The notes beneath the pieces are model-generated. The model was not told the DNA's origin and did no database searches. It saw only the letters and a list, made by a program, of their open reading frames with translations. A stretch of 64,000 nucleotides of DNA from Rhizobiales bacterium 64-17 (lineage in GTDB: Bacteria > Pseudomonadota > Alphaproteobacteria > Rhizobiales > Xanthobacteraceae): positions 62,001 through 126,000 of the forward strand of contig MKWA01000024.1 in assembly GCA_001899285.1 (NCBI GenBank), read 5' to 3'. This document shows positions 1-64,000 of the stretch, in pieces (within the stretch, counting starts at the first letter, position 1; every line of letters begins with the position of its first letter). The position numbers were made by a program, and so were the translations under genes.

Positions 1-100
1 TCCCCGCGCCGCAAACAACAGGGGTGATTACGCATGCCTGCATGAACGCCGGGCACGACAGGAGCGGGCGAAACGACGGTTGGCCTACCTCAAGGTCCGT

Positions 101-116
101 TGTTTCACGTGAAACA
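101..116. promoter_or_regulatory. parS: parS centromere-like site (TGTTTCACGTGAAACA)
   Basis: Perfect 16-bp palindrome matching the well-known ParB/Spo0J parS consensus, ~2.6 kb from parAB. Confidence 0.93.
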
Positions 117-199
117 CTTTACCGATCATCCCGGCCTTTGCTTTCGATCCGCCAAATCTATATGCCCATCCTCGCCGGCATCTGGAGCGGCTTCGCGAC

Positions 200-2071
200 A
201 TGCAATTCGATGTGGTGGTGATCGGGGGCGGGCACGCCGGCTGTGAAGCCGCGGCGGCAGCCGCGCGCATGGGCGCGCGAACCGCGCTTTTGACCCATCG
301 GTTCGACACCATCGGCGCCATGTCCTGCAATCCGGCCATCGGCGGCTTGGGCAAGGGCCATCTGGTGCGGGAAATCGATGCGCTCGACGGCCTGATGGGC
401 CGCGTGGCGGATGCCGGCGGCATCCAGTTTCGCGTGCTCAATCGCCGCAAGGGTCCGGCGGTGCGTGGACCGCGCGCTCAGGCGGATCGCAAGCTTTATG
501 CAACGGCGATGCAGACGGCGATCCGCGAAACGCAAAACCTCACGGTGATCGAAGGCGAGGCCGACGATCTGATCATCACCAACGATCGCATCGCCGGCGT
601 TCGGCTCGCGGATGGCCGCGAACTGATCTGCGGCGCGGCGGTTCTCACCACCGGCACGTTTCTGCGCGGCCTCATTCATATCGGTGAGCAGCAGATTCCC
701 GCCGGTCGCGTCGGTGAAGCGCCGGCGATGGGTTTGTCGCGCGCTCTGGAGCGCATCGGCTTCGCGCTCGGCCGTCTGAAAACCGGCACGCCGCCGCGGC
801 TCGATGGCAAGAGCATCGACTGGCAGGCGCTGGAGATGCAGCCGGGCGACGATCCGCCCGAGCCGTTCTCGATGCTGACGGCTGCAATCAACACGCCGCA
901 GATTCAGTGCGGCATCACGCGCACCAACGACGCGACGCATCAGATCATTCGCGACAACGTGCATCGCTCGCCGATGTATTCCGGACAGATCGCCAGTCGT
1001 GGTCCGCGTTATTGTCCGTCGGTCGAAGACAAGATCATGCGCTTCGGCGAGCGCGATGGTCATCAGATCTTCCTCGAGCCGGAAGGGCTCGATGACGACA
1101 CCGTTTATCCGAACGGCATTTCCACATCGCTGCCGGAAGACGTGCAGCGCGCGATTGTCGCCAGCATTCGCGGACTGGAAAAGACGCGCATCATTCGTCC
1201 CGGTTACGCGATCGAATACGATCATGTCGATCCGCGCGAATTGCAGCCGACGCTGGAAGCAAAGCGTATGCGCGGTTTGTTTCTCGCCGGACAGATCAAC
1301 GGCACAACGGGATACGAAGAAGCGGGCGCGCAGGGATTGCTCGCGGGATTGAACGCGGCGGCACGCGCGAGCGATAGCGATGCGATCACGTTCGATCGCG
1401 CGGAAGCCTATCTCGGCGTGATGATCGACGATCTCGTGACGCGCGGTGTCACCGAGCCGTATCGCATGTTCACGTCGCGCGCCGAATATCGTCTCGCATT
1501 GCGTGCCGACAATGCCGATCAGCGTTTGACGCAGAAGGGCATTGCGCTCGGCTGTGTCGGCGCGGAACGCGCGCACCATTTCACGCGCAAGAATGACGCA
1601 CTCAATGCGGCGCGCGATTTCGCCAAGTCGGTGTCGATCACGCCGAACCAGGCGAATGCGTTTGGTCTCGCGTTGAACAATGATGGACAGCGCCGCACGG
1701 CGTTCGAGCTGCTCGCCTATCCGACGATTGCGATCAGCGATCTCGCGCGCATCTGGCCGGAGCTTGGCGCGTTGCCATCGAAAATTGCGGAGCAGATCGA
1801 GATCGACGCGACCTATGATGTGTATCTGTCGCGGCAGGCGGCCGACATCGAATCCTATCGTCGCGATGAAAGCGTGATGCTGCCCGACGATCTCGATTAC
1901 GACGCGATCAAAGGCTTGTCGAACGAAGCGCGGCACAAGCTGGCGGCGCAGCGTCCGCGCACCATCGGTCATGCGGCGCGTCTCGATGGCGTGACGCCGG
2001 CGGCGCTGACCTTGCTCGTCGCGCATCTGAAATTGCGCGGCCGCGTGCAAGCTGCTGCGCGCGCGTCATGA
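200..2071 (+). CDS. mnmG: tRNA uridine-5-carboxymethylaminomethyl(34) synthesis enzyme MnmG (GidA)
   Basis: FAD-binding [21 protein letters not shown]-terminus, full-length family sequence; followed by rsmG/parA/parB. Confidence 0.97.
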
Positions 2072-2754
2072 GCGACGACCACGGTTCTGTCGCGCTGCGG
2101 TCGCTCGCCATCGATCTGGACGATCGCGATCGTGCGTTGGCCTTGATGCCGGTGTCCGATGATGTCGCGCGGCGGCTCGATCGCTATGCGGCGATGCTGT
2201 TGCGCACCCAGGCGCACACCAATCTCATCGCCGGTTCGACAGTGCCGCAGCTCTGGACCCGGCACATTGCCGACTCGTTGCAACTGTTGCCGCTCGCAAC
2301 TGGCGCGAAGACCTGGGTCGATTTCGGCGCGGGCGCGGGCTTTCCCGGCATCGTCATCGCCTGCGCGTTGGCGGACACGCCCGGCGTCACCGTGCATCTG
2401 GTGGAGAGCCGGCAGAAGAAAGCCGCGTTTCTGCGCGATGTGGTGACGGCGCTCGGCTTGCCGGCGCAAGTCCATGCCGAGCGTGCTGAGAATTGCGGGG
2501 ACAGTTTAGCCGGTACCGTCGACGTGGTGATGGCCCGCGCGCTCGCCTCGCTTACGGTGCTGTGCGGATACGCAGCCCCGCTCATCGCCAGGGGGGCGGT
2601 CGGGTTGTTCCCAAAAGGACAAGATGTAGAGGCTGAATTGACCGAGGCCTCTAAATATTGGAATATTGAAGCGGAATTGATCCCGAGTCTGACCAACCCG
2701 GAGGCCCGGATTGTCCGGGTCGCGGGATTGAGCAAGCGGGGGAAGAAGAAATGA
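2068..2754 (+). CDS. rsmG: 16S rRNA (guanine(527)-N7)-methyltransferase RsmG (GidB)
   Basis: [17 protein letters not shown] motif, overlaps mnmG stop, canonical synteny. Confidence 0.95.
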
Positions 2755-3641
2755 ATGACAATTCGAAAGACGAGCTGATCGCGCTCGACGATCTGACCCT
2801 GTCCCCGGTCGATACGCCGGCGGCGGAAGCGGCGCCGATCGCACCCCGCGCCCCGCGGGTTCTCGCCATCGCCAACCAGAAGGGCGGCGTCGGCAAAACC
2901 ACCACCGCGATCAATCTGGGCACCGCGCTGGCCGCCATCGGCGAGACCGTGCTGATCGTCGACCTCGACCCGCAGGGCAACGCCTCGACCGGCCTCGGCA
3001 TCGACCGTCGCAGCCGTCAGACCTCGACCTACGATGTTCTCACCGGCGAGGCGCCGCTGCGCCACGCGGTGATCGGCACCGCCGTGCCACGCCTGCACAT
3101 CGCCCCCTCGACGCTCGATCTGTCCGGTCTCGAACTGGAGATCGGCCAGGACCGCGACCGCGCGTTCCGGCTGCGCAATGCGCTCGACGCGCTGAACACC
3201 GCGACCGACTTGCCGTTCAGCTATGTGCTGGTCGATTGCCCGCCGTCGCTCAACCTGATCACCGTCAACGCCATGGCGGCGGCGAACGCGATCCTGGTGC
3301 CGTTGCAGTGCGAGTTCTTCGCGCTCGAAGGTCTGTCGCAACTGATGAAGACGGTGGAGAGCGTGCGCACCACGCTCAACCCGGATCTGACGATCCACGG
3401 CATCGTCCTGACCATGTACGACTCGCGCAACAACCTCTCCAATCAGGTGGTCGCCGACGTGCGTCAGCATATGGGCCGCAAGGTCTATGACACGGTGATC
3501 CCGCGCAACGTGCGCGTCTCGGAAGCACCGTCCTACGGCAAGCCGGTGCTGGTCTACGATCTCAAATGCGTCGGCAGCGAAGCCTATCTGCGGCTCGCCA
3601 CCGAGATCATCCAGCGTGAGCGTGAGCTCAAGGCGGGTTGA
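2751..3641 (+). CDS. parA: Chromosome partitioning ATPase ParA
   Basis: Deviant Walker A ANQKGGVGKTTTAINLG. Confidence 0.97.
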   Translation: MNDNSKDELIALDDLTLSPVDTPAAEAAPIAPRAPRVLAIANQKGGVGKTTTAINLGTALAAIGETVLIVDLDPQGNASTGLGIDRRSRQTSTYDVLTGEAPLRHAVIGTAVPRLHIAPSTLDLSGLELEIGQDRDRAFRLRNALDALNTATDLPFSYVLVDCPPSLNLITVNAMAAANAILVPLQCEFFALEGLSQLMKTVESVRTTLNPDLTIHGIVLTMYDSRNNLSNQVVADVRQHMGRKVYDTVIPRNVRVSEAPSYGKPVLVYDLKCVGSEAYLRLATEIIQRERELKAG

Positions 3642-3715
3642 TCCCATATCGCATGTGAGGCCGGACGGTGCGCGGCGTTGTTGTTGCCGTGATCGCGTGA
3701 TGGAAGGATAGTGGC

Positions 3716-4618
3716 GTGACGGGTTCTGGAGCATCGGCCATGGCGGAAGAGCGGTCGCGTCTCGGGCGCGGTCTTGCCGCGTTGATCGGCGATGTCGGCG
3801 CGGAGACGCCGGCGCATGAGCGCGGCGAGCGTCAGCGTGGCCAGAAGCGCGTGCCGATCGAATTCGTCCATGCCAATCCGCGCAATCCACGCCGCACCTT
3901 CGTCGAGTCCGAACTGGAGGAATTGTCCGCGTCGATCCGCGAGCGTGGCGTGATCCAGCCGATCGTCGTGCGCGCGGCGCGCGGCAAGACCGGCGAGGCT
4001 TATGAGATCATCGCCGGCGAGCGACGCTGGCGCGCGGCGCAACGCGCTGGCCTGCATGATGTGCCGGTGGTGATCATCGAGGTCAGCGACGCGGAAGCGC
4101 TCGAACTTGCCATCGTCGAGAACGTGCAGCGATCCGATCTCAATCCGATCGAAGAGGCGCAGGGCTATCTCGCGCTGATCGAGGAGTTCAAGCACAGCGT
4201 GGAAGACGTGGCGCGCATCGTCGGCAAGAGCCGGCCGCATGTCGCCAACACGATCCGTCTCGCGCGTCTGCCGGAAGCCGTGAAAACCCTGGTGCGCGGC
4301 GGTTCGCTCAGCGCCGGTCACGCGCGCGCGCTGGTCGGTCACGCTGATGCGGAAACGATCGCGCAGGATGTGGTGGCGCGCGGCCTGTCGGTGCGCGACC
4401 TCGAAGCGCGGATGCGCGAACCGGCCGCGCCGTCGTCGGGCGTTGCGGCGTCGAAGCCTGCCGTCGTAAAAGACGCCGACACCCGCGCGCTGGAAAAGCG
4501 GCTGTCCGATGTACTCGGGCTGAAGGTCGCGATCGATCATCGCGGTGAGGGCGGCTCGGTCACCATCCGTTACAGCACGCTCGATCAGCTCGATGAGGTC
4601 GTGCGTCGGCTGTCCTGA
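3716..4618 (+). CDS. parB: Chromosome partitioning protein ParB
   Basis: GRGLAALIG N-terminus, IAGERRWRAAQRAGL motif, directly follows parA. Confidence 0.96.
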   Translation: MTGSGASAMAEERSRLGRGLAALIGDVGAETPAHERGERQRGQKRVPIEFVHANPRNPRRTFVESELEELSASIRERGVIQPIVVRAARGKTGEAYEIIAGERRWRAAQRAGLHDVPVVIIEVSDAEALELAIVENVQRSDLNPIEEAQGYLALIEEFKHSVEDVARIVGKSRPHVANTIRLARLPEAVKTLVRGGSLSAGHARALVGHADAETIAQDVVARGLSVRDLEARMREPAAPSSGVAASKPAVVKDADTRALEKRLSDVLGLKVAIDHRGEGGSVTIRYSTLDQLDEVVRRLS

Positions 4619-4732
4619 CGGGGCTGAATGTCACGCCGAACCGTGGTTCTGGCGCGGCCGAAGCGCGTGCTATAAGCGCGGTGGGTGGGACGAACCATGT
4701 GCGCCACGCGGCGCGCCATTGCGGAGAGATCA

Positions 4733-5596
4733 ATGTTGCGATTGCCGTTGCTCGGTTTGACCCTCGGATTTGTTGTCGCGGCCAGTCCCGCGTTTGCTCA
4801 GGCCCAGACCTCGACGGACGCGGTTCCCTATCGCTATGCGCGCACCACGCCGCGCAACTGCGTCGATCCCGCCAAGTTCCCGGCATTCCTCGATCAGATG
4901 CGCCGTGAAGCGACCGCGCAGGGCGTGCGGCAGCGCGGCCTCGCCGCGCTCGACGGATTGCAGTTCGATCCCGGCGTCGTCTCGCGTGATCGCGGCCAGC
5001 AGGTTTTCACCCAGACCTTTGAACAGTTCTCCGGCCGCATGGTGCCACCGCGGCTCGGCCGCGCGAAACAGATGATGACCAAGCACGCGGCGCTGCTGTC
5101 GCGCATCGAGCAGCAGTTCGGCGTGCCGGCGGGCGTCATCGTTGCGATCTGGGGTTTGGAAACCGATTTCGGCGCCTATCTCGGTGACTTCAACACGGTG
5201 CGGTCGATCGCGACGCTCGCTTACGATTGCCGCCGTCCAGAGAAATTCCGGCCGGAGCTGATCGCGGTCCTGAAGATCGTCGATCACGGCGACATCAATC
5301 CGCAGACTGCCAAGGGCGCGTGGGCCGGTGAGATCGGCCAGACCCAGTTCATGCCGACGCAATATCTGAAATTCGCCATCGACTATGACGGCGACGGGCG
5401 ACGCGATCTGGTGCGCAGCATTCCCGATGTGCTCGCGTCCACGGCCAATTATCTCAAGGGATATGGCTGGCAGCGCGGACAGGGCTGGCAGCCGGGCGAG
5501 CCGAATTTCTCGGTGGTGCAGGACTGGAACAAGGCGGAGGTCTATGCGCGGACCATCGCCTATTTCGGCCAGCAACTTGAAGCAAGCCGGCGCTAG
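4733..5596 (+). CDS. Lytic murein transglycosylase (MltB-type)
   Basis: Signal peptide, IWGLETDFGAYLGDFNTVRSIATLAYDCRR and GEIGQTQFMPTQYL motifs; internal ATG chosen over 4685. Confidence 0.88.
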   Translation: MLRLPLLGLTLGFVVAASPAFAQAQTSTDAVPYRYARTTPRNCVDPAKFPAFLDQMRREATAQGVRQRGLAALDGLQFDPGVVSRDRGQQVFTQTFEQFSGRMVPPRLGRAKQMMTKHAALLSRIEQQFGVPAGVIVAIWGLETDFGAYLGDFNTVRSIATLAYDCRRPEKFRPELIAVLKIVDHGDINPQTAKGAWAGEIGQTQFMPTQYLKFAIDYDGDGRRDLVRSIPDVLASTANYLKGYGWQRGQGWQPGEPNFSVVQDWNKAEVYARTIAYFGQQLEASRR

Positions 5597-5644
5597 CGCA
5601 TGATCCGGAAAAGTGTGAAGCGGTTTTCCGAACAGATCATGCGC
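5596..5644. repeat. Dispersed palindromic intergenic repeat of the Rhizobiales type
   Basis: gcgcatgatccggaaaagtgtgaagcggttttccgaacagatcatgcgc: long inverted repeat between two convergent genes. Confidence 0.75.
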
Positions 5645-5659
5645 CAATAAAAAGCGCGA

Positions 5660-6691
5660 TCAGTTCACTTTGCGCGCGGCCATCGCTACCGCCATGAAGG
5701 CGCGCTGACCGAGCGCCAGCGCGAGGGCCGGCTGGCGGCGGATGTCCAGCGCCATGTCGGCCAACTGCTGCATCACCCGCGTCAGCCGCGCCGAGGACCA
5801 GAGGCGCAGCGCGGCTTCGACCGCGGCCTGCCGGCTGAAATGCACCGGCGGCGGCGTGCGCATCATCGCATCCTGCGCGCGCGCGCCATCGTCGATGGCA
5901 AGCCGCATCTTGTGCAGTTGCGCGACATGGCGCTGCGCCGCGCTGATCAGCGCGCCGGGTGACGCGCCGTCGGCCAGCGCCTTGCCGTATTGCTGATCGA
6001 CATCGGCGAGACGGCCGGCGAACGCGGCGTCGATCACGCCGTTGAGGCCGAGCGCGGAAGCGTCGGTGACGACCGCGAGCACGTCGTCGAGTTCGACCCG
6101 ACCCTTGCCGCGCGCGTAGAGCGCGAGCTTGCGCACCTCGCTGCGCGACGCGAGACGGTCGCCGCCGAGCAGCGACGCCAGCGACGCGCGGGCATCCGGC
6201 GCAATGGTGAGATTTTCCGCGCGCATCTCCTCGTCGATCAGGCGAACGACATCGCGCTCGTTGTCGGGATAGCAGGCGATCACCGCCGCCGTTCGTGCTT
6301 TCTCGCATACCGAGCGCAGCGGGGCGGTCTTGCGCAGTTCGCCGGCCTCGATGATGACGCGGCAATCGCGCGGCGGATCGGCGAGCAAAGCCTCGACGGC
6401 GGGTGCCGCGTTATGGCGCGGACCGACGCGCAGCCAGACGGCGCGCCGCCCGCCGAACAGCGGCACGGTATAGGCTTCCTCGACCAGTCGTCCGGGATTG
6501 GCGGAGAGATCGTCGCCTTCGAGCCGTGCCAGCGAAAACGGATCGGCGATATCGTCGACCGCGCCACGCACCAGCGCCTCGACCCGCTCGCGCACCAGTC
6601 CGGTGTCGGGACCGTGCACGAGCACGACCGGCCGCGCCGGATCGGGCTTGGCGATGAAGCTGTCGACTTCGGTGGTCTTGAGCGCGGTCAT
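5660..6691 (-). CDS. holA: DNA polymerase III subunit delta
   Basis: HolA-like sequence (VLVHGPDTGLVRERVEAL; LASLLGGDRLASRSEVRKLALYA), adjacent to lptE and leuS. Confidence 0.92.
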   Translation of the reverse strand: MTALKTTEVDSFIAKPDPARPVVLVHGPDTGLVRERVEALVRGAVDDIADPFSLARLEGDDLSANPGRLVEEAYTVPLFGGRRAVWLRVGPRHNAAPAVEALLADPPRDCRVIIEAGELRKTAPLRSVCEKARTAAVIACYPDNERDVVRLIDEEMRAENLTIAPDARASLASLLGGDRLASRSEVRKLALYARGKGRVELDDVLAVVTDASALGLNGVIDAAFAGRLADVDQQYGKALADGASPGALISAAQRHVAQLHKMRLAIDDGARAQDAMMRTPPPVHFSRQAAVEAALRLWSSARLTRVMQQLADMALDIRRQPALALALGQRAFMAVAMAARKVN

Positions 6692-6727
6692 GCGAAACGC
6701 TGCTGCAGGACGCGGGCTGTGTCTCCG

Positions 6728-7298
6728 TTACGTCCCCGCGACGAAATAGGAGGCGAGCCGCGCATGGATCTGGTCGGCGATCACCTTGGCGGCGCGGTTC
6801 TCGGCGTCGCGCAGCGCGCGGTTGCCGACGAACCGCTGCTGCTGGCCCGGCGTATCGTAGGACACGCGCGAGAATGTCCGCGAGGTGAACACCACCTTGC
6901 CGGTGGCGAGATCGCGCAGCGTGTAGATCGCGTCGATGCCGTAGTTCTGCACGTCGGGCCGCGCGGTGTTGATATCGACGATCACCGACAGGTTGGTGGT
7001 CGACAGTTTGATGTCGAGTTCGTGGCTCGGGGCCGCCGCATTGCTGCCGCCGGTGAGGTTGAACAGCAGGTCGTTACGGACCTCGACGGCGATGCGCGAC
7101 AGCGGTGTGCCGTTCGGCGCGACGATCTGCTTGACGTCGACCGCGCGCAGCGCCTCCAGCGTCGGGCTGTTCGACACGACGCCGGGCGCCATCGCCGAAC
7201 GGTCGCCATACATCGGCTGGAAGCAACCGGCGACCAACCCAGCAAGCGCAAGGGCCGGAACAAGGCGAACGAGCCGCTTCAGACTCCGCGTGCTGGGG

Positions 7299-7312
<14 letters not shown>
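6728..7312 (-). CDS. lptE: LPS-assembly lipoprotein LptE
   Basis: Lipobox [15 protein letters not shown]; start taken at MSWLDPS, overlapping the leuS 3' end. Confidence 0.85.
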
Positions 7313-9938
<2,626 letters not shown>

Positions 9939-10179
9939 CGTCGGTGTGGGTGCCTGTCTGGTCTCTTGTCCGGTTTGTCGGCCGGCCGGTCGTGCTGTGT
10001 TCCGAGACCGCGCCGCGCTTTCAAAACCTTGCAAGATCAAATCGTTAGATTGCGGCGGACTAGGCCATGAAGACTGGGGCGGGTCAACCGGGAAGGAACC
10101 CGCAGGTGGCCTGGAAGCCGTTCGGACGCAGGAACCCTGGCCCGCGTTGCCGGGTTAGCCCCCGAGAAGGAGGCAAACC

Positions 10180-10416
10180 ATGCAGAAGACCGACCAAATC
10201 AAGGAACATATGGAAGTTCTGGGGTCCGACGGCAAACACGTGGGAATCGTCGATCACCTGGACGGCAGCCGGAAAATCAAATTGGCCAAGAACGATCCCA
10301 AGGCCAACGGCGAGCACCATTTCATCCCGATGGATTGGGTTGACCATGTCGACCAGCATGTTCACCTGAACAAGTCCTGCGACTTTGCCACATCACAGTG
10401 GCAGACCGCCGCCTGA
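10180..10416 (+). CDS. DUF2171-type small protein
   Basis: IKEHMEVLGSDGKHVGIVDHLDGSRKIKLAKND pattern. Confidence 0.75.
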   Translation: MQKTDQIKEHMEVLGSDGKHVGIVDHLDGSRKIKLAKNDPKANGEHHFIPMDWVDHVDQHVHLNKSCDFATSQWQTAA

Positions 10417-10451
10417 TCCCTAGCGGGATCCGAAGGCGCGAGGCAGGACGA

Positions 10452-10486
10452 ATCCGGTGCCGTGGAGGCCACGGCACCGGATTTTT
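10452..10486 (+). terminator. Rho-independent terminator
   Basis: 14-bp perfect stem ATCCGGTGCCGTGG-agg-CCACGGCACCGGAT followed by TTTTC. Confidence 0.85.
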
Positions 10487-10510
10487 CATGATGAAACCCG
10501 ATGCCCGGCG

Positions 10511-10900
10511 TCAACGTGGCCCGATCATTCGGGCCAGCGTGGCAATGAGTGTGCGTTCCTCAAACGGCTTCTCCAGCACGACGGCGTCGCGAAGGTCGTC
10601 CGGCAATGCCGATTTCATGGAATAGCCGGTGATGAAGACGAACGGCGTTTGCACGGTGGTCAACTCCCGCGCTAGCGGCAGGGAGGATTCGCCATCCAGA
10701 TTCATGTCCAGTACGACAAGATCGAACGGACCGGCACTCGCCAGCATGTCGCGTGCCATGGCGAGATCGTGGGCTATGACAATACGCGCTGCGCCGGCCG
10801 ATTGCAGAATCCGCTCGTAGTCGACGGCGATCAGAAACTCATCTTCGACAATGAGACAATGAAGGCCGGAAAGCGGAGAACTCGGTCCGTCTGCCGACAT
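10511..10900 (-). CDS. Single-domain response regulator
   Basis: Receiver domain: CLIVEDEFLIA, DLVVLDMNLDGE, LEKPFEE. Confidence 0.88.
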   Translation of the reverse strand: MSADGPSSPLSGLHCLIVEDEFLIAVDYERILQSAGAARIVIAHDLAMARDMLASAGPFDLVVLDMNLDGESSLPLARELTTVQTPFVFITGYSMKSALPDDLRDAVVLEKPFEERTLIATLARMIGPR

Positions 10901-11054
10901 AATTCATTTCATTTCTTTTTGGAGCGCCGTCGGTGCGGCCAGATTTTTGTTGTGTCGGTGTTGCGTATCTGTGTGAAGCGTGGCTCCACTGTGCTATATT
11001 TTGAAAATGGTCATCATTTAAAAATGACATAATGCGCCGACAGAGTTCGTCATC

Positions 11055-11813
11055 GTGATGGCTATCGCTCAAAAAAATAACGGACGCGTGACGCCCTGCG
11101 ATCTGTGTTCGCTGCGCAGCCGCAAGGGGCTGCGTGAATTCACGCCGGACGAGCTGACATTCGTTAAAAGTTTCAAGACCGATGAATTGCATTTGTCCGC
11201 AGGCACGACGTTCCTGCAGCAAGGCCACGCAAGTGAACATCTGTACACATTGCTGCGCGGCTGGGCGATTCGTTACAAGACACTCGACGACGGTCGCCGT
11301 CAGATCCTGAACTATGTGCTGCCGGCCGATCTGGTCGGTTTGCAGGGATCGGTGCTCAATCAGATGGAGCACTCTGTCGAAGCTTTGACCGACCTGACGC
11401 TCTGCGTATTTCCGCGCAAGAAACTCTGGGAGCTTTATTCCGGCTTCCCGTCGCTTGGCTTCGACATCACCTGGTTAGCGGCGCGCGAAGAGCAGATCCT
11501 CGACTCCGGCCTCTTGAATATCGGCCGCCGCACCGCGCTCGAGCGCACCGCGTATATCCTGTTGCAGTTGTTTGCGCGCGCGGAGGAGGCCGGCCTGGTC
11601 CGCGACAATGCGATCCAGTTTCCGTTCACGCAGCAGCATCTCGCGGATACGCTCGGCATGTCGCTGGTTCACACCAACAAGACGCTGAAGCGCCTGTTTG
11701 CGACCGGAGCGGTGCGCTGGAGCGGCCGGGTATTCGAGGTGCTTGATCGTGATTTACTGGTGAAAACCGCCGGCGAAAATGTCGTCCTGCATCAGGCGCG
11801 GCCGTTCATCTGA
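11055..11813 (+). CDS. Crp/Fnr family transcriptional regulator
   Basis: cNMP-like domain and C-terminal HTH (QQHLADTLGMSLVHTNKTLKRL). Confidence 0.9.
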   Translation: MMAIAQKNNGRVTPCDLCSLRSRKGLREFTPDELTFVKSFKTDELHLSAGTTFLQQGHASEHLYTLLRGWAIRYKTLDDGRRQILNYVLPADLVGLQGSVLNQMEHSVEALTDLTLCVFPRKKLWELYSGFPSLGFDITWLAAREEQILDSGLLNIGRRTALERTAYILLQLFARAEEAGLVRDNAIQFPFTQQHLADTLGMSLVHTNKTLKRLFATGAVRWSGRVFEVLDRDLLVKTAGENVVLHQARPFI

Positions 11814-11882
11814 TCGCTGCAAAGCTGGTGCGATCCGGTTCGCCTTGATCTCGTTCCACGGATCGGGCACGCATCATATGCT

Positions 11883-12590
11883 ATGACCGATGATCCGTCC
11901 GAACAGGCTCGACATCCCGCCGTTGCCGCGCTGGCCGAGGTGCGGGCCGCTATCGACGCCGCGTGCCGCGATGCGCAGCGCGATCCGGCGTCGGTGATGC
12001 TCGTCGCGGTGTCGAAGACATTTCCCGCCGAGGCGATCATGCCGGTGATCGCCGCCGGCCAGCGGATTTTTGGAGAAAATCGCGTTCAGGAAGCGAAGGC
12101 GAAATGGCCGCCCTTGCTCGATGGAACGCCCGGCATCGGACTGCATCTGATCGGCGCGCTGCAGTCAAACAAGGCGCGCGATGCGGTCGCGCTGTTCGAT
12201 GCCATTCACTCGGTCGATCGCGACAGCCTGTGCGCGGCGCTCTCCAAGGAGATCGCGCAGCAGCACCGCAAGTTGCAACTGTTCGTGCAAATCAATACGG
12301 GTGCCGAGCCGCAGAAAGCCGGCGTGCTGCCGCAAGATGCGGACGATTTCATCGCCCGGTGTCGCAATCATCATGGCCTGACGATCGGCGGGCTGATGTG
12401 CATTCCACCGGCAGACGATCCGCCGGCGCCGCATTTCGCGCTCACGGCGATGATCGCGCGCCGCAACGGCCTCCCGTCTTTGTCGATGGGCATGAGCGCG
12501 GATTTCGATACCGCGATCGCGCTCGGCGCAACCCATGTACGGGTCGGTAGCGCGATCTTCGGTGCGCGTCCGAAAGCTGGCGGCGTGTGA
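11883..12590 (+). CDS. YggS family PLP-homeostasis protein
   Basis: VAVSKTFPAEAI, FGENRVQEAKAKW, LSMGMSADFDTAIALGATHVRVGSAIFG. Confidence 0.95.
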   Translation: MTDDPSEQARHPAVAALAEVRAAIDAACRDAQRDPASVMLVAVSKTFPAEAIMPVIAAGQRIFGENRVQEAKAKWPPLLDGTPGIGLHLIGALQSNKARDAVALFDAIHSVDRDSLCAALSKEIAQQHRKLQLFVQINTGAEPQKAGVLPQDADDFIARCRNHHGLTIGGLMCIPPADDPPAPHFALTAMIARRNGLPSLSMGMSADFDTAIALGATHVRVGSAIFGARPKAGGV

Positions 12591-12593
12591 ACG

Positions 12594-14498
12594 TCAGCGT
12601 TTCGGTGACGGTGGCGCTGACCCAAGCTCCGCCAGATTGACATCGCGGCGCAGCAGCGAAAACCGCTGCGGGTCGAGGCCGAGCGCCGTCGGCGCGCGTG
12701 GCGACAGAGTCGGCGTCTGTCGCGGCGGCGGTGCGGCAACGGGCGGTGGTGGCGCATAAGCCGGCTGTGCCGGTGCCAGCGGGACCGCTTCCGCCGGAAA
12801 TGCCGGCTCGTTGATGAACATGTCGTCGGCGGACTTCTGACTCATGGTCGCGCTGCGCCAGCGGTCGATCACGCCGCTAATCAGATCATGCGTGACCACG
12901 CCGCCGGGCCCGGCCTGCGTCTGCCCGCCGGCTTCGCTCTGCGGCCGCACGCTGGGTGGCAATTCGCTGAAGCGCAGCCGCGTCGGCACGCGGACGCCGG
13001 TGCCGAAGGCAAACACCTCGCGGGTGCCGAGCGAAGGTATGAAGGTGAGCAGATTGGCGGCGGCGTCGGAGACGGCGGAGCGCACCAGATTTTGATCGCG
13101 CTCGTTGGCCATGCGCATCACGAACAATGTGCTGCACTGGGAAATGATGGTCGGGTCGATTTCCGCCGGACGCTGTGTGACGAGGCCGAGGAACACGCCG
13201 TATTTTCGGCCTTCCTTGGCGATGCGCGACAGCGCACGGCGCGTCGGGCCGAAACCGATCTTGCGGTCAGCCGGCGCGTAGCGGTGAGCTTCCTCGCAGA
13301 CGAACAGCAGCGGCGCGACGCCGTCGCTCCACAAACCGAAGTCGAATGCCATGCGGCAGAGAACCGACACCACCGAGTCGACCACCTCGGCAGGAAAGCC
13401 CGCGAGCTGCATGATCGTCATTGGCTTGCCGTTCGGTGGCAGACGGAACAGATGCGCCAGCACCTCGGCCATGGTGTCGCCGCCGATATTGGCGTTTTCG
13501 AACATGAACGCGTAGCGCGGGTCGTTGCGTACCGTCTGGATGCGCGTCATCAGCTTATGGAAAACCATGCGCGAGGTGCGATTTTCCAGTTTGCCCATCT
13601 GCTCGTCGATCATGGTGACGAGATCTTCGATGCGGTACGGCACCGGCGTGTCGGCAGTGTAGCCGACATTGCGCGGATCACGCTTTTTGGTCAGCGATGA
13701 GCGGTCAGCGGGACCATTACGGTATTGCAGATAGGCGCTCTTGGCGAGCGGGATCGTCTCGGCCAGCACCTGCATCTCTTCGTCGACGCCGGGACGGCCG
13801 CCGAAGAACACGTCGACGATTTCCTCGAAATTGAACAGCCAGAACGGCAGCCGCAGATTGCGCGGCGTCATGATCTGCGCCTTGTCGCCAAAGCAGCGCG
13901 CATACTCGTTGTGCGGATCGACCAGAAAGATACGCAGCTGCGGACGCGCTTCCAGCACCTGACGCAGCAATACGGCGACGCCGCTCGACTTGCCGACGCC
14001 GGTGGTGCCGAGGATCGCGAAATGCTTGGCGATCATTTCGTCGACATCGATATGCGCTTCACCGCCGCTGTCATGCTGCAGGTCGCCGATGCGGATAGTG
14101 TCGGCATCGTGCGCTTCGTACAGCAGCCGCAGCTCGACTTCGCTCATGAGCTGCGCCGGATTGCCGATCGACGGATATTCGGTCACGCCGCGCTGGAATC
14201 TCGGTTTTTCGTTCGGAAGCTGTTTGATCTCGCCGACCAGGTCGAGCTGCGCGACGGCGTGATAGCCATTGTCGCGCGCAGCAGCCGGGGGTTTCTCGGT
14301 AATTTCGGTGATCATGCCGATCGTCACCGCGGTAGCGGTCTGGATGGCGATGAATTTGCCGACGGTAGCACGCGCCTGGGCCGGTGAACCGGGGATGCCG
14401 GTCAGTCCAACCACGGCCTGCGCACCGCTAACGGAAACCACACGGCCGATCGGTTCGTGCACGCGGGGTGCATGATCGGGAAGAGTCTGAAGCGTCAT
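12594..14498 (-). CDS. HerA-like/DUF87 ATP-binding protein
   Basis: Walker A LGTTGVGKSSGVAVLL, HerA-type QCSTLFVMRMANERDQNLV. Confidence 0.85.
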   Translation of the reverse strand: MTLQTLPDHAPRVHEPIGRVVSVSGAQAVVGLTGIPGSPAQARATVGKFIAIQTATAVTIGMITEITEKPPAAARDNGYHAVAQLDLVGEIKQLPNEKPRFQRGVTEYPSIGNPAQLMSEVELRLLYEAHDADTIRIGDLQHDSGGEAHIDVDEMIAKHFAILGTTGVGKSSGVAVLLRQVLEARPQLRIFLVDPHNEYARCFGDKAQIMTPRNLRLPFWLFNFEEIVDVFFGGRPGVDEEMQVLAETIPLAKSAYLQYRNGPADRSSLTKKRDPRNVGYTADTPVPYRIEDLVTMIDEQMGKLENRTSRMVFHKLMTRIQTVRNDPRYAFMFENANIGGDTMAEVLAHLFRLPPNGKPMTIMQLAGFPAEVVDSVVSVLCRMAFDFGLWSDGVAPLLFVCEEAHRYAPADRKIGFGPTRRALSRIAKEGRKYGVFLGLVTQRPAEIDPTIISQCSTLFVMRMANERDQNLVRSAVSDAAANLLTFIPSLGTREVFAFGTGVRVPTRLRFSELPPSVRPQSEAGGQTQAGPGGVVTHDLISGVIDRWRSATMSQKSADDMFINEPAFPAEAVPLAPAQPAYAPPPPVAAPPPRQTPTLSPRAPTALGLDPQRFSLLRRDVNLAELGSAPPSPKR

Positions 14499-14611
14499 AA
14501 TGCCCTGCGCGCAGCCGGCTCTTCAAAAGCCGGTCGTGGTGCGAGGCTACCCGTCGGGAAAAAAGTTTTTATGAACCGGATCGGTCAAAAGCCGCCGGTG
14601 CCGTAAGATGG

Positions 14612-15169
14612 CTAACGGTTGGTTACCGGGCGATTGTCGATGCCGATCTCGATCGCCGTGCCGGGGCCGATCCGGGCGAGCAGCCGCTGCAGCGCCGGCC
14701 GTGTGAGGGCGACGCAGCCGGCGGTCGGCGCGAAGGCCGGCCGGGCGATATGCACGAACACCGCGCTGCCGCGGCCGGCGACGCGCGGCCGGGTGTTGTG
14801 ATCGATCTCAATGATCAGGTCATAGAGCGCGTCGGCGCGGGTCAGCCGGTCTGCACTGCTCTGGGCCGGCACGTGGACCGGCTGGTTGTAACGCCGGTCC
14901 TGTGGGTCTTCGCACCAGCCGTCACCGGGCCGGATCGCCCGCACCGGCAGGCCGGTCCGGGGCCGCGACAGACGGTCCGCCCGCCACCACAGCCGCACTG
15001 GATGAAAACGCCCGCGCGGCGTGCTGCCGTCGCCTTCGCGTTTGTTGGCACGGATGCCGCCGCGCCCGAGCGCCACCGGAATGGCCTGTCCGTCGGCCAG
15101 CAGCCAGCCCTGGGTCGGGCGGCCGGGGCGGGCGCGGACCACGATCTGCTTCAACGGCTGCTGCGCCAT
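14612..15169 (-). CDS. L,D-transpeptidase family protein (YkuD-like)
   Basis: SAVFVHIARPAFAPTAGCVALTRPALQRLL: HxxN/SxGC-like catalytic motif. Confidence 0.8.
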   Translation of the reverse strand: MAQQPLKQIVVRARPGRPTQGWLLADGQAIPVALGRGGIRANKREGDGSTPRGRFHPVRLWWRADRLSRPRTGLPVRAIRPGDGWCEDPQDRRYNQPVHVPAQSSADRLTRADALYDLIIEIDHNTRPRVAGRGSAVFVHIARPAFAPTAGCVALTRPALQRLLARIGPGTAIEIGIDNRPVTNR

Positions 15170-15294
15170 CCCCTAAATCCCTCGAATCACGACAATTTTG
15201 ACCCCGTCCAAAAGCCTGGCGCTTGCCCTTTTAGCCCCGAATGTTCTACTTCGCGAGGACCGTCGTCTTAGCGCCGCTTTGGGGGCAAACTGGA

Positions 15295-15981
15295 ATGGCC
15301 AATACGCGCACGATTCTCATCGTCGATGACGATACCGAACTGCGCGAAGCACTGGTCGAGCAGCTCACGTTGCACGAGGAGTTTCAGGCCGAATCCGTCG
15401 ACACTGCCACCAAGGGTGTGCAGGCGGCCAAGGCCGGGCAGATCGACCTCGTGATCATGGATGTCGGCCTGCCCGACATGGACGGCCGCGAAGCGGTGCG
15501 GATCCTGCGCAAGAACGGGTTCAAGGCGCCGATCATCATGTTGACCGGCAACGCCACCGATTCCGACACCATCCTCGGCCTCGAATCCGGCGCCAATGAT
15601 TACGTGACCAAGCCGTTCCGGTTCGCCGTGCTGCTGGCGCGCATCCGCGCGCAGTTGCGCCAGCACGAAGCGAGCGAGGATGCGATCTTCACCATCGGGC
15701 CGTATTCGTTCCGGCCAAGCTCCAAACTTCTGATGACGCCAAAGAACACCAAGGTGCGACTCACCGAGAAGGAGACGGCGATCCTGCGCTATCTCTATCG
15801 CGCCGGACAGAAGCCGGTGTCGCGCGAAACGCTGCTGCAGGAAGTATGGGGGTATAATTCCGGCGTGACCACGCACACGCTGGAAACGCACATCTATCGC
15901 CTGCGGCAGAAAATCGAGAAAGACGCAGCAACGCCGGGAATTCTGGTGACGGAAGCCGGCGGCTACAAATTGGTCCCTTGA
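15295..15981 (+). CDS. OmpR-family response regulator
   Basis: Receiver (LIVDDDTELREALVEQL) plus winged helix (SRETLLQEVWGYNSGVTTHTLETHIYRLRQKIE); ATG at 15295 preferred. Confidence 0.92.
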   Translation: MANTRTILIVDDDTELREALVEQLTLHEEFQAESVDTATKGVQAAKAGQIDLVIMDVGLPDMDGREAVRILRKNGFKAPIIMLTGNATDSDTILGLESGANDYVTKPFRFAVLLARIRAQLRQHEASEDAIFTIGPYSFRPSSKLLMTPKNTKVRLTEKETAILRYLYRAGQKPVSRETLLQEVWGYNSGVTTHTLETHIYRLRQKIEKDAATPGILVTEAGGYKLVP

Positions 15982-15991
15982 GCGCGCGACG

Positions 15992-16468
15992 ATGGCGCTC
16001 GACGACGACATCACATTGTTCAAGCAAGTGCCGACGCTCGCTTTGCTCGGCGATGAGGCGCTGCGTATTCTTGCGATCGGTGCGGAATCGCAGGTGGTGT
16101 CGAGCGGCACGGTGCTGTTTTATGCCGGCGAGCCGGGCAATGCCGGTTATGTCATTCAGGATGGCGCGATGCGTCTCCTGCCCGGAACGCAACGTGACGG
16201 TGACAGCGAGCATACGCTCGGTCCCGGTGCTCTCGTCGGTGAATTGAGTCTCATCACCGGCAACGCGCGCCCGGCAACCGCGATCGCGCTCGAGGAAACG
16301 GTGGTGATCCGCATTCCGCGCACGCTGTTTCTGAAAGTTCTGGAAGGCTATCCGGATGCGGCGCGCACGTTGCGCGACGTTATCGCGCAGCGGGTCGAGC
16401 ACGCGATCCGCGACCTCGCGCCGGTGCGGGCGCGGCTGGCACTTGGTCTCGACGACGAAACGAGTTGA
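15992..16468 (+). CDS. Cyclic nucleotide-binding domain protein
   Basis: cNMP-fold pattern (LFYAGEPGNAGYVIQDGAMRLL; GPGALVGELSLITGNARPATAIA). Confidence 0.85.
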   Translation: MALDDDITLFKQVPTLALLGDEALRILAIGAESQVVSSGTVLFYAGEPGNAGYVIQDGAMRLLPGTQRDGDSEHTLGPGALVGELSLITGNARPATAIALEETVVIRIPRTLFLKVLEGYPDAARTLRDVIAQRVEHAIRDLAPVRARLALGLDDETS

Positions 16469-16471
16469 CGG

Positions 16472-17287
16472 TCACACCTCGATGGTGGCCGTCACCGGCA
16501 CATGATCGGACGGCCGCTCGGCGGCGCGATAGTCGCGGGCGATCCTGATCTTCGACACGCGGTCGGCGAGCGCCGGCGAGGTCCAGATGTGATCGAGCCG
16601 CCGGCCGCGATCGGACACCTGCCAGTCCGGCGAGCGATAGCTCCACCATGTAAAGAGCTTGGCCGGCTCCGGCGTTAGCACCCGCATGCTGTCGACCCAG
16701 TTACCGGCCAGCCGCGCGGCGGTGAGTTTCTCCACCTCGATCGGCGTGTGCGACACCACTTTCAGCATCTGCTTGTGGCTCCACACGTCGTGCTCCAGCG
16801 GCGCGACATTGAGATCGCCGACCAGAATCGCGCGTGACGTCGTGGCGGGACGCAATGCCGGATGCGCGCGCATTTCGTCGAGGAACGACAGCTTGTGCTC
16901 GAATTTTATATTGAGCTTCGGATCGGGGATGTCGCCGCCCGCGGGTACATAGAAATTATGCAGCGTGACCGGATCGCGCAGGCCGGCGCGCTCGCCGAGC
17001 ACGGCGGTCATGTGCCGGCAATCGGTTTTGCCACAGAAATTCTGGATCTCGAAGCTTTCAAACGGCAGGCGTGAGAGCACGGCGACGCCGTGATAACCCT
17101 TCTGCCCGTTGATCGCCGCATGCTCGTAGCCGAGCCGCCGGAAGCGTTTCAACGGAAACGCGTCATCCGGGCATTTCGTTTCTTGCAGGCAGAGAACGTC
17201 GGGCCGCGCCGCCTTGATGAATTTGGCGACGAGATCGATGCGCAGCCGCACCGAATTGATATTCCAGGTGGTGACTTTGAGTTGCAT
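16472..17287 (-). CDS. xth: Exodeoxyribonuclease III
   Basis: TWNINSVRLRIDLVAKF, LCLQETKCPD, DHIWTSPAL, RPSDHVPV. Confidence 0.95.
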   Translation of the reverse strand: MQLKVTTWNINSVRLRIDLVAKFIKAARPDVLCLQETKCPDDAFPLKRFRRLGYEHAAINGQKGYHGVAVLSRLPFESFEIQNFCGKTDCRHMTAVLGERAGLRDPVTLHNFYVPAGGDIPDPKLNIKFEHKLSFLDEMRAHPALRPATTSRAILVGDLNVAPLEHDVWSHKQMLKVVSHTPIEVEKLTAARLAGNWVDSMRVLTPEPAKLFTWWSYRSPDWQVSDRGRRLDHIWTSPALADRVSKIRIARDYRAAERPSDHVPVTATIEV

Positions 17288-17371
17288 GCCGGCAATCTAG
17301 GGTGCCGCGCCTAATCCCGCCACGTCGTGGTTCGGTTTGTCCGGGCCATCCACCAGAAAATCCGCACAAAA

Positions 17372-17395
17372 AAGCCCGGCCGGAAGGCCGGGCTT
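17372..17395 (-). terminator. Rho-independent terminator for the LolA-like gene
   Basis: AAGCCCGGCC-ggaa-GGCCGGGCTT; T-run on minus strand. Confidence 0.8.
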
Positions 17396-17418
17396 AGGAT
17401 CGCGGGAAACGGCGTGCG

Positions 17419-18264
17419 CTACTGAATATTCCGGGTGTAATCGATCCGGAACGCATTGGGGTCGGCGCGCTTCGTCGTGTCGAGGTTATAGACGGCGACG
17501 GTGGTGTCGTAGCCCTGCGGATCGGTGATCGTCCACTGTTTCAGCGACATGTCCTTGGCCGAGAACATGATCATCAGCTTGCTGTTGCCGACGATGCCGT
17601 TCTTCTCCTCGATCACCGCGGTGATAAACACGTCATCGGCATAGACCGCGAGCAGATTGGTGTCGCGCAGCAGGTTGACGCGATCGGCGAGCAGGAAGCG
17701 CAGCGGTGTCTGCGACAACGGATAGACATCCTGCGTCGCCAGATTGCGGTCGCGCACCACCACCGAGTCGCCGTCGGCAATCAGCTCCATCGGCGATGGC
17801 GGGTCGTATTCGAACCGCACCTTGCCGGGTTTCTGGATATAGAACGTGCCCTGCGATTTCTTGCCGTCGGGGCCCACCTGAATGAAGCTACCGTTCAGGA
17901 TCTGCATGCCCGACATATAGGCGTTGATCTTGTCGACCAGCGCACGTTGTTCCGGCGTGATGGTGGCCTTTTCGCCGGTCTTGCCGAACAGCGCGGCGAC
18001 CGGGTTGGGGCGGATCGGCGGCGGTTCCGCCTGCATCGGCGGCGCTGCGCGTTGCGGGGTCTGCTGCGCGGTATGGGCGGGTTTCGGTTTCGCGGCCTGC
18101 GGCTTGTGGGCCGGTTTCGCTGCCTGCGCGGGTTTCGCGGCGCTGTCGGCTGGCTGCGCCAAAGCCGCAGAGAAGGCCGGAATGGCGGTCAACAGGGCAA
18201 TCGCGCCCAAAACGGCGGCTCTGCTCATCATCCGGCCCGTCGTTTCGCTCTTCGCTCGGCACAT
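17419..18264 (-). CDS. Outer-membrane lipoprotein carrier LolA-like protein
   Basis: Signal peptide, Pro/Ala-rich linker, KKSQGTFYIQKPGKVRFEYDPPSPMELIADG. Confidence 0.88.
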   Translation of the reverse strand: MCRAKSETTGRMMSRAAVLGAIALLTAIPAFSAALAQPADSAAKPAQAAKPAHKPQAAKPKPAHTAQQTPQRAAPPMQAEPPPIRPNPVAALFGKTGEKATITPEQRALVDKINAYMSGMQILNGSFIQVGPDGKKSQGTFYIQKPGKVRFEYDPPSPMELIADGDSVVVRDRNLATQDVYPLSQTPLRFLLADRVNLLRDTNLLAVYADDVFITAVIEEKNGIVGNSKLMIMFSAKDMSLKQWTITDPQGYDTTVAVYNLDTTKRADPNAFRIDYTRNIQ

Positions 18265-18372
18265 GTGCCCATTATCCTTCTCGCTGGCTCACTCTTATCT
18301 AAGGAGCCGCTGTGGCGTTTTCACGGCCCGATCCGGTCCGCGATTGTTCGGTCCCGTTGCCCGCTCGATCCG

Positions 18373-20856
18373 TCAGAACCGGTCGCTGCCGGGGTCTTCG
18401 GGAATGAGAATCTCGCGTTTGCCGGCGTGGTTGGCCTGGCCGACAATGCCTTCCTGCTCCATCCGTTCCATGATGGTGGCGGCGCGGTTGTAGCCGATCT
18501 GCAGCCGCCGCTGGATGTAGCTGGTCGAGGCCTTGCGGTCGCGCTTCACGATTGCGACAGCCTGCTGATAGATGTCGCCGCCTTCGGCCAGACCCATGCC
18601 GGTGGAATCGAACACCGCACCGTCCTCGCCTTCCTCCGGCTCGTCGCTGGCGGTGACTTCTTCCAGATATTGCGGCACGCCCTGTGTCTTCAGGTGACGC
18701 ACGATCTTCTCGACTTCGTCGTCGGAGCAGAATGGGCCGTGCACGCGGCTGATGCGTCCGCCACCGGCCATGTACAGCATGTCGCCCTGGCCGAGCAGTT
18801 GTTCCGCGCCTTGTTCGCCAAGAATGGTGCGGCTGTCGATCTTCGACGTGACCTGGAAGGAAATGCGGGTCGGGAAGTTCGCCTTGATGGTGCCGGTGAT
18901 GACGTCGACGGACGGCCGCTGTGTCGCCAGCACGACGTGGATGCCGGCGGCGCGCGCCATCTGCGCGAGGCGCTGGATCGCGCCTTCGATATCCTTACCG
19001 GCGACCATCATCAGGTCCGCCATTTCGTCGACGACGACGACGATATAGGGCAGATCGTCGAGTTCGAGATCTTCCTTCTCGTAGATCGCTTCGCCGGTTT
19101 CCTTGTCGTAGCCGGTGTGGACGGTGCGGGTCAGCGCTTCACCCTTGGCCTTGGCCTCGGCAAGGCGCGCATTGTAGCCGTCGATGTTGCGCACGCCGAG
19201 CTTCGACATTTTCTTGTAGCGCTCTTCCATCTCGCGCACGGCCCACTTCAGCGCGACGACGGCCTTCTTCGGGTCGGTAACGACCGGCGTCAGCAGATGC
19301 GGGATGCCTTCGTAGACGGAGAGTTCGAGCATCTTCGGATCGATCAGGATCATCCGGCACTGATCGGGCCGCAGCTTGTAAAGCAGCGACAGAAGCATCG
19401 TGTTGATCGCGACCGATTTGCCAGAGCCGGTGGTGCCGGCGATCAAGAGATGCGGCATGCGCGCGAGATCAACGATCACCGGCTCGCCGCCGATGGTCTT
19501 GCCGAGGCAGAGCGGCAGCTTTGCCGTGGTGTCGGTGTATTCGCGGCTCTGCAACTGCTCGCGGAAATAGACCTTCTCACGATGCGCGTTCGGCAGTTCG
19601 ATGCCGATGGCGTTGCGGCCGGGCACGACGGCGACGCGCGCCGAAACGGCGCTCATGGAGCGGGCGATGTCGTCGGCCAGCCCAATCACGCGTGACGACT
19701 TGATGCCGGGAGCGGGTTCGAGTTCGTACAGCGTGACGACAGGGCCGGGCCGCGCATTGATGATTTCGCCGCGCACGCCGAAATCCTGCAGCACGCTTTC
19801 CAGCGATTGCGCGTTGCCCTGAAGCTGATCCTGACTCATGACTTGGCGGTCGCTCGCTTTCGGCTGCGCCAGGATCGACAGTGGTGGGAAGTCGTAGCCG
19901 CTGCCGCGACGCGCCGGTTTCTTCGCCGGCTTGGCGGCGACACGGCGCGGTGCCGGCGCTGCTTCCTCTTCTGCCTCGTCGTCCTCGTATTCTTCGTCGG
20001 AGTCGTCGTCTTCCACGGCCTGCGGCGCCGGCGCACGGCGCGCGTCACCGCCGTCGAAGCGCGGCTCGACGCGGCCACGGGCCACCGGAGCTGCGGGCGC
20101 AACGCGCTGCATCGTTCGCGGTGTGCCCTTGATCGCGCGCCACAGCCGCGATTTGAGGCTCATCATGCCGTGCGCCAGAAGGCCGAGTACGATGGCGAAG
20201 CGGCTTTCACGCTCCTCGGTTTCGTCCGCCGCATCCTTTTCCGCCTCGTCCTCCTCTTCCACATGCGCGTCCCGGCGCGTGGCGGGAGCCGATGCGAAGA
20301 AGCCGAAGGCGACGATCAGCAAAGCGACCGCGGCGCTGGCGAAGATCAGTGCATAAACGAGACGGCCGAGCGCATTGGGATCGCCGAACAGCCAGCCCGG
20401 CACAGCCAGCACGGCATCGCCGATCACGCCGCCGAGGCCGGTCGGCAGCGGCCAGTGCGCGGTGCGCGGCAGACAGCCCGCGACCGCGGCGGCAGCGAAC
20501 GGCAGCGCGATCCAGCAGATCACGCGCCACAGATCGCCCAGCGGACGATGCGCGATCAGCCGCCAGCCGAGCACGGCGACCGGCAGTAGCAGCAGACACG
20601 CAGCGACGCCGAACAACTGCGTCGCGAGATCCGACATGATCGCGCCCGGCGCGCCGAGCAGATTGCGGATCGGTGCGGTGGTCGCGTGACTGAGCGACGG
20701 GTCCTGCACCGACCAGGTCGCCAGCGCGATCGCGCCGAGCAGCGCGAGCGTCATCAGGACGAGGCCGGCGCCCTCGCACAGGCGGCGCTTGAGCATGTCG
20801 CGCAAATGATCGTGCAGATACGCGACGGCGTCGTGAGTGCGATCGATTGCGGACAT
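18373..20856 (-). CDS. ftsK: DNA translocase FtsK
   Basis: N-terminal TM segments, Walker [20 protein letters not shown]-terminal gamma domain ([24 protein letters not shown]). Confidence 0.97.
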
Positions 20857-20867
20857 CGGGGCCTCCG

Positions 20868-22079
20868 TCAGCCGAGCACCGCGACGAGGCGATGCAGCGC
20901 CTCGGCCGTGGTCTCTTTGTCTTGAACCATGGCGACACGAATGAAGCCTTCGCCGGGATTGCGCCCGTCCGGCTGCATGCGCGCGAGATAACGACCGGGC
21001 ACGACGCGTACACCGGCCTTGCTCCAGAGAAGCTTGGTGGCGGCTTCGCTGCCACCCTGCGCCGACACGTTGAGCCAGAGAAAGAATCCGCCGGCGGGCC
21101 GGACATAACCGTAGCGGTCGCCGATAATCTGATCGGCGAGATCGAATTTTGCGCGGTACATATCGCGGTTGTCGTCGACATGCGCCTCGTCGTTATAGGC
21201 GGCGATGCCGACGCGTTGCGCTGGCACCGGCACCTGCGGCGCAGCGACGTTGCGTAGTTCGAGAAAGTCCTTGAGGAAGCGGCGGTCGCCGGCGACGAAA
21301 CCGACGCGCAGACCCGGCAGGTTCGAGCGCTTCGACAGCGAGTGGAAGACTACCGCGTTTGCAAAGTCCGGACCGGAGACTTCCAGCATGCCGGCGGGCG
21401 GCGTGGTGCTGTAGATCTCGCTGTAGCACTCATCATTGAAGACGAGGAAACCGTGACGCTGTGCCAGCGCATGCAGTCGCGCGAGATAGGCGCGATCGGC
21501 GACCGCACCCTGCGGATTGGCGGGCGACGCGAAATAGAATGCGACGGTGCGCTTGAGCAGGTCTTCGCTCAACGCATCGAGATCGGGCAGGAAGTCGTGC
21601 TCGCGATAGGCCGGCAGATAGATGGTCTCGCAACCGGCGGCGGTCGCTCCGGCGGCATAGGCGGCATAGAAGGGATTCGGCAGCAGGATTGCCGGCCGTC
21701 CGGCGCGCGGCCCGACAAATTGTTTCGCTGCGATTGCCGCGAGGAAGAGGCCCTCGCGCGTGCCGTTGAGCACCAGCACCTCGTGTTCCGGATCGACCGG
21801 CCGCGGCAGATCATAACGGCGGTCGAGCCACGCGGCGGCGGCTTGCCGATAGGGCTCGATACCCTTGTTGGCGGGATAGCGGCCAAATTCGGCGATATGC
21901 GCGGCCAGCACCGGACCGACGAACGACGGCACCGCGTGCTGTGGCTCACCGACCGACAGGTTGATCGGCGGCATGCCAGGCGGGGTGTCGCCGAGAAGCT
22001 CGGTCAGGCGCACGAACGGCGAGCGGCGGTCGTCGGTGCTCACGTCCTGATGTTGCGCATGGTGTTGATCGGGCATCAC
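20868..22079 (-). CDS. PLP-dependent class I/II aminotransferase
   Basis: [45 protein letters not shown]. Confidence 0.92.
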
Positions 22080-22133
22080 GAAACGGCCGCCCCCAGCGGC
22101 AAAAACACTGGCCGCGAAGATAGGTGCCGTGGG

Positions 22134-22230
22134 GTTAAGGCGCCGTTAACTATCTGCGGTTTTCCGGGGCATTTATCCACATCTGCGGACATTCACTTTG
22201 TCCTTTAAAATTGGGGCTATTTCGAATTTC
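22134..22230. repeat. Left copy of ~97-bp imperfect direct repeat containing a CtrA-like box (TTAAGGCGCCGTTAAC)
   Basis: Gapless alignment to 54541-54637, 73/97 identical by manual count; first 17 nt identical. Confidence 0.8.
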
Positions 22231-22278
22231 TAGCGCCCGCGCCCATTCGCCGCTATCCGGCACAATTCCGCGAAAATC

Positions 22279-22296
22279 GTTAGCTGTGAGTTAGCT
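22279..22296. repeat. Paired GTTAGCT motif (11-bp spacing)
   Basis: GTTAGCT-gtga-GTTAGCT; same arrangement at 54466-54483. Confidence 0.6.
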
Positions 22297-22523
22297 AGAA
22301 TAGGCCGGGAAACCGAAATCGGGATGCGGTCCACGCGCGGTGATCGAGCGGCATCGAAGCGGCGATTGATGCAGCCGTGACGCAGTCCAGAGCGCCGAAA
22401 ATATTTTTTGGTTTCCGTGTTCGCGCGCATTCGCGGGCGTCCCGCGTTCGGGTCCCTCGCTCTTTGCTTTCCCGCGCGCTGACAATATTTCGCGAGCAGC
22501 AAAATTTTTCCCCCGCCCGCGAA

Positions 22524-23729
22524 ATGCCAAGACCGAGACGTGACGGGACAGCGCCCGCTGCTCCGCGAAAACACAAACTCAATGAGCTGTTGCTGCGTAG
22601 ACTGGAGCCGCGCGAGCGCGCCTATATCGTTTGGGATACGCACCAGCGCGGCTTGTCGGTGCGTGTGCAGCCGACAGGCCATATGGCATGGGTTTTCCTT
22701 TACTCGGCCAATGGCCGACCGCGCTGGTACACGATCGGTGCAATCGATGCGATTGGCTTAGCCGATGCCCGAAAAATGGCAGGTGAAATCGCCTTCAAGG
22801 TCACGCAAGGCCACGATCCCTGCGGTGAGCGAAAACTTGCGCGGGACAAAGGTACATTTGAGGAGCTTCACAATCGCTACGTCGATGAGCATGCCAAGCG
22901 CCGCAACAAATCGTGGCGGCAAGCAGACAAGCTTGTCCGGCGTCATCTTATTCCTCGTTGGGGCAAGCTACAGGTTACAGCAATTGCTCGGCGAGATGTT
23001 AAGGCCGCGATACGGACGATCAAAGCGCCGATCTTGGCCAACCAAACACTCGCGGCTGCTTCAGCCGTCTTCAATTGGGGGATGCGCGAAGAAATAGTGA
23101 CGGGCAATCCGTGTGCGCAGGTTGAACGCAATCCAACCAAAAGTCGCGATAGGGTGTTGTCAGACCGCGAACTGCCTCTGTTCTGGAATGCTTTTCTAGA
23201 TGCGGACGATATCAGCAGCGGGATTCTTCGGATGATCCTGCTCACTGGTCAACGTCCAGGCGAGGTTCGTCATCTCTGCCGTGAGCACATAGTCGACGGA
23301 TGGTGGACAATGCCCGGCGATCCTGACCCAGAGATCGGTTGGCCGGGAACCAAGAACGGAAACACCCATCGCCTGTGGCTACCCGAAGCGGCGCAACAGT
23401 TGCTCGCGCAGATGCCCAATGAAAGTAAGCCTTTTCGTGGCAAGGAAGTGAACCGTGCCATGCAGCAGATCAACGGCAGTCTGAATGAAGTCGCCAAGGC
23501 GCAGGGCAGCCCATCAATCGCACCGGTGCGCCCGCATGATCTACGACGCACGCATGGCACGACCATCACGCGGCTCGGCTTCGGGCGGGATGCGATGAAC
23601 CGCATCCAAAACCACATCGAGGGCGGAATTGCATCCGTCTACGACCGGCACGGATATGCCGACGAGAACAAGCGGATCATGGAGGCGGTGGCGGCGGAAA
23701 TTCTGTCGAAGGTCGACGCCGGACGATGA
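22524..23729 (+). CDS. P4-type tyrosine recombinase/integrase
   Basis: LTGQRPGEVRHL, PHDLRRTHGTTITRLGF, ...YDRHGYADENKRIME; ATG at 22524 preferred over 22377. Confidence 0.92.
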   Translation: MPRPRRDGTAPAAPRKHKLNELLLRRLEPRERAYIVWDTHQRGLSVRVQPTGHMAWVFLYSANGRPRWYTIGAIDAIGLADARKMAGEIAFKVTQGHDPCGERKLARDKGTFEELHNRYVDEHAKRRNKSWRQADKLVRRHLIPRWGKLQVTAIARRDVKAAIRTIKAPILANQTLAAASAVFNWGMREEIVTGNPCAQVERNPTKSRDRVLSDRELPLFWNAFLDADDISSGILRMILLTGQRPGEVRHLCREHIVDGWWTMPGDPDPEIGWPGTKNGNTHRLWLPEAAQQLLAQMPNESKPFRGKEVNRAMQQINGSLNEVAKAQGSPSIAPVRPHDLRRTHGTTITRLGFGRDAMNRIQNHIEGGIASVYDRHGYADENKRIMEAVAAEILSKVDAGR

Positions 23730-23739
23730 GAGCGAACGC

Positions 23740-24078
23740 TTATTCGCCCCTTCGCGCCTTTCCTTCGGCACGGACGGCCTTCTCGATCTGCTCAATCAGT
23801 TCCGCTTCTTTCCTCGGGTCCGTAGCCCAGTCGTGATCGGCGTCACGAACTGCAAACGCCAGCTTTTGGACGAGCCTGCCGTTCTCGCTGCCGCCGAGCA
23901 GGAGGGTAAAGACTTCGTCCCGTTCGAACGAGTTTTCGATCCGGTGTTCCAGCTCTTGTACCAGAGACCGGCCGGATTGCGCTGCGGCGGCCCGCATCTT
24001 TTCCCGAATTTCGGCGGTAGTTCTGAGGTTTAGCGGGTATCGGCGCGGTTCGTTCGCGGGGTGGGATTTTTTCGGCAT
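23740..24078 (-). CDS. Arc-like ribbon-helix-helix protein
   Basis: RRYPLNLRTTAEIREKMRAAAAQSGRSLVQELEHRIENSF. Confidence 0.75.
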   Translation of the reverse strand: MPKKSHPANEPRRYPLNLRTTAEIREKMRAAAAQSGRSLVQELEHRIENSFERDEVFTLLLGGSENGRLVQKLAFAVRDADHDWATDPRKEAELIEQIEKAVRAEGKARRGE

Positions 24079-24182
24079 GACCATCTTAAAATGTTACGTT
24101 TCTCGTTGACTTGGGTCCGGGGACCCTCTAATCGCGGACAACGTAACCCATCAAGTTTCTCCCGTCTATATCGGAGTTCCGC

Positions 24183-24413
24183 ATGCTTCCTCAGTCTCTC
24201 CCGGCCCAATTACCGCTCCAAACCGAACGTCTCATCGACAAGCGCGAGGTCATGCGCCGGGTCGGTCTTGGGTACACGTCGATTTGGAAGCTCATGTGCG
24301 AGGACAAATTCCCGCGCTCTCGTGAACTCGGCCGCAACAAGGTCGCGTGGGTTGAGCGCGAAATCGACGAATTCATCAGGACTCGTCCGGTGCGTCGGCT
24401 GAAGGGCGACTGA
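24183..24413 (+). CDS. AlpA-family/MerR-like excisionase-regulator
   Basis: LIDKREVMRRVGLGYTSIWKLMCEDKFPRSRELGRNKVAWVEREIDEFI. Confidence 0.88.
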   Translation: MLPQSLPAQLPLQTERLIDKREVMRRVGLGYTSIWKLMCEDKFPRSRELGRNKVAWVEREIDEFIRTRPVRRLKGD

Positions 24414-26159
24414 GTGATGGAAGAAACAGCCGCTCCTGCCGCGCCCGCATCCCAATCTTCTATTCCCGATCCGCTGGAGGCTGAGTTTCGCGCCCTATCG
24501 GATGAATGCGTCGCAGCTTGTCTCGCGCAGGTGGCCGCCGACGCGAAGGTATCGGAAAAATTGGTCAAGGTGTACCTGAGTTGGCGCGGCCTTCGGGGTA
24601 CGCCGTTCATGGCGCAGCTTCACCAGGAAGAGGGCTTCTCGTTGCCCGATTACCATGCGGCTGCGCCCGACTTCGTTCCATTTACGAAAATCACGTTTCG
24701 CCTTGGGTTGCAGCGGACGCCTGAAGACAAAAAACGTCTTGCGCAAATGAATAGCGGCACCCGACGGAACAAACAGACCGGCTATGTTGCCAGTCTCGTT
24801 CGCCTTCATGCGGAGTATGAAGAGCACCGGCGCCGCTATGCCAGCGACCCGTACGAACAGCTGCTCGCTTTCCACGAAGAAGCGGGTGGTATTGAAGGAG
24901 CGCGCGAATGGCGCGTCCAGCAGAATGTGCAGCCGACATCGAAGAAAAGAAAAGGCGTTGCGCTGGTCGCGCTGAATAATAGCGTGTCGATCCACGATCG
25001 TGCACGTCAATGGATTGACGACAACGTCGTCGCCAAGATTACCAAGATCACCATCTTAAGCGCTGGACGGAAGACCAAGGTTGGCGCTGTTCAGTTCAGC
25101 GCTGATGGGCGCCAACTCACGGTTCTCGGGCGATATGGGCTGCGAGCCTTCGACATCGCGAACGACAACCTGCGAAATGTAGTTCGACAATCAGCAGCGC
25201 ATTTCGAACATATCGACCCGCCACTTTTGCGGTTGTTCGCAGAAGTTGCCCGAACGCAGCTTTATCCAAGGGCGTTCGCACCTGCCGGATCACGGCTTGA
25301 TCCGAGCAGTCCTTACTCGCTGTGGGATCAGAAGCTCAGCGGCTCAAATTTAGTTCGTCTATTCATGATCGACGGGCATTCTCTGACTTTAAGTCCCAGT
25401 GACGAAGCCGGACTTATCACCGTCGTCACTACACAGGAACCGCTATTTCCGGTCCTGTTGTGGTCGCGGTCGGGCACTCTCGAACAGGTCGAAGAGGCGC
25501 TTGACCAAGGTGCCCTGGCGGGAATGACGGTTAGTCCCGTTGCTCCCATGAAGCTCGGCAGCGGGGTGTTTGGGATGCGTCTGATTGCCAAGGCAGGCGA
25601 TCGCTGCAAATCGCACAAACCGGTTCTGTTGAAATTCGACGACACGGGCGTCGGTAGTCCTCCGCTTCAACCAACCCTAGACCTTCAGAATTTTGTTGCA
25701 CGGTGGTCGTTCTCGGCAGCACCTGAATGGTTTAGAGGCGTCCGGAAAGACTTCTTTGAACCATGGTCAAAAAACCAAGGAGCGCCCAATCGCATCACGC
25801 GCGTCGAAAACCGCCGTTTTGGGATTCGAGTCGACCACAACACCCTCGGCATCACGTTTGAGATCGATTCTGCGGGAAACGGGCCGATCGAAACAATCGC
25901 CCTCGGTAATTCCTCATCGACTAAAGCTCGCTTGCGTCATGGCCCCGGCTTTTGTGATGTGATGTCTCACGATGTTGTCCGCGTGTTCTGCGCGATACCG
26001 GACCTCCCGGTAAAAGGCCATGTGAGCGTCGAAGGAGACGATCACCTCATACTTCTGACGTTCGCGACCGATATAGGAAATTTCCAAATCGGTATTCCCT
26101 CGGTGCTCCAGGACAAGAAAAAGTTGGTCTACACCAAGGCGCATATGACTACGGTGTAG
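24414..26159 (+). CDS. Uncharacterised 581-aa protein, first gene of a pair with a TGT-like enzyme
   Basis: Long intact ORF directly abutting the AlpA stop and 3 nt from the next ORF; no family recognised. Confidence 0.85.
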   Translation: MMEETAAPAAPASQSSIPDPLEAEFRALSDECVAACLAQVAADAKVSEKLVKVYLSWRGLRGTPFMAQLHQEEGFSLPDYHAAAPDFVPFTKITFRLGLQRTPEDKKRLAQMNSGTRRNKQTGYVASLVRLHAEYEEHRRRYASDPYEQLLAFHEEAGGIEGAREWRVQQNVQPTSKKRKGVALVALNNSVSIHDRARQWIDDNVVAKITKITILSAGRKTKVGAVQFSADGRQLTVLGRYGLRAFDIANDNLRNVVRQSAAHFEHIDPPLLRLFAEVARTQLYPRAFAPAGSRLDPSSPYSLWDQKLSGSNLVRLFMIDGHSLTLSPSDEAGLITVVTTQEPLFPVLLWSRSGTLEQVEEALDQGALAGMTVSPVAPMKLGSGVFGMRLIAKAGDRCKSHKPVLLKFDDTGVGSPPLQPTLDLQNFVARWSFSAAPEWFRGVRKDFFEPWSKNQGAPNRITRVENRRFGIRVDHNTLGITFEIDSAGNGPIETIALGNSSSTKARLRHGPGFCDVMSHDVVRVFCAIPDLPVKGHVSVEGDDHLILLTFATDIGNFQIGIPSVLQDKKKLVYTKAHMTTV

Positions 26160-26162
26160 TCG

Positions 26163-27557
26163 ATGTCATCGATCGACCTGACGGCGCGGCTGCGGAACTT
26201 CGCGCCTTATCTGCCGAGCATTCAGCCCTCATCCGCCGAACGGTTCGTGAAGGATAGTTCGAAGTGGAGAGCATCCCCGTTGCCGGCCGGCTTGAGGCCG
26301 GATGACTTCGATTACCTTCAGGCCAACAATCGCTATTGGTCGTACCTATGTGGGTTGGCCTCGGCAGAGGCATTTCGGGGCAGCAAGGATAATTCGATCG
26401 CGTATCGCGACTCGAACACGGACGTGTTGGGCGATTCCGGGGGCTTTTCATACGGGTCTGGCAGCGGCGAACCTGGCCAATGGCGGGGGTTAACGTGTGA
26501 GGCAGAAGTCGTGGCTGCCTGGCGCAACAGCGGCATTCTTGAGAAAACGGTCGACTGGATCGAGCGTTATGCTTCGGCTGGTTTGACCCTCGACCTGCCA
26601 CTTTGGGCAGCACGACCGGTGAATTCGGAGTCACCATTCCACCTATGCTCCGCAATGACCCTGCTAGCGTTGAGCATGGAACACGTCCAATACCTGCTCG
26701 ATCGTAAGTCTGCGGGAAGACTCAAACGGAAATACCTCAACGTTCTGCAAGGCGATAAGGAGGCCGACGAAGAGGTTTGGTACCAGCAGGCGCGGCAGTA
26801 TCGGCTAGACGGGTGGAGCTTCGCGGGTGGCGTCGGCACCGATGGCGGACCTTATAGAATTATTCGGCGCCTGCTGACCCTCCGGGACGATGGTCTTCTC
26901 GGTTCGGGGTTGAACTGGGTGCATCTCCTCAAACAGACGCAGCTCCGCTGGGCCCCCGTCCTCACGGCCATGCAGCGGGGCATCCAGCGCTCCATCGGTG
27001 CCGAGGACTTCAAGATTACCTATGACAGCAGCACCCCCTATCAGGAGGCCGGCAAGCGTGAGCGATTTGTCGAAGCCCCCGCGCTCGGTCCGTCCCTCGT
27101 AGGCTGGCACTTCAAATATCATAAGTTCCCGACGACTTTTGGTGTGGCGACCGCTGCGGTGCCGCTATCCTTGGCCACTGCAACCTGCACGGCTCAGAAA
27201 TGCACTATGTGCCAAAGTCAGGGCTCACATCTTGATGCTCCGCTGCTCAGCCCGATCGCGCAACTTTTGACCATTCAGGATTTGCTGGAGCGGAAGGGAA
27301 ACCTCATTACCCGCCGGGGCAGTGTTCTGGCCGATGAGGTGCTGATCAACCACAACGTTTTTACGGTGGTGGAGGGCATCATCCGCGCCAACGAGGCGGT
27401 GTTTTCGGCCACACCGAATGCGCCGCAGGAATTGATCGATGCGGCTGGTATGGTCGCGGACATTTGTAATCGACAGTCATGGCACACCACGTTGACCTAC
27501 CACCGTACTTTTCTTGAAAAGGCGGTTGCCTATCGTCCGTCCAAAAATGTTCTGTGA
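26163..27557 (+). CDS. Divergent tRNA-guanine transglycosylase (TGT)/DpdA-superfamily protein
   Basis: TGT-order motifs: GDSGGF; GLTLDLP; YLNVLQG...LDGWSFAGGV; WVHLL; ITYDSSTP (nucleophile-Asp position); CTMC; LINHN. Confidence 0.75.
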   Translation: MSSIDLTARLRNFAPYLPSIQPSSAERFVKDSSKWRASPLPAGLRPDDFDYLQANNRYWSYLCGLASAEAFRGSKDNSIAYRDSNTDVLGDSGGFSYGSGSGEPGQWRGLTCEAEVVAAWRNSGILEKTVDWIERYASAGLTLDLPLWAARPVNSESPFHLCSAMTLLALSMEHVQYLLDRKSAGRLKRKYLNVLQGDKEADEEVWYQQARQYRLDGWSFAGGVGTDGGPYRIIRRLLTLRDDGLLGSGLNWVHLLKQTQLRWAPVLTAMQRGIQRSIGAEDFKITYDSSTPYQEAGKRERFVEAPALGPSLVGWHFKYHKFPTTFGVATAAVPLSLATATCTAQKCTMCQSQGSHLDAPLLSPIAQLLTIQDLLERKGNLITRRGSVLADEVLINHNVFTVVEGIIRANEAVFSATPNAPQELIDAAGMVADICNRQSWHTTLTYHRTFLEKAVAYRPSKNVL

Positions 27558-27559
27558 TG

Positions 27560-27595
27560 GTGCTGTCAGCGTAACGGTGACCGTTACGCCAGCAC
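27560..27595. terminator. Strong near-perfect hairpin, possible bidirectional terminator or operator
   Basis: GTGCTG-tca-GCGTAACGGT-g-ACCGTTACGC-CAGCAC; no T-tract. Confidence 0.6.
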
Positions 27596-27602
27596 AGCCC
27601 GC

Positions 27603-27713
27603 TCACCGCCAAAATATCGCCAGCGCGATCCACGGTGATGGAAGTGCCAGAAGCGCTAGCGCGTAGGTAGGCCATCTGCCGAATAGCGCCTGTAATTCCC
27701 GAATGTTTGCCAA
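27603..27713 (-). CDS. Putative 36-aa single-TM small protein, TTG start
   Basis: LANIRELQALFGRWPTYALALLALPSPWIALAIFWR*, preceded by strong SD GTAGGAGGGAAT. Confidence 0.5.
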   Translation of the reverse strand: MANIRELQALFGRWPTYALALLALPSPWIALAIFWR

Positions 27714-27788
27714 AATTCCCTCCTACCCGACCTTCCTGAAGGGAATATAGTCAGAAAAGAGTATGGGCAGAATTATGGGCTTATATTC

Positions 27789-28472
27789 CTAGTCAGCTAG
27801 ACCAACGATCAAACCAGCGTCGTTATCGTCGGCGCGCGAGCTGTTGACCTTCTTGTCGACCATCCAGCGCTGGAGAAGGTTGTCATTCCCAGGAACCAGA
27901 ACCTCCTTGCCAAGCTCGCCTGACAACCATCCGTCGAACTGTTCTGGCTGAAGAATAACCGGCATCCGGTCATGGACTTCGGCGACGAACTTGTTCGGTT
28001 CGGTGATGATCATGGAGCAGGAGCGGATCAGCTCTCCCGTTGTACGATCTTTCCACCCGTCCCAAATCCCCGCGATGGAAACGATCGGACTGTTCTTTTG
28101 GGTGAAATACCAAGGCTGCGGCTTCTTATCGCCTTCGATGTGCTGCCATTCGTAATAGCCACTCGCGGGAATGATGCAGCGGTTCTTTTTGAACGCAGTC
28201 CGAAACATCGGCTTCTGTTCCACTGTTTCCGCTCTGGCGTTGAACGTCGCCATTTTCATTTCCTTGAGCGGCTTTGACCACCATCCTGGAATGAGACCCC
28301 AGCGCATCTGCTCGATCTGGCGCTTACCCTCCAGTTCCGTGACCACATCAATCATCGTGGTCGGACAAATATTGTATCGAGGCTGAAGGTTGCGGATCAT
28401 GTAGGGCTCGGTCAGGCGGTATAGCCTGACGAGTTCTTCCCACGTGTACATGCTCGTAAAGCGCCCGCACAT
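27789..28472 (-). CDS. SOS response-associated peptidase (SRAP/YedK/HMCES family)
   Basis: N-terminal MCGRF with catalytic Cys2, QPRYNICPT, WGLIPGW, FNARAETV, RCIIPASGYYEW. Confidence 0.95.
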   Translation of the reverse strand: MCGRFTSMYTWEELVRLYRLTEPYMIRNLQPRYNICPTTMIDVVTELEGKRQIEQMRWGLIPGWWSKPLKEMKMATFNARAETVEQKPMFRTAFKKNRCIIPASGYYEWQHIEGDKKPQPWYFTQKNSPIVSIAGIWDGWKDRTTGELIRSCSMIITEPNKFVAEVHDRMPVILQPEQFDGWLSGELGKEVLVPGNDNLLQRWMVDKKVNSSRADDNDAGLIVGLAD

Positions 28473-28941
28473 CAGAAGCGGACCAGCGCCAGTGTGAGGA
28501 CGATAATCAGGACCGCGATGATGCACATCGGGATCGAGAGCCCGAAGTCCGGTTCAGGCCCGCCGTAATCCGGGGATTTCTCGTATCCGGTCATGTCTTT
28601 TCCCAGACGTGCCAGCGACCACCACGGTTTCGTTTCTTTGGATCGAATGGTTCTCCATCGAACCGCTGGCGGAAAGCCTCAGCCTGCTCGGGCTTGGCGA
28701 AACAATAAACGTTGTACCACACCGCATCCCGCACAACCGCGTGCCGGCGGGGGCAGGCTTCCAGCTCCTGTACCCCCGTTGAACCTCCAAACCATTGAAC
28801 CGGCCGGTGACATTCTCGCGGACCGCGATCTGGTGCGGCGAGCCCTATCCGTCGGGCGTAAGTTCCCCTTTCCGTTTCACGCATTCTCCTTGACTGAATG
28901 TTCTGCTTTTGTTCTAACTTGGCTTTCGCAAGAGTCCAGCC

Positions 28942-29223
28942 GTGATTGAGACACTCGGGGAAGCATGGAAGCTCGGATGGAAATGTTCGGCTCATTGCCT
29001 CTGGTTCGGCCCCTCCAAGCGCGGCACCCGCATGCTGCCGTACTGCGACGAACACTTTCAGCTGGACATGCTGACGTTGGTTCTGACCAGGGGTCACCGG
29101 TTTCCGATCGCACGCATGAACGAGGTTCTTCGCTGTCCGAAGTGCGGGTTCATGCGCATGCGCGTGTTTTTTGCACCACCCCCTGTTCACCGCCCTGAAG
29201 CCATAGCGATCAACGATGACTGA
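28942..29223 (+). CDS. Small CxxC-containing hypothetical protein
   Basis: KCSAHCLW..., LRCPKCGFMRMRVFF. Confidence 0.6.
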   Translation: MIETLGEAWKLGWKCSAHCLWFGPSKRGTRMLPYCDEHFQLDMLTLVLTRGHRFPIARMNEVLRCPKCGFMRMRVFFAPPPVHRPEAIAINDD

Positions 29224-29389
29224 GAAGAGCTCGCGCTATCTCGAAGCTGGCGCACCGACGGTTTGCCCCGCCTGCGGAGAGCCGTTCCGCACGTCGTGCA
29301 CCCGTAAGGACGATGTTTTCTATTGCGGTCAGGTCTGCGCGGACGAAGGCGCGAAGAATGTCGAACCCATGAAGAAGAGAAAGGTGTGA
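29216..29389 (+). CDS. 57-aa zinc-finger-like protein (below ORF-track cutoff)
   Basis: MTEKSSRYLEAGAPTVCPACGEPFRTSCTRKDDVFYCGQVCADEGAKNVEPMKKRKV; overlaps the preceding stop and abuts the next ORF. Confidence 0.6.
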   Translation: MTEKSSRYLEAGAPTVCPACGEPFRTSCTRKDDVFYCGQVCADEGAKNVEPMKKRKV

Positions 29390-29390
29390 G

Positions 29391-29636
29391 ATGAGCGTCA
29401 CGTATTACGTCGCGCTACCTTTCACGGTAGCGGAAGACGGCATCGCGCCCGGTCAGGCTGAGGAGTGTCCGACGGAGAACGCGGCGGTGTGGAAAGCGTC
29501 GTCGATGTCGCGCGACACCAAGTACGTCGGCGCGCTCGCGTTTAAGCGCAACGGCGATCCGAACCTTGGAGAGTTCTCGGAGGCTATCGTGATCCGGGCA
29601 TACGGTCAGGTACCCGCAGACCTGTCGGAGTTATGA
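29391..29636 (+). CDS. Hypothetical protein
   Basis: MSVTYYVALPFTVAEDGIAPGQAEECPTENAAVWKASSM; tightly follows the Zn-finger ORF. Confidence 0.6.
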   Translation: MSVTYYVALPFTVAEDGIAPGQAEECPTENAAVWKASSMSRDTKYVGALAFKRNGDPNLGEFSEAIVIRAYGQVPADLSEL

Positions 29637-29854
29637 CAGCCCTACCAACAACTGAACTTCGATGGCTCAATGCGCGCCGGAATACGATAAAATCGAAAGG
29701 CTTTGCACGTTTGTGAACTTGACGCCTTCAACTCACCCCGGCCAGCGCACCAACATTCTGGCAAAGCGCAGGCCCCGGATCATCCGCTGTTGGACCGCTA
29801 GTTTAGCATGATCATGCGCCCGTCTTGGATCGCCCGTTAACTGCCCATGCATTG

Positions 29855-30067
29855 CTATTCGGCTTGAGCTTGCAGCCGCACTCGGAGAACTTCCGCACCC
29901 TGCTCGTCGGTGACTTTGACTTGCATTCCCGGATCAGGGTGAAGGCGTCTGATTGTTTTAGCGTACGCCAGCGCGTGATCGCGGGCCGCAGCTTCGGTCG
30001 CGAACTCGATGCCGCTTGGATCGCTGTACTTTTGACCGTCTAGGACGTGGAAAAAATATCGGGGCAT
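29855..30067 (-). CDS. DUF6894-type protein
   Basis: MPRYFFHVLDGQKYSDPSGIEFATEAAARDHALAYA. Confidence 0.75.
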   Translation of the reverse strand: MPRYFFHVLDGQKYSDPSGIEFATEAAARDHALAYAKTIRRLHPDPGMQVKVTDEQGAEVLRVRLQAQAE

Positions 30068-30186
30068 CGTTCAACCTCGAGGTCGGAATGCCCACGCCTC
30101 ATGGAAAGTTCCATCCAACTCTTAGCAACTGATTCGTCCAGGGCGCGTTGAGTCGCGAATCATGTGTGTTGCGTAAAGGAGTACCC

Positions 30187-30669
30187 ATGGCCCCGCGCGC
30201 CTATTGGAAGGGGAACCTGCGGTTATCGCTCGTTTCGTGCCCTATCGAACTGTTCCCGGCCACCGGCGCCGCCGAAAAGATCAGCTTCAACCAGATCAAT
30301 TCCGAGACCGGGAACCGGATCAGCTACCGGAAGGTCGACGCCGGCACGGGCGAGCCAGTCGAAGCCGACAAAATCATCAAGGGCTACAAGGTGGACAAGG
30401 ACACGTATGTCACCCTTGAACCTGAAGAGCTTGAGGCTGTCGCGCTCGACACCACACACGCGATCAGCATCGAGCAGTTCGTTCCCGAAGCAGAGATCGA
30501 CGAGCTCTATTACGGCGATCCCTATTACGTGATGCCGGAAGGCGAGTACGGCGAGGAGGCCTTCGCGGTGTTGCGCGAGGCGATCAGCGAAAAAGACATG
30601 GTGGCGATCGGGCGGGTCGTATTCCGCTCCCGCGAACTGCTGGGACGGCTCGGGCTGGACCAAAGATAA
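30187..30669 (+). pseudogene. ku: 5' fragment of Ku (NHEJ DNA end-binding protein)
   Basis: MAPRAYWKGNLRLSLVSCPIELFPAT...YKVDKDTYVTLEPEELEAV...AIGRVVFRSRE then loss of homology and a stop; C-terminal part missing. Confidence 0.85.
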
Positions 30670-31303
30670 ATCGATCAAGCATCAAAAATGGAATGGTTGT
30701 GTTGCAGACCGAGGCGATCAGAACGCGCCCAGTTCCGGCAATTATGACCAAAGTGTCGTTGAGCCGACTGGCGCATCTTCGAAATGGCCAGCCGAACAAT
30801 ACGCTCAATGCCCTGCGCAAATGCTCGGACTATCCTATGACTGGAATAAGCTGAACGACCTCGTCGACGACATGGCGCCGGCAGGTAGCACCAATCAGCC
30901 GATCGGCCTCGTCTGGGCCTGGCAGTCGCTTGTTGGTGGCGGCCCATTGACCGCGCCCGCGAAGGACCCAAATTACATCTATTCCGACGTCATTATTTTA
31001 ATGTCCGATGGGCTGAACACTCAAAATCGCTGGTGGGGCAATGGATCTGCCACCTCAACATCGGTCGACAAGCGCATGTACGATGCTTCTTCAGGCGGCA
31101 GAGGCACTTGCGCGAACGCTAAGGCGGCCGGAGTGATTATCTACACTGTGCACGTCAACACGGGGGGCGATCCCACATCGACCCTGTTGCAGAATTGCGC
31201 GAGCGGAAGTGACAAGTTCACGGAGATCAAGTCTGCTAATCAGCTGATCTCCACGTTTGAGTCGATCGGCACGGCCCTCAGTAAGCTACGGATCGCAAAC
31301 TGA
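30640..31303 (+). pseudogene. 3' fragment of TadG-like VWA pilus protein
   Basis: In-frame WDGSGWTKDK...KWNGCVADRGDQN...PAEQYAQCPAQMLGLSYDWNKLNDLVDDMAPAGSTNQPIGLVWAWQSL; no N-terminus. Confidence 0.75.
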
Positions 31304-31325
31304 AAAATCTTAGCCGACGGTCACA

Positions 31326-31625
31326 ATGATCGACGACAGCGTTCAAATCCGCTGCCCGCGGTGCAAGTCTAAGTTCAGAGATAAGGCGCGACGCGTGGTC
31401 GACGGCTATTCTCGGTCGTGTCCTCATTGCGAAGGACTGGTGTTTTTCAATGAAGATGCTCCAAACGAAGAGCTCCGCGTAGCCCTTAGGACAGCCGCAA
31501 AGGTCCGCAAAGCGGTCAAACAAGAAGCGGCAAGCAATGTAATGGTCACCGAAAGCGACGTAGTCCCCGCGATCCGTAGCCGCCAACAGAATGCGCGATC
31601 AAAACTGCGAAACCGAAGCTTCTGA
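31326..31625 (+). CDS. Zinc-ribbon hypothetical protein
   Basis: IRCPRCKSKF...RSCPHCEGLVFF. Confidence 0.65.
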   Translation: MIDDSVQIRCPRCKSKFRDKARRVVDGYSRSCPHCEGLVFFNEDAPNEELRVALRTAAKVRKAVKQEAASNVMVTESDVVPAIRSRQQNARSKLRNRSF

Positions 31626-31690
31626 TCATCGTCATTAATCGCCCATCGATGTTGGCTAATTTCACCCATCGTTACGCACGACATAGGACT

Positions 31691-32353
31691 TTAGCGGTGC
31701 CATAATCGATTGAGCGGGCCGCTGCTTCCATACACGGGGTCTTTGACGGGTTTACGTACTTTGGAGATGCGTTTGATCGCGTCTGGCCGGTCACGGGTGT
31801 CTGTACATTCGTCGTAAGTGCCGTGTTCCGGATAAGCACCGACGACCAAGAAATTCGTGCTCGCCTCGATCAAGCGATGGCCGGTACCAGCAGGCAATAC
31901 CACGACATCGCCTGCTTTAACCGCAATGATGCGGCCTTTCACGCCGCCGCACTCAATCTTCGCGTCACCACGCGCAACGCCTAGAACCTCATGGATTTGG
32001 AAATGATAGTGCACGAAATCGTAGACCGTATCGCGCCAGGATCGCCGCCAGCCATTCACTTCAAACAAAGCTTCGATGACAGTCGCCAGATCGAAACGCC
32101 TTTCCCCGATTATTGCGGAGCGGTAGATCAATAATGGGAAGCGCGGATTATTCGGCACAATTCCATCGTCGGCGAACATGATAGCGGTGGGCTTCCGCGT
32201 TCGGATCATTCCGCGCAGCAGAGCAGGCTCCGGACGATCTTCGACGAGCTTCTTAGCGTAGTTCTTAATCTGATCTTTAAGTGGCATCGGCTTCGACTTT
32301 GTATTTTCAATGGTTAGGAGCAATACAAGTTCCCTGTGGATGATAATGAGCAA
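31691..32353 (-). CDS. Cupin-domain protein
   Basis: DFVHYHFQIHEVLGVARGDAKIECGGVKGRIIAVKAGDVVVLPAGTGHRLIEAS. Confidence 0.8.
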   Translation of the reverse strand: MLIIIHRELVLLLTIENTKSKPMPLKDQIKNYAKKLVEDRPEPALLRGMIRTRKPTAIMFADDGIVPNNPRFPLLIYRSAIIGERRFDLATVIEALFEVNGWRRSWRDTVYDFVHYHFQIHEVLGVARGDAKIECGGVKGRIIAVKAGDVVVLPAGTGHRLIEASTNFLVVGAYPEHGTYDECTDTRDRPDAIKRISKVRKPVKDPVYGSSGPLNRLWHR

Positions 32354-32674
32354 CCTATCATCTCATTCGGAGTGATGTTTGTGGCTACCTGCTCGGTAGT
32401 CGCGTGCTAATGAGGGCCTAGCTATATGGAGTTGAGTACCTCAACACAGCGTTCTAACCGATGTGCCACAAGCTTCGCTGTGGAGCGTTTCGTCTTATGT
32501 CTACGCTTCGCTTGCGCTCCGCTCTGACATAAGCACTCACGCCGTTTCTTCGATCTTCTCATCTTCAAAATGTTTAGCGTGTTAGACGCATGCTCATTCT
32601 AGACAATCCTTCAGCGATTGTTCTGTAAGTGTATCTTAATGTGATTGATAACTAGCCAATGTTTCACAATACAA

Positions 32675-32692
32675 CGTTCCCCAAAGGGAACG
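32675..32692. other. Hairpin CGTTCCC-caaa-GGGAACG
   Basis: Perfect 7-bp stem in the noncoding stretch downstream of the HUH gene. Confidence 0.55.
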
Positions 32693-32762
32693 CTATTTGT
32701 GTCGCTTGTAAACTCTGAGGCTGCAGAACGACGGCTCGCATCGTATCCTCGCGTTCAGATGA

Positions 32763-33344
32763 CTAGAGAACTGTATTATTCCAATCTATCTCTGACCCGC
32801 GGTCGAGATATTTGGTAGCGTAGCTGAAGTAATCGCCGGTCAGCGGGCCAGCCCAGTAGAGGCGATCGTCGAAATCGCACGTAGCAAATTCGCCAACCTG
32901 TTCGTGCCAAAGCGATGATAGCATTGTGGATGTGCGAAAGGCGCCAAGCTCAGGCGGAGATTTCAGGAGCAAATGCGCGTGCCACCCGACTGTCTGCTGA
33001 TGTTCAAGCACCACCAGCCGAGACACCCTGATACCATGTCGCCGATATTGGGCCCGGTGCACTTTCCGATCAAATCGGTTCAAGCAATGGCGCAGCTCTT
33101 TACTCAATGACATCTCGTCATTGCTGCAAAATCTTCCAAAAGCGGCTTGGACGCGACGCGGCAAATGCATTGTAGCCGGCAGATCACCACCACCTTGTCT
33201 CAGCCAATCGCGTACTGCGTCGCGTATGAAGATACGATGTTCAGGCCACGCCATTTGTTCTCGCCCATTCTGCTCTCTCTGCGCGACTGTATGAATAGCA
33301 GGTACTTGCTGCGCCAAACGTGTTGCGCATGAAGCGTCGGCCAC
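32763..33344 (-). CDS. HUH-endonuclease/Rep-like protein
   Basis: GWHAHLLL (HUH) followed by YFSYATKYLDR (YxxKY-like); start uncertain (33344 or internal). Confidence 0.55.
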   Translation of the reverse strand: MADASCATRLAQQVPAIHTVAQREQNGREQMAWPEHRIFIRDAVRDWLRQGGGDLPATMHLPRRVQAAFGRFCSNDEMSLSKELRHCLNRFDRKVHRAQYRRHGIRVSRLVVLEHQQTVGWHAHLLLKSPPELGAFRTSTMLSSLWHEQVGEFATCDFDDRLYWAGPLTGDYFSYATKYLDRGSEIDWNNTVL

Positions 33345-33714
33345 GGACAGCAGCCTTCCTTCGGCGCCGGCTTATCGGAGCGGCTTTTGACCGACTGTCT
33401 GCCTGATCAGTGTCTTCTTCGTTTTTTGTTCTTATTTTCATGGTCTCTTTCATTGACGGATTCTGCATTCTGAAGATCGGTCACGTCTATTTATCTCTGC
33501 GCGCGAGGACGCGCGGATTTCCACTCGTCGATGCGAAACTGTAATATTGCGCACTTCTGAAATAGCGCAGAGCGTTTGCGGGTCAGCCGGGGCGTATCGG
33601 TTGAAAGCAGCGCCCTACGCCCCGAAAAATGGGTAACTCCGCTACCCAAGTAGCAGCGCGTGAACAAAACACGCTGTAGCGCTTGCTATTCTGGCGTGTG
33701 ACGCTGGTACAAAC

Positions 33715-33747
33715 TGTAGCGCCGTGTTTCGAAAATCTGGCGCTACA
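33715..33747. repeat. Perfect 9-bp inverted repeat TGTAGCGCC-N15-GGCGCTACA
   Basis: Read directly; neighbouring hairpins at 33631-33647 and 33658-33674. Confidence 0.8.
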
Positions 33748-33858
33748 TCTATGCCCTTCCGAAAGCACACAGCGAGACGCTAATATGCGACAGCGTTGGC
33801 GTCATTTCGGTAGGAATTTTGGTGCTTTGAATGCAGTGCTAGCTCCTAGGTCAATTTT

Positions 33859-34305
33859 ATGGAGCTTCAGATGAGCGCACTCAAATCACTGGTTTTTGCC
33901 CCACTACCCAAGCTGTCCGGTGCAGATCCCGTGCAGCATCGCCGCAACAAACTGATCGAACGGCTGCGCCAGCAGATTTCGTTGGCAAACGACCCCGCGT
34001 TCGCGCTTACCCGGCAGAAATGGGTGTCGGACGGGAATGGCGGAAAGAACTTGCTGGAACAGCGCAAGCGCGTGCGCCCGTGGTGGAGGATGGATGGAAG
34101 CGGAAATGTCGTGCTGACCGTACGCTACGGTGCTCGTCCGATCGAGTTCGACAAAGGTAAGGCTGCTATCGCAGTTGGGAAGAAGGACAAGCTCGTTTCG
34201 ACGATCGAAACTGTGATCTCAGCCGTGGAAGCTGGCGAGCTAGACGCCGCGATTGGGCATATGAGCAAGACTGCGGTGCAGCTTAAGAGTAAGAAGGCTG
34301 CTTGA
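33859..34305 (+). CDS. Hypothetical protein
   Basis: Intact ORF MSALKSLVFAPLPKLSGADPVQHRRNKLIERL..., basic, preceded by a GGAGCTTCAG-type leader. Confidence 0.7.
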   Translation: MELQMSALKSLVFAPLPKLSGADPVQHRRNKLIERLRQQISLANDPAFALTRQKWVSDGNGGKNLLEQRKRVRPWWRMDGSGNVVLTVRYGARPIEFDKGKAAIAVGKKDKLVSTIETVISAVEAGELDAAIGHMSKTAVQLKSKKAA

Positions 34306-34353
34306 AGCTGACGACGATAAAGGGGGTGAATCTTTCATCCCCTTTCCTTGACG

Positions 34354-34671
34354 TCAGGATGGTTGTTCGTCTTCCTCGACCAAAACGCGCGTAATCAGAT
34401 CATCCCACAGTTCACCGTAGAGACTGAGCATCCATGCACCACGGGCTTGGAAGTATGGGAATTTGCTCTTGGCATATGCCCAACCGATCGTTTTGAGAGT
34501 GGCTGCGAGACGGACCTGCGCCTGAACGCTTACTGCCTCTCCACGGGCAACGACTGATCGGTAATAAGCCGGATTGGCGCCAAGCCATCGTGAGGAAAAA
34601 TCGCTCCGACTGTCGCATGACCCCCAATGGAGCAATCCGTCGTAAACGTGGTCGATTAGCAATTCGGTCAT
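34354..34671 (-). CDS. Hypothetical protein
   Basis: Intact ORF MTELLIDHVYDGLLHWGSCDSRSDFSSRWLG, protein-like composition. Confidence 0.6.
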   Translation of the reverse strand: MTELLIDHVYDGLLHWGSCDSRSDFSSRWLGANPAYYRSVVARGEAVSVQAQVRLAATLKTIGWAYAKSKFPYFQARGAWMLSLYGELWDDLITRVLVEEDEQPS

Positions 34672-34738
34672 GACAGTTGGCTTGATGGTGTTCCTCTCCC
34701 TCTATTTATATGCCGTGAATGATGATCGGATGCGCCCG

Positions 34739-34894
34739 TCAGCGAAGCTCGTAAGGCGACGAGAGAAGACAACCCTTGCCGTACTGAGCTTCCAGCATCC
34801 ATCGGGCGTTGGTCGATGTGTCGGCTTGCACGGTTACTGTTTGGATTGTGCCGTTCGGAAGTTTGATCTTCGTTTCATACGTTTTGGTGGCCAT
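34739..34894 (-). CDS. 51-aa small protein (below ORF-track cutoff)
   Basis: MATKTYETKIKLPNGTIQTVTVQADTSTNARWMLEAQYGKGCLLSSPYELR*; same strand, just upstream of 34354-34671. Confidence 0.55.
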   Translation of the reverse strand: MATKTYETKIKLPNGTIQTVTVQADTSTNARWMLEAQYGKGCLLSSPYELR

Positions 34895-34966
34895 CGTAAA
34901 CCCGCTCCTGTTGTTAAAATGAGGGCATTCACTCGCAATTGCCCGGCGCCAGCACGCTAATTTCTG

Positions 34967-35845
34967 ATGCTACTTATGGGCAACCGAAATGATTTGCACC
35001 GTTCTGGACGACGAGGCGCTCCGCATGTCTCGATAAATACCAAGAGCGTACTGAGGTCTCACCGCAGACGTGAGCAAGGAGAAGGGCGCATGTCCTCAAA
35101 ACGAAAAGTCGAGAAACATCTAAAGGCATTGTGCGCATATTGGGATGGCGATGAGTTTCACGAGGCGCTAGAGATCGTAAGGAACGTGACTGACGCAATT
35201 CTGTCAGCTCGCACCGAACTGGACAACGACGGAATCGAAGAAATTTGCCGGGCTATGTATTTCGGCCCTGATAACTTTGGTCGCTGGATGCGTATCGCAG
35301 TGCTTCAGCGCGAAATTGAAGAATCGTCAGCTCCTCCCATATTCTATAAGCGACGATCAATGGTGCCCGACCGAGGCTATTTTGGCGGGCAAGTCGGCGT
35401 AGCGCTAGCTGAACGGTTGCGAATGCTGCTCGTCAATCACATTACGGCGTTCGAGGGCGGGCTGGTCATGCGCCGGCAGCAATCACTCTCCAGCCAGTTC
35501 AATTATGGCGTAAGGATCGTTGGTCTGGACGAAATAGGCCATCGTGTTTTCAAGATGACCGTCGAGTTGGGACAAGAACTGTGCGACGCCTGCGGTATCT
35601 CATCTAACCCGAAGCCGACAGCGCAGGTATTCTTCGAGGTGTTGGCGGACAGCATATGGGAATTTAAAATGAGCGGTGACGACGCCCAGCGTTATCTCTC
35701 GCGAGTGTATTTGGATGCGATGCTTGTGAGCTTGTGCCTTGATAGTTCCGCTGACGATGGGGCTGCATTGCTGGCTAAGGTTGATGAAGCAGTGACGGCG
35801 GTTACTCTCGGTGGGCAGAAATCCGTGGAATGGATACAGGCATGA
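34967..35845 (+). CDS. Hypothetical protein
   Basis: Long intact ORF; start probably internal near 35090 (MSSKRKVEKHLKALCAYWDGDEFHEALEIV). Confidence 0.6.
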   Translation: MLLMGNRNDLHRSGRRGAPHVSINTKSVLRSHRRREQGEGRMSSKRKVEKHLKALCAYWDGDEFHEALEIVRNVTDAILSARTELDNDGIEEICRAMYFGPDNFGRWMRIAVLQREIEESSAPPIFYKRRSMVPDRGYFGGQVGVALAERLRMLLVNHITAFEGGLVMRRQQSLSSQFNYGVRIVGLDEIGHRVFKMTVELGQELCDACGISSNPKPTAQVFFEVLADSIWEFKMSGDDAQRYLSRVYLDAMLVSLCLDSSADDGAALLAKVDEAVTAVTLGGQKSVEWIQA

Positions 35846-35887
35846 TCTTGCTGCTGTAGCCACCATCAATTTTCTTCGGTGTATTAT

Positions 35888-38005
35888 TTATTGGTCATTG
35901 TTTAGACCTATCACACCGTAGGTATCGGCGGATTTTGTGAAAAGCACGTTCCCAGTCGATGGATCGACAACCTTCAGGGTCAGCAGCATACGATCGCTCG
36001 CGTTCTGCATTCGGATTGAGAATCTAATCTTCAAATCCAGCTTAACCCCGTCGCGTGTTTCTCGACCGAGCGCGGTCACATCGGGGCCTTTATACATTTG
36101 ATAATTATCGCCGTTTCTTATCTCAATAGAGGTCCAAGAGTCTCGGCTGGAACCGATAAAGCAGGGCATTATCGAAAGATGTTGTCCTCTCATACCGCAT
36201 TGAATGTACGCGACATATCGATTTTCTGTTTGCTCTCTATTTCTACTCTCGCGATAGATTTTCATAGCCTCACTGGTGCCTTCGGTCTGAGCCTTAGACA
36301 ATTCCTTATCCGCGCTTGTTAACTCGAAGCACCTCCTCACATTGCGCGCCATAGATCTCTGAAATTCCTGAGTGTCAGTTTTCACAGTTTCAATAACGCT
36401 TTTTGTCACCTCAACTTCGACGGATTTGAGTTGTTCTTCGCTAAAGCCGACTTTCCTTCCGAGGACTTTAGCTGCCTTGAGATATCCATTCGCGATCATA
36501 TCTGCGCCACTAGCAGCGTCTGAATTTCCTCCGTTTCGCAGCAACATGCCGGACGATGCCGCTTCTATTCCACAAGAGAAAAGTGTCTTCACATTCTCTC
36601 TATTATGCGCCCGGACTTCCTCAAATCGTATTCTTTCCTGATCTTGATGGTGCTTCTGAGCACCATTCTCCGGCAATTGCGAAGCCTGCTTAGCGTCGGA
36701 TTGTGTGCCACCACCAAACCAACCTGAAATCTTTCCGCTCCAACTATTCTTCCGATCTTCTTCCTCTTTGGCGATCTTGGCTTTCTCAGCTTCGGCCTTT
36801 GCGCGTTCGGCTTCAGCTTGAGCGCGCTTTTGATCGGCATCGGCTTTGGCCTGCGCTGCCTCTGCGGCAGCTTTGGCCTTTGCTTTCTCAGCCTCGACCT
36901 GCGCAGCAGCTTTGGCCTTCTCAATTTCAACCTGAGCTAATGCCTGCGCCTTCTCGCGTTCGGCTTTGGCTTTCTCAGCTTCCGCACGGGCAATGGCCAG
37001 TCTGCGCTCATCATCCTCACGTTTGGCTGTATCCTGTGCTTCCTTGGCTTCACGTGCGATACGTGCGGTTTCACGGGCTGCCTGTTCACGTTCTGCGATG
37101 ACCTTCCGTGCCTGCTCAGCTTCGGCCACTTTGGCTTTGTCCAATTCCGCGATCGTGGGTGCTGAGACGCCATTCTGCGCGAGAACCGCAGCGACCTTAC
37201 CAATGCCGGCTTCTAGCTGCTCCTTGATGCAGCCGGTATTGCCCTGGCATTCCTGACGACGCTTATTGATGGGCACTAGCTGCTTTCGCAACTCGCCTTT
37301 GCGATCAAAAGCGCGGGATTTCGCGAAGTATTCACCGTATCGGCTGTCCAGCTCGGACAAAGGATATGACGAACAGATCGCTAGTTCGGATTGCGATTTT
37401 GCATTCGCGCAATTGAAACTGGGCGACACCACCTTGGCTGAGACAACTCCGGCCGTAGCCATTTGCCCGCGACGTGCCAGAGCATCCTGTCGCTCGAATT
37501 GAGCGGTAGAGATTGGCTGGCCAGACGCCGCAAGCCGAATAACCTCCTCCGTGCTCAATTTCGACAAGCTGCCGTCTTGTCCTTTCTGGGCATAGAATTC
37601 ATCGCAATAGGTCGTGATACTCTGACCGGGCTGTTGAAACGTGCATTCGAAATTCTTGCGCATGGGACGATCAACAATCTCGTCGCATTTCGCACGGAGC
37701 GGGGCGATACGGGGATCGAGCGGCGATATGGCACCTTGCTGCAATGCCTGCTGAAACCGGATGTTCGATTGTGATGCGGCTAGTAGGCATTGACGCTTCA
37801 ACTCGGGCAGTTTTCTCCATTCTGCCTGATTGTTGGCCTGTATTGCCGAATTGATCAGACCGCCAATGATGTTCTGAAAATTCTGGGCGTTTGCCGTCCC
37901 AGTCGAGAGCGACATTGCGAACATCGCCACTAACACCAATCTTGCACGCATACTCGTCCCCCATGCGCTTCTCGATAGCCGAATAAATTCGCGATCGTCT
38001 CGCAT
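35888..38005 (-). CDS. Secreted/periplasmic LprI-like domain protein with TolA-like coiled coil
   Basis: Signal peptide, FNCANAKSQSELAICSSYPLSELDSRYGEYF...CQGNTGCIKEQLEAGI (LprI-like), long K/A/E coiled coil. Confidence 0.75.
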   Translation of the reverse strand: MRDDREFIRLSRSAWGTSMRARLVLVAMFAMSLSTGTANAQNFQNIIGGLINSAIQANNQAEWRKLPELKRQCLLAASQSNIRFQQALQQGAISPLDPRIAPLRAKCDEIVDRPMRKNFECTFQQPGQSITTYCDEFYAQKGQDGSLSKLSTEEVIRLAASGQPISTAQFERQDALARRGQMATAGVVSAKVVSPSFNCANAKSQSELAICSSYPLSELDSRYGEYFAKSRAFDRKGELRKQLVPINKRRQECQGNTGCIKEQLEAGIGKVAAVLAQNGVSAPTIAELDKAKVAEAEQARKVIAEREQAARETARIAREAKEAQDTAKREDDERRLAIARAEAEKAKAEREKAQALAQVEIEKAKAAAQVEAEKAKAKAAAEAAQAKADADQKRAQAEAERAKAEAEKAKIAKEEEDRKNSWSGKISGWFGGGTQSDAKQASQLPENGAQKHHQDQERIRFEEVRAHNRENVKTLFSCGIEAASSGMLLRNGGNSDAASGADMIANGYLKAAKVLGRKVGFSEEQLKSVEVEVTKSVIETVKTDTQEFQRSMARNVRRCFELTSADKELSKAQTEGTSEAMKIYRESRNREQTENRYVAYIQCGMRGQHLSIMPCFIGSSRDSWTSIEIRNGDNYQMYKGPDVTALGRETRDGVKLDLKIRFSIRMQNASDRMLLTLKVVDPSTGNVLFTKSADTYGVIGLNNDQ

Positions 38006-38027
38006 CTACGATGCGTGATAGGCACAG

Positions 38028-38414
38028 CTAGCCATCGCGCCGCAGTTTGTAGATGATCGAGCGGAAAGAGTGCTCCCAATCGATTGGTCGCTGCTCTTGA
38101 GTGTTAGCGGTGTCGCCCAGCGGGAGCGCGATATTCCCATTTGCGGTCATTCTGGCGATCGCACGTACATTGTCTGCGATATCCAGCAGGATAAATGCGA
38201 AGCCTACGGCGATGATTGTTCCTAGGACTGTCAGCGCAAAGATGAAAAAACCGAGGAGTAGCGCTCCGTATCTGGCATACATCGTCATCAAGAAGAAACC
38301 GACGATGAACGATACAATTATGCTGATGACGCATACCAACTCGAATACGCGGATAATGAAAACACGAAATCCACGCGTTAAATTCACAGCGTTTGAATTA
38401 TCCTCCGCGCTCAT
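38028..38414 (-). CDS. Two-TM membrane protein
   Basis: Two long hydrophobic stretches (VCVISIIVSFIVGFFLMTMYA; LLLGFFIFALTVLGTIIAVGFAFILL). Confidence 0.65.
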   Translation of the reverse strand: MSAEDNSNAVNLTRGFRVFIIRVFELVCVISIIVSFIVGFFLMTMYARYGALLLGFFIFALTVLGTIIAVGFAFILLDIADNVRAIARMTANGNIALPLGDTANTQEQRPIDWEHSFRSIIYKLRRDG

Positions 38415-38426
38415 TAATTCCCCCGT

Positions 38427-38996
38427 TTAGGCCAATTCAACCGCGTTTCGTAATTGCTGATCGTTTACATCGATGTAGCGTTGCGTGGTCGTAATGGAAC
38501 TGTGACCTGCAAGCTCGGCAAGAACGCGCACCGAAACTGATTTGCTGGCAAGATTGGTGATGAAGGTGCGCCGACCGCTATGGGAGCTGGCACCCTTGAT
38601 GCCGCAGTATTTGTAAATTCCGAGAAACAGCTGACACATGGTGTTGGCGTTAAATGCACGCCGCTTCTGTGAACAGAATAACGGCAAGACAGGATCGATG
38701 TTGGCAAACTGATCCTTGACGTATGCGGTTAGCTCTTTGCGAAGCCGGGCATTGATAAAGACACGACGCGGACGACGCCCTTTGGTCTGCTCGGGCGACA
38801 GAATGATCTCATCGCGTACGCGGCCAGCATCATCGATCACGTCACCGAGACGTAGCGAAGCAATCTCATGCGCGCGCATGCCGGATAGAAAGCTGATCTG
38901 GACGATTGTGCGATTGCGAAGTGCGTGCGGGCGAGAGGCGACGTAAGCAAGAACAAGCTTTAGCTCATCAGCTTGCAGCGTCTTCGCCCGCTTCAT
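38427..38996 (-). CDS. Compact (catalytic-domain-only) tyrosine recombinase
   Basis: FLSGMRAHEIASLRLGDV, SSHSGRRTFITNLA, AGHSSITTTQRYIDV (R..HxxR..H..Y). Confidence 0.88.
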   Translation of the reverse strand: MKRAKTLQADELKLVLAYVASRPHALRNRTIVQISFLSGMRAHEIASLRLGDVIDDAGRVRDEIILSPEQTKGRRPRRVFINARLRKELTAYVKDQFANIDPVLPLFCSQKRRAFNANTMCQLFLGIYKYCGIKGASSHSGRRTFITNLASKSVSVRVLAELAGHSSITTTQRYIDVNDQQLRNAVELA

Positions 38997-39633
38997 GCTC
39001 GCGCGCTCGAAATCTCATGTTGTGTGCGCGCACAAGCTATTTTCTGATATTCCCAAAGAGCAACCGATTTTGGCGGCGCAAAAATATCAATGAAATCAGC
39101 CCGGTAACGCAGAACGTCATGTTATCTATATTGTCTGATGTATAGGTCTGACGAGCGCGCGGGAATTCATCAGTTCATTCAATACGAAGCGGCGCGCGTG
39201 ACGTTGGGCAGCGATACCGTTGCGGGACACGAACACGCTGATTACGGCGGCGAAGAAAGCCCCGAAATCGCTGACGGAATTCCGCGCTTGAAAATGTCAT
39301 GAAATATAGAGTTCGTTAGATTAGCCGAGTAGCCCACAGGGATTTGAGCCATCGACTGCTCTAACTTTCGCTCGTGAAATCCGATTGCGCTCACCCTCTT
39401 TGACATAAGGGCCTTCAATCGGTTTCGGGTAGTTCTCTGTTTTGCGCCGCCAAGAAGCTTCGTCGCAAGCATGTCTGTATATGCCAACTAGTCGGCAGGA
39501 CAACGTGTCCCCATTAGCAAGGTTCCAACGTCGGTTGTGCGCGGGTTACTGGCGTGCCGATACCATCGCGCCCAATCAAAAATCGTTTGTCGCGGTACTT
39601 GGTTATCAATCAGTACTCTAGCTTGATCTGCCA

Positions 39634-41202
39634 CTAATTTGATTTTCGCGTTGCCTGATGCTGTCCGACATATCCAATGACTACTCTGTTCGTCGTTTCG
39701 TCGTAAACGAAGGCCAATCGAATAGTGTGACGTGGCTCGGTGCTAGTTCCAAAGCCGATATGTTCTTTCAATTTAATCTTGTTGCCATTGTAGTTTAGCT
39801 CATAATCTGCGGGGAACATGCTCATAGTGATATCGGACTGGTGGGCACTATAGTGAAATTGGCATGCTTCGCGGCACGATGTGTCCAAGTCGCTGCAGCG
39901 TTGAACACCTGATCTGGCGTCACGATAGGTAGTCGCCAGCCACTTGAACGCAGCATAAAGTAACTCAGGCTCTTCAAATAACAGCGCTTGCTTAGAGATA
40001 CGCCCGTCTAGAATCTCGAGCCGGTCCACGAAATCAGCTTTTGCAAGCGTGATCGCCCCGGTTGCATCATCTATCGTAACTTCTTCGAACGTATCCTCGT
40101 TCATATTCACAGATTGATTACGGAGCGCCTGCAGATACATCTGCTTCCAACGTCGAACATCTTCGTCACGTTCTAGTAATGCGTCAGACATCGCGTCTCG
40201 CTCTTTTCGAGCTTCCGAGAGCGCGGCCAAATCGATATCATACTGTTTGAACCACTCGTCGGAAATTTCGGCAGCTACAGCCCCAGTGCTTTGCAAGCGT
40301 TGAATGGTCCTGCGCGTATTTTCGCGCTCAACATCCTCCCATCGAACGAGTCCAGAGACGTGTCTTGTTACTGACGCAGTTGCTACTATCCTTAATAAGT
40401 CATCCGAAATTCTGCGGTTATGGTCGAGAAGTTGGCGCTTGTTCCACCATCTATGGCGGTGCGGTGCGTCATTTAGAGTCATCTTTGGCCAATAGACTCG
40501 GATAGTCCCGTCGTATGCGTTCAGACGATTACTAATGTGGCCAGTCAATGCCCAGCTGAGGTTCGAGGAATCCGCGACGCAGACATATGCTGCACCAACA
40601 AGTTTATCTGTTAGATCGGCAGGATCACATAAGATAGCCTCATCTTCATTGCGCCTACTCACAAACACAAGCGGAAGCGTTCGAGCGGGATCGAGTAAGA
40701 ACGCTGCAAAAGTATCCGCTTCTGCAGTCTTAATCGTGAGATGTTTCGGCGTCAGCGCGTATTGCTCACGAGCGCCGAACTTATCCAACATGGAACGAAC
40801 GATGCGAGGACGTGTGGTTGGTGGTCTTATCGCGTATTCCCGTTCGGAAGCGCCTCCTGCTGAAACCGTTACGGCAAAGCGAACCGACGGCTCGTGTTCT
40901 GCTGAGTAGCTGACGACGCAGTCGGTGCGCCATATGCGGCCTTGAGGGTCCGGATGCTCGTAACGGATTGCGCAGGCTTGGAGCGAATCTCCTACTCCAT
41001 CAGTAAGTCTTAGCAACTGAATCTTTTCGCCGTTCGGGAATAAAATCGGTCCAGTGAGATTGGGCCATTCAACTGGTCGATCAAGCGGCCGATAGCGATT
41101 ATTGAAAATCCAATCTGCGATGACTTCGAGAGCATCCGATACAAGGGGGAGATCGCCTCGCTGACCGCCCAGCAGAAACGACGCAAAATAGGTTGGCTGC
41201 AC
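39634..41202 (-). CDS. Uncharacterised 522-aa protein adjacent to CBASS regulator
   Basis: Intact ORF; contains NAYDGTIRVYWP motif and a heptad-like region; 23 nt downstream of the WYL gene. Confidence 0.8.
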   Translation of the reverse strand: MQPTYFASFLLGGQRGDLPLVSDALEVIADWIFNNRYRPLDRPVEWPNLTGPILFPNGEKIQLLRLTDGVGDSLQACAIRYEHPDPQGRIWRTDCVVSYSAEHEPSVRFAVTVSAGGASEREYAIRPPTTRPRIVRSMLDKFGAREQYALTPKHLTIKTAEADTFAAFLLDPARTLPLVFVSRRNEDEAILCDPADLTDKLVGAAYVCVADSSNLSWALTGHISNRLNAYDGTIRVYWPKMTLNDAPHRHRWWNKRQLLDHNRRISDDLLRIVATASVTRHVSGLVRWEDVERENTRRTIQRLQSTGAVAAEISDEWFKQYDIDLAALSEARKERDAMSDALLERDEDVRRWKQMYLQALRNQSVNMNEDTFEEVTIDDATGAITLAKADFVDRLEILDGRISKQALLFEEPELLYAAFKWLATTYRDARSGVQRCSDLDTSCREACQFHYSAHQSDITMSMFPADYELNYNGNKIKLKEHIGFGTSTEPRHTIRLAFVYDETTNRVVIGYVGQHQATRKSN

Positions 41203-41225
41203 ATTCCCCCCTCTCTCTTGGGCTG

Positions 41226-42104
41226 TTAGTATTTTACTTTCTTAAGAACAGCCTCATATTCCTTCCGATTGGCGACAACGATCGGCGTTTCTTTGGGGCG
41301 GTCTTGCTCTTGACCAATGTCAAGCCGCAGCCGCTTGTCCAGATAATACAACATCGCTCGACGAACGCGCAGTTCGCATCGACCGTCTTTCATTCCATAA
41401 TCGCGTTCAATTGCTTGCCGCTGCGCCTTTGAAAGCTTCGGATTCGGGATCAAAACCACAGCGAAATAATTCCACCAGTTTTCGTCCCCTGCGGGATCAG
41501 CTCCTGGTTCGGCCATTCTACCAATTTTTGAACAACGCGAAATCAGAAAGTCTTTCCATTCGCGTTGAAGATGGCAATACGCGCGCATGTGCCAGCGTAG
41601 CCCGTCCGTTCCAAAAGCGTGTGGAGTGATACCTCGCCATGTCGGCGCTGGCCGATCTTCACTGAGTGACTGGTATTCCACCTCTATCGAACGTTGTTCT
41701 CGCACAGCCTTGAGAAGCGGCTTCAACATCTCTGGCTCAACTCGTCGCTCAGGGACCGGCACGACACCAACCTCGGGCAGATCTGCAAACCATGTATCGT
41801 TCTGAGCAATGACGTTCTCTGAGATCGCGCGCATCTGAGCGAGATAACGCTCGGCATTTGGCTTCATCAAACGAGGTCGAAACGTCGACGTAGGTACAAA
41901 CCGCTTGGCGCTGGCGTCGTATTCGATGTTGTCGGGTGCCCGTTCGCGGTACTGCGCGAGATCGTTCGACGCCTGTGGTGCCGAAACCCCGAACCTGTCT
42001 GCGATGTCGCTGCGATTGACGCTACCGTCCCAGAATAGCCGAAACTCAATAAATTCAAGGCGTTGCTCGGTACCCCAACGCAGCTTCCCAGTCGAAATGT
42101 CCAC
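41226..42104 (-). CDS. WYL-domain transcriptional regulator (CapW/BrxR-like)
   Basis: RWGTEQRLEFIEFRLFWDGSVNRSDIADRFGVSAPQASNDLAQY HTH; IEVEYQSLSEDRPAPTWRGITPHAFGTDGLRWHMRAYC WYL. Confidence 0.85.
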   Translation of the reverse strand: MDISTGKLRWGTEQRLEFIEFRLFWDGSVNRSDIADRFGVSAPQASNDLAQYRERAPDNIEYDASAKRFVPTSTFRPRLMKPNAERYLAQMRAISENVIAQNDTWFADLPEVGVVPVPERRVEPEMLKPLLKAVREQRSIEVEYQSLSEDRPAPTWRGITPHAFGTDGLRWHMRAYCHLQREWKDFLISRCSKIGRMAEPGADPAGDENWWNYFAVVLIPNPKLSKAQRQAIERDYGMKDGRCELRVRRAMLYYLDKRLRLDIGQEQDRPKETPIVVANRKEYEAVLKKVKY

Positions 42105-42130
42105 AAGTTCCTCACAAACAGGTAAGTTTA

Positions 42131-42161
42131 TTGACAGGTCATATTTCTAACGGTAAGAAAT
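42131..42161 (+). promoter_or_regulatory. Candidate CBASS promoter with overlapping inverted-repeat operator
   Basis: TTGACA-N17-TAAGAA; ATTTCT-aacggta-AGAAAT (42143-42161) overlaps the -10. Confidence 0.5.
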
Positions 42162-42239
42162 GTTACGGATCGGCCAGGCGACCGTCAAGAGTCGTAGCCT
42201 GAGCCGACACAGAAACCTTACCAATGAGGCGAATTTGTC

Positions 42240-43505
42240 ATGAACAAGCTGCTGATTGAACCGTTGGGACCGGGAGCCCCGGTTGGCGAAATTCTTCTCG
42301 CCGAAACTGCCGTCCGCATCGAACTGCCACCCAGCCTTCACCAACTCGCAGTCGACCGTTACGCCGCCGTCAGCAAACACGCTGAACGGCCGGACAGTCC
42401 GCTCCACGACAAGGTGACCTGGTTCTATCCGCAAGGCTCGATGGCGATTCGCTCGACCATCAAGTCCCATCGTCGCGATGACGGTTTCGACATCGACATC
42501 GTCGCCGAGCTTCTTCTGCATGGCGCCTTGACGCCGGCGCAGGTCCTCGACCTGCTCTTTGAAGCGATTAATGGCCCTCCCGGCTCGATGTACCACGGCA
42601 TGGTCGAGCGCCAGACCCGCTGTATCACCGTCCGATACGCCGACGGGATGCACCTCGACATCACGCCGTCCGAACTCTTGGATGCGCACGATCCCCGGCG
42701 CAGCCATATCTTTCACGCGAAGCCCGGCGAGCCCGCCACCCATCATCGCTACCTGACCATGAACAGCTGGGCATTCTGCGATTGGTTCAACGCCAACACG
42801 CCGGTCGATCTGCTGTTCGAGCAAGCGTACCGCAAGCGCGCTTTGGCATTCGACCAGATGCGCGTCTTGGCTGAGGCCGAGGTGAAGCCCGTGCCGGGTC
42901 ATTCGAGCACGGAGGCGGGGAAATCCGCAAGCGTGGTTGCGCTCCAATTGCTCAAACGCAACCGCAACATGCGCTACGCCTCTCGGAAGGGCCAGCGCCT
43001 GCCACCGTCCGTGATGATGGCCTGCTTCTCCGGCCACACGTCGGTACCTGGCTCGAGCATTTCCGATGCACTCGACACCATCGCGGCCGTGATCCTGGAA
43101 GCGCTGGAGCGCGCCGATCGCAGCAACACGCTGATCGATCTGCGCAATCCGAAGTGCAACAATGACCGCTTCACCGACCGTTGGCCGGAGAATGCGCAAG
43201 CCCAGCGCATCTATATCGACGATTTGAAACTCTTCCGGCGCCAGTTGGCTGCGATAATGTCGGACCAGCTCACGCTCCCACAGAAGCGTGATCTCCTCGT
43301 CGTGATGTTCGGCGAGGGGCCGGCACAATCGGCAGTCAACGACTACGCGGCCACCCTCGGGCAAGCTGTGGCGACCGGGAGCCGGAAGATCGCGCCCTCC
43401 GGTAAGGTGCTGCCGATCGCAGCGGCTGCCCCGGCCATTATTACGCCGTCAGCCGCGCAGCCCCGCAGCCACACCTTCTACGGCTCGCCCTGGGGATCGT
43501 GGTGA
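42240..43505 (+). CDS. CD-NTase (CBASS cyclic oligonucleotide synthase)
   Basis: GSMAIRSTI...DDGFDIDIVAEL...MHLDITP nucleotidyltransferase signature, CBASS gene neighbourhood. Confidence 0.85.
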   Translation: MNKLLIEPLGPGAPVGEILLAETAVRIELPPSLHQLAVDRYAAVSKHAERPDSPLHDKVTWFYPQGSMAIRSTIKSHRRDDGFDIDIVAELLLHGALTPAQVLDLLFEAINGPPGSMYHGMVERQTRCITVRYADGMHLDITPSELLDAHDPRRSHIFHAKPGEPATHHRYLTMNSWAFCDWFNANTPVDLLFEQAYRKRALAFDQMRVLAEAEVKPVPGHSSTEAGKSASVVALQLLKRNRNMRYASRKGQRLPPSVMMACFSGHTSVPGSSISDALDTIAAVILEALERADRSNTLIDLRNPKCNNDRFTDRWPENAQAQRIYIDDLKLFRRQLAAIMSDQLTLPQKRDLLVVMFGEGPAQSAVNDYAATLGQAVATGSRKIAPSGKVLPIAAAAPAIITPSAAQPRSHTFYGSPWGSW

Positions 43506-43963
43506 AGACCATAGCCGAGCAAGTGCGCGCGATGCGGCGTCGGTGGCGTACCTTCGACCTCGCCGAGCAGAAGGACGACAGTGCCGTCTGGTTCGGTGGG
43601 CTTGTCGGCATTGAGCGACAGTACCGGGTTTCGGTCGAGTACGGGCATCCAGCGCCAGGTCGAGATAACGCGCGCTGGCGGTTGTTTCCGCTCGTGCGCG
43701 TGTTGTCACCTCAGCTTGAACCCCGGTTCGACGCTCTCGAAGAGGCGCCGCTGCCGCACGTCTATTTCGACTACAAAGACATCACGCTTTCACCGCTCTG
43801 CTTGTTCGACCCGAACGCTAACGAGTGGTCACATGATGATCTCATTGCCGAGACCACGATCCCTTGGGCCGCTGATTGGCTTGCTTGCTACGAGGGATGG
43901 CTTGCCACAGGCCGATGGCATGGGGGTGGTCGGCACGGTCAACCCCATCACGCTTCACAATGA
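43499..43963 (+). CDS. E2-like (ubiquitin-conjugating fold) CBASS ancillary protein
   Basis: PHVYFDYKDITLSPLCLFDPNANEWSHDDLIAETTIPWAADWLACYEGWLATGRWHGG; GTG start overlapping the CD-NTase stop. Confidence 0.75.
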   Translation: MVKTIAEQVRAMRRRWRTFDLAEQKDDSAVWFGGLVGIERQYRVSVEYGHPAPGRDNARWRLFPLVRVLSPQLEPRFDALEEAPLPHVYFDYKDITLSPLCLFDPNANEWSHDDLIAETTIPWAADWLACYEGWLATGRWHGGGRHGQPHHASQ

Positions 43964-44997
43964 GCAGACACATGACCTACACCCCACCACGCCGGTCCGG
44001 CGGCACCATCCAGACCCGGCGCATTCAACAACCGTGGCCTTCAGACAAGCCGTTTCGCATTTTGTCGATCGATGGTGGCGGAATTTGTGGTATTTTGCCT
44101 GCAGCCGTGCTCGCCGAGCTCGAGGCAAGATTTCTCGGGGGTAGCTCCATCGCGAGTCACTTTGACATGATTGCCGGCACGTCGACCGGCGGGATCATCG
44201 CGCTCGGTCTGGCCCACGGCCATACAGCAGCGCAGGTCCGTGATGTGTATCTTGAGCGTGGCGGGCTAATCTTTCCGCCCACAAGCCAGCTGGGCCGCCT
44301 TGTCCGGCTTGTGCGGCAAGGCCACCGAACCATCTATGCACGCGGCCCGCTAGAAAATGAACTCCTGCGCATGTTCGGCGAGACGCCACTCGGTGAAGCG
44401 CGCACGCGGCTCTGCATTCCTTCGTTTGAAGGGCGGCATGGCGAGCCTTGGATATTCAAAACACCGCACCACCTTGACTACAAGCGAGACCGTCACGAAC
44501 GCATGGTGCGAGTCGCTTTGTCCACCGCTGCTGCACCGACATTCTTCGAGGCGCTTCCAAACAACGGCTACCTGATGGTCGACGGTGGGATTTGGGCGAA
44601 CAATCCGATCATGAACGCGCTTGTTGATGCGCTCGCATGCTACGATGTCGACCGAAGCCAAATCCAAATTCTGAGTCTTGGCTGCGGCGAAACGACCTTC
44701 AAAGTAGACGACCGGAAGGCTCGGGGCGGTTTGCTGCATTGGTGGAACGTCATCCGGGCAGCTATGCGCGCGCAATCGCTCAATGCGCTAGGCCAAGCAT
44801 ATCTTTTGGTCGGTAAGGACCATGTCATGCGCGTCGATGCGCCGGAGAGCCCCAATGCAATTGCGCTCGATGATTATGGCCGCGCCTGCAACGAACTGCC
44901 GTCAATGGCGCGCTCGCTCGTCGAGGGAGCAGGACGTGAAATCCAGCGCGTGTTCCTAACAACGCCCGCTGACAAATACACCCCATGTCCGTTGTAG
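43960..44997 (+). CDS. Patatin-like phospholipase effector (CapV-like)
   Basis: FRILSIDGGGICGILPAAVLAELE oxyanion loop, GTSTGGIIALGLA Ser, VDGGIWANNP Asp; ATGA overlap with E2. Confidence 0.9.
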   Translation: MSRHMTYTPPRRSGGTIQTRRIQQPWPSDKPFRILSIDGGGICGILPAAVLAELEARFLGGSSIASHFDMIAGTSTGGIIALGLAHGHTAAQVRDVYLERGGLIFPPTSQLGRLVRLVRQGHRTIYARGPLENELLRMFGETPLGEARTRLCIPSFEGRHGEPWIFKTPHHLDYKRDRHERMVRVALSTAAAPTFFEALPNNGYLMVDGGIWANNPIMNALVDALACYDVDRSQIQILSLGCGETTFKVDDRKARGGLLHWWNVIRAAMRAQSLNALGQAYLLVGKDHVMRVDAPESPNAIALDDYGRACNELPSMARSLVEGAGREIQRVFLTTPADKYTPCPL

Positions 44998-45133
44998 TTT
45001 GTGAATCTCATACTTTCAACAAAGTATGACATTCTTCGATAAGCGTTTGAGTTGTTGTCAGATTTTCTAGACCAGCAGCGCGTGGCCTACAGAAAATGTC
45101 ATGAAAGTCGTCAATCGATGACGAAACGTGACA

Positions 45134-45386
45134 TTAATCAGAGTCCGTAATCGGCGCATCATTTCGCTCGGGCGGTTCGTAACCCAAATTTACGGATGCC
45201 TCGCGCGTTACAGCTAACAACCTATATAACCGCTCGTTCGGCAGGGCAGTTAGCGTCGGGTCGACGCTGAGTAACGATAATGTGGCCTAGATGCCGCCAT
45301 GCAGATTGAACACCGGAGCTGCGACCGCGCGCAAACCAGCGACAAACACTCCATCGACCCACGAATAGCCGAGGCGCCGCGCTTGT
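45134..45386 (-). pseudogene. 3' remnant of an IclR-family regulator with in-frame stop
   Basis: Frame reads NREQARRLGYSWVDGVFVAGLRAVAAPVFNLHGGI*ATLSLLSVDPTLTALPNERLYRLLAVTREASVNLGY: C-terminal IclR effector-domain pattern. Confidence 0.65.
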
Positions 45387-46034
45387 TCACGGTTCGGCTG
45401 ATATCTCCCGCAGTCGCGTTTTCCATTGATCGAGATATGACTTTCGTCCGGCATCGTCGACGCGCGGCGCGGCGTAGGCGACAAATGGCGGCAGGGCGTT
45501 CAGGCCGAGATATTCGAGGATTAACCGCTGCGTCGGCCATAGCACCTGATCGAGCGTGCCGTAAACTCCAGTGGCGGAGAACCGCTCGGCCGTACCACCG
45601 GTCGTGAAGCACAGCAGGCCCTTCTTGTCTTTGAAAAAGCCTTTGTCGTAGCGTCGTCCGTCGGAATAGGCGAAGCCGTAGGCAAGCACCCGCTCGAACC
45701 ATCCTTTGAGGATTGCCGGCACGCCGCCCCACCAGATGGGAAAGAGCCAGATTACCAGGTCGGCTTTCAGGAAGCGGGCTTGCTCGCGTGCGAGGTCGGG
45801 CGCGAAACCTTGCTGGACGTGCGCCAGTCCTTGCTCGGTTTGGTAGTGAAACCGGGCCGGATCGTTGACGGTGAGGAAATCGTGCCGGCCGGCGACGGGA
45901 TTGAAACCTTCCGCGTAGAGATCGGAAACCTCTACCGTGTAGCCGAGGTCGCGGAGGGTGTCCGCTGCGACGTCCCGCATCGCCGCCGTGAAGGATGTCG
46001 GCTCCGGATGCGCGTAGACCAGAAGTGCGTTCAT
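45387..46034 (-). CDS. NAD(P)H:quinone oxidoreductase/flavodoxin-fold protein
   Basis: MNALLVYAHPEPTSFTAAM; ADLVIWLFPIWWGGVPAILKGWFERVLAYGFAY. Confidence 0.88.
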   Translation of the reverse strand: MNALLVYAHPEPTSFTAAMRDVAADTLRDLGYTVEVSDLYAEGFNPVAGRHDFLTVNDPARFHYQTEQGLAHVQQGFAPDLAREQARFLKADLVIWLFPIWWGGVPAILKGWFERVLAYGFAYSDGRRYDKGFFKDKKGLLCFTTGGTAERFSATGVYGTLDQVLWPTQRLILEYLGLNALPPFVAYAAPRVDDAGRKSYLDQWKTRLREISAEP

Positions 46035-46053
46035 GAAATTATACCTTCAAAGT

Positions 46054-46941
46054 TCATGCTTTTTTTGCGAGGCCACCGAACAGGCCGTTGGGGAAGAACA
46101 GCAGAACGATCAGCAGAACCGTCAGTGCCACGACATTCTTGAAACCTGCGCCGAAGAACACGATGGCACCCGATTGCACGACACCGAGCACGATTCCGCC
46201 GATCAGCGCGGCCGGCGCGCTGCCGAAACCGCCGATGATCGCGGCGATGAAGCCGTTGATGCCGAACGGGCCGCCGACGCTATAGGCGGTATATTGTGTC
46301 GGCGTAATCAGGATGCCGGCGACGGCGCCGAGCGCGGCGCTCAAAGCGAAGGACAGCATTAGCATCCGGTTGACCGGAATGCCGAGGAGGGCGGCGGCTT
46401 CAGCGTTCTGGGAGCAGGCGCGTAGCGCCCGGCCCATCCGAGTCCGGTTAAAGAACTGCGTGAGCGCATAAACCATCAGTGCGCCGCAGCCGAGAATCCA
46501 GAACAACTGGTAGCCGAGTGCGATCTCGCCGATCTTGAGGGGCCCGCCGGGAGTGAAGCTCGGGAACGTCCGCGGCTGATCGCCGAGCGTGATGATGATG
46601 ATCTGTTCGATCAATAACTGGATGGCGAGCGTGGCCAGAATGATCGCGAAGAGGGGAGCCTTGCGCACCCACATCGGCGTGATGATCAGGATTTGCACCA
46701 GGATGCCGACGCCGGCCACTGCGATGGTGCTAACGATAGCGGACAGCCAGATCGGTATTCCGAGTGTTGTCAGCAGCGTATGCGCGAACATGCCGCCCAG
46801 CATGACGAATACTCCCTGGGCGAAATTGACGATACCGCTGGCGTTGTAGATGACGGAAAAGCCGATCGCGACCAGCCCGTAGACAAGGCCGATTCCGACA
46901 CCATTGATCAGGCTCTGGATCAGTTCGACGCTGCTAGGCAT
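46054..46941 (-). CDS. Branched-chain amino acid-type ABC transporter permease (LivH)
   Basis: VGIGLVYGLVAIGFSVIYNASGIVNFAQGVFVMLGG. Confidence 0.92.
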   Translation of the reverse strand: MPSSVELIQSLINGVGIGLVYGLVAIGFSVIYNASGIVNFAQGVFVMLGGMFAHTLLTTLGIPIWLSAIVSTIAVAGVGILVQILIITPMWVRKAPLFAIILATLAIQLLIEQIIIITLGDQPRTFPSFTPGGPLKIGEIALGYQLFWILGCGALMVYALTQFFNRTRMGRALRACSQNAEAAALLGIPVNRMLMLSFALSAALGAVAGILITPTQYTAYSVGGPFGINGFIAAIIGGFGSAPAALIGGIVLGVVQSGAIVFFGAGFKNVVALTVLLIVLLFFPNGLFGGLAKKA

Positions 46942-47707
46942 GTTCCGCTTCCTCCACGCCGAGATAGGCGGCAATGACGTCGGGATGTTGCTTGATTTCG
47001 TCCGGGGTGCCTTCGGCGATTTTGCGGCCGAAGTCGAGCACGGCGATGCGCTGTGCGATGCGTGTAACCAACGCCATGTCGTGCTCGATCAGGAGCACGG
47101 TGGTGCCTTGCGCATTGATCTTCTGGATCACCAGCGCGAGCGCATCGGTTTCCTGGGTGTTGAGGCCCGCTGCCGGCTCGTCGAGCAGCAGCAGGCGCGG
47201 CTTGGCGGCAAGGGCACGCGCCATTTCGAGCAGACGCCGTTGCCCGTAGGGCAGGAGATCCGCATCCTGCTCCGACTGCGCACTCAGTCCGACGAAGTCG
47301 AGTAGTTCCCGCGCGCGATCGCGAACTTCGGTTTCCTGCTGGTAGAACCAGGACGGCCGGAACAAGGCAGAGGCGACACCGCCTTTGGTCCGCAAATGAC
47401 AGCCGACCTCGACGTTCTCTGCGACTGACATGCCCTTGAACAGCTGAACCAACTGGAAGGTGCGGATGAGACCAAGCGCCGCAATCTGGTCTTGCGGCTT
47501 TCGCGTGATGTCGTGCCCGTCGAATTCGATCGTTCCGGCGGTGGAGGGAAGGAAGCCGGAAATCATGCTGAAGAACGTGGTCTTTCCGGCCCCGTTCGGG
47601 CCGATGACCGCAAACAGGCTGCCTTCCGGCACGTCAAGGTTGATGTCCTTGTTGGCGATTAGGCCGTCGAAACGCTTGGTGAGGTTGCGAACCTTGAGCA
47701 GTGTCAT
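46934..47707 (-). CDS. ABC transporter ATP-binding protein (LivG)
   Basis: IGPNGAGKTTFFSMISGF, LLLLDEPAAGLNTQE. Confidence 0.93.
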   Translation of the reverse strand: MTLLKVRNLTKRFDGLIANKDINLDVPEGSLFAVIGPNGAGKTTFFSMISGFLPSTAGTIEFDGHDITRKPQDQIAALGLIRTFQLVQLFKGMSVAENVEVGCHLRTKGGVASALFRPSWFYQQETEVRDRARELLDFVGLSAQSEQDADLLPYGQRRLLEMARALAAKPRLLLLDEPAAGLNTQETDALALVIQKINAQGTTVLLIEHDMALVTRIAQRIAVLDFGRKIAEGTPDEIKQHPDVIAAYLGVEEAEHA

Positions 47708-48696
47708 GCCCGCGTCTCCGGCTTGTCTACTTTGCGGCTGCGGAACAGATCGCCGACCGCGTAGAGCCCTTTCGGCGCGAAGATCAGCATCAGCAGCAGG
47801 ATCGCGGCATAGGCGACATCCTGGAAGCGACCGGTGCTGCGGACGATTTCCGGCAGCAAGGACGCGACGATGGCGCCGACCAGCGGCCCGGCGATGGTGC
47901 CGACGCCGCCGACATAGAGCATCGTAAAGGTGACGACGACCATATGCAGGCCGAACACCTCCGGGCTGATGAAGCCGACGGTGTGCGCGAACAAGGAGCC
48001 CGACGCCGAGGCATACAACGCCGCGATCACAAAGGCGATCAGCTTATAGCGCGAAATCTTGATACCGAGCGCGGCGGCACCGGGCTCGCTGCCGGAGATC
48101 GCGCGCAGCGCACGGCCAAACCGCGAGTTGCGCAGGCGCTGCGATATCCAGAGCCCGATCAGCGCCAGCACCGTCAGGCAGACGAGCTTCATCCGCTCGT
48201 CTTCGATGGTATATGACCCGATGCCGAGCGGCGGGATGCCGGCATAACCCATGTAACCTTGTGTGAGGCTCGTCCACTGCACCGAGATATCATAGGTAAT
48301 GAGGCCGAGCGCGAAGGTTGCCATCGCCAGATAGTGACCGCGCAGCCGCAAAGTCGGATAGCCGACCACCAGCGCAGCGACGCCGGCGACCACCATCGAG
48401 GTGACGAGCGCCAGAACGGGCTCCATATTGTATTGCACGCAGAGGATCGCGGTGCCGTAGCCGCCGATGGCGGCAAAGGCGTTTTGACCGAACGAGGCTT
48501 GCCCGGTGTAGCCCATGAAGAAATTGAGGCCGATGCAGAACACTCCGTAAATCATCGCGAGCTGCATCACCGTGATGAGATATCCGCCATAGGCGAACAC
48601 CCCCGCGAACAACACCGCCGCGCCGATCCAAAGGATGACGCTTATCCGGTCGAACTTGATCGTCGGTCTAGTGGAAGTAATAGCGGGCGAGGTCAT
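47704..48696 (-). CDS. ABC transporter permease (LivM)
   Basis: GYTGQASFGQNAFAAIGGYGTAIL; start taken at MTSPAITS. Confidence 0.9.
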   Translation of the reverse strand: MTSPAITSTRPTIKFDRISVILWIGAAVLFAGVFAYGGYLITVMQLAMIYGVFCIGLNFFMGYTGQASFGQNAFAAIGGYGTAILCVQYNMEPVLALVTSMVVAGVAALVVGYPTLRLRGHYLAMATFALGLITYDISVQWTSLTQGYMGYAGIPPLGIGSYTIEDERMKLVCLTVLALIGLWISQRLRNSRFGRALRAISGSEPGAAALGIKISRYKLIAFVIAALYASASGSLFAHTVGFISPEVFGLHMVVVTFTMLYVGGVGTIAGPLVGAIVASLLPEIVRSTGRFQDVAYAAILLLMLIFAPKGLYAVGDLFRSRKVDKPETRA

Positions 48697-49387
48697 GATA
48701 TGACTTGATCTGGTTGGTCGGCAGCTCGGCCTGGATGCTGCCGGATGACAGGATGTAGACGCGCTGCGCCAATTTGAGCGCAAGTGGAGCTTTCTGTTCG
48801 ACCAGAAGAATGCCGAGGCCTTCCTTGTTCAAAAGGCCCAGCGTCGACAGAATTTCCGATGCGACCCGTGGCGCGAGGCCGAGCGACGGCTCGTCGAGGA
48901 TCAAGAGCTTCGGGTCCGCCATCAACGCACGGCCAACGGCCAGCATCTGCTGTTCGCCGCCGGACATGGATGAGGCGATTTGGTCGAGACGTTCGTGCAG
49001 CCGCGGGAACAGCGTGAAGACCTTGTCGAGCCGTCCGCTGAGTTCGCCCGGCTTGGCCTTGAACGCCCCGAGCACGAGATTTTCTCTTACCGTCATATCG
49101 CCGAACAGGCCACGACCTTCCGGCGCCATGATGATCCCGAGTTCGGCGAGCTGATGCGTCTTCAATCCGGTGACGTCGCGGCCGTTGAACGTGATGTGGC
49201 CGCTGCTCGCGATCAGGCGGGTGATGGCACGGAGCAGTGTGGTCTTGCCCGCGCCATTCGGCCCCAGAATGGTAACGAACTCGCCCGGCGCGACATAGAG
49301 GCTCGTCGGATGCAGAGCATGAATGTGCCCATATCGCGCCGCCAGTTCACTGACCGCGATCAGCGGTGTCGCGCTGGCTGTGGTCAT
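48668..49387 (-). CDS. ABC transporter ATP-binding protein (LivF)
   Basis: LGPNGAGKTTLLRAITRL, MSGGEQQMLAVGRALM, LLILDEPSLGLAP. Confidence 0.93.
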   Translation of the reverse strand: MTTASATPLIAVSELAARYGHIHALHPTSLYVAPGEFVTILGPNGAGKTTLLRAITRLIASSGHITFNGRDVTGLKTHQLAELGIIMAPEGRGLFGDMTVRENLVLGAFKAKPGELSGRLDKVFTLFPRLHERLDQIASSMSGGEQQMLAVGRALMADPKLLILDEPSLGLAPRVASEILSTLGLLNKEGLGILLVEQKAPLALKLAQRVYILSSGSIQAELPTNQIKSYHDLARYYFH

Positions 49388-50535
49388 TTTTTGAGAACCA
49401 GCTTGCCGTCCTTGACCAGAGCCATGACGTAGGGGTTCTTAGTGATGCCGACATGCTGCTCCTTGGAGAAGTCGTAGGACGCGCCGGCGCCGTCATAGTG
49501 ACCGAGGGCCTCGAACGCATCGCGCACGGCGGTGCCGTCGGTCGCGTTTGCCTTCTTCATTGCAGCCGCCATCATCATGATCGAGTCCCAGGCGCGGGAG
49601 GCCATCGACGAGTCGCTGCTGCCGAACTTCGCCTTCATTGCGCTGATGAACGGCTCCGCCGCTGCACGGGATTCCGGTTTTGTGATGACATTGATGTCAT
49701 CAGCGGCAAGCTGGATCAGCGGCGAGGGAAACAGGAATTGTTCGCCGAGCACGTTGCCGGTCGCGACGAGGATATCGCGTTCGTTGATGCTGCCGAGCAC
49801 TAGAATCTTGTTCAGCCCGAGATTCTTGACGTTGTTGGCGACAGTCACCACCGCGTTGCCTTGGCCGAGCATGATGATGGCGCCGGCACCGGCCGAATTG
49901 ATGCGGCCGATCTGGACGCTGAAATCGGAATCGTCCTGCTGATAGGTTTCGTTGGCGACCACTTCGAGGCCGAATTCCGCCGCAGCTTTCTCGGCGATAC
50001 CGCGCATCAGCAGGCTGTAGGGGCTCGGGTCGGCCAAAAGCCCGATCTTGCGCACCTCGGTCTTGCTCTTGAGGTAGTCGTAGCGCGCATCGACCTCGAA
50101 TTTCGGCGGAGGCAGGAAGCTGAACGCCCATTTCTGCTCGTCCGGCTGACGCGGCAGGATCGAGCACAGGAACATGGGCAACTTGGCCTTGGAGACGAAG
50201 CTCGCCGCCGCGAAATTGCCAGCTGAAATGCAACCACTGTCGAACGCCGAGACCTTGTCGTCCGACATCATTTTGCGATAGACGACAACAGCCTGCTGCG
50301 GCGTGGACTTATTGTCTTCAGCGATCAGTTCGAGCTTTTTGCCGAGTACGCCGCCCTTAGCGTTGACCGCTGCGATCGCGATTTCCAGCCCGTCGCGCCA
50401 ATGACCATCGGTGAGCGAACCATAACCGGTCAGGCCGAGCGAGGACCCGATCTTGATGTTGTCTTGCGCCGTGGCGGGCAATACCGCAAAGGCAGATGCG
50501 GCCAATGCCGCCGCGAGGGTCGTCTTAACGTTCAT
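49384..50535 (-). CDS. Branched-chain amino acid-type ABC substrate-binding protein
   Basis: Signal peptide then DNIKIGSSLGLTGYGSLTDGHWRDGLEIAIAAVNAKGGVLGKKLELIAEDNKS. Confidence 0.9.
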   Translation of the reverse strand: MNVKTTLAAALAASAFAVLPATAQDNIKIGSSLGLTGYGSLTDGHWRDGLEIAIAAVNAKGGVLGKKLELIAEDNKSTPQQAVVVYRKMMSDDKVSAFDSGCISAGNFAAASFVSKAKLPMFLCSILPRQPDEQKWAFSFLPPPKFEVDARYDYLKSKTEVRKIGLLADPSPYSLLMRGIAEKAAAEFGLEVVANETYQQDDSDFSVQIGRINSAGAGAIIMLGQGNAVVTVANNVKNLGLNKILVLGSINERDILVATGNVLGEQFLFPSPLIQLAADDINVITKPESRAAAEPFISAMKAKFGSSDSSMASRAWDSIMMMAAAMKKANATDGTAVRDAFEALGHYDGAGASYDFSKEQHVGITKNPYVMALVKDGKLVLKK

Positions 50536-50627
50536 TGTCGTCTTCCTCCCTGGAATATCGACGTGATGTGAAGGCCAGCAACTTGAAGACAAGTGACTTG
50601 AAGGCAGTGAGCTGACGATGCGTGCGT

Positions 50628-51401
50628 TCAGACCGCTTTAACGGCTTCTTTCAATCTCGCGAGACCCCTGGCTGCGCCGTCGCGCATAAACCCCTGATCC
50701 GAGGATAGGACGAACATGCTTGCGCCGAGCGACTGGAGCCATGTGGCTTCGGCGTTGCCGCCCACATAGACGCTGATCGGCTTCTTCGCGGCACGGCCGG
50801 CAGCCGCGATGTTCTCGACGGCCTGCCGTACAGCGGGCGGGTCCTTCGATGGGTCACCGTAAGCGGCGGTAAGATCGCCACGGCCGATGAACAGAGAATC
50901 GATACCCTCGACCGCGGCAATCGCATCGATCGCATCAAGCGCGGGAGGATCCTCGATCTGTGCGACGACGACCGTGCGCTCGTCACGCTCGGCGATATGC
51001 TGCCACATCGGTACCGCCGTATAGCGGCCCGCGCGGGTTGAAGTTGCAAAACCGCGCCGCCCGTTGCTGTAGCGGCACAGCGCAGCCGCTTCCTTGGCCT
51101 GCGCAGCCGTGGCGATGTGCGGCACAAGAACGCCCGTTGCGCCGCAATCTAGCACGGACAGGATTGCTTCGGGTCCTGGCACACGGACTAAAGCTGGCAC
51201 GTCGGCGGCGAGCGCCGCGAGCAGTGCGATGTCGGTTGTCGTCCGGTCGAATGGAGCGTGCTCCTGGTCGATGATGACGAAATCGAATCCAAGATCGCCG
51301 ATGATCTCGGTCGCGTGGCTGGTCGGAGTCTTCAAGAACGTGCCGACGAGTGTTTCGCCGGCATGAAGTCTTTTTCTGAAAGTCGCGGTTCGTTGCGTCA
51401 T
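50628..51401 (-). CDS. HpcH/HpaI aldolase family protein
   Basis: LVGTFLKTPTSHATEIIGDLGFDFVIIDQEHAPFD...LVRVPGPE. Confidence 0.9.
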   Translation of the reverse strand: MTQRTATFRKRLHAGETLVGTFLKTPTSHATEIIGDLGFDFVIIDQEHAPFDRTTTDIALLAALAADVPALVRVPGPEAILSVLDCGATGVLVPHIATAAQAKEAAALCRYSNGRRGFATSTRAGRYTAVPMWQHIAERDERTVVVAQIEDPPALDAIDAIAAVEGIDSLFIGRGDLTAAYGDPSKDPPAVRQAVENIAAAGRAAKKPISVYVGGNAEATWLQSLGASMFVLSSDQGFMRDGAARGLARLKEAVKAV

Positions 51402-51416
51402 GGTCGGTTCGTTCGA

Positions 51417-52322
51417 TCACGGCATCGGATAATCGTCGGCATTCAGCACCCAGCCCGGCTTCTCCGAGAAATCGATGCGCGGGGGGCAGAAGATGTCGAC
51501 AAGTTGATTGACGCCTTTGCCGGTCGCTTCGGTGGTGTGGACTGACGGCGGCGGGATAACGGCGATCGAGGGGCTGCCGCAGAATTCGTGGTCGTCGTTA
51601 TGCCAATGTGTTTTGTTGACCGTCCACGGCCAGCGCAGATGGTGGACGAAATCGCCTTCCAGCGCGAGCGAGCATTGCTCGAAGTCGTCATGGAAGTGCG
51701 GCGACAGCTTGGACGGGTCGCGCGGACCCTGAAACACATCGAGATAGTTCACCATGAAGGTCGAGCAGCGCCAGATGCGTCCGAAACGGCCCGGCTCCGG
51801 CGGCACATCGAGACTGTAAACGCGCAGCCGATAGCCGTCTTTCGGCGCGGGCCACGGCTCCATCAGCGCGACATGCGGCTTAGCCGACGCATAGGAAGCG
51901 GCATTGGCGCATTTGGCGACGAGATCGGCGGCACGCGTGGTGAACATCCGCACGACGCGGCCCTGTTCGATCACCCGCAGCGAGGACTTGCCCGGCGGAA
52001 CGAAAGCCAGCGAGCCGCCCTGGATGCGCTTGGTGTCGTCACCGGTTGTAATCTCGACGACGATGCCCGGATCGGGCAGCAGCACGGCATATTCGTCGGC
52101 TTGCACGTCACGTGCGAGCACAGCGCCTTTCTTGAGTTCGGAATAGGCGATGACGAAGTTCTGGCCGCGCCCGTACCAGGTCTTGCCGTCCGCGCCATTG
52201 TCCTGCGCGGGCTCTTGATAGAAGCGCAGATACTCCGCGCCGCCAAACGGGCCGGCGGCCGGCTGCTTTACTGCCGATGGGGCCGCCGCAAGCTTCGCGC
52301 GCGGGTCGGTGGCATCATACAT
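51417..52322 (-). CDS. Cupin-like protein of a catabolic cluster
   Basis: [63 protein letters not shown]. Confidence 0.7.
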
Positions 52323-52344
52323 GAGCAGGCTCCTTATCGTCCGC

Positions 52345-53316
52345 TTATTGAACAGCCGGAAGATCGGCTTCGATGCCGAGCATGCGCGCCGTATTGGTCG
52401 ACACCATCTTGCGGATCTGGTCGTCGCTGTAGCCGAGGTCCATGCACATGCGGATGCCGCGGCGGAAGCCCTCGATCGGGCCGAACACGCCCGGCTGCCC
52501 GAGATCGGAGCACATCACCGTCTGCTCGACGCCGGCGGCTTCGATGTAATGGCCGAGGTCCGGCCCATCGGCGATCTTAAACTTCGATCCGTCGAGGAAC
52601 ATGCAGAGCGAGTGTTCGACGAAGGCGCCCATCGCCGCCAATCCTTTGACGTCGTTCAGGCTTCCGTCGACGATGTCTTCCGGATGGGTCAGCGTCATGC
52701 GCTTGACGCCGCGACGTTTGGCTTCCTCGAAAACGATCCAGGTTTCGCTGACGTGCAGATGGCCGCTCGCCAGCACCATGTCGTTGCGCGCGATCACGTC
52801 AATGACTTCCTTCACCTCGTCGCGGACACTCTTGTCAGCGTTGAAGACCGGGATGCCGACCGCAGCGCGCATCTTGCTCGTGGAGGCCGGGTGGGAGCGC
52901 TGAGACTCTCTTTCCCACCGCAGATGATTCTCGGCGGCGAGCGTCGGAAACCAGACGACCTTGCCGCCCATCGCCGCGGTGTGCTCCACCGCGTAAGGAT
53001 TGAAGCCGCCGACCACGTTATTCAGCGCGATGCTCGAATACACCTTGGTCTTGAGTTCGGGGTGATGGCGCTTGATCAGTTCCGCGGTCATGACGCCGCT
53101 GTAGTCGTGGTCCTTGGTGACCACCGCGGCAAATCCGGCCTTGGAGGCCTGCTGCGCCAGCTCCAGATGATCGAGCGCACGCGGCGCGATCGACGGGCCG
53201 CTGTGAACATGCGGGTCGATCGCTCCGACCAACAGCTTGTCGATGCGATGCTCGATCGCTGCTTCTGTCTCCGAACCCTGTGCGGGACCCGCTGCCGAAA
53301 TCTTCACCGAAACCAT
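52345..53316 (-). CDS. DUF6282/amidohydrolase-like metal-dependent hydrolase
   Basis: [66 protein letters not shown]. Confidence 0.75.
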
Positions 53317-53517
53317 GGCGGTCACCTCAAAAATGATACGAACGACTATTTTTGTTCGCGATAGCAAAACGCAGTTTCATATTTCTAGAATGCTGTCGGG
53401 CGGCTTGTCAACCGTTTGAGAGAGCTCGTGTGAAAAATGCTATAAAAATAAAGGGTCTTTTATTTCCCGTGGTAGGCGGTTAAGATTAGCGGTATGCGAA
53501 TATGGTATACTGTTTTG

Positions 53518-53529
53518 TATTCGCGAATA
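53518..53529. promoter_or_regulatory. Palindrome TATTCGCGAATA, candidate IclR operator
   Basis: Perfect 12-bp palindrome just upstream of the likely IclR start; related TGTTCGCGATA at 53353-53363. Confidence 0.5.
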
Positions 53530-53537
53530 GGAATGGG

Positions 53538-54341
53538 ATGATGGCGGAAGAGGGATCTGCGGGTGTTCGGTCGGTCCAACTCGCGATCGATGTGCTGGAA
53601 GCGGTGGCGTTTTCCGAGGAGGAGCTTGGCGTCACCCAGATCGCCGAACGCCTACATGTCACTAAGGGGTCGGTGCACCGGCACCTGCACACCCTGGTCG
53701 AGCGCGGCTATCTTGCGCAAAATCCATCCACGAGCCGCTACCGGATCGGTCCGCGCAGCCGCTTGCTGACACGGATTGCGCCGGAGACTGACCTCGTTGC
53801 GCTGGCTGAAGAGCCGATGCGCGCGCTGCGTGACGCGGTTGGCCACACTGTCGTGCTGTCGGAGATGACGCCGCGCGGCGCACTCGTCGTCGCGAAGATG
53901 ACGGGTACATCCTCGATCGAGATCGGTGTCCGTTCGGGTAGCGAACTGCCATTTCATGCGACGGCGCAGGGAAAGGTGATGCTGGCCTTTGCGCCCAAGC
54001 CGTTCCAGGAACGGGTGTTGTCACAGCGGCTCGAAACCCTGACCGAAAAGACGGTCACATCGCGGGTCCAGATGGAAAAAGATCTGATCGAGATCGCACG
54101 GCACGGCTATTGCTCCGCGCCGGAAGAGGCGATGCTCGGTATTAGTGCCGTTGCGGCGCCCGTCTTTGATGACCGTGACGCTTGCATCGCTTCGCTGGCC
54201 CTGGTGGGCTCGATCCAATTTTTGCCCAGCACGCCGAAAGCCGGAGAGATTGCCGCGCTCATCGAGCGAGCCCGGCAAGTCTCCAGTAGGCTCGGGCACG
54301 GCGAGCGCGTAAGAACGACGAAAAAGACGGCGCTTCGCTAA
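53538..54341 (+). CDS. IclR-family transcriptional regulator
   Basis: VRSVQLAIDVLEAVAFSEEELGVTQIAERLHVTKGSVHRHLHTLVERGYL wHTH; start at MMAEEG preferred. Confidence 0.92.
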   Translation: MMAEEGSAGVRSVQLAIDVLEAVAFSEEELGVTQIAERLHVTKGSVHRHLHTLVERGYLAQNPSTSRYRIGPRSRLLTRIAPETDLVALAEEPMRALRDAVGHTVVLSEMTPRGALVVAKMTGTSSIEIGVRSGSELPFHATAQGKVMLAFAPKPFQERVLSQRLETLTEKTVTSRVQMEKDLIEIARHGYCSAPEEAMLGISAVAAPVFDDRDACIASLALVGSIQFLPSTPKAGEIAALIERARQVSSRLGHGERVRTTKKTALR

Positions 54342-54465
54342 CGATGACGCCCACGCATCGTGAAATATATGTCTAGGCTTGGCGCGAGTTTGCCGAGCTA
54401 CGAGTGTACCTCGATTAGCTGCACCTGAACGATGTTTCGTTGGCGATTTGACCTAATGGCGATGA

Positions 54466-54483
54466 GTTAGCTATGCGTTAGCT
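54466..54483. repeat. Paired GTTAGCT motif (11-bp spacing)
   Basis: GTTAGCT-atgc-GTTAGCT, matching 22279-22296. Confidence 0.6.
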
Positions 54484-54540
54484 TCAAATAATGGTAGATA
54501 GAAATATCCTTTAATATCAATATTTTAGATCTTTTCGCGA

Positions 54541-54637
54541 GTTAAGGCGCCGTTAACCATCGACGGTTTTCCGGGCCTTTTATCGACGGTCGTGAACCTT
54601 CACTTGGTCCTTTGAATCAGCGCTGTTTTGGAATTTC
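54541..54637. repeat. Right copy of ~97-bp imperfect direct repeat with CtrA-like box
   Basis: Gapless match to 22134-22230 (73/97 by manual count). Confidence 0.8.
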
Positions 54638-54736
54638 GGCGTTTGGGTTCGTTCGCCACAAGCCGGCGCGCAATGCGGGACGATCGTTCGCTGGGCAGAG
54701 CTTGAAGACGCCGGCAAATCCAAGCCTAAGCGACCG

Positions 54737-57148
54737 TCACGGGGATTTTCCAACGGGAAGATTCGCGGATGCGGGACGCCCCATGACCGGGGTGCCCGCG
54801 ACAGCCCCATGGGCCGAATCGGCGATGAGGTCGCTTTTTTGAATGATGCGGGGCAAGCGATGGACCCCGATGTCGGGGAGGGGTTGATCAAACAATTCAA
54901 CGTCGCACATGCAGCTATGGGCCGTGGTCCCCTGCGCAAGACGCGACGTTCCGACGTCACGTGTGAGCGCATTCGGGTTACCGTGAACGTCGAGCGGACG
55001 ACCCTCGACATCGTGCGGATCAAACCAGGCGCCCGTTGGCAATTGCACAACGCCGGGCATGACGCTGTCCGATAAACGGACGCCAGCCAAAGCCGCGCCG
55101 CGATCGTTAAAAAGCCTGACCACATCACCGTCCGCAATACCGCGCTCGCGCGCGTCAAACGGATTCATGCGAACCGGCTCGCGACCCCGAATCTTTTGCC
55201 CTCGGCTGACGTCGCCATGATCCAGCTGGCTGTGGAGTCGGGCCGGTGGCTGACTGGATATGAGGTGCAGCGGATAGCGTCCCTTTGCTCCCAGCCATTC
55301 AGTTTTGTCAAACCATGCGGCATGACCTTTGCAATCTTCGTACTGAAAGTCGGCGATCGCGTCGGAGTAAAGCTGCAGTTTGCCGGACGGTGTCTTGAGC
55401 GGATTGGCGAGCGGATCTGCGCGAAAGGCTTCGAACGTCGCGATGAGGTCGGGCAATTGCGGCCTCAGGTCGATGGGGTCGCCGTGCCAAAAGGTGTCGA
55501 AGTCCGGAAGAGTCACGTCGGCGCGTGCGGCATTGCTTGCTGTCATCTCGTAAAGGCGGCGGACCCACTGCATCTCGTCCCGGCCTTCGGTGAAGGCGTC
55601 GCGATATCCCAAACGATCCGCCAATGCGGAAAAGACGTCATAGTCCGTCCTCGCGTCACCGAGCGGTGCGGCAATGCGATGCATCGGTGTGATCCAGGAA
55701 TCGAAAGTCGAGGCAGCGAAATCATTGCGCTCCAACGGCGTTGCCACGGGAAACACGATGTCGGCGCGGCGCGCGGTCGCCGTCCAATACATGTCGTGGA
55801 CGATAATCGTCTCCGGTTTCCCCCAGACGCGGTCAAGGCGGTTGAGGTCCTGATGGTGGTGAAAAGGGTTTCCACCGGCCCAATAAATCAAGCCGATATC
55901 GGGATAGGTGAGCCGATTTCCGTTGTAGTCGAATGCGTCGCCGGGACGTTCCAGCATGTCGGTCAATCGCGCGACGGGGATATAATCCCGGACCGGATTG
56001 CTGCCTTGAGGCAAGGCGCCAACGGAAAACGTCAGGCGCTTGCGTTCCTTGAAACTGGAATTGAACACGCCATAGCCATACACAATGCCGCCGCCGGGAA
56101 GCCCGAAATGACCGAGCATCGCAGCAAGCGTCGTCCCGGCCCAATAGGTCTGCTCGCCATGTTCACCGCGCTGCACCGACAGTGACAGGCCGATGATGGA
56201 CCGCTCCCGGGATAGCCGCAGCGCGAGGTCGCGAATTTTATCGGCAGGCACGGTCGTCAAGGACGCGGCCCAATTCGCATCTTTCGCAACGCCGTCCTGC
56301 TTTCCGAGCAGATAGTCGGCGACGTGATCGAAGCCGTGGCAGTAACGATTCAGAAAGTCGGTGTCGTGAAGCCCATTCACAAGCAATGTATGGGCGAGAC
56401 CGAGCATCAGCGCGACGTCGCTGCCGGGCCGGCATGGAAGCCATTCGGCTTCGAGGAAACCGGCGGCATCGTCACGAACAGCGCTGACGTTGATAAAGTG
56501 CACGCCCGCTTCCTTGAGCGTGCGGAGATGATGCTCGGCGTCGTGGCTGCCGATGCCACCAGGGCTCACCTGATTGTTTTTGAGGCCGATGCCGCCAAAG
56601 CAAAGGATCAATTTGCAATGATCTGCAATGTCACGCGCGGGCGGGGCTTCGCCGCACGCCGTATAAAGCTGCATGCCGGTGATATGCGGAACGATGACGA
56701 GGCCGGCGCCCGCTGAATAATCGTTGACGGAATCCGTGTACCCGCCACCCAAGCGCAAAAATCGATGAATCTGACTTTGGGCGTGATGGAAGCGTCCGGC
56801 GCTCGACCAGCCATATGAGCTGCCGTAGACCGCGGAATCGCCGCGCCGTGCGCGCACATCGTGGATGGCATCCGCCGCCAGGTCGAGTGCGAAGTCCCAA
56901 TCGACGGCGACGAATGGCTCTCGCCCGCGGCCCGATCCATCGCTCCCCTTTCCGCGCTCCAGATATCCTTTGCGAACCATTGGCGTGAGGACACGCACGT
57001 TGGGGTCGCGCGTGGCGCGAAGGTTACGTCCAAGCGGTGAAGGGGAACGGTCGGTGCCGCTTGGAGAGACGACGAGCTCACCGTTCTCATCGAGATGAGC
57101 GCGAAAATTGCCCCAATGCGCGGCGGTTGGAAAACTATCGGTGCTCAT
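54737..57148 (-). CDS. Molybdopterin-dependent oxidoreductase (BisC/TorZ-like)
   Basis: YGSSYGWSSAGRFHHAQSQIHRFLRLGGGYTDSVNDYSAGAG; NPFDARERGIADGDVVRLFNDRG. Confidence 0.88.
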   Translation of the reverse strand: MSTDSFPTAAHWGNFRAHLDENGELVVSPSGTDRSPSPLGRNLRATRDPNVRVLTPMVRKGYLERGKGSDGSGRGREPFVAVDWDFALDLAADAIHDVRARRGDSAVYGSSYGWSSAGRFHHAQSQIHRFLRLGGGYTDSVNDYSAGAGLVIVPHITGMQLYTACGEAPPARDIADHCKLILCFGGIGLKNNQVSPGGIGSHDAEHHLRTLKEAGVHFINVSAVRDDAAGFLEAEWLPCRPGSDVALMLGLAHTLLVNGLHDTDFLNRYCHGFDHVADYLLGKQDGVAKDANWAASLTTVPADKIRDLALRLSRERSIIGLSLSVQRGEHGEQTYWAGTTLAAMLGHFGLPGGGIVYGYGVFNSSFKERKRLTFSVGALPQGSNPVRDYIPVARLTDMLERPGDAFDYNGNRLTYPDIGLIYWAGGNPFHHHQDLNRLDRVWGKPETIIVHDMYWTATARRADIVFPVATPLERNDFAASTFDSWITPMHRIAAPLGDARTDYDVFSALADRLGYRDAFTEGRDEMQWVRRLYEMTASNAARADVTLPDFDTFWHGDPIDLRPQLPDLIATFEAFRADPLANPLKTPSGKLQLYSDAIADFQYEDCKGHAAWFDKTEWLGAKGRYPLHLISSQPPARLHSQLDHGDVSRGQKIRGREPVRMNPFDARERGIADGDVVRLFNDRGAALAGVRLSDSVMPGVVQLPTGAWFDPHDVEGRPLDVHGNPNALTRDVGTSRLAQGTTAHSCMCDVELFDQPLPDIGVHRLPRIIQKSDLIADSAHGAVAGTPVMGRPASANLPVGKSP

Positions 57149-57257
57149 CGATCGAACTCAAAAGAAGGTCAATCATCGTCGAGCCGCGGCCAGCCGCGAT
57201 TGCCGGGTGCTTCGAAGCATCGCCTTGCGAGGACTGCGCTGCCCCGCGAAATCCACA

Positions 57258-58073
57258 TCACGTATTTGCGACCCGGCCTGAACCTCTGTCCTGCGTCCCT
57301 ACCCGCGCTTCTCGCATCGCGCTGGATTGCCCATAAAGATTTTCGAGATAATCGATCAGCTCGCGCAAGGATTCGATTGCCGCACGAGGCTTGCGCCGCC
57401 GGATCCCTGACAGAATCCGCTCATGATATCCGATAATCGCCTTGCGCTCCCGCACCCGAAAAGTGACGAGATTTGTAATCGGTAGAAGAGCCTCAACGAC
57501 CGCATACATCATAAAGCGCAGGGGCGCATTGCAAGTTGCGTCGACGATTGCGCGGTGAAAACGTACGTCTGCCGCGCAGAAATCCTCATCACTAATCGAC
57601 GGGTCGCATGACGAGGCGAGCGCCTCTTCCATCGCCTGAATGTGCTGCGTCTGCCAGTTCTCGGCGGCGAGCTGACAGCAGCTTGCCTCCATCTCGAACC
57701 GTGCTCGCGCAATCTCTGCGAAGTTGAAGACGCCGAGGCTCACAAGCATCGTCGCGGTCCCGGTCAGCGATGCGGCAAACAGCGCCGGATCCGGCTCGGC
57801 GACAAAATTGCCGCCGAGGGGGCCACGTCGCGAGCGGACGAGATGCTGCGCCGCAAGCCGTTTCAGCGCTTCCCGGATGGTAGGGCGTGATACGCCATAA
57901 GTCTGGGCAAGCTCATCTTCGGTCGGCAACCGTTGGCCGACCTGGAGGCGGCCGCTGACGATGGCTTCGCGGATTTGCTCGGAAATCTGTTTGGCAACGC
58001 TGGCCGTCACGACAGCTGGCAACTGACGCTGCATAGAGGTTTTGCCCCCGACAATCGCGGCAGAGAGGCCCAT
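57258..58073 (-). CDS. GntR (FadR-subfamily) transcriptional regulator
   Basis: GQRLPTEDELAQTYGVSRPTIREALKRLAAQHLVRSRRGPLGGNFVAEP. Confidence 0.92.
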   Translation of the reverse strand: MGLSAAIVGGKTSMQRQLPAVVTASVAKQISEQIREAIVSGRLQVGQRLPTEDELAQTYGVSRPTIREALKRLAAQHLVRSRRGPLGGNFVAEPDPALFAASLTGTATMLVSLGVFNFAEIARARFEMEASCCQLAAENWQTQHIQAMEEALASSCDPSISDEDFCAADVRFHRAIVDATCNAPLRFMMYAVVEALLPITNLVTFRVRERKAIIGYHERILSGIRRRKPRAAIESLRELIDYLENLYGQSSAMREARVGTQDRGSGRVANT

Positions 58074-58187
58074 ATCTCGGGCCGAGGTTCACCGCACCCA
58101 TTCGCCTCTGGGCATACAGCAGATTCGCAGAAGGCACATCGCCTCTGTTCGCCGATGCTCACAAGCAGTGCCAATCTACAAAATCAT

Positions 58188-58202
58188 TATTTGTTTGACA
58201 AA
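58188..58202. promoter_or_regulatory. Candidate FadR-type operator ATTTGT-ttg-ACAAAT
   Basis: Inverted repeat immediately upstream of the 58204 ATG, between divergent gntR and reductase. Confidence 0.5.
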
Positions 58203-58203
58203 T

Positions 58204-59247
58204 ATGAAAATGAAACCACAATCCACCCCGCTGCAAACAGCACTGGTGGAGGGACCGTTGCCGTTTCAAGCGATTGTTGCGCGCGACACTTCGGGAAAAA
58301 GCATCGCCGAACCGGCGTCGCTGGAGCTGAGTGACCTTCCGGCCGGGGACGTGCTGGTCGAGGTGCAATATTCCGCGCTGAATTACAAAGATGCGCTCGC
58401 GGTCTGCGGCAACCGCAATAAGATCATGAAAAGCCTGCCTTTCGTGCCCGGCATCGATCTTGTCGGGACCGTGGTCGAAAGCAGCGACCCTGCGTTTGCT
58501 GCAGGCGATCAGGTGCTTGCCACGGGCTGGGGCCTCGGCGAGCGTCACTGGGGCGGATTTTCCCGTTATGCGAGGTTGAAGAAGGAGTGGCTGACGCCGC
58601 TCCCTGCGGGACTGACGCCATTGCGGGCGATGGCATTGGGCACGGCGGGCCTTACCGCCATGCTGTGCGTCGAGGTGCTGGAGCGGGCTGGCGTGACGCC
58701 CTCGTCGGGTGAGGTGGTTGTCACTGGCGCGTCGGGCGGCGTCGGCAGCCTGTCGGTGATGTTGCTTGCCGCGCTTGGCTATTCCGCTGCTGCGGCTACA
58801 GGCAAATCTGAGCAATCCGAATATTTCAAATCGCTTGGCGCGTCCCGCGTCGTGCCGCGCGCTGAACTCGATCGCGATGCTAAGCCGTTGGAAAAGGAGC
58901 TTTGGGCGGGCGCTGTCGACACGGTCGGCAGCCGAACACTAGCTACCCTGCTGACGCAAATCCGTTACGGCGGTACGGTGGCCGCGTGCGGCCTGGCCGG
59001 CGGCTTTGATCTGCCTTCGACGGTGATGCCCTTCATCCTGCGCAATGTTGGATTGCAGGGCGTCGATTCCGTTTATTTGCCCGCTGACCGGCGAGGACCG
59101 GCCTGGCGCAGGCTTGCCGAGCTTCTGCCCGCCGCGCAAATTGACCGCATCGCCCAAGTGGCGAAACTCGCGGATATTCCCGATCTCGCGCAAAAAATGC
59201 TGGACGGGAAAACGCAGGGTCGCGCCGTCATCTCGCTGGAGTCGTAA
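58204..59247 (+). CDS. YhdH/acryloyl-CoA reductase-like MDR oxidoreductase
   Basis: NYKDALAVCGNRNKIMKSLPFVPGIDLVGTVVES; VVTGASGGVGSLSVMLLAALGY. Confidence 0.88.
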   Translation: MKMKPQSTPLQTALVEGPLPFQAIVARDTSGKSIAEPASLELSDLPAGDVLVEVQYSALNYKDALAVCGNRNKIMKSLPFVPGIDLVGTVVESSDPAFAAGDQVLATGWGLGERHWGGFSRYARLKKEWLTPLPAGLTPLRAMALGTAGLTAMLCVEVLERAGVTPSSGEVVVTGASGGVGSLSVMLLAALGYSAAAATGKSEQSEYFKSLGASRVVPRAELDRDAKPLEKELWAGAVDTVGSRTLATLLTQIRYGGTVAACGLAGGFDLPSTVMPFILRNVGLQGVDSVYLPADRRGPAWRRLAELLPAAQIDRIAQVAKLADIPDLAQKMLDGKTQGRAVISLES

Positions 59248-59286
59248 CGGAAAAATTTTTCACCTCAGCAAGGGGGAGGCCATTCG

Positions 59287-60342
59287 ATGACTGACAGGTT
59301 CTCACGTCGATCTTTCATTCGCCTTGGCACGACCGGCGCGATCGCCAGCATTGCGGCGCCAATGGTGATTTCTTCCGCTGTCCGCGCCCAGAACCGGACA
59401 CTTTACGTCAATACCTATGGCGGAGATCTCGAACAGGGCTGGAAAAAGGCTTACTGCGAACCATTCACCAAACAGACCGGCATCAATATCAAAACGGTGA
59501 CGCCGGTTAACTTTGCCAAGCTGCGTGCGCAGGTGCAGACCAAGTCCTTTGAATGGGACATCACCTGCATGAACATCACCGAGTTGACGCAGGCGGAAGT
59601 CGATGGATTGACCGAAACCATCGATCTCAAGATCGTGAAGGATGTTCCCAAGAGCATTATCGTCGGCAACGGGATCGGCGCGTACAACCTCGGCACGACG
59701 CTTGTTTATCGGAAGGATAAATTCCCGAATGGAGGCCCCCAGAGTTGGGCCGATTTCTGGGACGTCGAAAAATTCCCGGGCAATCGCTGTCTGTTCAATC
59801 GTCCATTTACCTGCCTTGCTTGGGCATTGCTCGCCGACGGCGTGCCCAAGGACAAGCTCTATCCGATGGATGTCGATCGCGCGTTCAAGAAAATGGACGA
59901 GATCAAGCCCCATATCAAAGTGTGGTGGACGCAAGGATCGCAGTCGCAGCAACTGATCCGCGACGGCGAAGTCGACATGATCGGCATGTGGAGTGCGCGC
60001 GCAGCGAACCTGATCGAGCAGGGTGTTCCGCTCGAAATGGTCTGGAACGGTGCGGAAAACTTCACGTCCTACTGGTTCCTGCCGCGGGGCACGCCGCGAG
60101 CGGAGATAGCCTGGCAGTTCGCTAATTTTGCCGCGCAAGCAGAGCAGCAGGCGAATTTTACCAAGCTGCTGCCTTACGGACCTGTCAATCCGGGTGCGCT
60201 GAAACTCGTGCCGGAAGCGCGCATGAAGCTGACGCCGTCCTGGCCGGCCAATCTCGACGTTTCGTTTGAGCATGATGCCAAATGGCTCGGTTCGCGTCTC
60301 GGCGGAATCCGTGAGCGCTGGGCTCAGTGGCTCGCGTCCTGA
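59287..60342 (+). CDS. Spermidine/putrescine-type ABC substrate-binding protein (Tat signal)
   Basis: RRSFIRLGTTGAIASIAAPM signal; LYVNTYGGDLEQGWKKAYCEPFTKQTGI. Confidence 0.9.
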   Translation: MTDRFSRRSFIRLGTTGAIASIAAPMVISSAVRAQNRTLYVNTYGGDLEQGWKKAYCEPFTKQTGINIKTVTPVNFAKLRAQVQTKSFEWDITCMNITELTQAEVDGLTETIDLKIVKDVPKSIIVGNGIGAYNLGTTLVYRKDKFPNGGPQSWADFWDVEKFPGNRCLFNRPFTCLAWALLADGVPKDKLYPMDVDRAFKKMDEIKPHIKVWWTQGSQSQQLIRDGEVDMIGMWSARAANLIEQGVPLEMVWNGAENFTSYWFLPRGTPRAEIAWQFANFAAQAEQQANFTKLLPYGPVNPGALKLVPEARMKLTPSWPANLDVSFEHDAKWLGSRLGGIRERWAQWLAS

Positions 60343-60366
60343 TCTTCGGGTGGCCTGATCGGCATC

Positions 60367-61197
60367 ATGATCGCCTGGGAAAGCAAAGCAGCGAAGCCTT
60401 ATCTGCTGATGGCGCCGGTCGTCGCCGTCATCGCGGTTTGCTTTCTTCTGCCGATCCTCAATGTTCTGTTTCTGTCGTTCACCGAGCCGACAGTATCGCT
60501 CCATAACTATGCTCGGATTTTCTCCGTACCGCTTTATCTCCGCGTTCTTGCCAATACGTTCAAGAATGCGGCTCTGGTTACAGTGATCTGTCTCGTGCTC
60601 GCTTATCCATTGGCTTACACGCTGGTGCGGCGTGGCCCTGTGATCGCCGGCATCCTTTTGGCGGCGGTCGCTATCCCGTTCTGGACCGGCTTTCTTGTCC
60701 GGACGTTTTCTTGGTTGGTTATTTTCGGAGCGGAGGGCCCCGTCGCCGGAGTGATGCGATGGGCGGGATTCGAGCCGCCGCGCATGCTGTTCACCACCTT
60801 CGCCGCGCTGTGGGGCATGACGCATATTCTGCTGCCCTACATGGTGATGGCGCTGTATGGCGTGATGAAGCGCATCAATATGCAGCAGATCAAGGCCGCG
60901 GAAAGTCTCGGCGCCACGCCGGTCATCGCGTTCTGGCGGGTGTTTGTGCCGCAATCTCTGCCCGGTGTAATTAACGGCTGTGTGCTCGTTTTCACGATGT
61001 GTCTTGGCTTTTACGTTACGCCGGTTCTGCTTGGCACGCCGACTGACATGATGATCGCGCAACTGATCGGCCAGCAGGTGCAGGAGTTGCTGGCGTGGGG
61101 TTTCGCCGCCGCGTTGTCGGTGATGCTGATGATCTGCACGTTCGCGATTCTCGCGATCTATGATCGCTTCTTCGGTCTGCAGCGGTTATGGGGCTGA
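60367..61197 (+). CDS. ABC transporter permease (PotB-like)
   Basis: Six TM-like segments; EAA-loop QIKAAESLGATPVIAFWRVFVPQSLPG. Confidence 0.9.
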   Translation: MIAWESKAAKPYLLMAPVVAVIAVCFLLPILNVLFLSFTEPTVSLHNYARIFSVPLYLRVLANTFKNAALVTVICLVLAYPLAYTLVRRGPVIAGILLAAVAIPFWTGFLVRTFSWLVIFGAEGPVAGVMRWAGFEPPRMLFTTFAALWGMTHILLPYMVMALYGVMKRINMQQIKAAESLGATPVIAFWRVFVPQSLPGVINGCVLVFTMCLGFYVTPVLLGTPTDMMIAQLIGQQVQELLAWGFAAALSVMLMICTFAILAIYDRFFGLQRLWG

Positions 61198-61201
61198 ACC
61201 G

Positions 61202-61972
61202 ATGATTGCGCTCGTTCTTGCCCTGATTGTTGCCGCATTCCTGGTCGCGCCATTGTTCATCGTCGTTCCGATGTCGTTCAGCACCGCGGCCTCTTTTGCC
61301 TTTCCGCCGCCTGGCTATTCGCTCGGCTATTACCAGGCCTTCTTCGCCAACGAGAGCTGGCTGACGTCCGTTTTCAATAGCCTGATCATTGCTTCCATCA
61401 CGACGGTATGCACGCTGGCCATTACCATTCCTGCGGCCATGGGCTTTGTGCGTTATCGGTTTCGCGGTGCGAGCGTCTTCAACCTGATTGTGATGGCGCC
61501 GTTGATCACGCCACATATCATGGCAGCCCTTGCTTACTACAATTTCCTCGCCAAGTTCGGAATTCTCGGTACGCATCTCGGCGTTATCATCGCACATACG
61601 GTGCTGACGGTGCCGATCTGTTTCCTGTGTGTTTGCGCAGCGATCAAAGGTTTCGATACCAATCTCGAGCGCGCTGCGATGAGCATGGGCGCCGGACCGT
61701 TGAAAACGTTCCGGATGGTGACCTTTCCGCTATTGCGGCCCGGTTTCCTGATCGGCGCCTTGTTCACTTTCCTGTATTCGTTCGAAGAGCCCGTGGTGGC
61801 GCTCTTTATCAGCGGCCGTGTCGCCGCGACGATGCCGAAGAAGATGTTCGAAAGCATCCAGCTCGACGCTGACCCGATCATCGCGGTGGTGTCGACGCTG
61901 CTCTTTGCCTTTGCGGCCCTCGCCATCTTGATTCCAACGACGGTTCGCCTCTTTCGGGATCGCGCGGCATGA
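61202..61972 (+). CDS. ABC transporter permease (PotC-like)
   Basis: TM segments; EAA-loop LERAAMSMGAGPLKTFRMVTFPLLRPG. Confidence 0.9.
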   Translation: MIALVLALIVAAFLVAPLFIVVPMSFSTAASFAFPPPGYSLGYYQAFFANESWLTSVFNSLIIASITTVCTLAITIPAAMGFVRYRFRGASVFNLIVMAPLITPHIMAALAYYNFLAKFGILGTHLGVIIAHTVLTVPICFLCVCAAIKGFDTNLERAAMSMGAGPLKTFRMVTFPLLRPGFLIGALFTFLYSFEEPVVALFISGRVAATMPKKMFESIQLDADPIIAVVSTLLFAFAALAILIPTTVRLFRDRAA

Positions 61973-64000
61973 AAAACCCCATGAACCGCCGTTCGATCGA
62001 CGCGCTGCTCGATCCACGTTCGATCGCCGTTCTCGGCGCGTCGGATCGCCCCGGGTCGATTGGTGATATCATTCTTGGATCGCTGCGCAAATGCGGCTTT
62101 GCCGGTGACGTTTGGCCGATCAATCCGCGCTACAAGGAAATTCACGGTTTTTCCTGTTACGAGCATATCAGCCAGATTCCCGGCGCACCCGACGTTGTCG
62201 CGATCTGTACCCGTGGCGATACTGCGCCGGCACATCTGAAAGACATACTGGCGGTCGGCGGCCGCTCTGCGGTGATCTACGACGGCGGCTTCTCGGAAAG
62301 CGGCGACGAAGGTGCCGCACGCCAGCGCGAGATCACCCTGTTTTGCCGGGATAACGACATTGCCCTGTGCGGTCCGAACTGCATGGGAACGATCAATGTC
62401 CATAGCGGCGCGACCACCTACAAACTCCCGTTGCTCGATACAGCGCGCCTGCGCGGCAATGTCGGGCTGATCTCGCAAAGCGGATCGATCACGATTGGTC
62501 TGCTGGGAGATACGCGCCGGTTCGGATTTTCAACGGTGGTGTCCACTGGCAATGAAGCCGGATTGAAGGCGGCGGACTATGTCGATGCGCTGATCGACGA
62601 TGAAAGAACCGGCGTCATCGCGCTCTTCATCGAAACGGCCCGCGATCCTGCGCGGTTTCGTGCGGCACTGGAGCGCGCCGCGAATGCCGACAAGCCGGTC
62701 GTTGTGCTCAAGGTGGGTCGCAGTGCCCGCGCAGAGCAGGCGGTGAAGAGTCATACCGGCGGGCTTGCCGGCGAGTCGCGGATATTCTCGGAGATGCTGC
62801 GCAAGGTTGCTGCCATTGAGGTCGCTGACATCGATGAGATGACGGAGGTTCTGGCTGCGCTGCAGGTGCGCAAGCGTCCGGCTGGCCGCCGCATCGCCGC
62901 GGTGACCGGTTCGGGTGGCCAGGCTGAACTCGTTTTGGATATCGCGGAAGCTCATGCCGTGGATTTGCCCCCGCTGTCGGCGGCGAGCCGTGCCGAAGCG
63001 GAATCCGTCATCGGCCATCTCACGGGCGATGGCAATCCGATGGATGCCTGGGGCAACGGCGACGTTGCACGCAATCTCCCTCACGCGTTTTCTGTTCTCG
63101 ACCGCGATCCCAATTATGATGTGATCGTTCTCTGCAATGAGAATATCGATAATGCTCCGATCGGGCGTTCCGAAGCGGTGATGAAGTTGTTTTGTGTGTC
63201 GGCGCAAGCATCGTCGAAGCCACACTTCGCTCTCAACATGCGCCCCGGTTTGATGCACAGCGGTAATCTCGAACTCCTGCGTGAGGCGGGAGCCGGGATG
63301 CTTGGCGGCGCGCGCCAGGGCCTGGGTGCGATTGATCGTGTGGCTGTGTTTGAGCAGGCTCGCCGGCGTGCCAAAGCAGAAATGTCTTCCATCGAATCGA
63401 TCAGTCTTCCGGGTACAGGCACGGGCCGGACGATCAACGAATATGATTCCAAACAAATCCTTGCCCGCTACGGTTTGCAGGTCGGCGATGAGATGCTCGT
63501 GCAGACACCGGAGCAAGCGGTCGCCTTCGCAAACAGCATCGGCTGGCCAGTGGTTCTCAAGGTCGCGTCGGATGACATGCCGCACAAGACCGAGGTCGGC
63601 GCCGTCAAACTCGGTCTCAAGAGCGAAGCTGACCTGACAACTGCCTTCACGGAACTCGCCGGCACTGTCGCCAAAATCAAACCGAAGTCGCTGCGCGGCT
63701 ATCTCGTCCAGCCGATGGTTTCCAGCGGCGTTGAAGTTTTCATCGGGCTGAGACGTGATCCGGAATGGGGCATGACGATTCTGTTCGGTGTCGGTGGAGT
63801 TCTCATCGAACTGATCCGCGAAAGCGCGATGCGGTTGCTGCCGGTGTCGGCTGACGACATTGACCGGATGCTACGGGAGACGCGCGCCTGGCAATTGCTG
63901 TCCGGTGTGCGTGGGCAGCCACCGGCCGATATCGAGGCGCTCGCTGCGTGCATGGCAGCGGTGGCCCGCTTTGGCTTGGCCGCCGGCGACAGTCTCGCGG
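61969..64000 (+). CDS. NDP-forming acyl-CoA synthetase (CoA-binding + ATP-grasp), truncated by window end
   Basis: LLDPRSIAVLGASDRPGSIG; LCGPNCMGTINV; ATP-grasp GWPVVLKVASDDMPHKTEVGAVKLGL; ATGA overlap with permease; no stop before 64000. Confidence 0.9.
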   Translation, partial: MKNPMNRRSIDALLDPRSIAVLGASDRPGSIGDIILGSLRKCGFAGDVWPINPRYKEIHGFSCYEHISQIPGAPDVVAICTRGDTAPAHLKDILAVGGRSAVIYDGGFSESGDEGAARQREITLFCRDNDIALCGPNCMGTINVHSGATTYKLPLLDTARLRGNVGLISQSGSITIGLLGDTRRFGFSTVVSTGNEAGLKAADYVDALIDDERTGVIALFIETARDPARFRAALERAANADKPVVVLKVGRSARAEQAVKSHTGGLAGESRIFSEMLRKVAAIEVADIDEMTEVLAALQVRKRPAGRRIAAVTGSGGQAELVLDIAEAHAVDLPPLSAASRAEAESVIGHLTGDGNPMDAWGNGDVARNLPHAFSVLDRDPNYDVIVLCNENIDNAPIGRSEAVMKLFCVSAQASSKPHFALNMRPGLMHSGNLELLREAGAGMLGGARQGLGAIDRVAVFEQARRRAKAEMSSIESISLPGTGTGRTINEYDSKQILARYGLQVGDEMLVQTPEQAVAFANSIGWPVVLKVASDDMPHKTEVGAVKLGLKSEADLTTAFTELAGTVAKIKPKSLRGYLVQPMVSSGVEVFIGLRRDPEWGMTILFGVGGVLIELIRESAMRLLPVSADDIDRMLRETRAWQLLSGVRGQPPADIEALAACMAAVARFGLAAGDSLA

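Follow-up and report, generated by a model that had tools for sequence, protein, structure and literature searches.

We identified, in a 64,000-nucleotide stretch of contig MKWA01000024.1 of Rhizobiales bacterium 64-17 (hereafter the window), a pair of adjacent genes encoding a predicted TGT-fold enzyme, P0002, and a partner protein, P0001. It is an evenly balanced judgement that the two genes form a module for DNA base exchange, related to one found in large phages and carried by an integrase/AlpA island. A wider proposal, for which the balance tilts slightly the other way, is that in large phages a TGT-family enzyme performs DNA base exchange while docked on the sliding clamp, and thus in step with replication, and that the island offshoot swapped the docking peptide for a partner with a clamp-like domain. 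The genes of the unit and of the island around it are as follows.

22377 to 23729, forward strand: P4-type tyrosine integrase (Pfam Arm-DNA-bind_3 3e-12, Phage_int_M 1.5e-7).
23740 to 24084, reverse strand: Arc-like ribbon-helix-helix regulator (Pfam Arc 8e-5; homolog in locus L011, 1.2e-38).
24183 to 24413, forward strand: AlpA-type regulator/excisionase, with which the unit opens (Pfam Phage_AlpA 2e-12).
24414 to 26159, forward strand: partner protein P0001, 581 aa; counting the window, ten intact bacterial loci have a partner gene immediately before the TGT-like gene.
26163 to 27557, forward strand: predicted TGT-fold enzyme P0002, 464 aa (AlphaFold2 pTM 0.87; the 47 best PDB fold matches are TGTs without exception).
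33859 to 34305, forward strand: DUF6641 gene, recurrent near other TGT copies (Pfam DUF6641 4.5e-12).

The first gene is, judged by its sequence, certainly an AlpA gene, and AlpA homologs also precede the TGT/partner pair in loci L010 and L011. Its stop codon (TGA, 24411 to 24413) is followed directly by the GTG at 24414 that opens the P0001 frame, for which an alternative ATG lies at 24417; the P0001 frame closes at 26159, and the ATG of P0002 follows 3 nt on. These coordinates match the three-frame layout that an earlier note, made from the sequence alone, had described. Since relatives of each occur elsewhere, sequence comparison indicates that both long frames are real genes. No useful family match was obtained for P0001 or P0002 in Pfam, NCBIfam, PHROG or PADLOC.

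The order integrase, AlpA, partner, TGT and then DUF6641 is common to the window and two other genomes of the genus, G010 and G030, where it occupies the same place beside an aminotransferase gene that was present in all 44 genus genomes searched. Relatives of the integrase lie at this chromosomal site in both genomes, and the integrase matched those of L011 and L010 by phmmer at 1e-168 and 3e-166, respectively. Homology to island-free genomes ends near 22025 to 22036, and the closest genome (G001) tracks the window up to 22296, with unrelated genes from there. DUF6641 homologs were found in L010, L011, L103, L106, L153 and L155, and the gene probably belongs to the distal part of the element that carries the pair. 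The mobile setting suspected in the earlier note was recovered as an integrase/AlpA island. Because some other bacterial loci have a different, 190-aa recombinase, more than one type of element must carry the pair.

Several further features were observed around the unit. A sequence of about 180 bases is directly repeated at 72% identity: one copy, at 22134 to 22312, separates the aminotransferase gene from the integrase gene, and the other is at 54541 to 54718. An SRAP (HMCES/YedK-like) gene (27789 to 28526; Pfam SRAP 4.7e-63) closely follows the TGT gene, on the opposite strand. A Ku-domain frame of just 173 aa (30148 to 30669; Pfam Ku 5.8e-41) is apparently a truncated or frameshifted Ku gene. 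A weak match to an ORF2/G2P-type replication protein at 32763 to 33344 (1e-4, under the Pfam cut-off) may be part of the element.

Structure prediction placed P0002 in the TGT superfamily, as the earlier note had proposed, with the catalytic Asp pair kept, D91 as the general acid/base and D288 as the nucleophile. The model (alignment of 55 sequences; pLDDT 82) gave 47 PDB matches below 1e-3, every one a TGT at probability 1.00, with modest TM-scores of 0.36 to 0.45 by query length; its matches in a viral fold library included DpdA2 of phage nt-1 (R9TGF0, 2.5e-9) and a TGT of phage Motura. Searches with P0002 and its alignments of Pfam, NCBIfam, PHROGs, PADLOC and PDB sequences returned nothing usable. 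The P0002-family profile was colinear with E. coli TGT at the catalytic residues (profile comparison: probability 80%, E 1.4e-5), and DSGG 91 to 94, D144, Q196, G197, D288 and H397 were invariant in all aligned phage and bacterial members, P0002 included. The principal positions, all on the forward strand, are given below.

26433 to 26435, forward strand: Asp91 of DSGGF, which aligns to the catalytic residue Asp89 of E. coli TGT.
26592 to 26594, forward strand: Asp144, which aligns to the base-recognition residue Asp143 of E. coli TGT.
27024 to 27026, forward strand: Asp288 of YDSSTP, which aligns to the TGT nucleophile, the Asp of FDCVMPTR.
27186 to 27212, forward strand: Cys342-x4-Cys347-x2-Cys350 insert, unique to P0002, possible zinc ligands with His397.
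27351 to 27353, forward strand: invariant His397, counterpart of the TGT zinc-binding His.

Every TGT landmark motif that had been reported for this product was found, in the order listed. Of the last two, one is weaker than the note had it: His397 of LINHN is invariant, whereas the CTMC cysteines lie inside an insert (C342, C347, C350) that none of the aligned relatives has (54 from phages, 8 from bacteria) and in which model confidence is below 50. A putative zinc site of P0002 would pair the invariant histidine with a cysteine cluster of altered spacing and low model confidence that only P0002 has. Because of the fold matches and the invariant, colinear catalytic residues, P0002 is, on the model, a TGT-fold enzyme of an unnamed family and is probably active.

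Bacterial TGT and archaeal TgtA have the same fold and colinear catalytic residues as P0002, but identity is about 12%, and the zinc cysteines are absent in the P0002 relatives and doubtful in P0002. Bacterial P0002 relatives gave weak matches to archaeal TgtA, the best at 3.4e-5. DpdA is established to put preQ0 into DNA (PMC6884629). The preQ0-DNA deoxyribosyltransferases DpdA/DpdA2 of phages 9g and nt-1 have the TGT fold and the catalytic Asp pair in common with P0002, and some phage relatives of P0002 lie near FolE-like genes. By sequence, the P0002 family and nt-1 DpdA2, the DpdA compared, gave hhalign probabilities of 3 to 9%, which is not significant, and naming P0002 a DpdA would exceed this test. 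Unlike DpdA/DpdA2, the P0002 family has a clamp gene as its neighbour in phages and a distinct partner gene in bacteria, and no dpd cluster lies near the pair in the window.

The P0002 family is mainly a phage family that also occurs in some bacterial islands. A profile scan of IMG/VR detected at least 571 stretches encoding P0002 relatives, of which the best 80 were retained. Relatives were also found in jumbo phages such as PA5oct and Phosso, on an Azospirillum plasmid, at 31% identity in two genomes of the genus, in five order-sample genomes (one degraded), in one class-sample genome and in three more in the phylum sample. TGT-like matches within the genus were confined to the window, G010, G030 and a fragment in G037. 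Phage Paride and other PA5oct-like phages encode TGT relatives as well. In the tree, most bacterial members stood apart from the phage members, and P0002 sat on a very long branch, its placement being uncertain. A Lysobacterales MAG contig (L001:1-1127, JAFKMZ010000027.1) starts with 375 residues identical to P0002 and, at the contig edge, passes in frame into HMG-CoA-reductase-like sequence near residue 411; this 100% copy was set aside as a sign of spread, being probably a misassembly or contamination.

In phages, the gene upstream of the TGT gene was a 243-aa member of phrog_12062, on the same strand and often touching it, in 76 of the 77 IMG/VR loci (from the best 80 of at least 571) and in PA5oct. 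The sole exception among the 77 was L033, in which the TGT gene lies 271 bases from the contig start, and the TGT relative of Phosso is without an upstream phrog_12062 gene. The model of a phrog_12062 member had a pLDDT of 94, and the PDB matches listed for it were all PCNA or PCNA complexes; phrog_12062, annotated as of unknown function, is on this prediction a PCNA-fold sliding clamp. The phage clamp profile had no sequence match to nt-1 gp45, and the clamp, partner and N-region profiles found nothing among PDB sequences. An initial candidate match between this short phage gene and the N-terminal region of the bacterial partner was dropped once the phage protein had been modelled as a clamp. 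PA5oct gp170 (L008:3552-4298), annotated as a structural protein, is a member of phrog_12062 and, because of this membership, probably the sliding clamp of that phage.

A protein of about 885 aa, encoded a little further upstream of the phage clamp and TGT genes, is taken for a family B DNA polymerase on the strength of its sequence and position and of the polymerase annotations there in PA5oct. An FxxLF motif occurred within the last 80 residues in 64 of 72 distinct phage TGTs, against a mean of 1.3 and a maximum of 5 for shuffled tails, a test of enrichment and not of a prior prediction because the motif was chosen after the tails had been viewed. Independent of that choice is the agreement with the polymerase ends, since FxxLF stood within the last 12 residues in 52 of the 55 polymerase-like proteins from the same contigs. 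Among other frames, 16 of 512 had it within the last 80 residues. A terminal peptide of this kind is a known clamp-docking device of T4-type polymerases. Since the phage TGTs carry the polymerases' peptide beside a clamp gene, they probably dock on the neighbouring clamp. No FxxLF docking peptide was found in the bacterial TGTs, P0002 included. Downstream genes in some phage loci encode GTP cyclohydrolase I, epimerase, glycosyltransferase-like and phosphoribosyltransferase proteins; a FolE-like GTP cyclohydrolase was present in 15 of the 77 phage flanks (IMG/VR, best 80 of at least 571), and PA5oct has an annotated QueE-like gene.

In bacteria, the recurrence of the two-gene unit in other genomes, which the earlier note had supposed, was evident from ten intact loci (window, G010, G030, G381, G431, G283, G366, G742, G1140 and G1120) in which the partner gene lies just upstream of the TGT gene on the same strand. 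The partner is upstream of TGT in the degraded G303 locus too; there (L107, G303:C30) the TGT and partner copy is broken by stops, with an IS-type transposase alongside. The bacterial loci without a recognisable partner were those of Azospirillum and the truncated G932 copy. A 579-aa convergent neighbour in Azospirillum was considered as a partner homolog and rejected, having no detectable homology by profile comparison. The bacterial partners are homologous to P0001 by profile comparison, and these relatives were reached only via the gene upstream of TGT relatives; a direct search with P0001 of plasmids, phages, viral contigs and 100 related genomes found no relative, and scanning viral contigs with a partner profile was likewise negative. 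Two regions of P0001 are shared with different partners.

24732 to 25118, forward strand: P0001 residues 107 to 235, common to the short partners of G030, G010 and G742 (hhalign score 35.0 against a shuffled null of 14.6 +/- 2.0).
25896 to 26120, forward strand: P0001 residues 495 to 569, C-terminal, common to the long partners (score 48.9 against a null of 16.2 +/- 2.7).

The C-terminus of the long-partner family resembles, in profile comparison, the end of the phage clamp. Aligned C-terminus to C-terminus, the two scored 38.2 against 14.6 +/- 1.9 (maximum 19.6) for 150 column-shuffled versions, which is 12 SD above the null, over about 45 columns only; controls scored 15.1 when reversed and 21.1 for the TGT family. 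The hhalign probability was 38% with P0001 and 57% without it. Because P0001 alone had no detectable similarity to the phage clamp, the link between them is transitive as well as short, and the part of P0001 N-terminal to the clamp-like region is long and unrelated to the clamp. Whereas phage phrog_12062 has the predicted PCNA fold of PCNA/gp45-type clamps, and the long partners of bacteria are, as a family, similar to its C-terminus, for P0001 sequence comparison supports a likeness to such clamps only over this short C-terminal part. The short partners (G030, G010 and G742) showed no clamp-like end, so that such an end is not needed everywhere. The description of the 581-aa protein as uncharacterised holds in that it has no curated family match, but P0001 is not an orphan: its family is conserved, and the resemblance of that family's C-terminus to a clamp had been overlooked, as had the largely phage occurrence of the enzyme family beside a PCNA-fold clamp.

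As to supply, the search near the pair found no preQ0-synthesis genes or dpd cluster, in agreement with the earlier note, which had reasoned that the pair would rely on the host for preQ0 or queuine or else act differently. QueC was found in the host genome, as was one canonical TGT, located elsewhere. Since both are present, the host probably has preQ0 available and its housekeeping TGT role already filled.

That canonical TGT counts against an alternative in which P0002 acts on RNA, tRNA or other, and not on DNA, the partner being an adaptor and its clamp likeness chance. The solved structures matched by P0002 are all tRNA enzymes and the partner-clamp similarity is short, as this alternative would have it; yet its phage relatives lie in a polymerase-clamp setting and carry the polymerase peptide, features that one would not expect of a tRNA enzyme, and we regard action on RNA as unlikely. 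A loss of base exchange in the bacterial copies, which would then have a binding or regulatory role on the island as a pair, would suit the very long branch of P0002 and the degraded copies in other genomes (G303 and G037), but no aligned member, P0002 included, departs from D91, D144, Q196, D288 and H397, and such a loss is more doubtful still.

The pair might also serve in anti-phage defence, as the earlier note had suggested, with the enzyme marking or altering DNA or RNA and the partner sensing invading forks via its clamp-like end. Its location on an island is compatible with this role, and canonical bacterial dpd clusters are restriction-modification systems (PMC6884629). On the other hand, PADLOC had no match for the pair (for P0001 only AbiEi at E 0.057, for P0002 nothing), no nuclease or effector was recognised among the genes of the unit, and phages themselves widely carry the family. 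The suggestion consequently gained no backing, and a defence role seems improbable; self-protection of the island is likelier.

The base-exchange module that we favour would work as follows. A P0002-type enzyme would swap guanine in DNA for a 7-deazaguanine, either host-made preQ0 or a derivative. In phages, the exchange would be carried out by an enzyme docked on the replication clamp, while in bacteria the partner would recruit the enzyme to DNA or hold it there. The likeliest benefit would be to shield the element's own DNA from restriction. Among the titles and abstracts of non-subscription papers surveyed, none clearly joined DpdA or preQ0 DNA modification to sliding clamps. If true, the clamp-docking proposal would provide a directly testable answer to how DpdA-type enzymes find their target guanines in DNA and how the modification is timed relative to replication, and it offers a function for phrog_12062 and for an unnamed protein family of large phages such as PA5oct.
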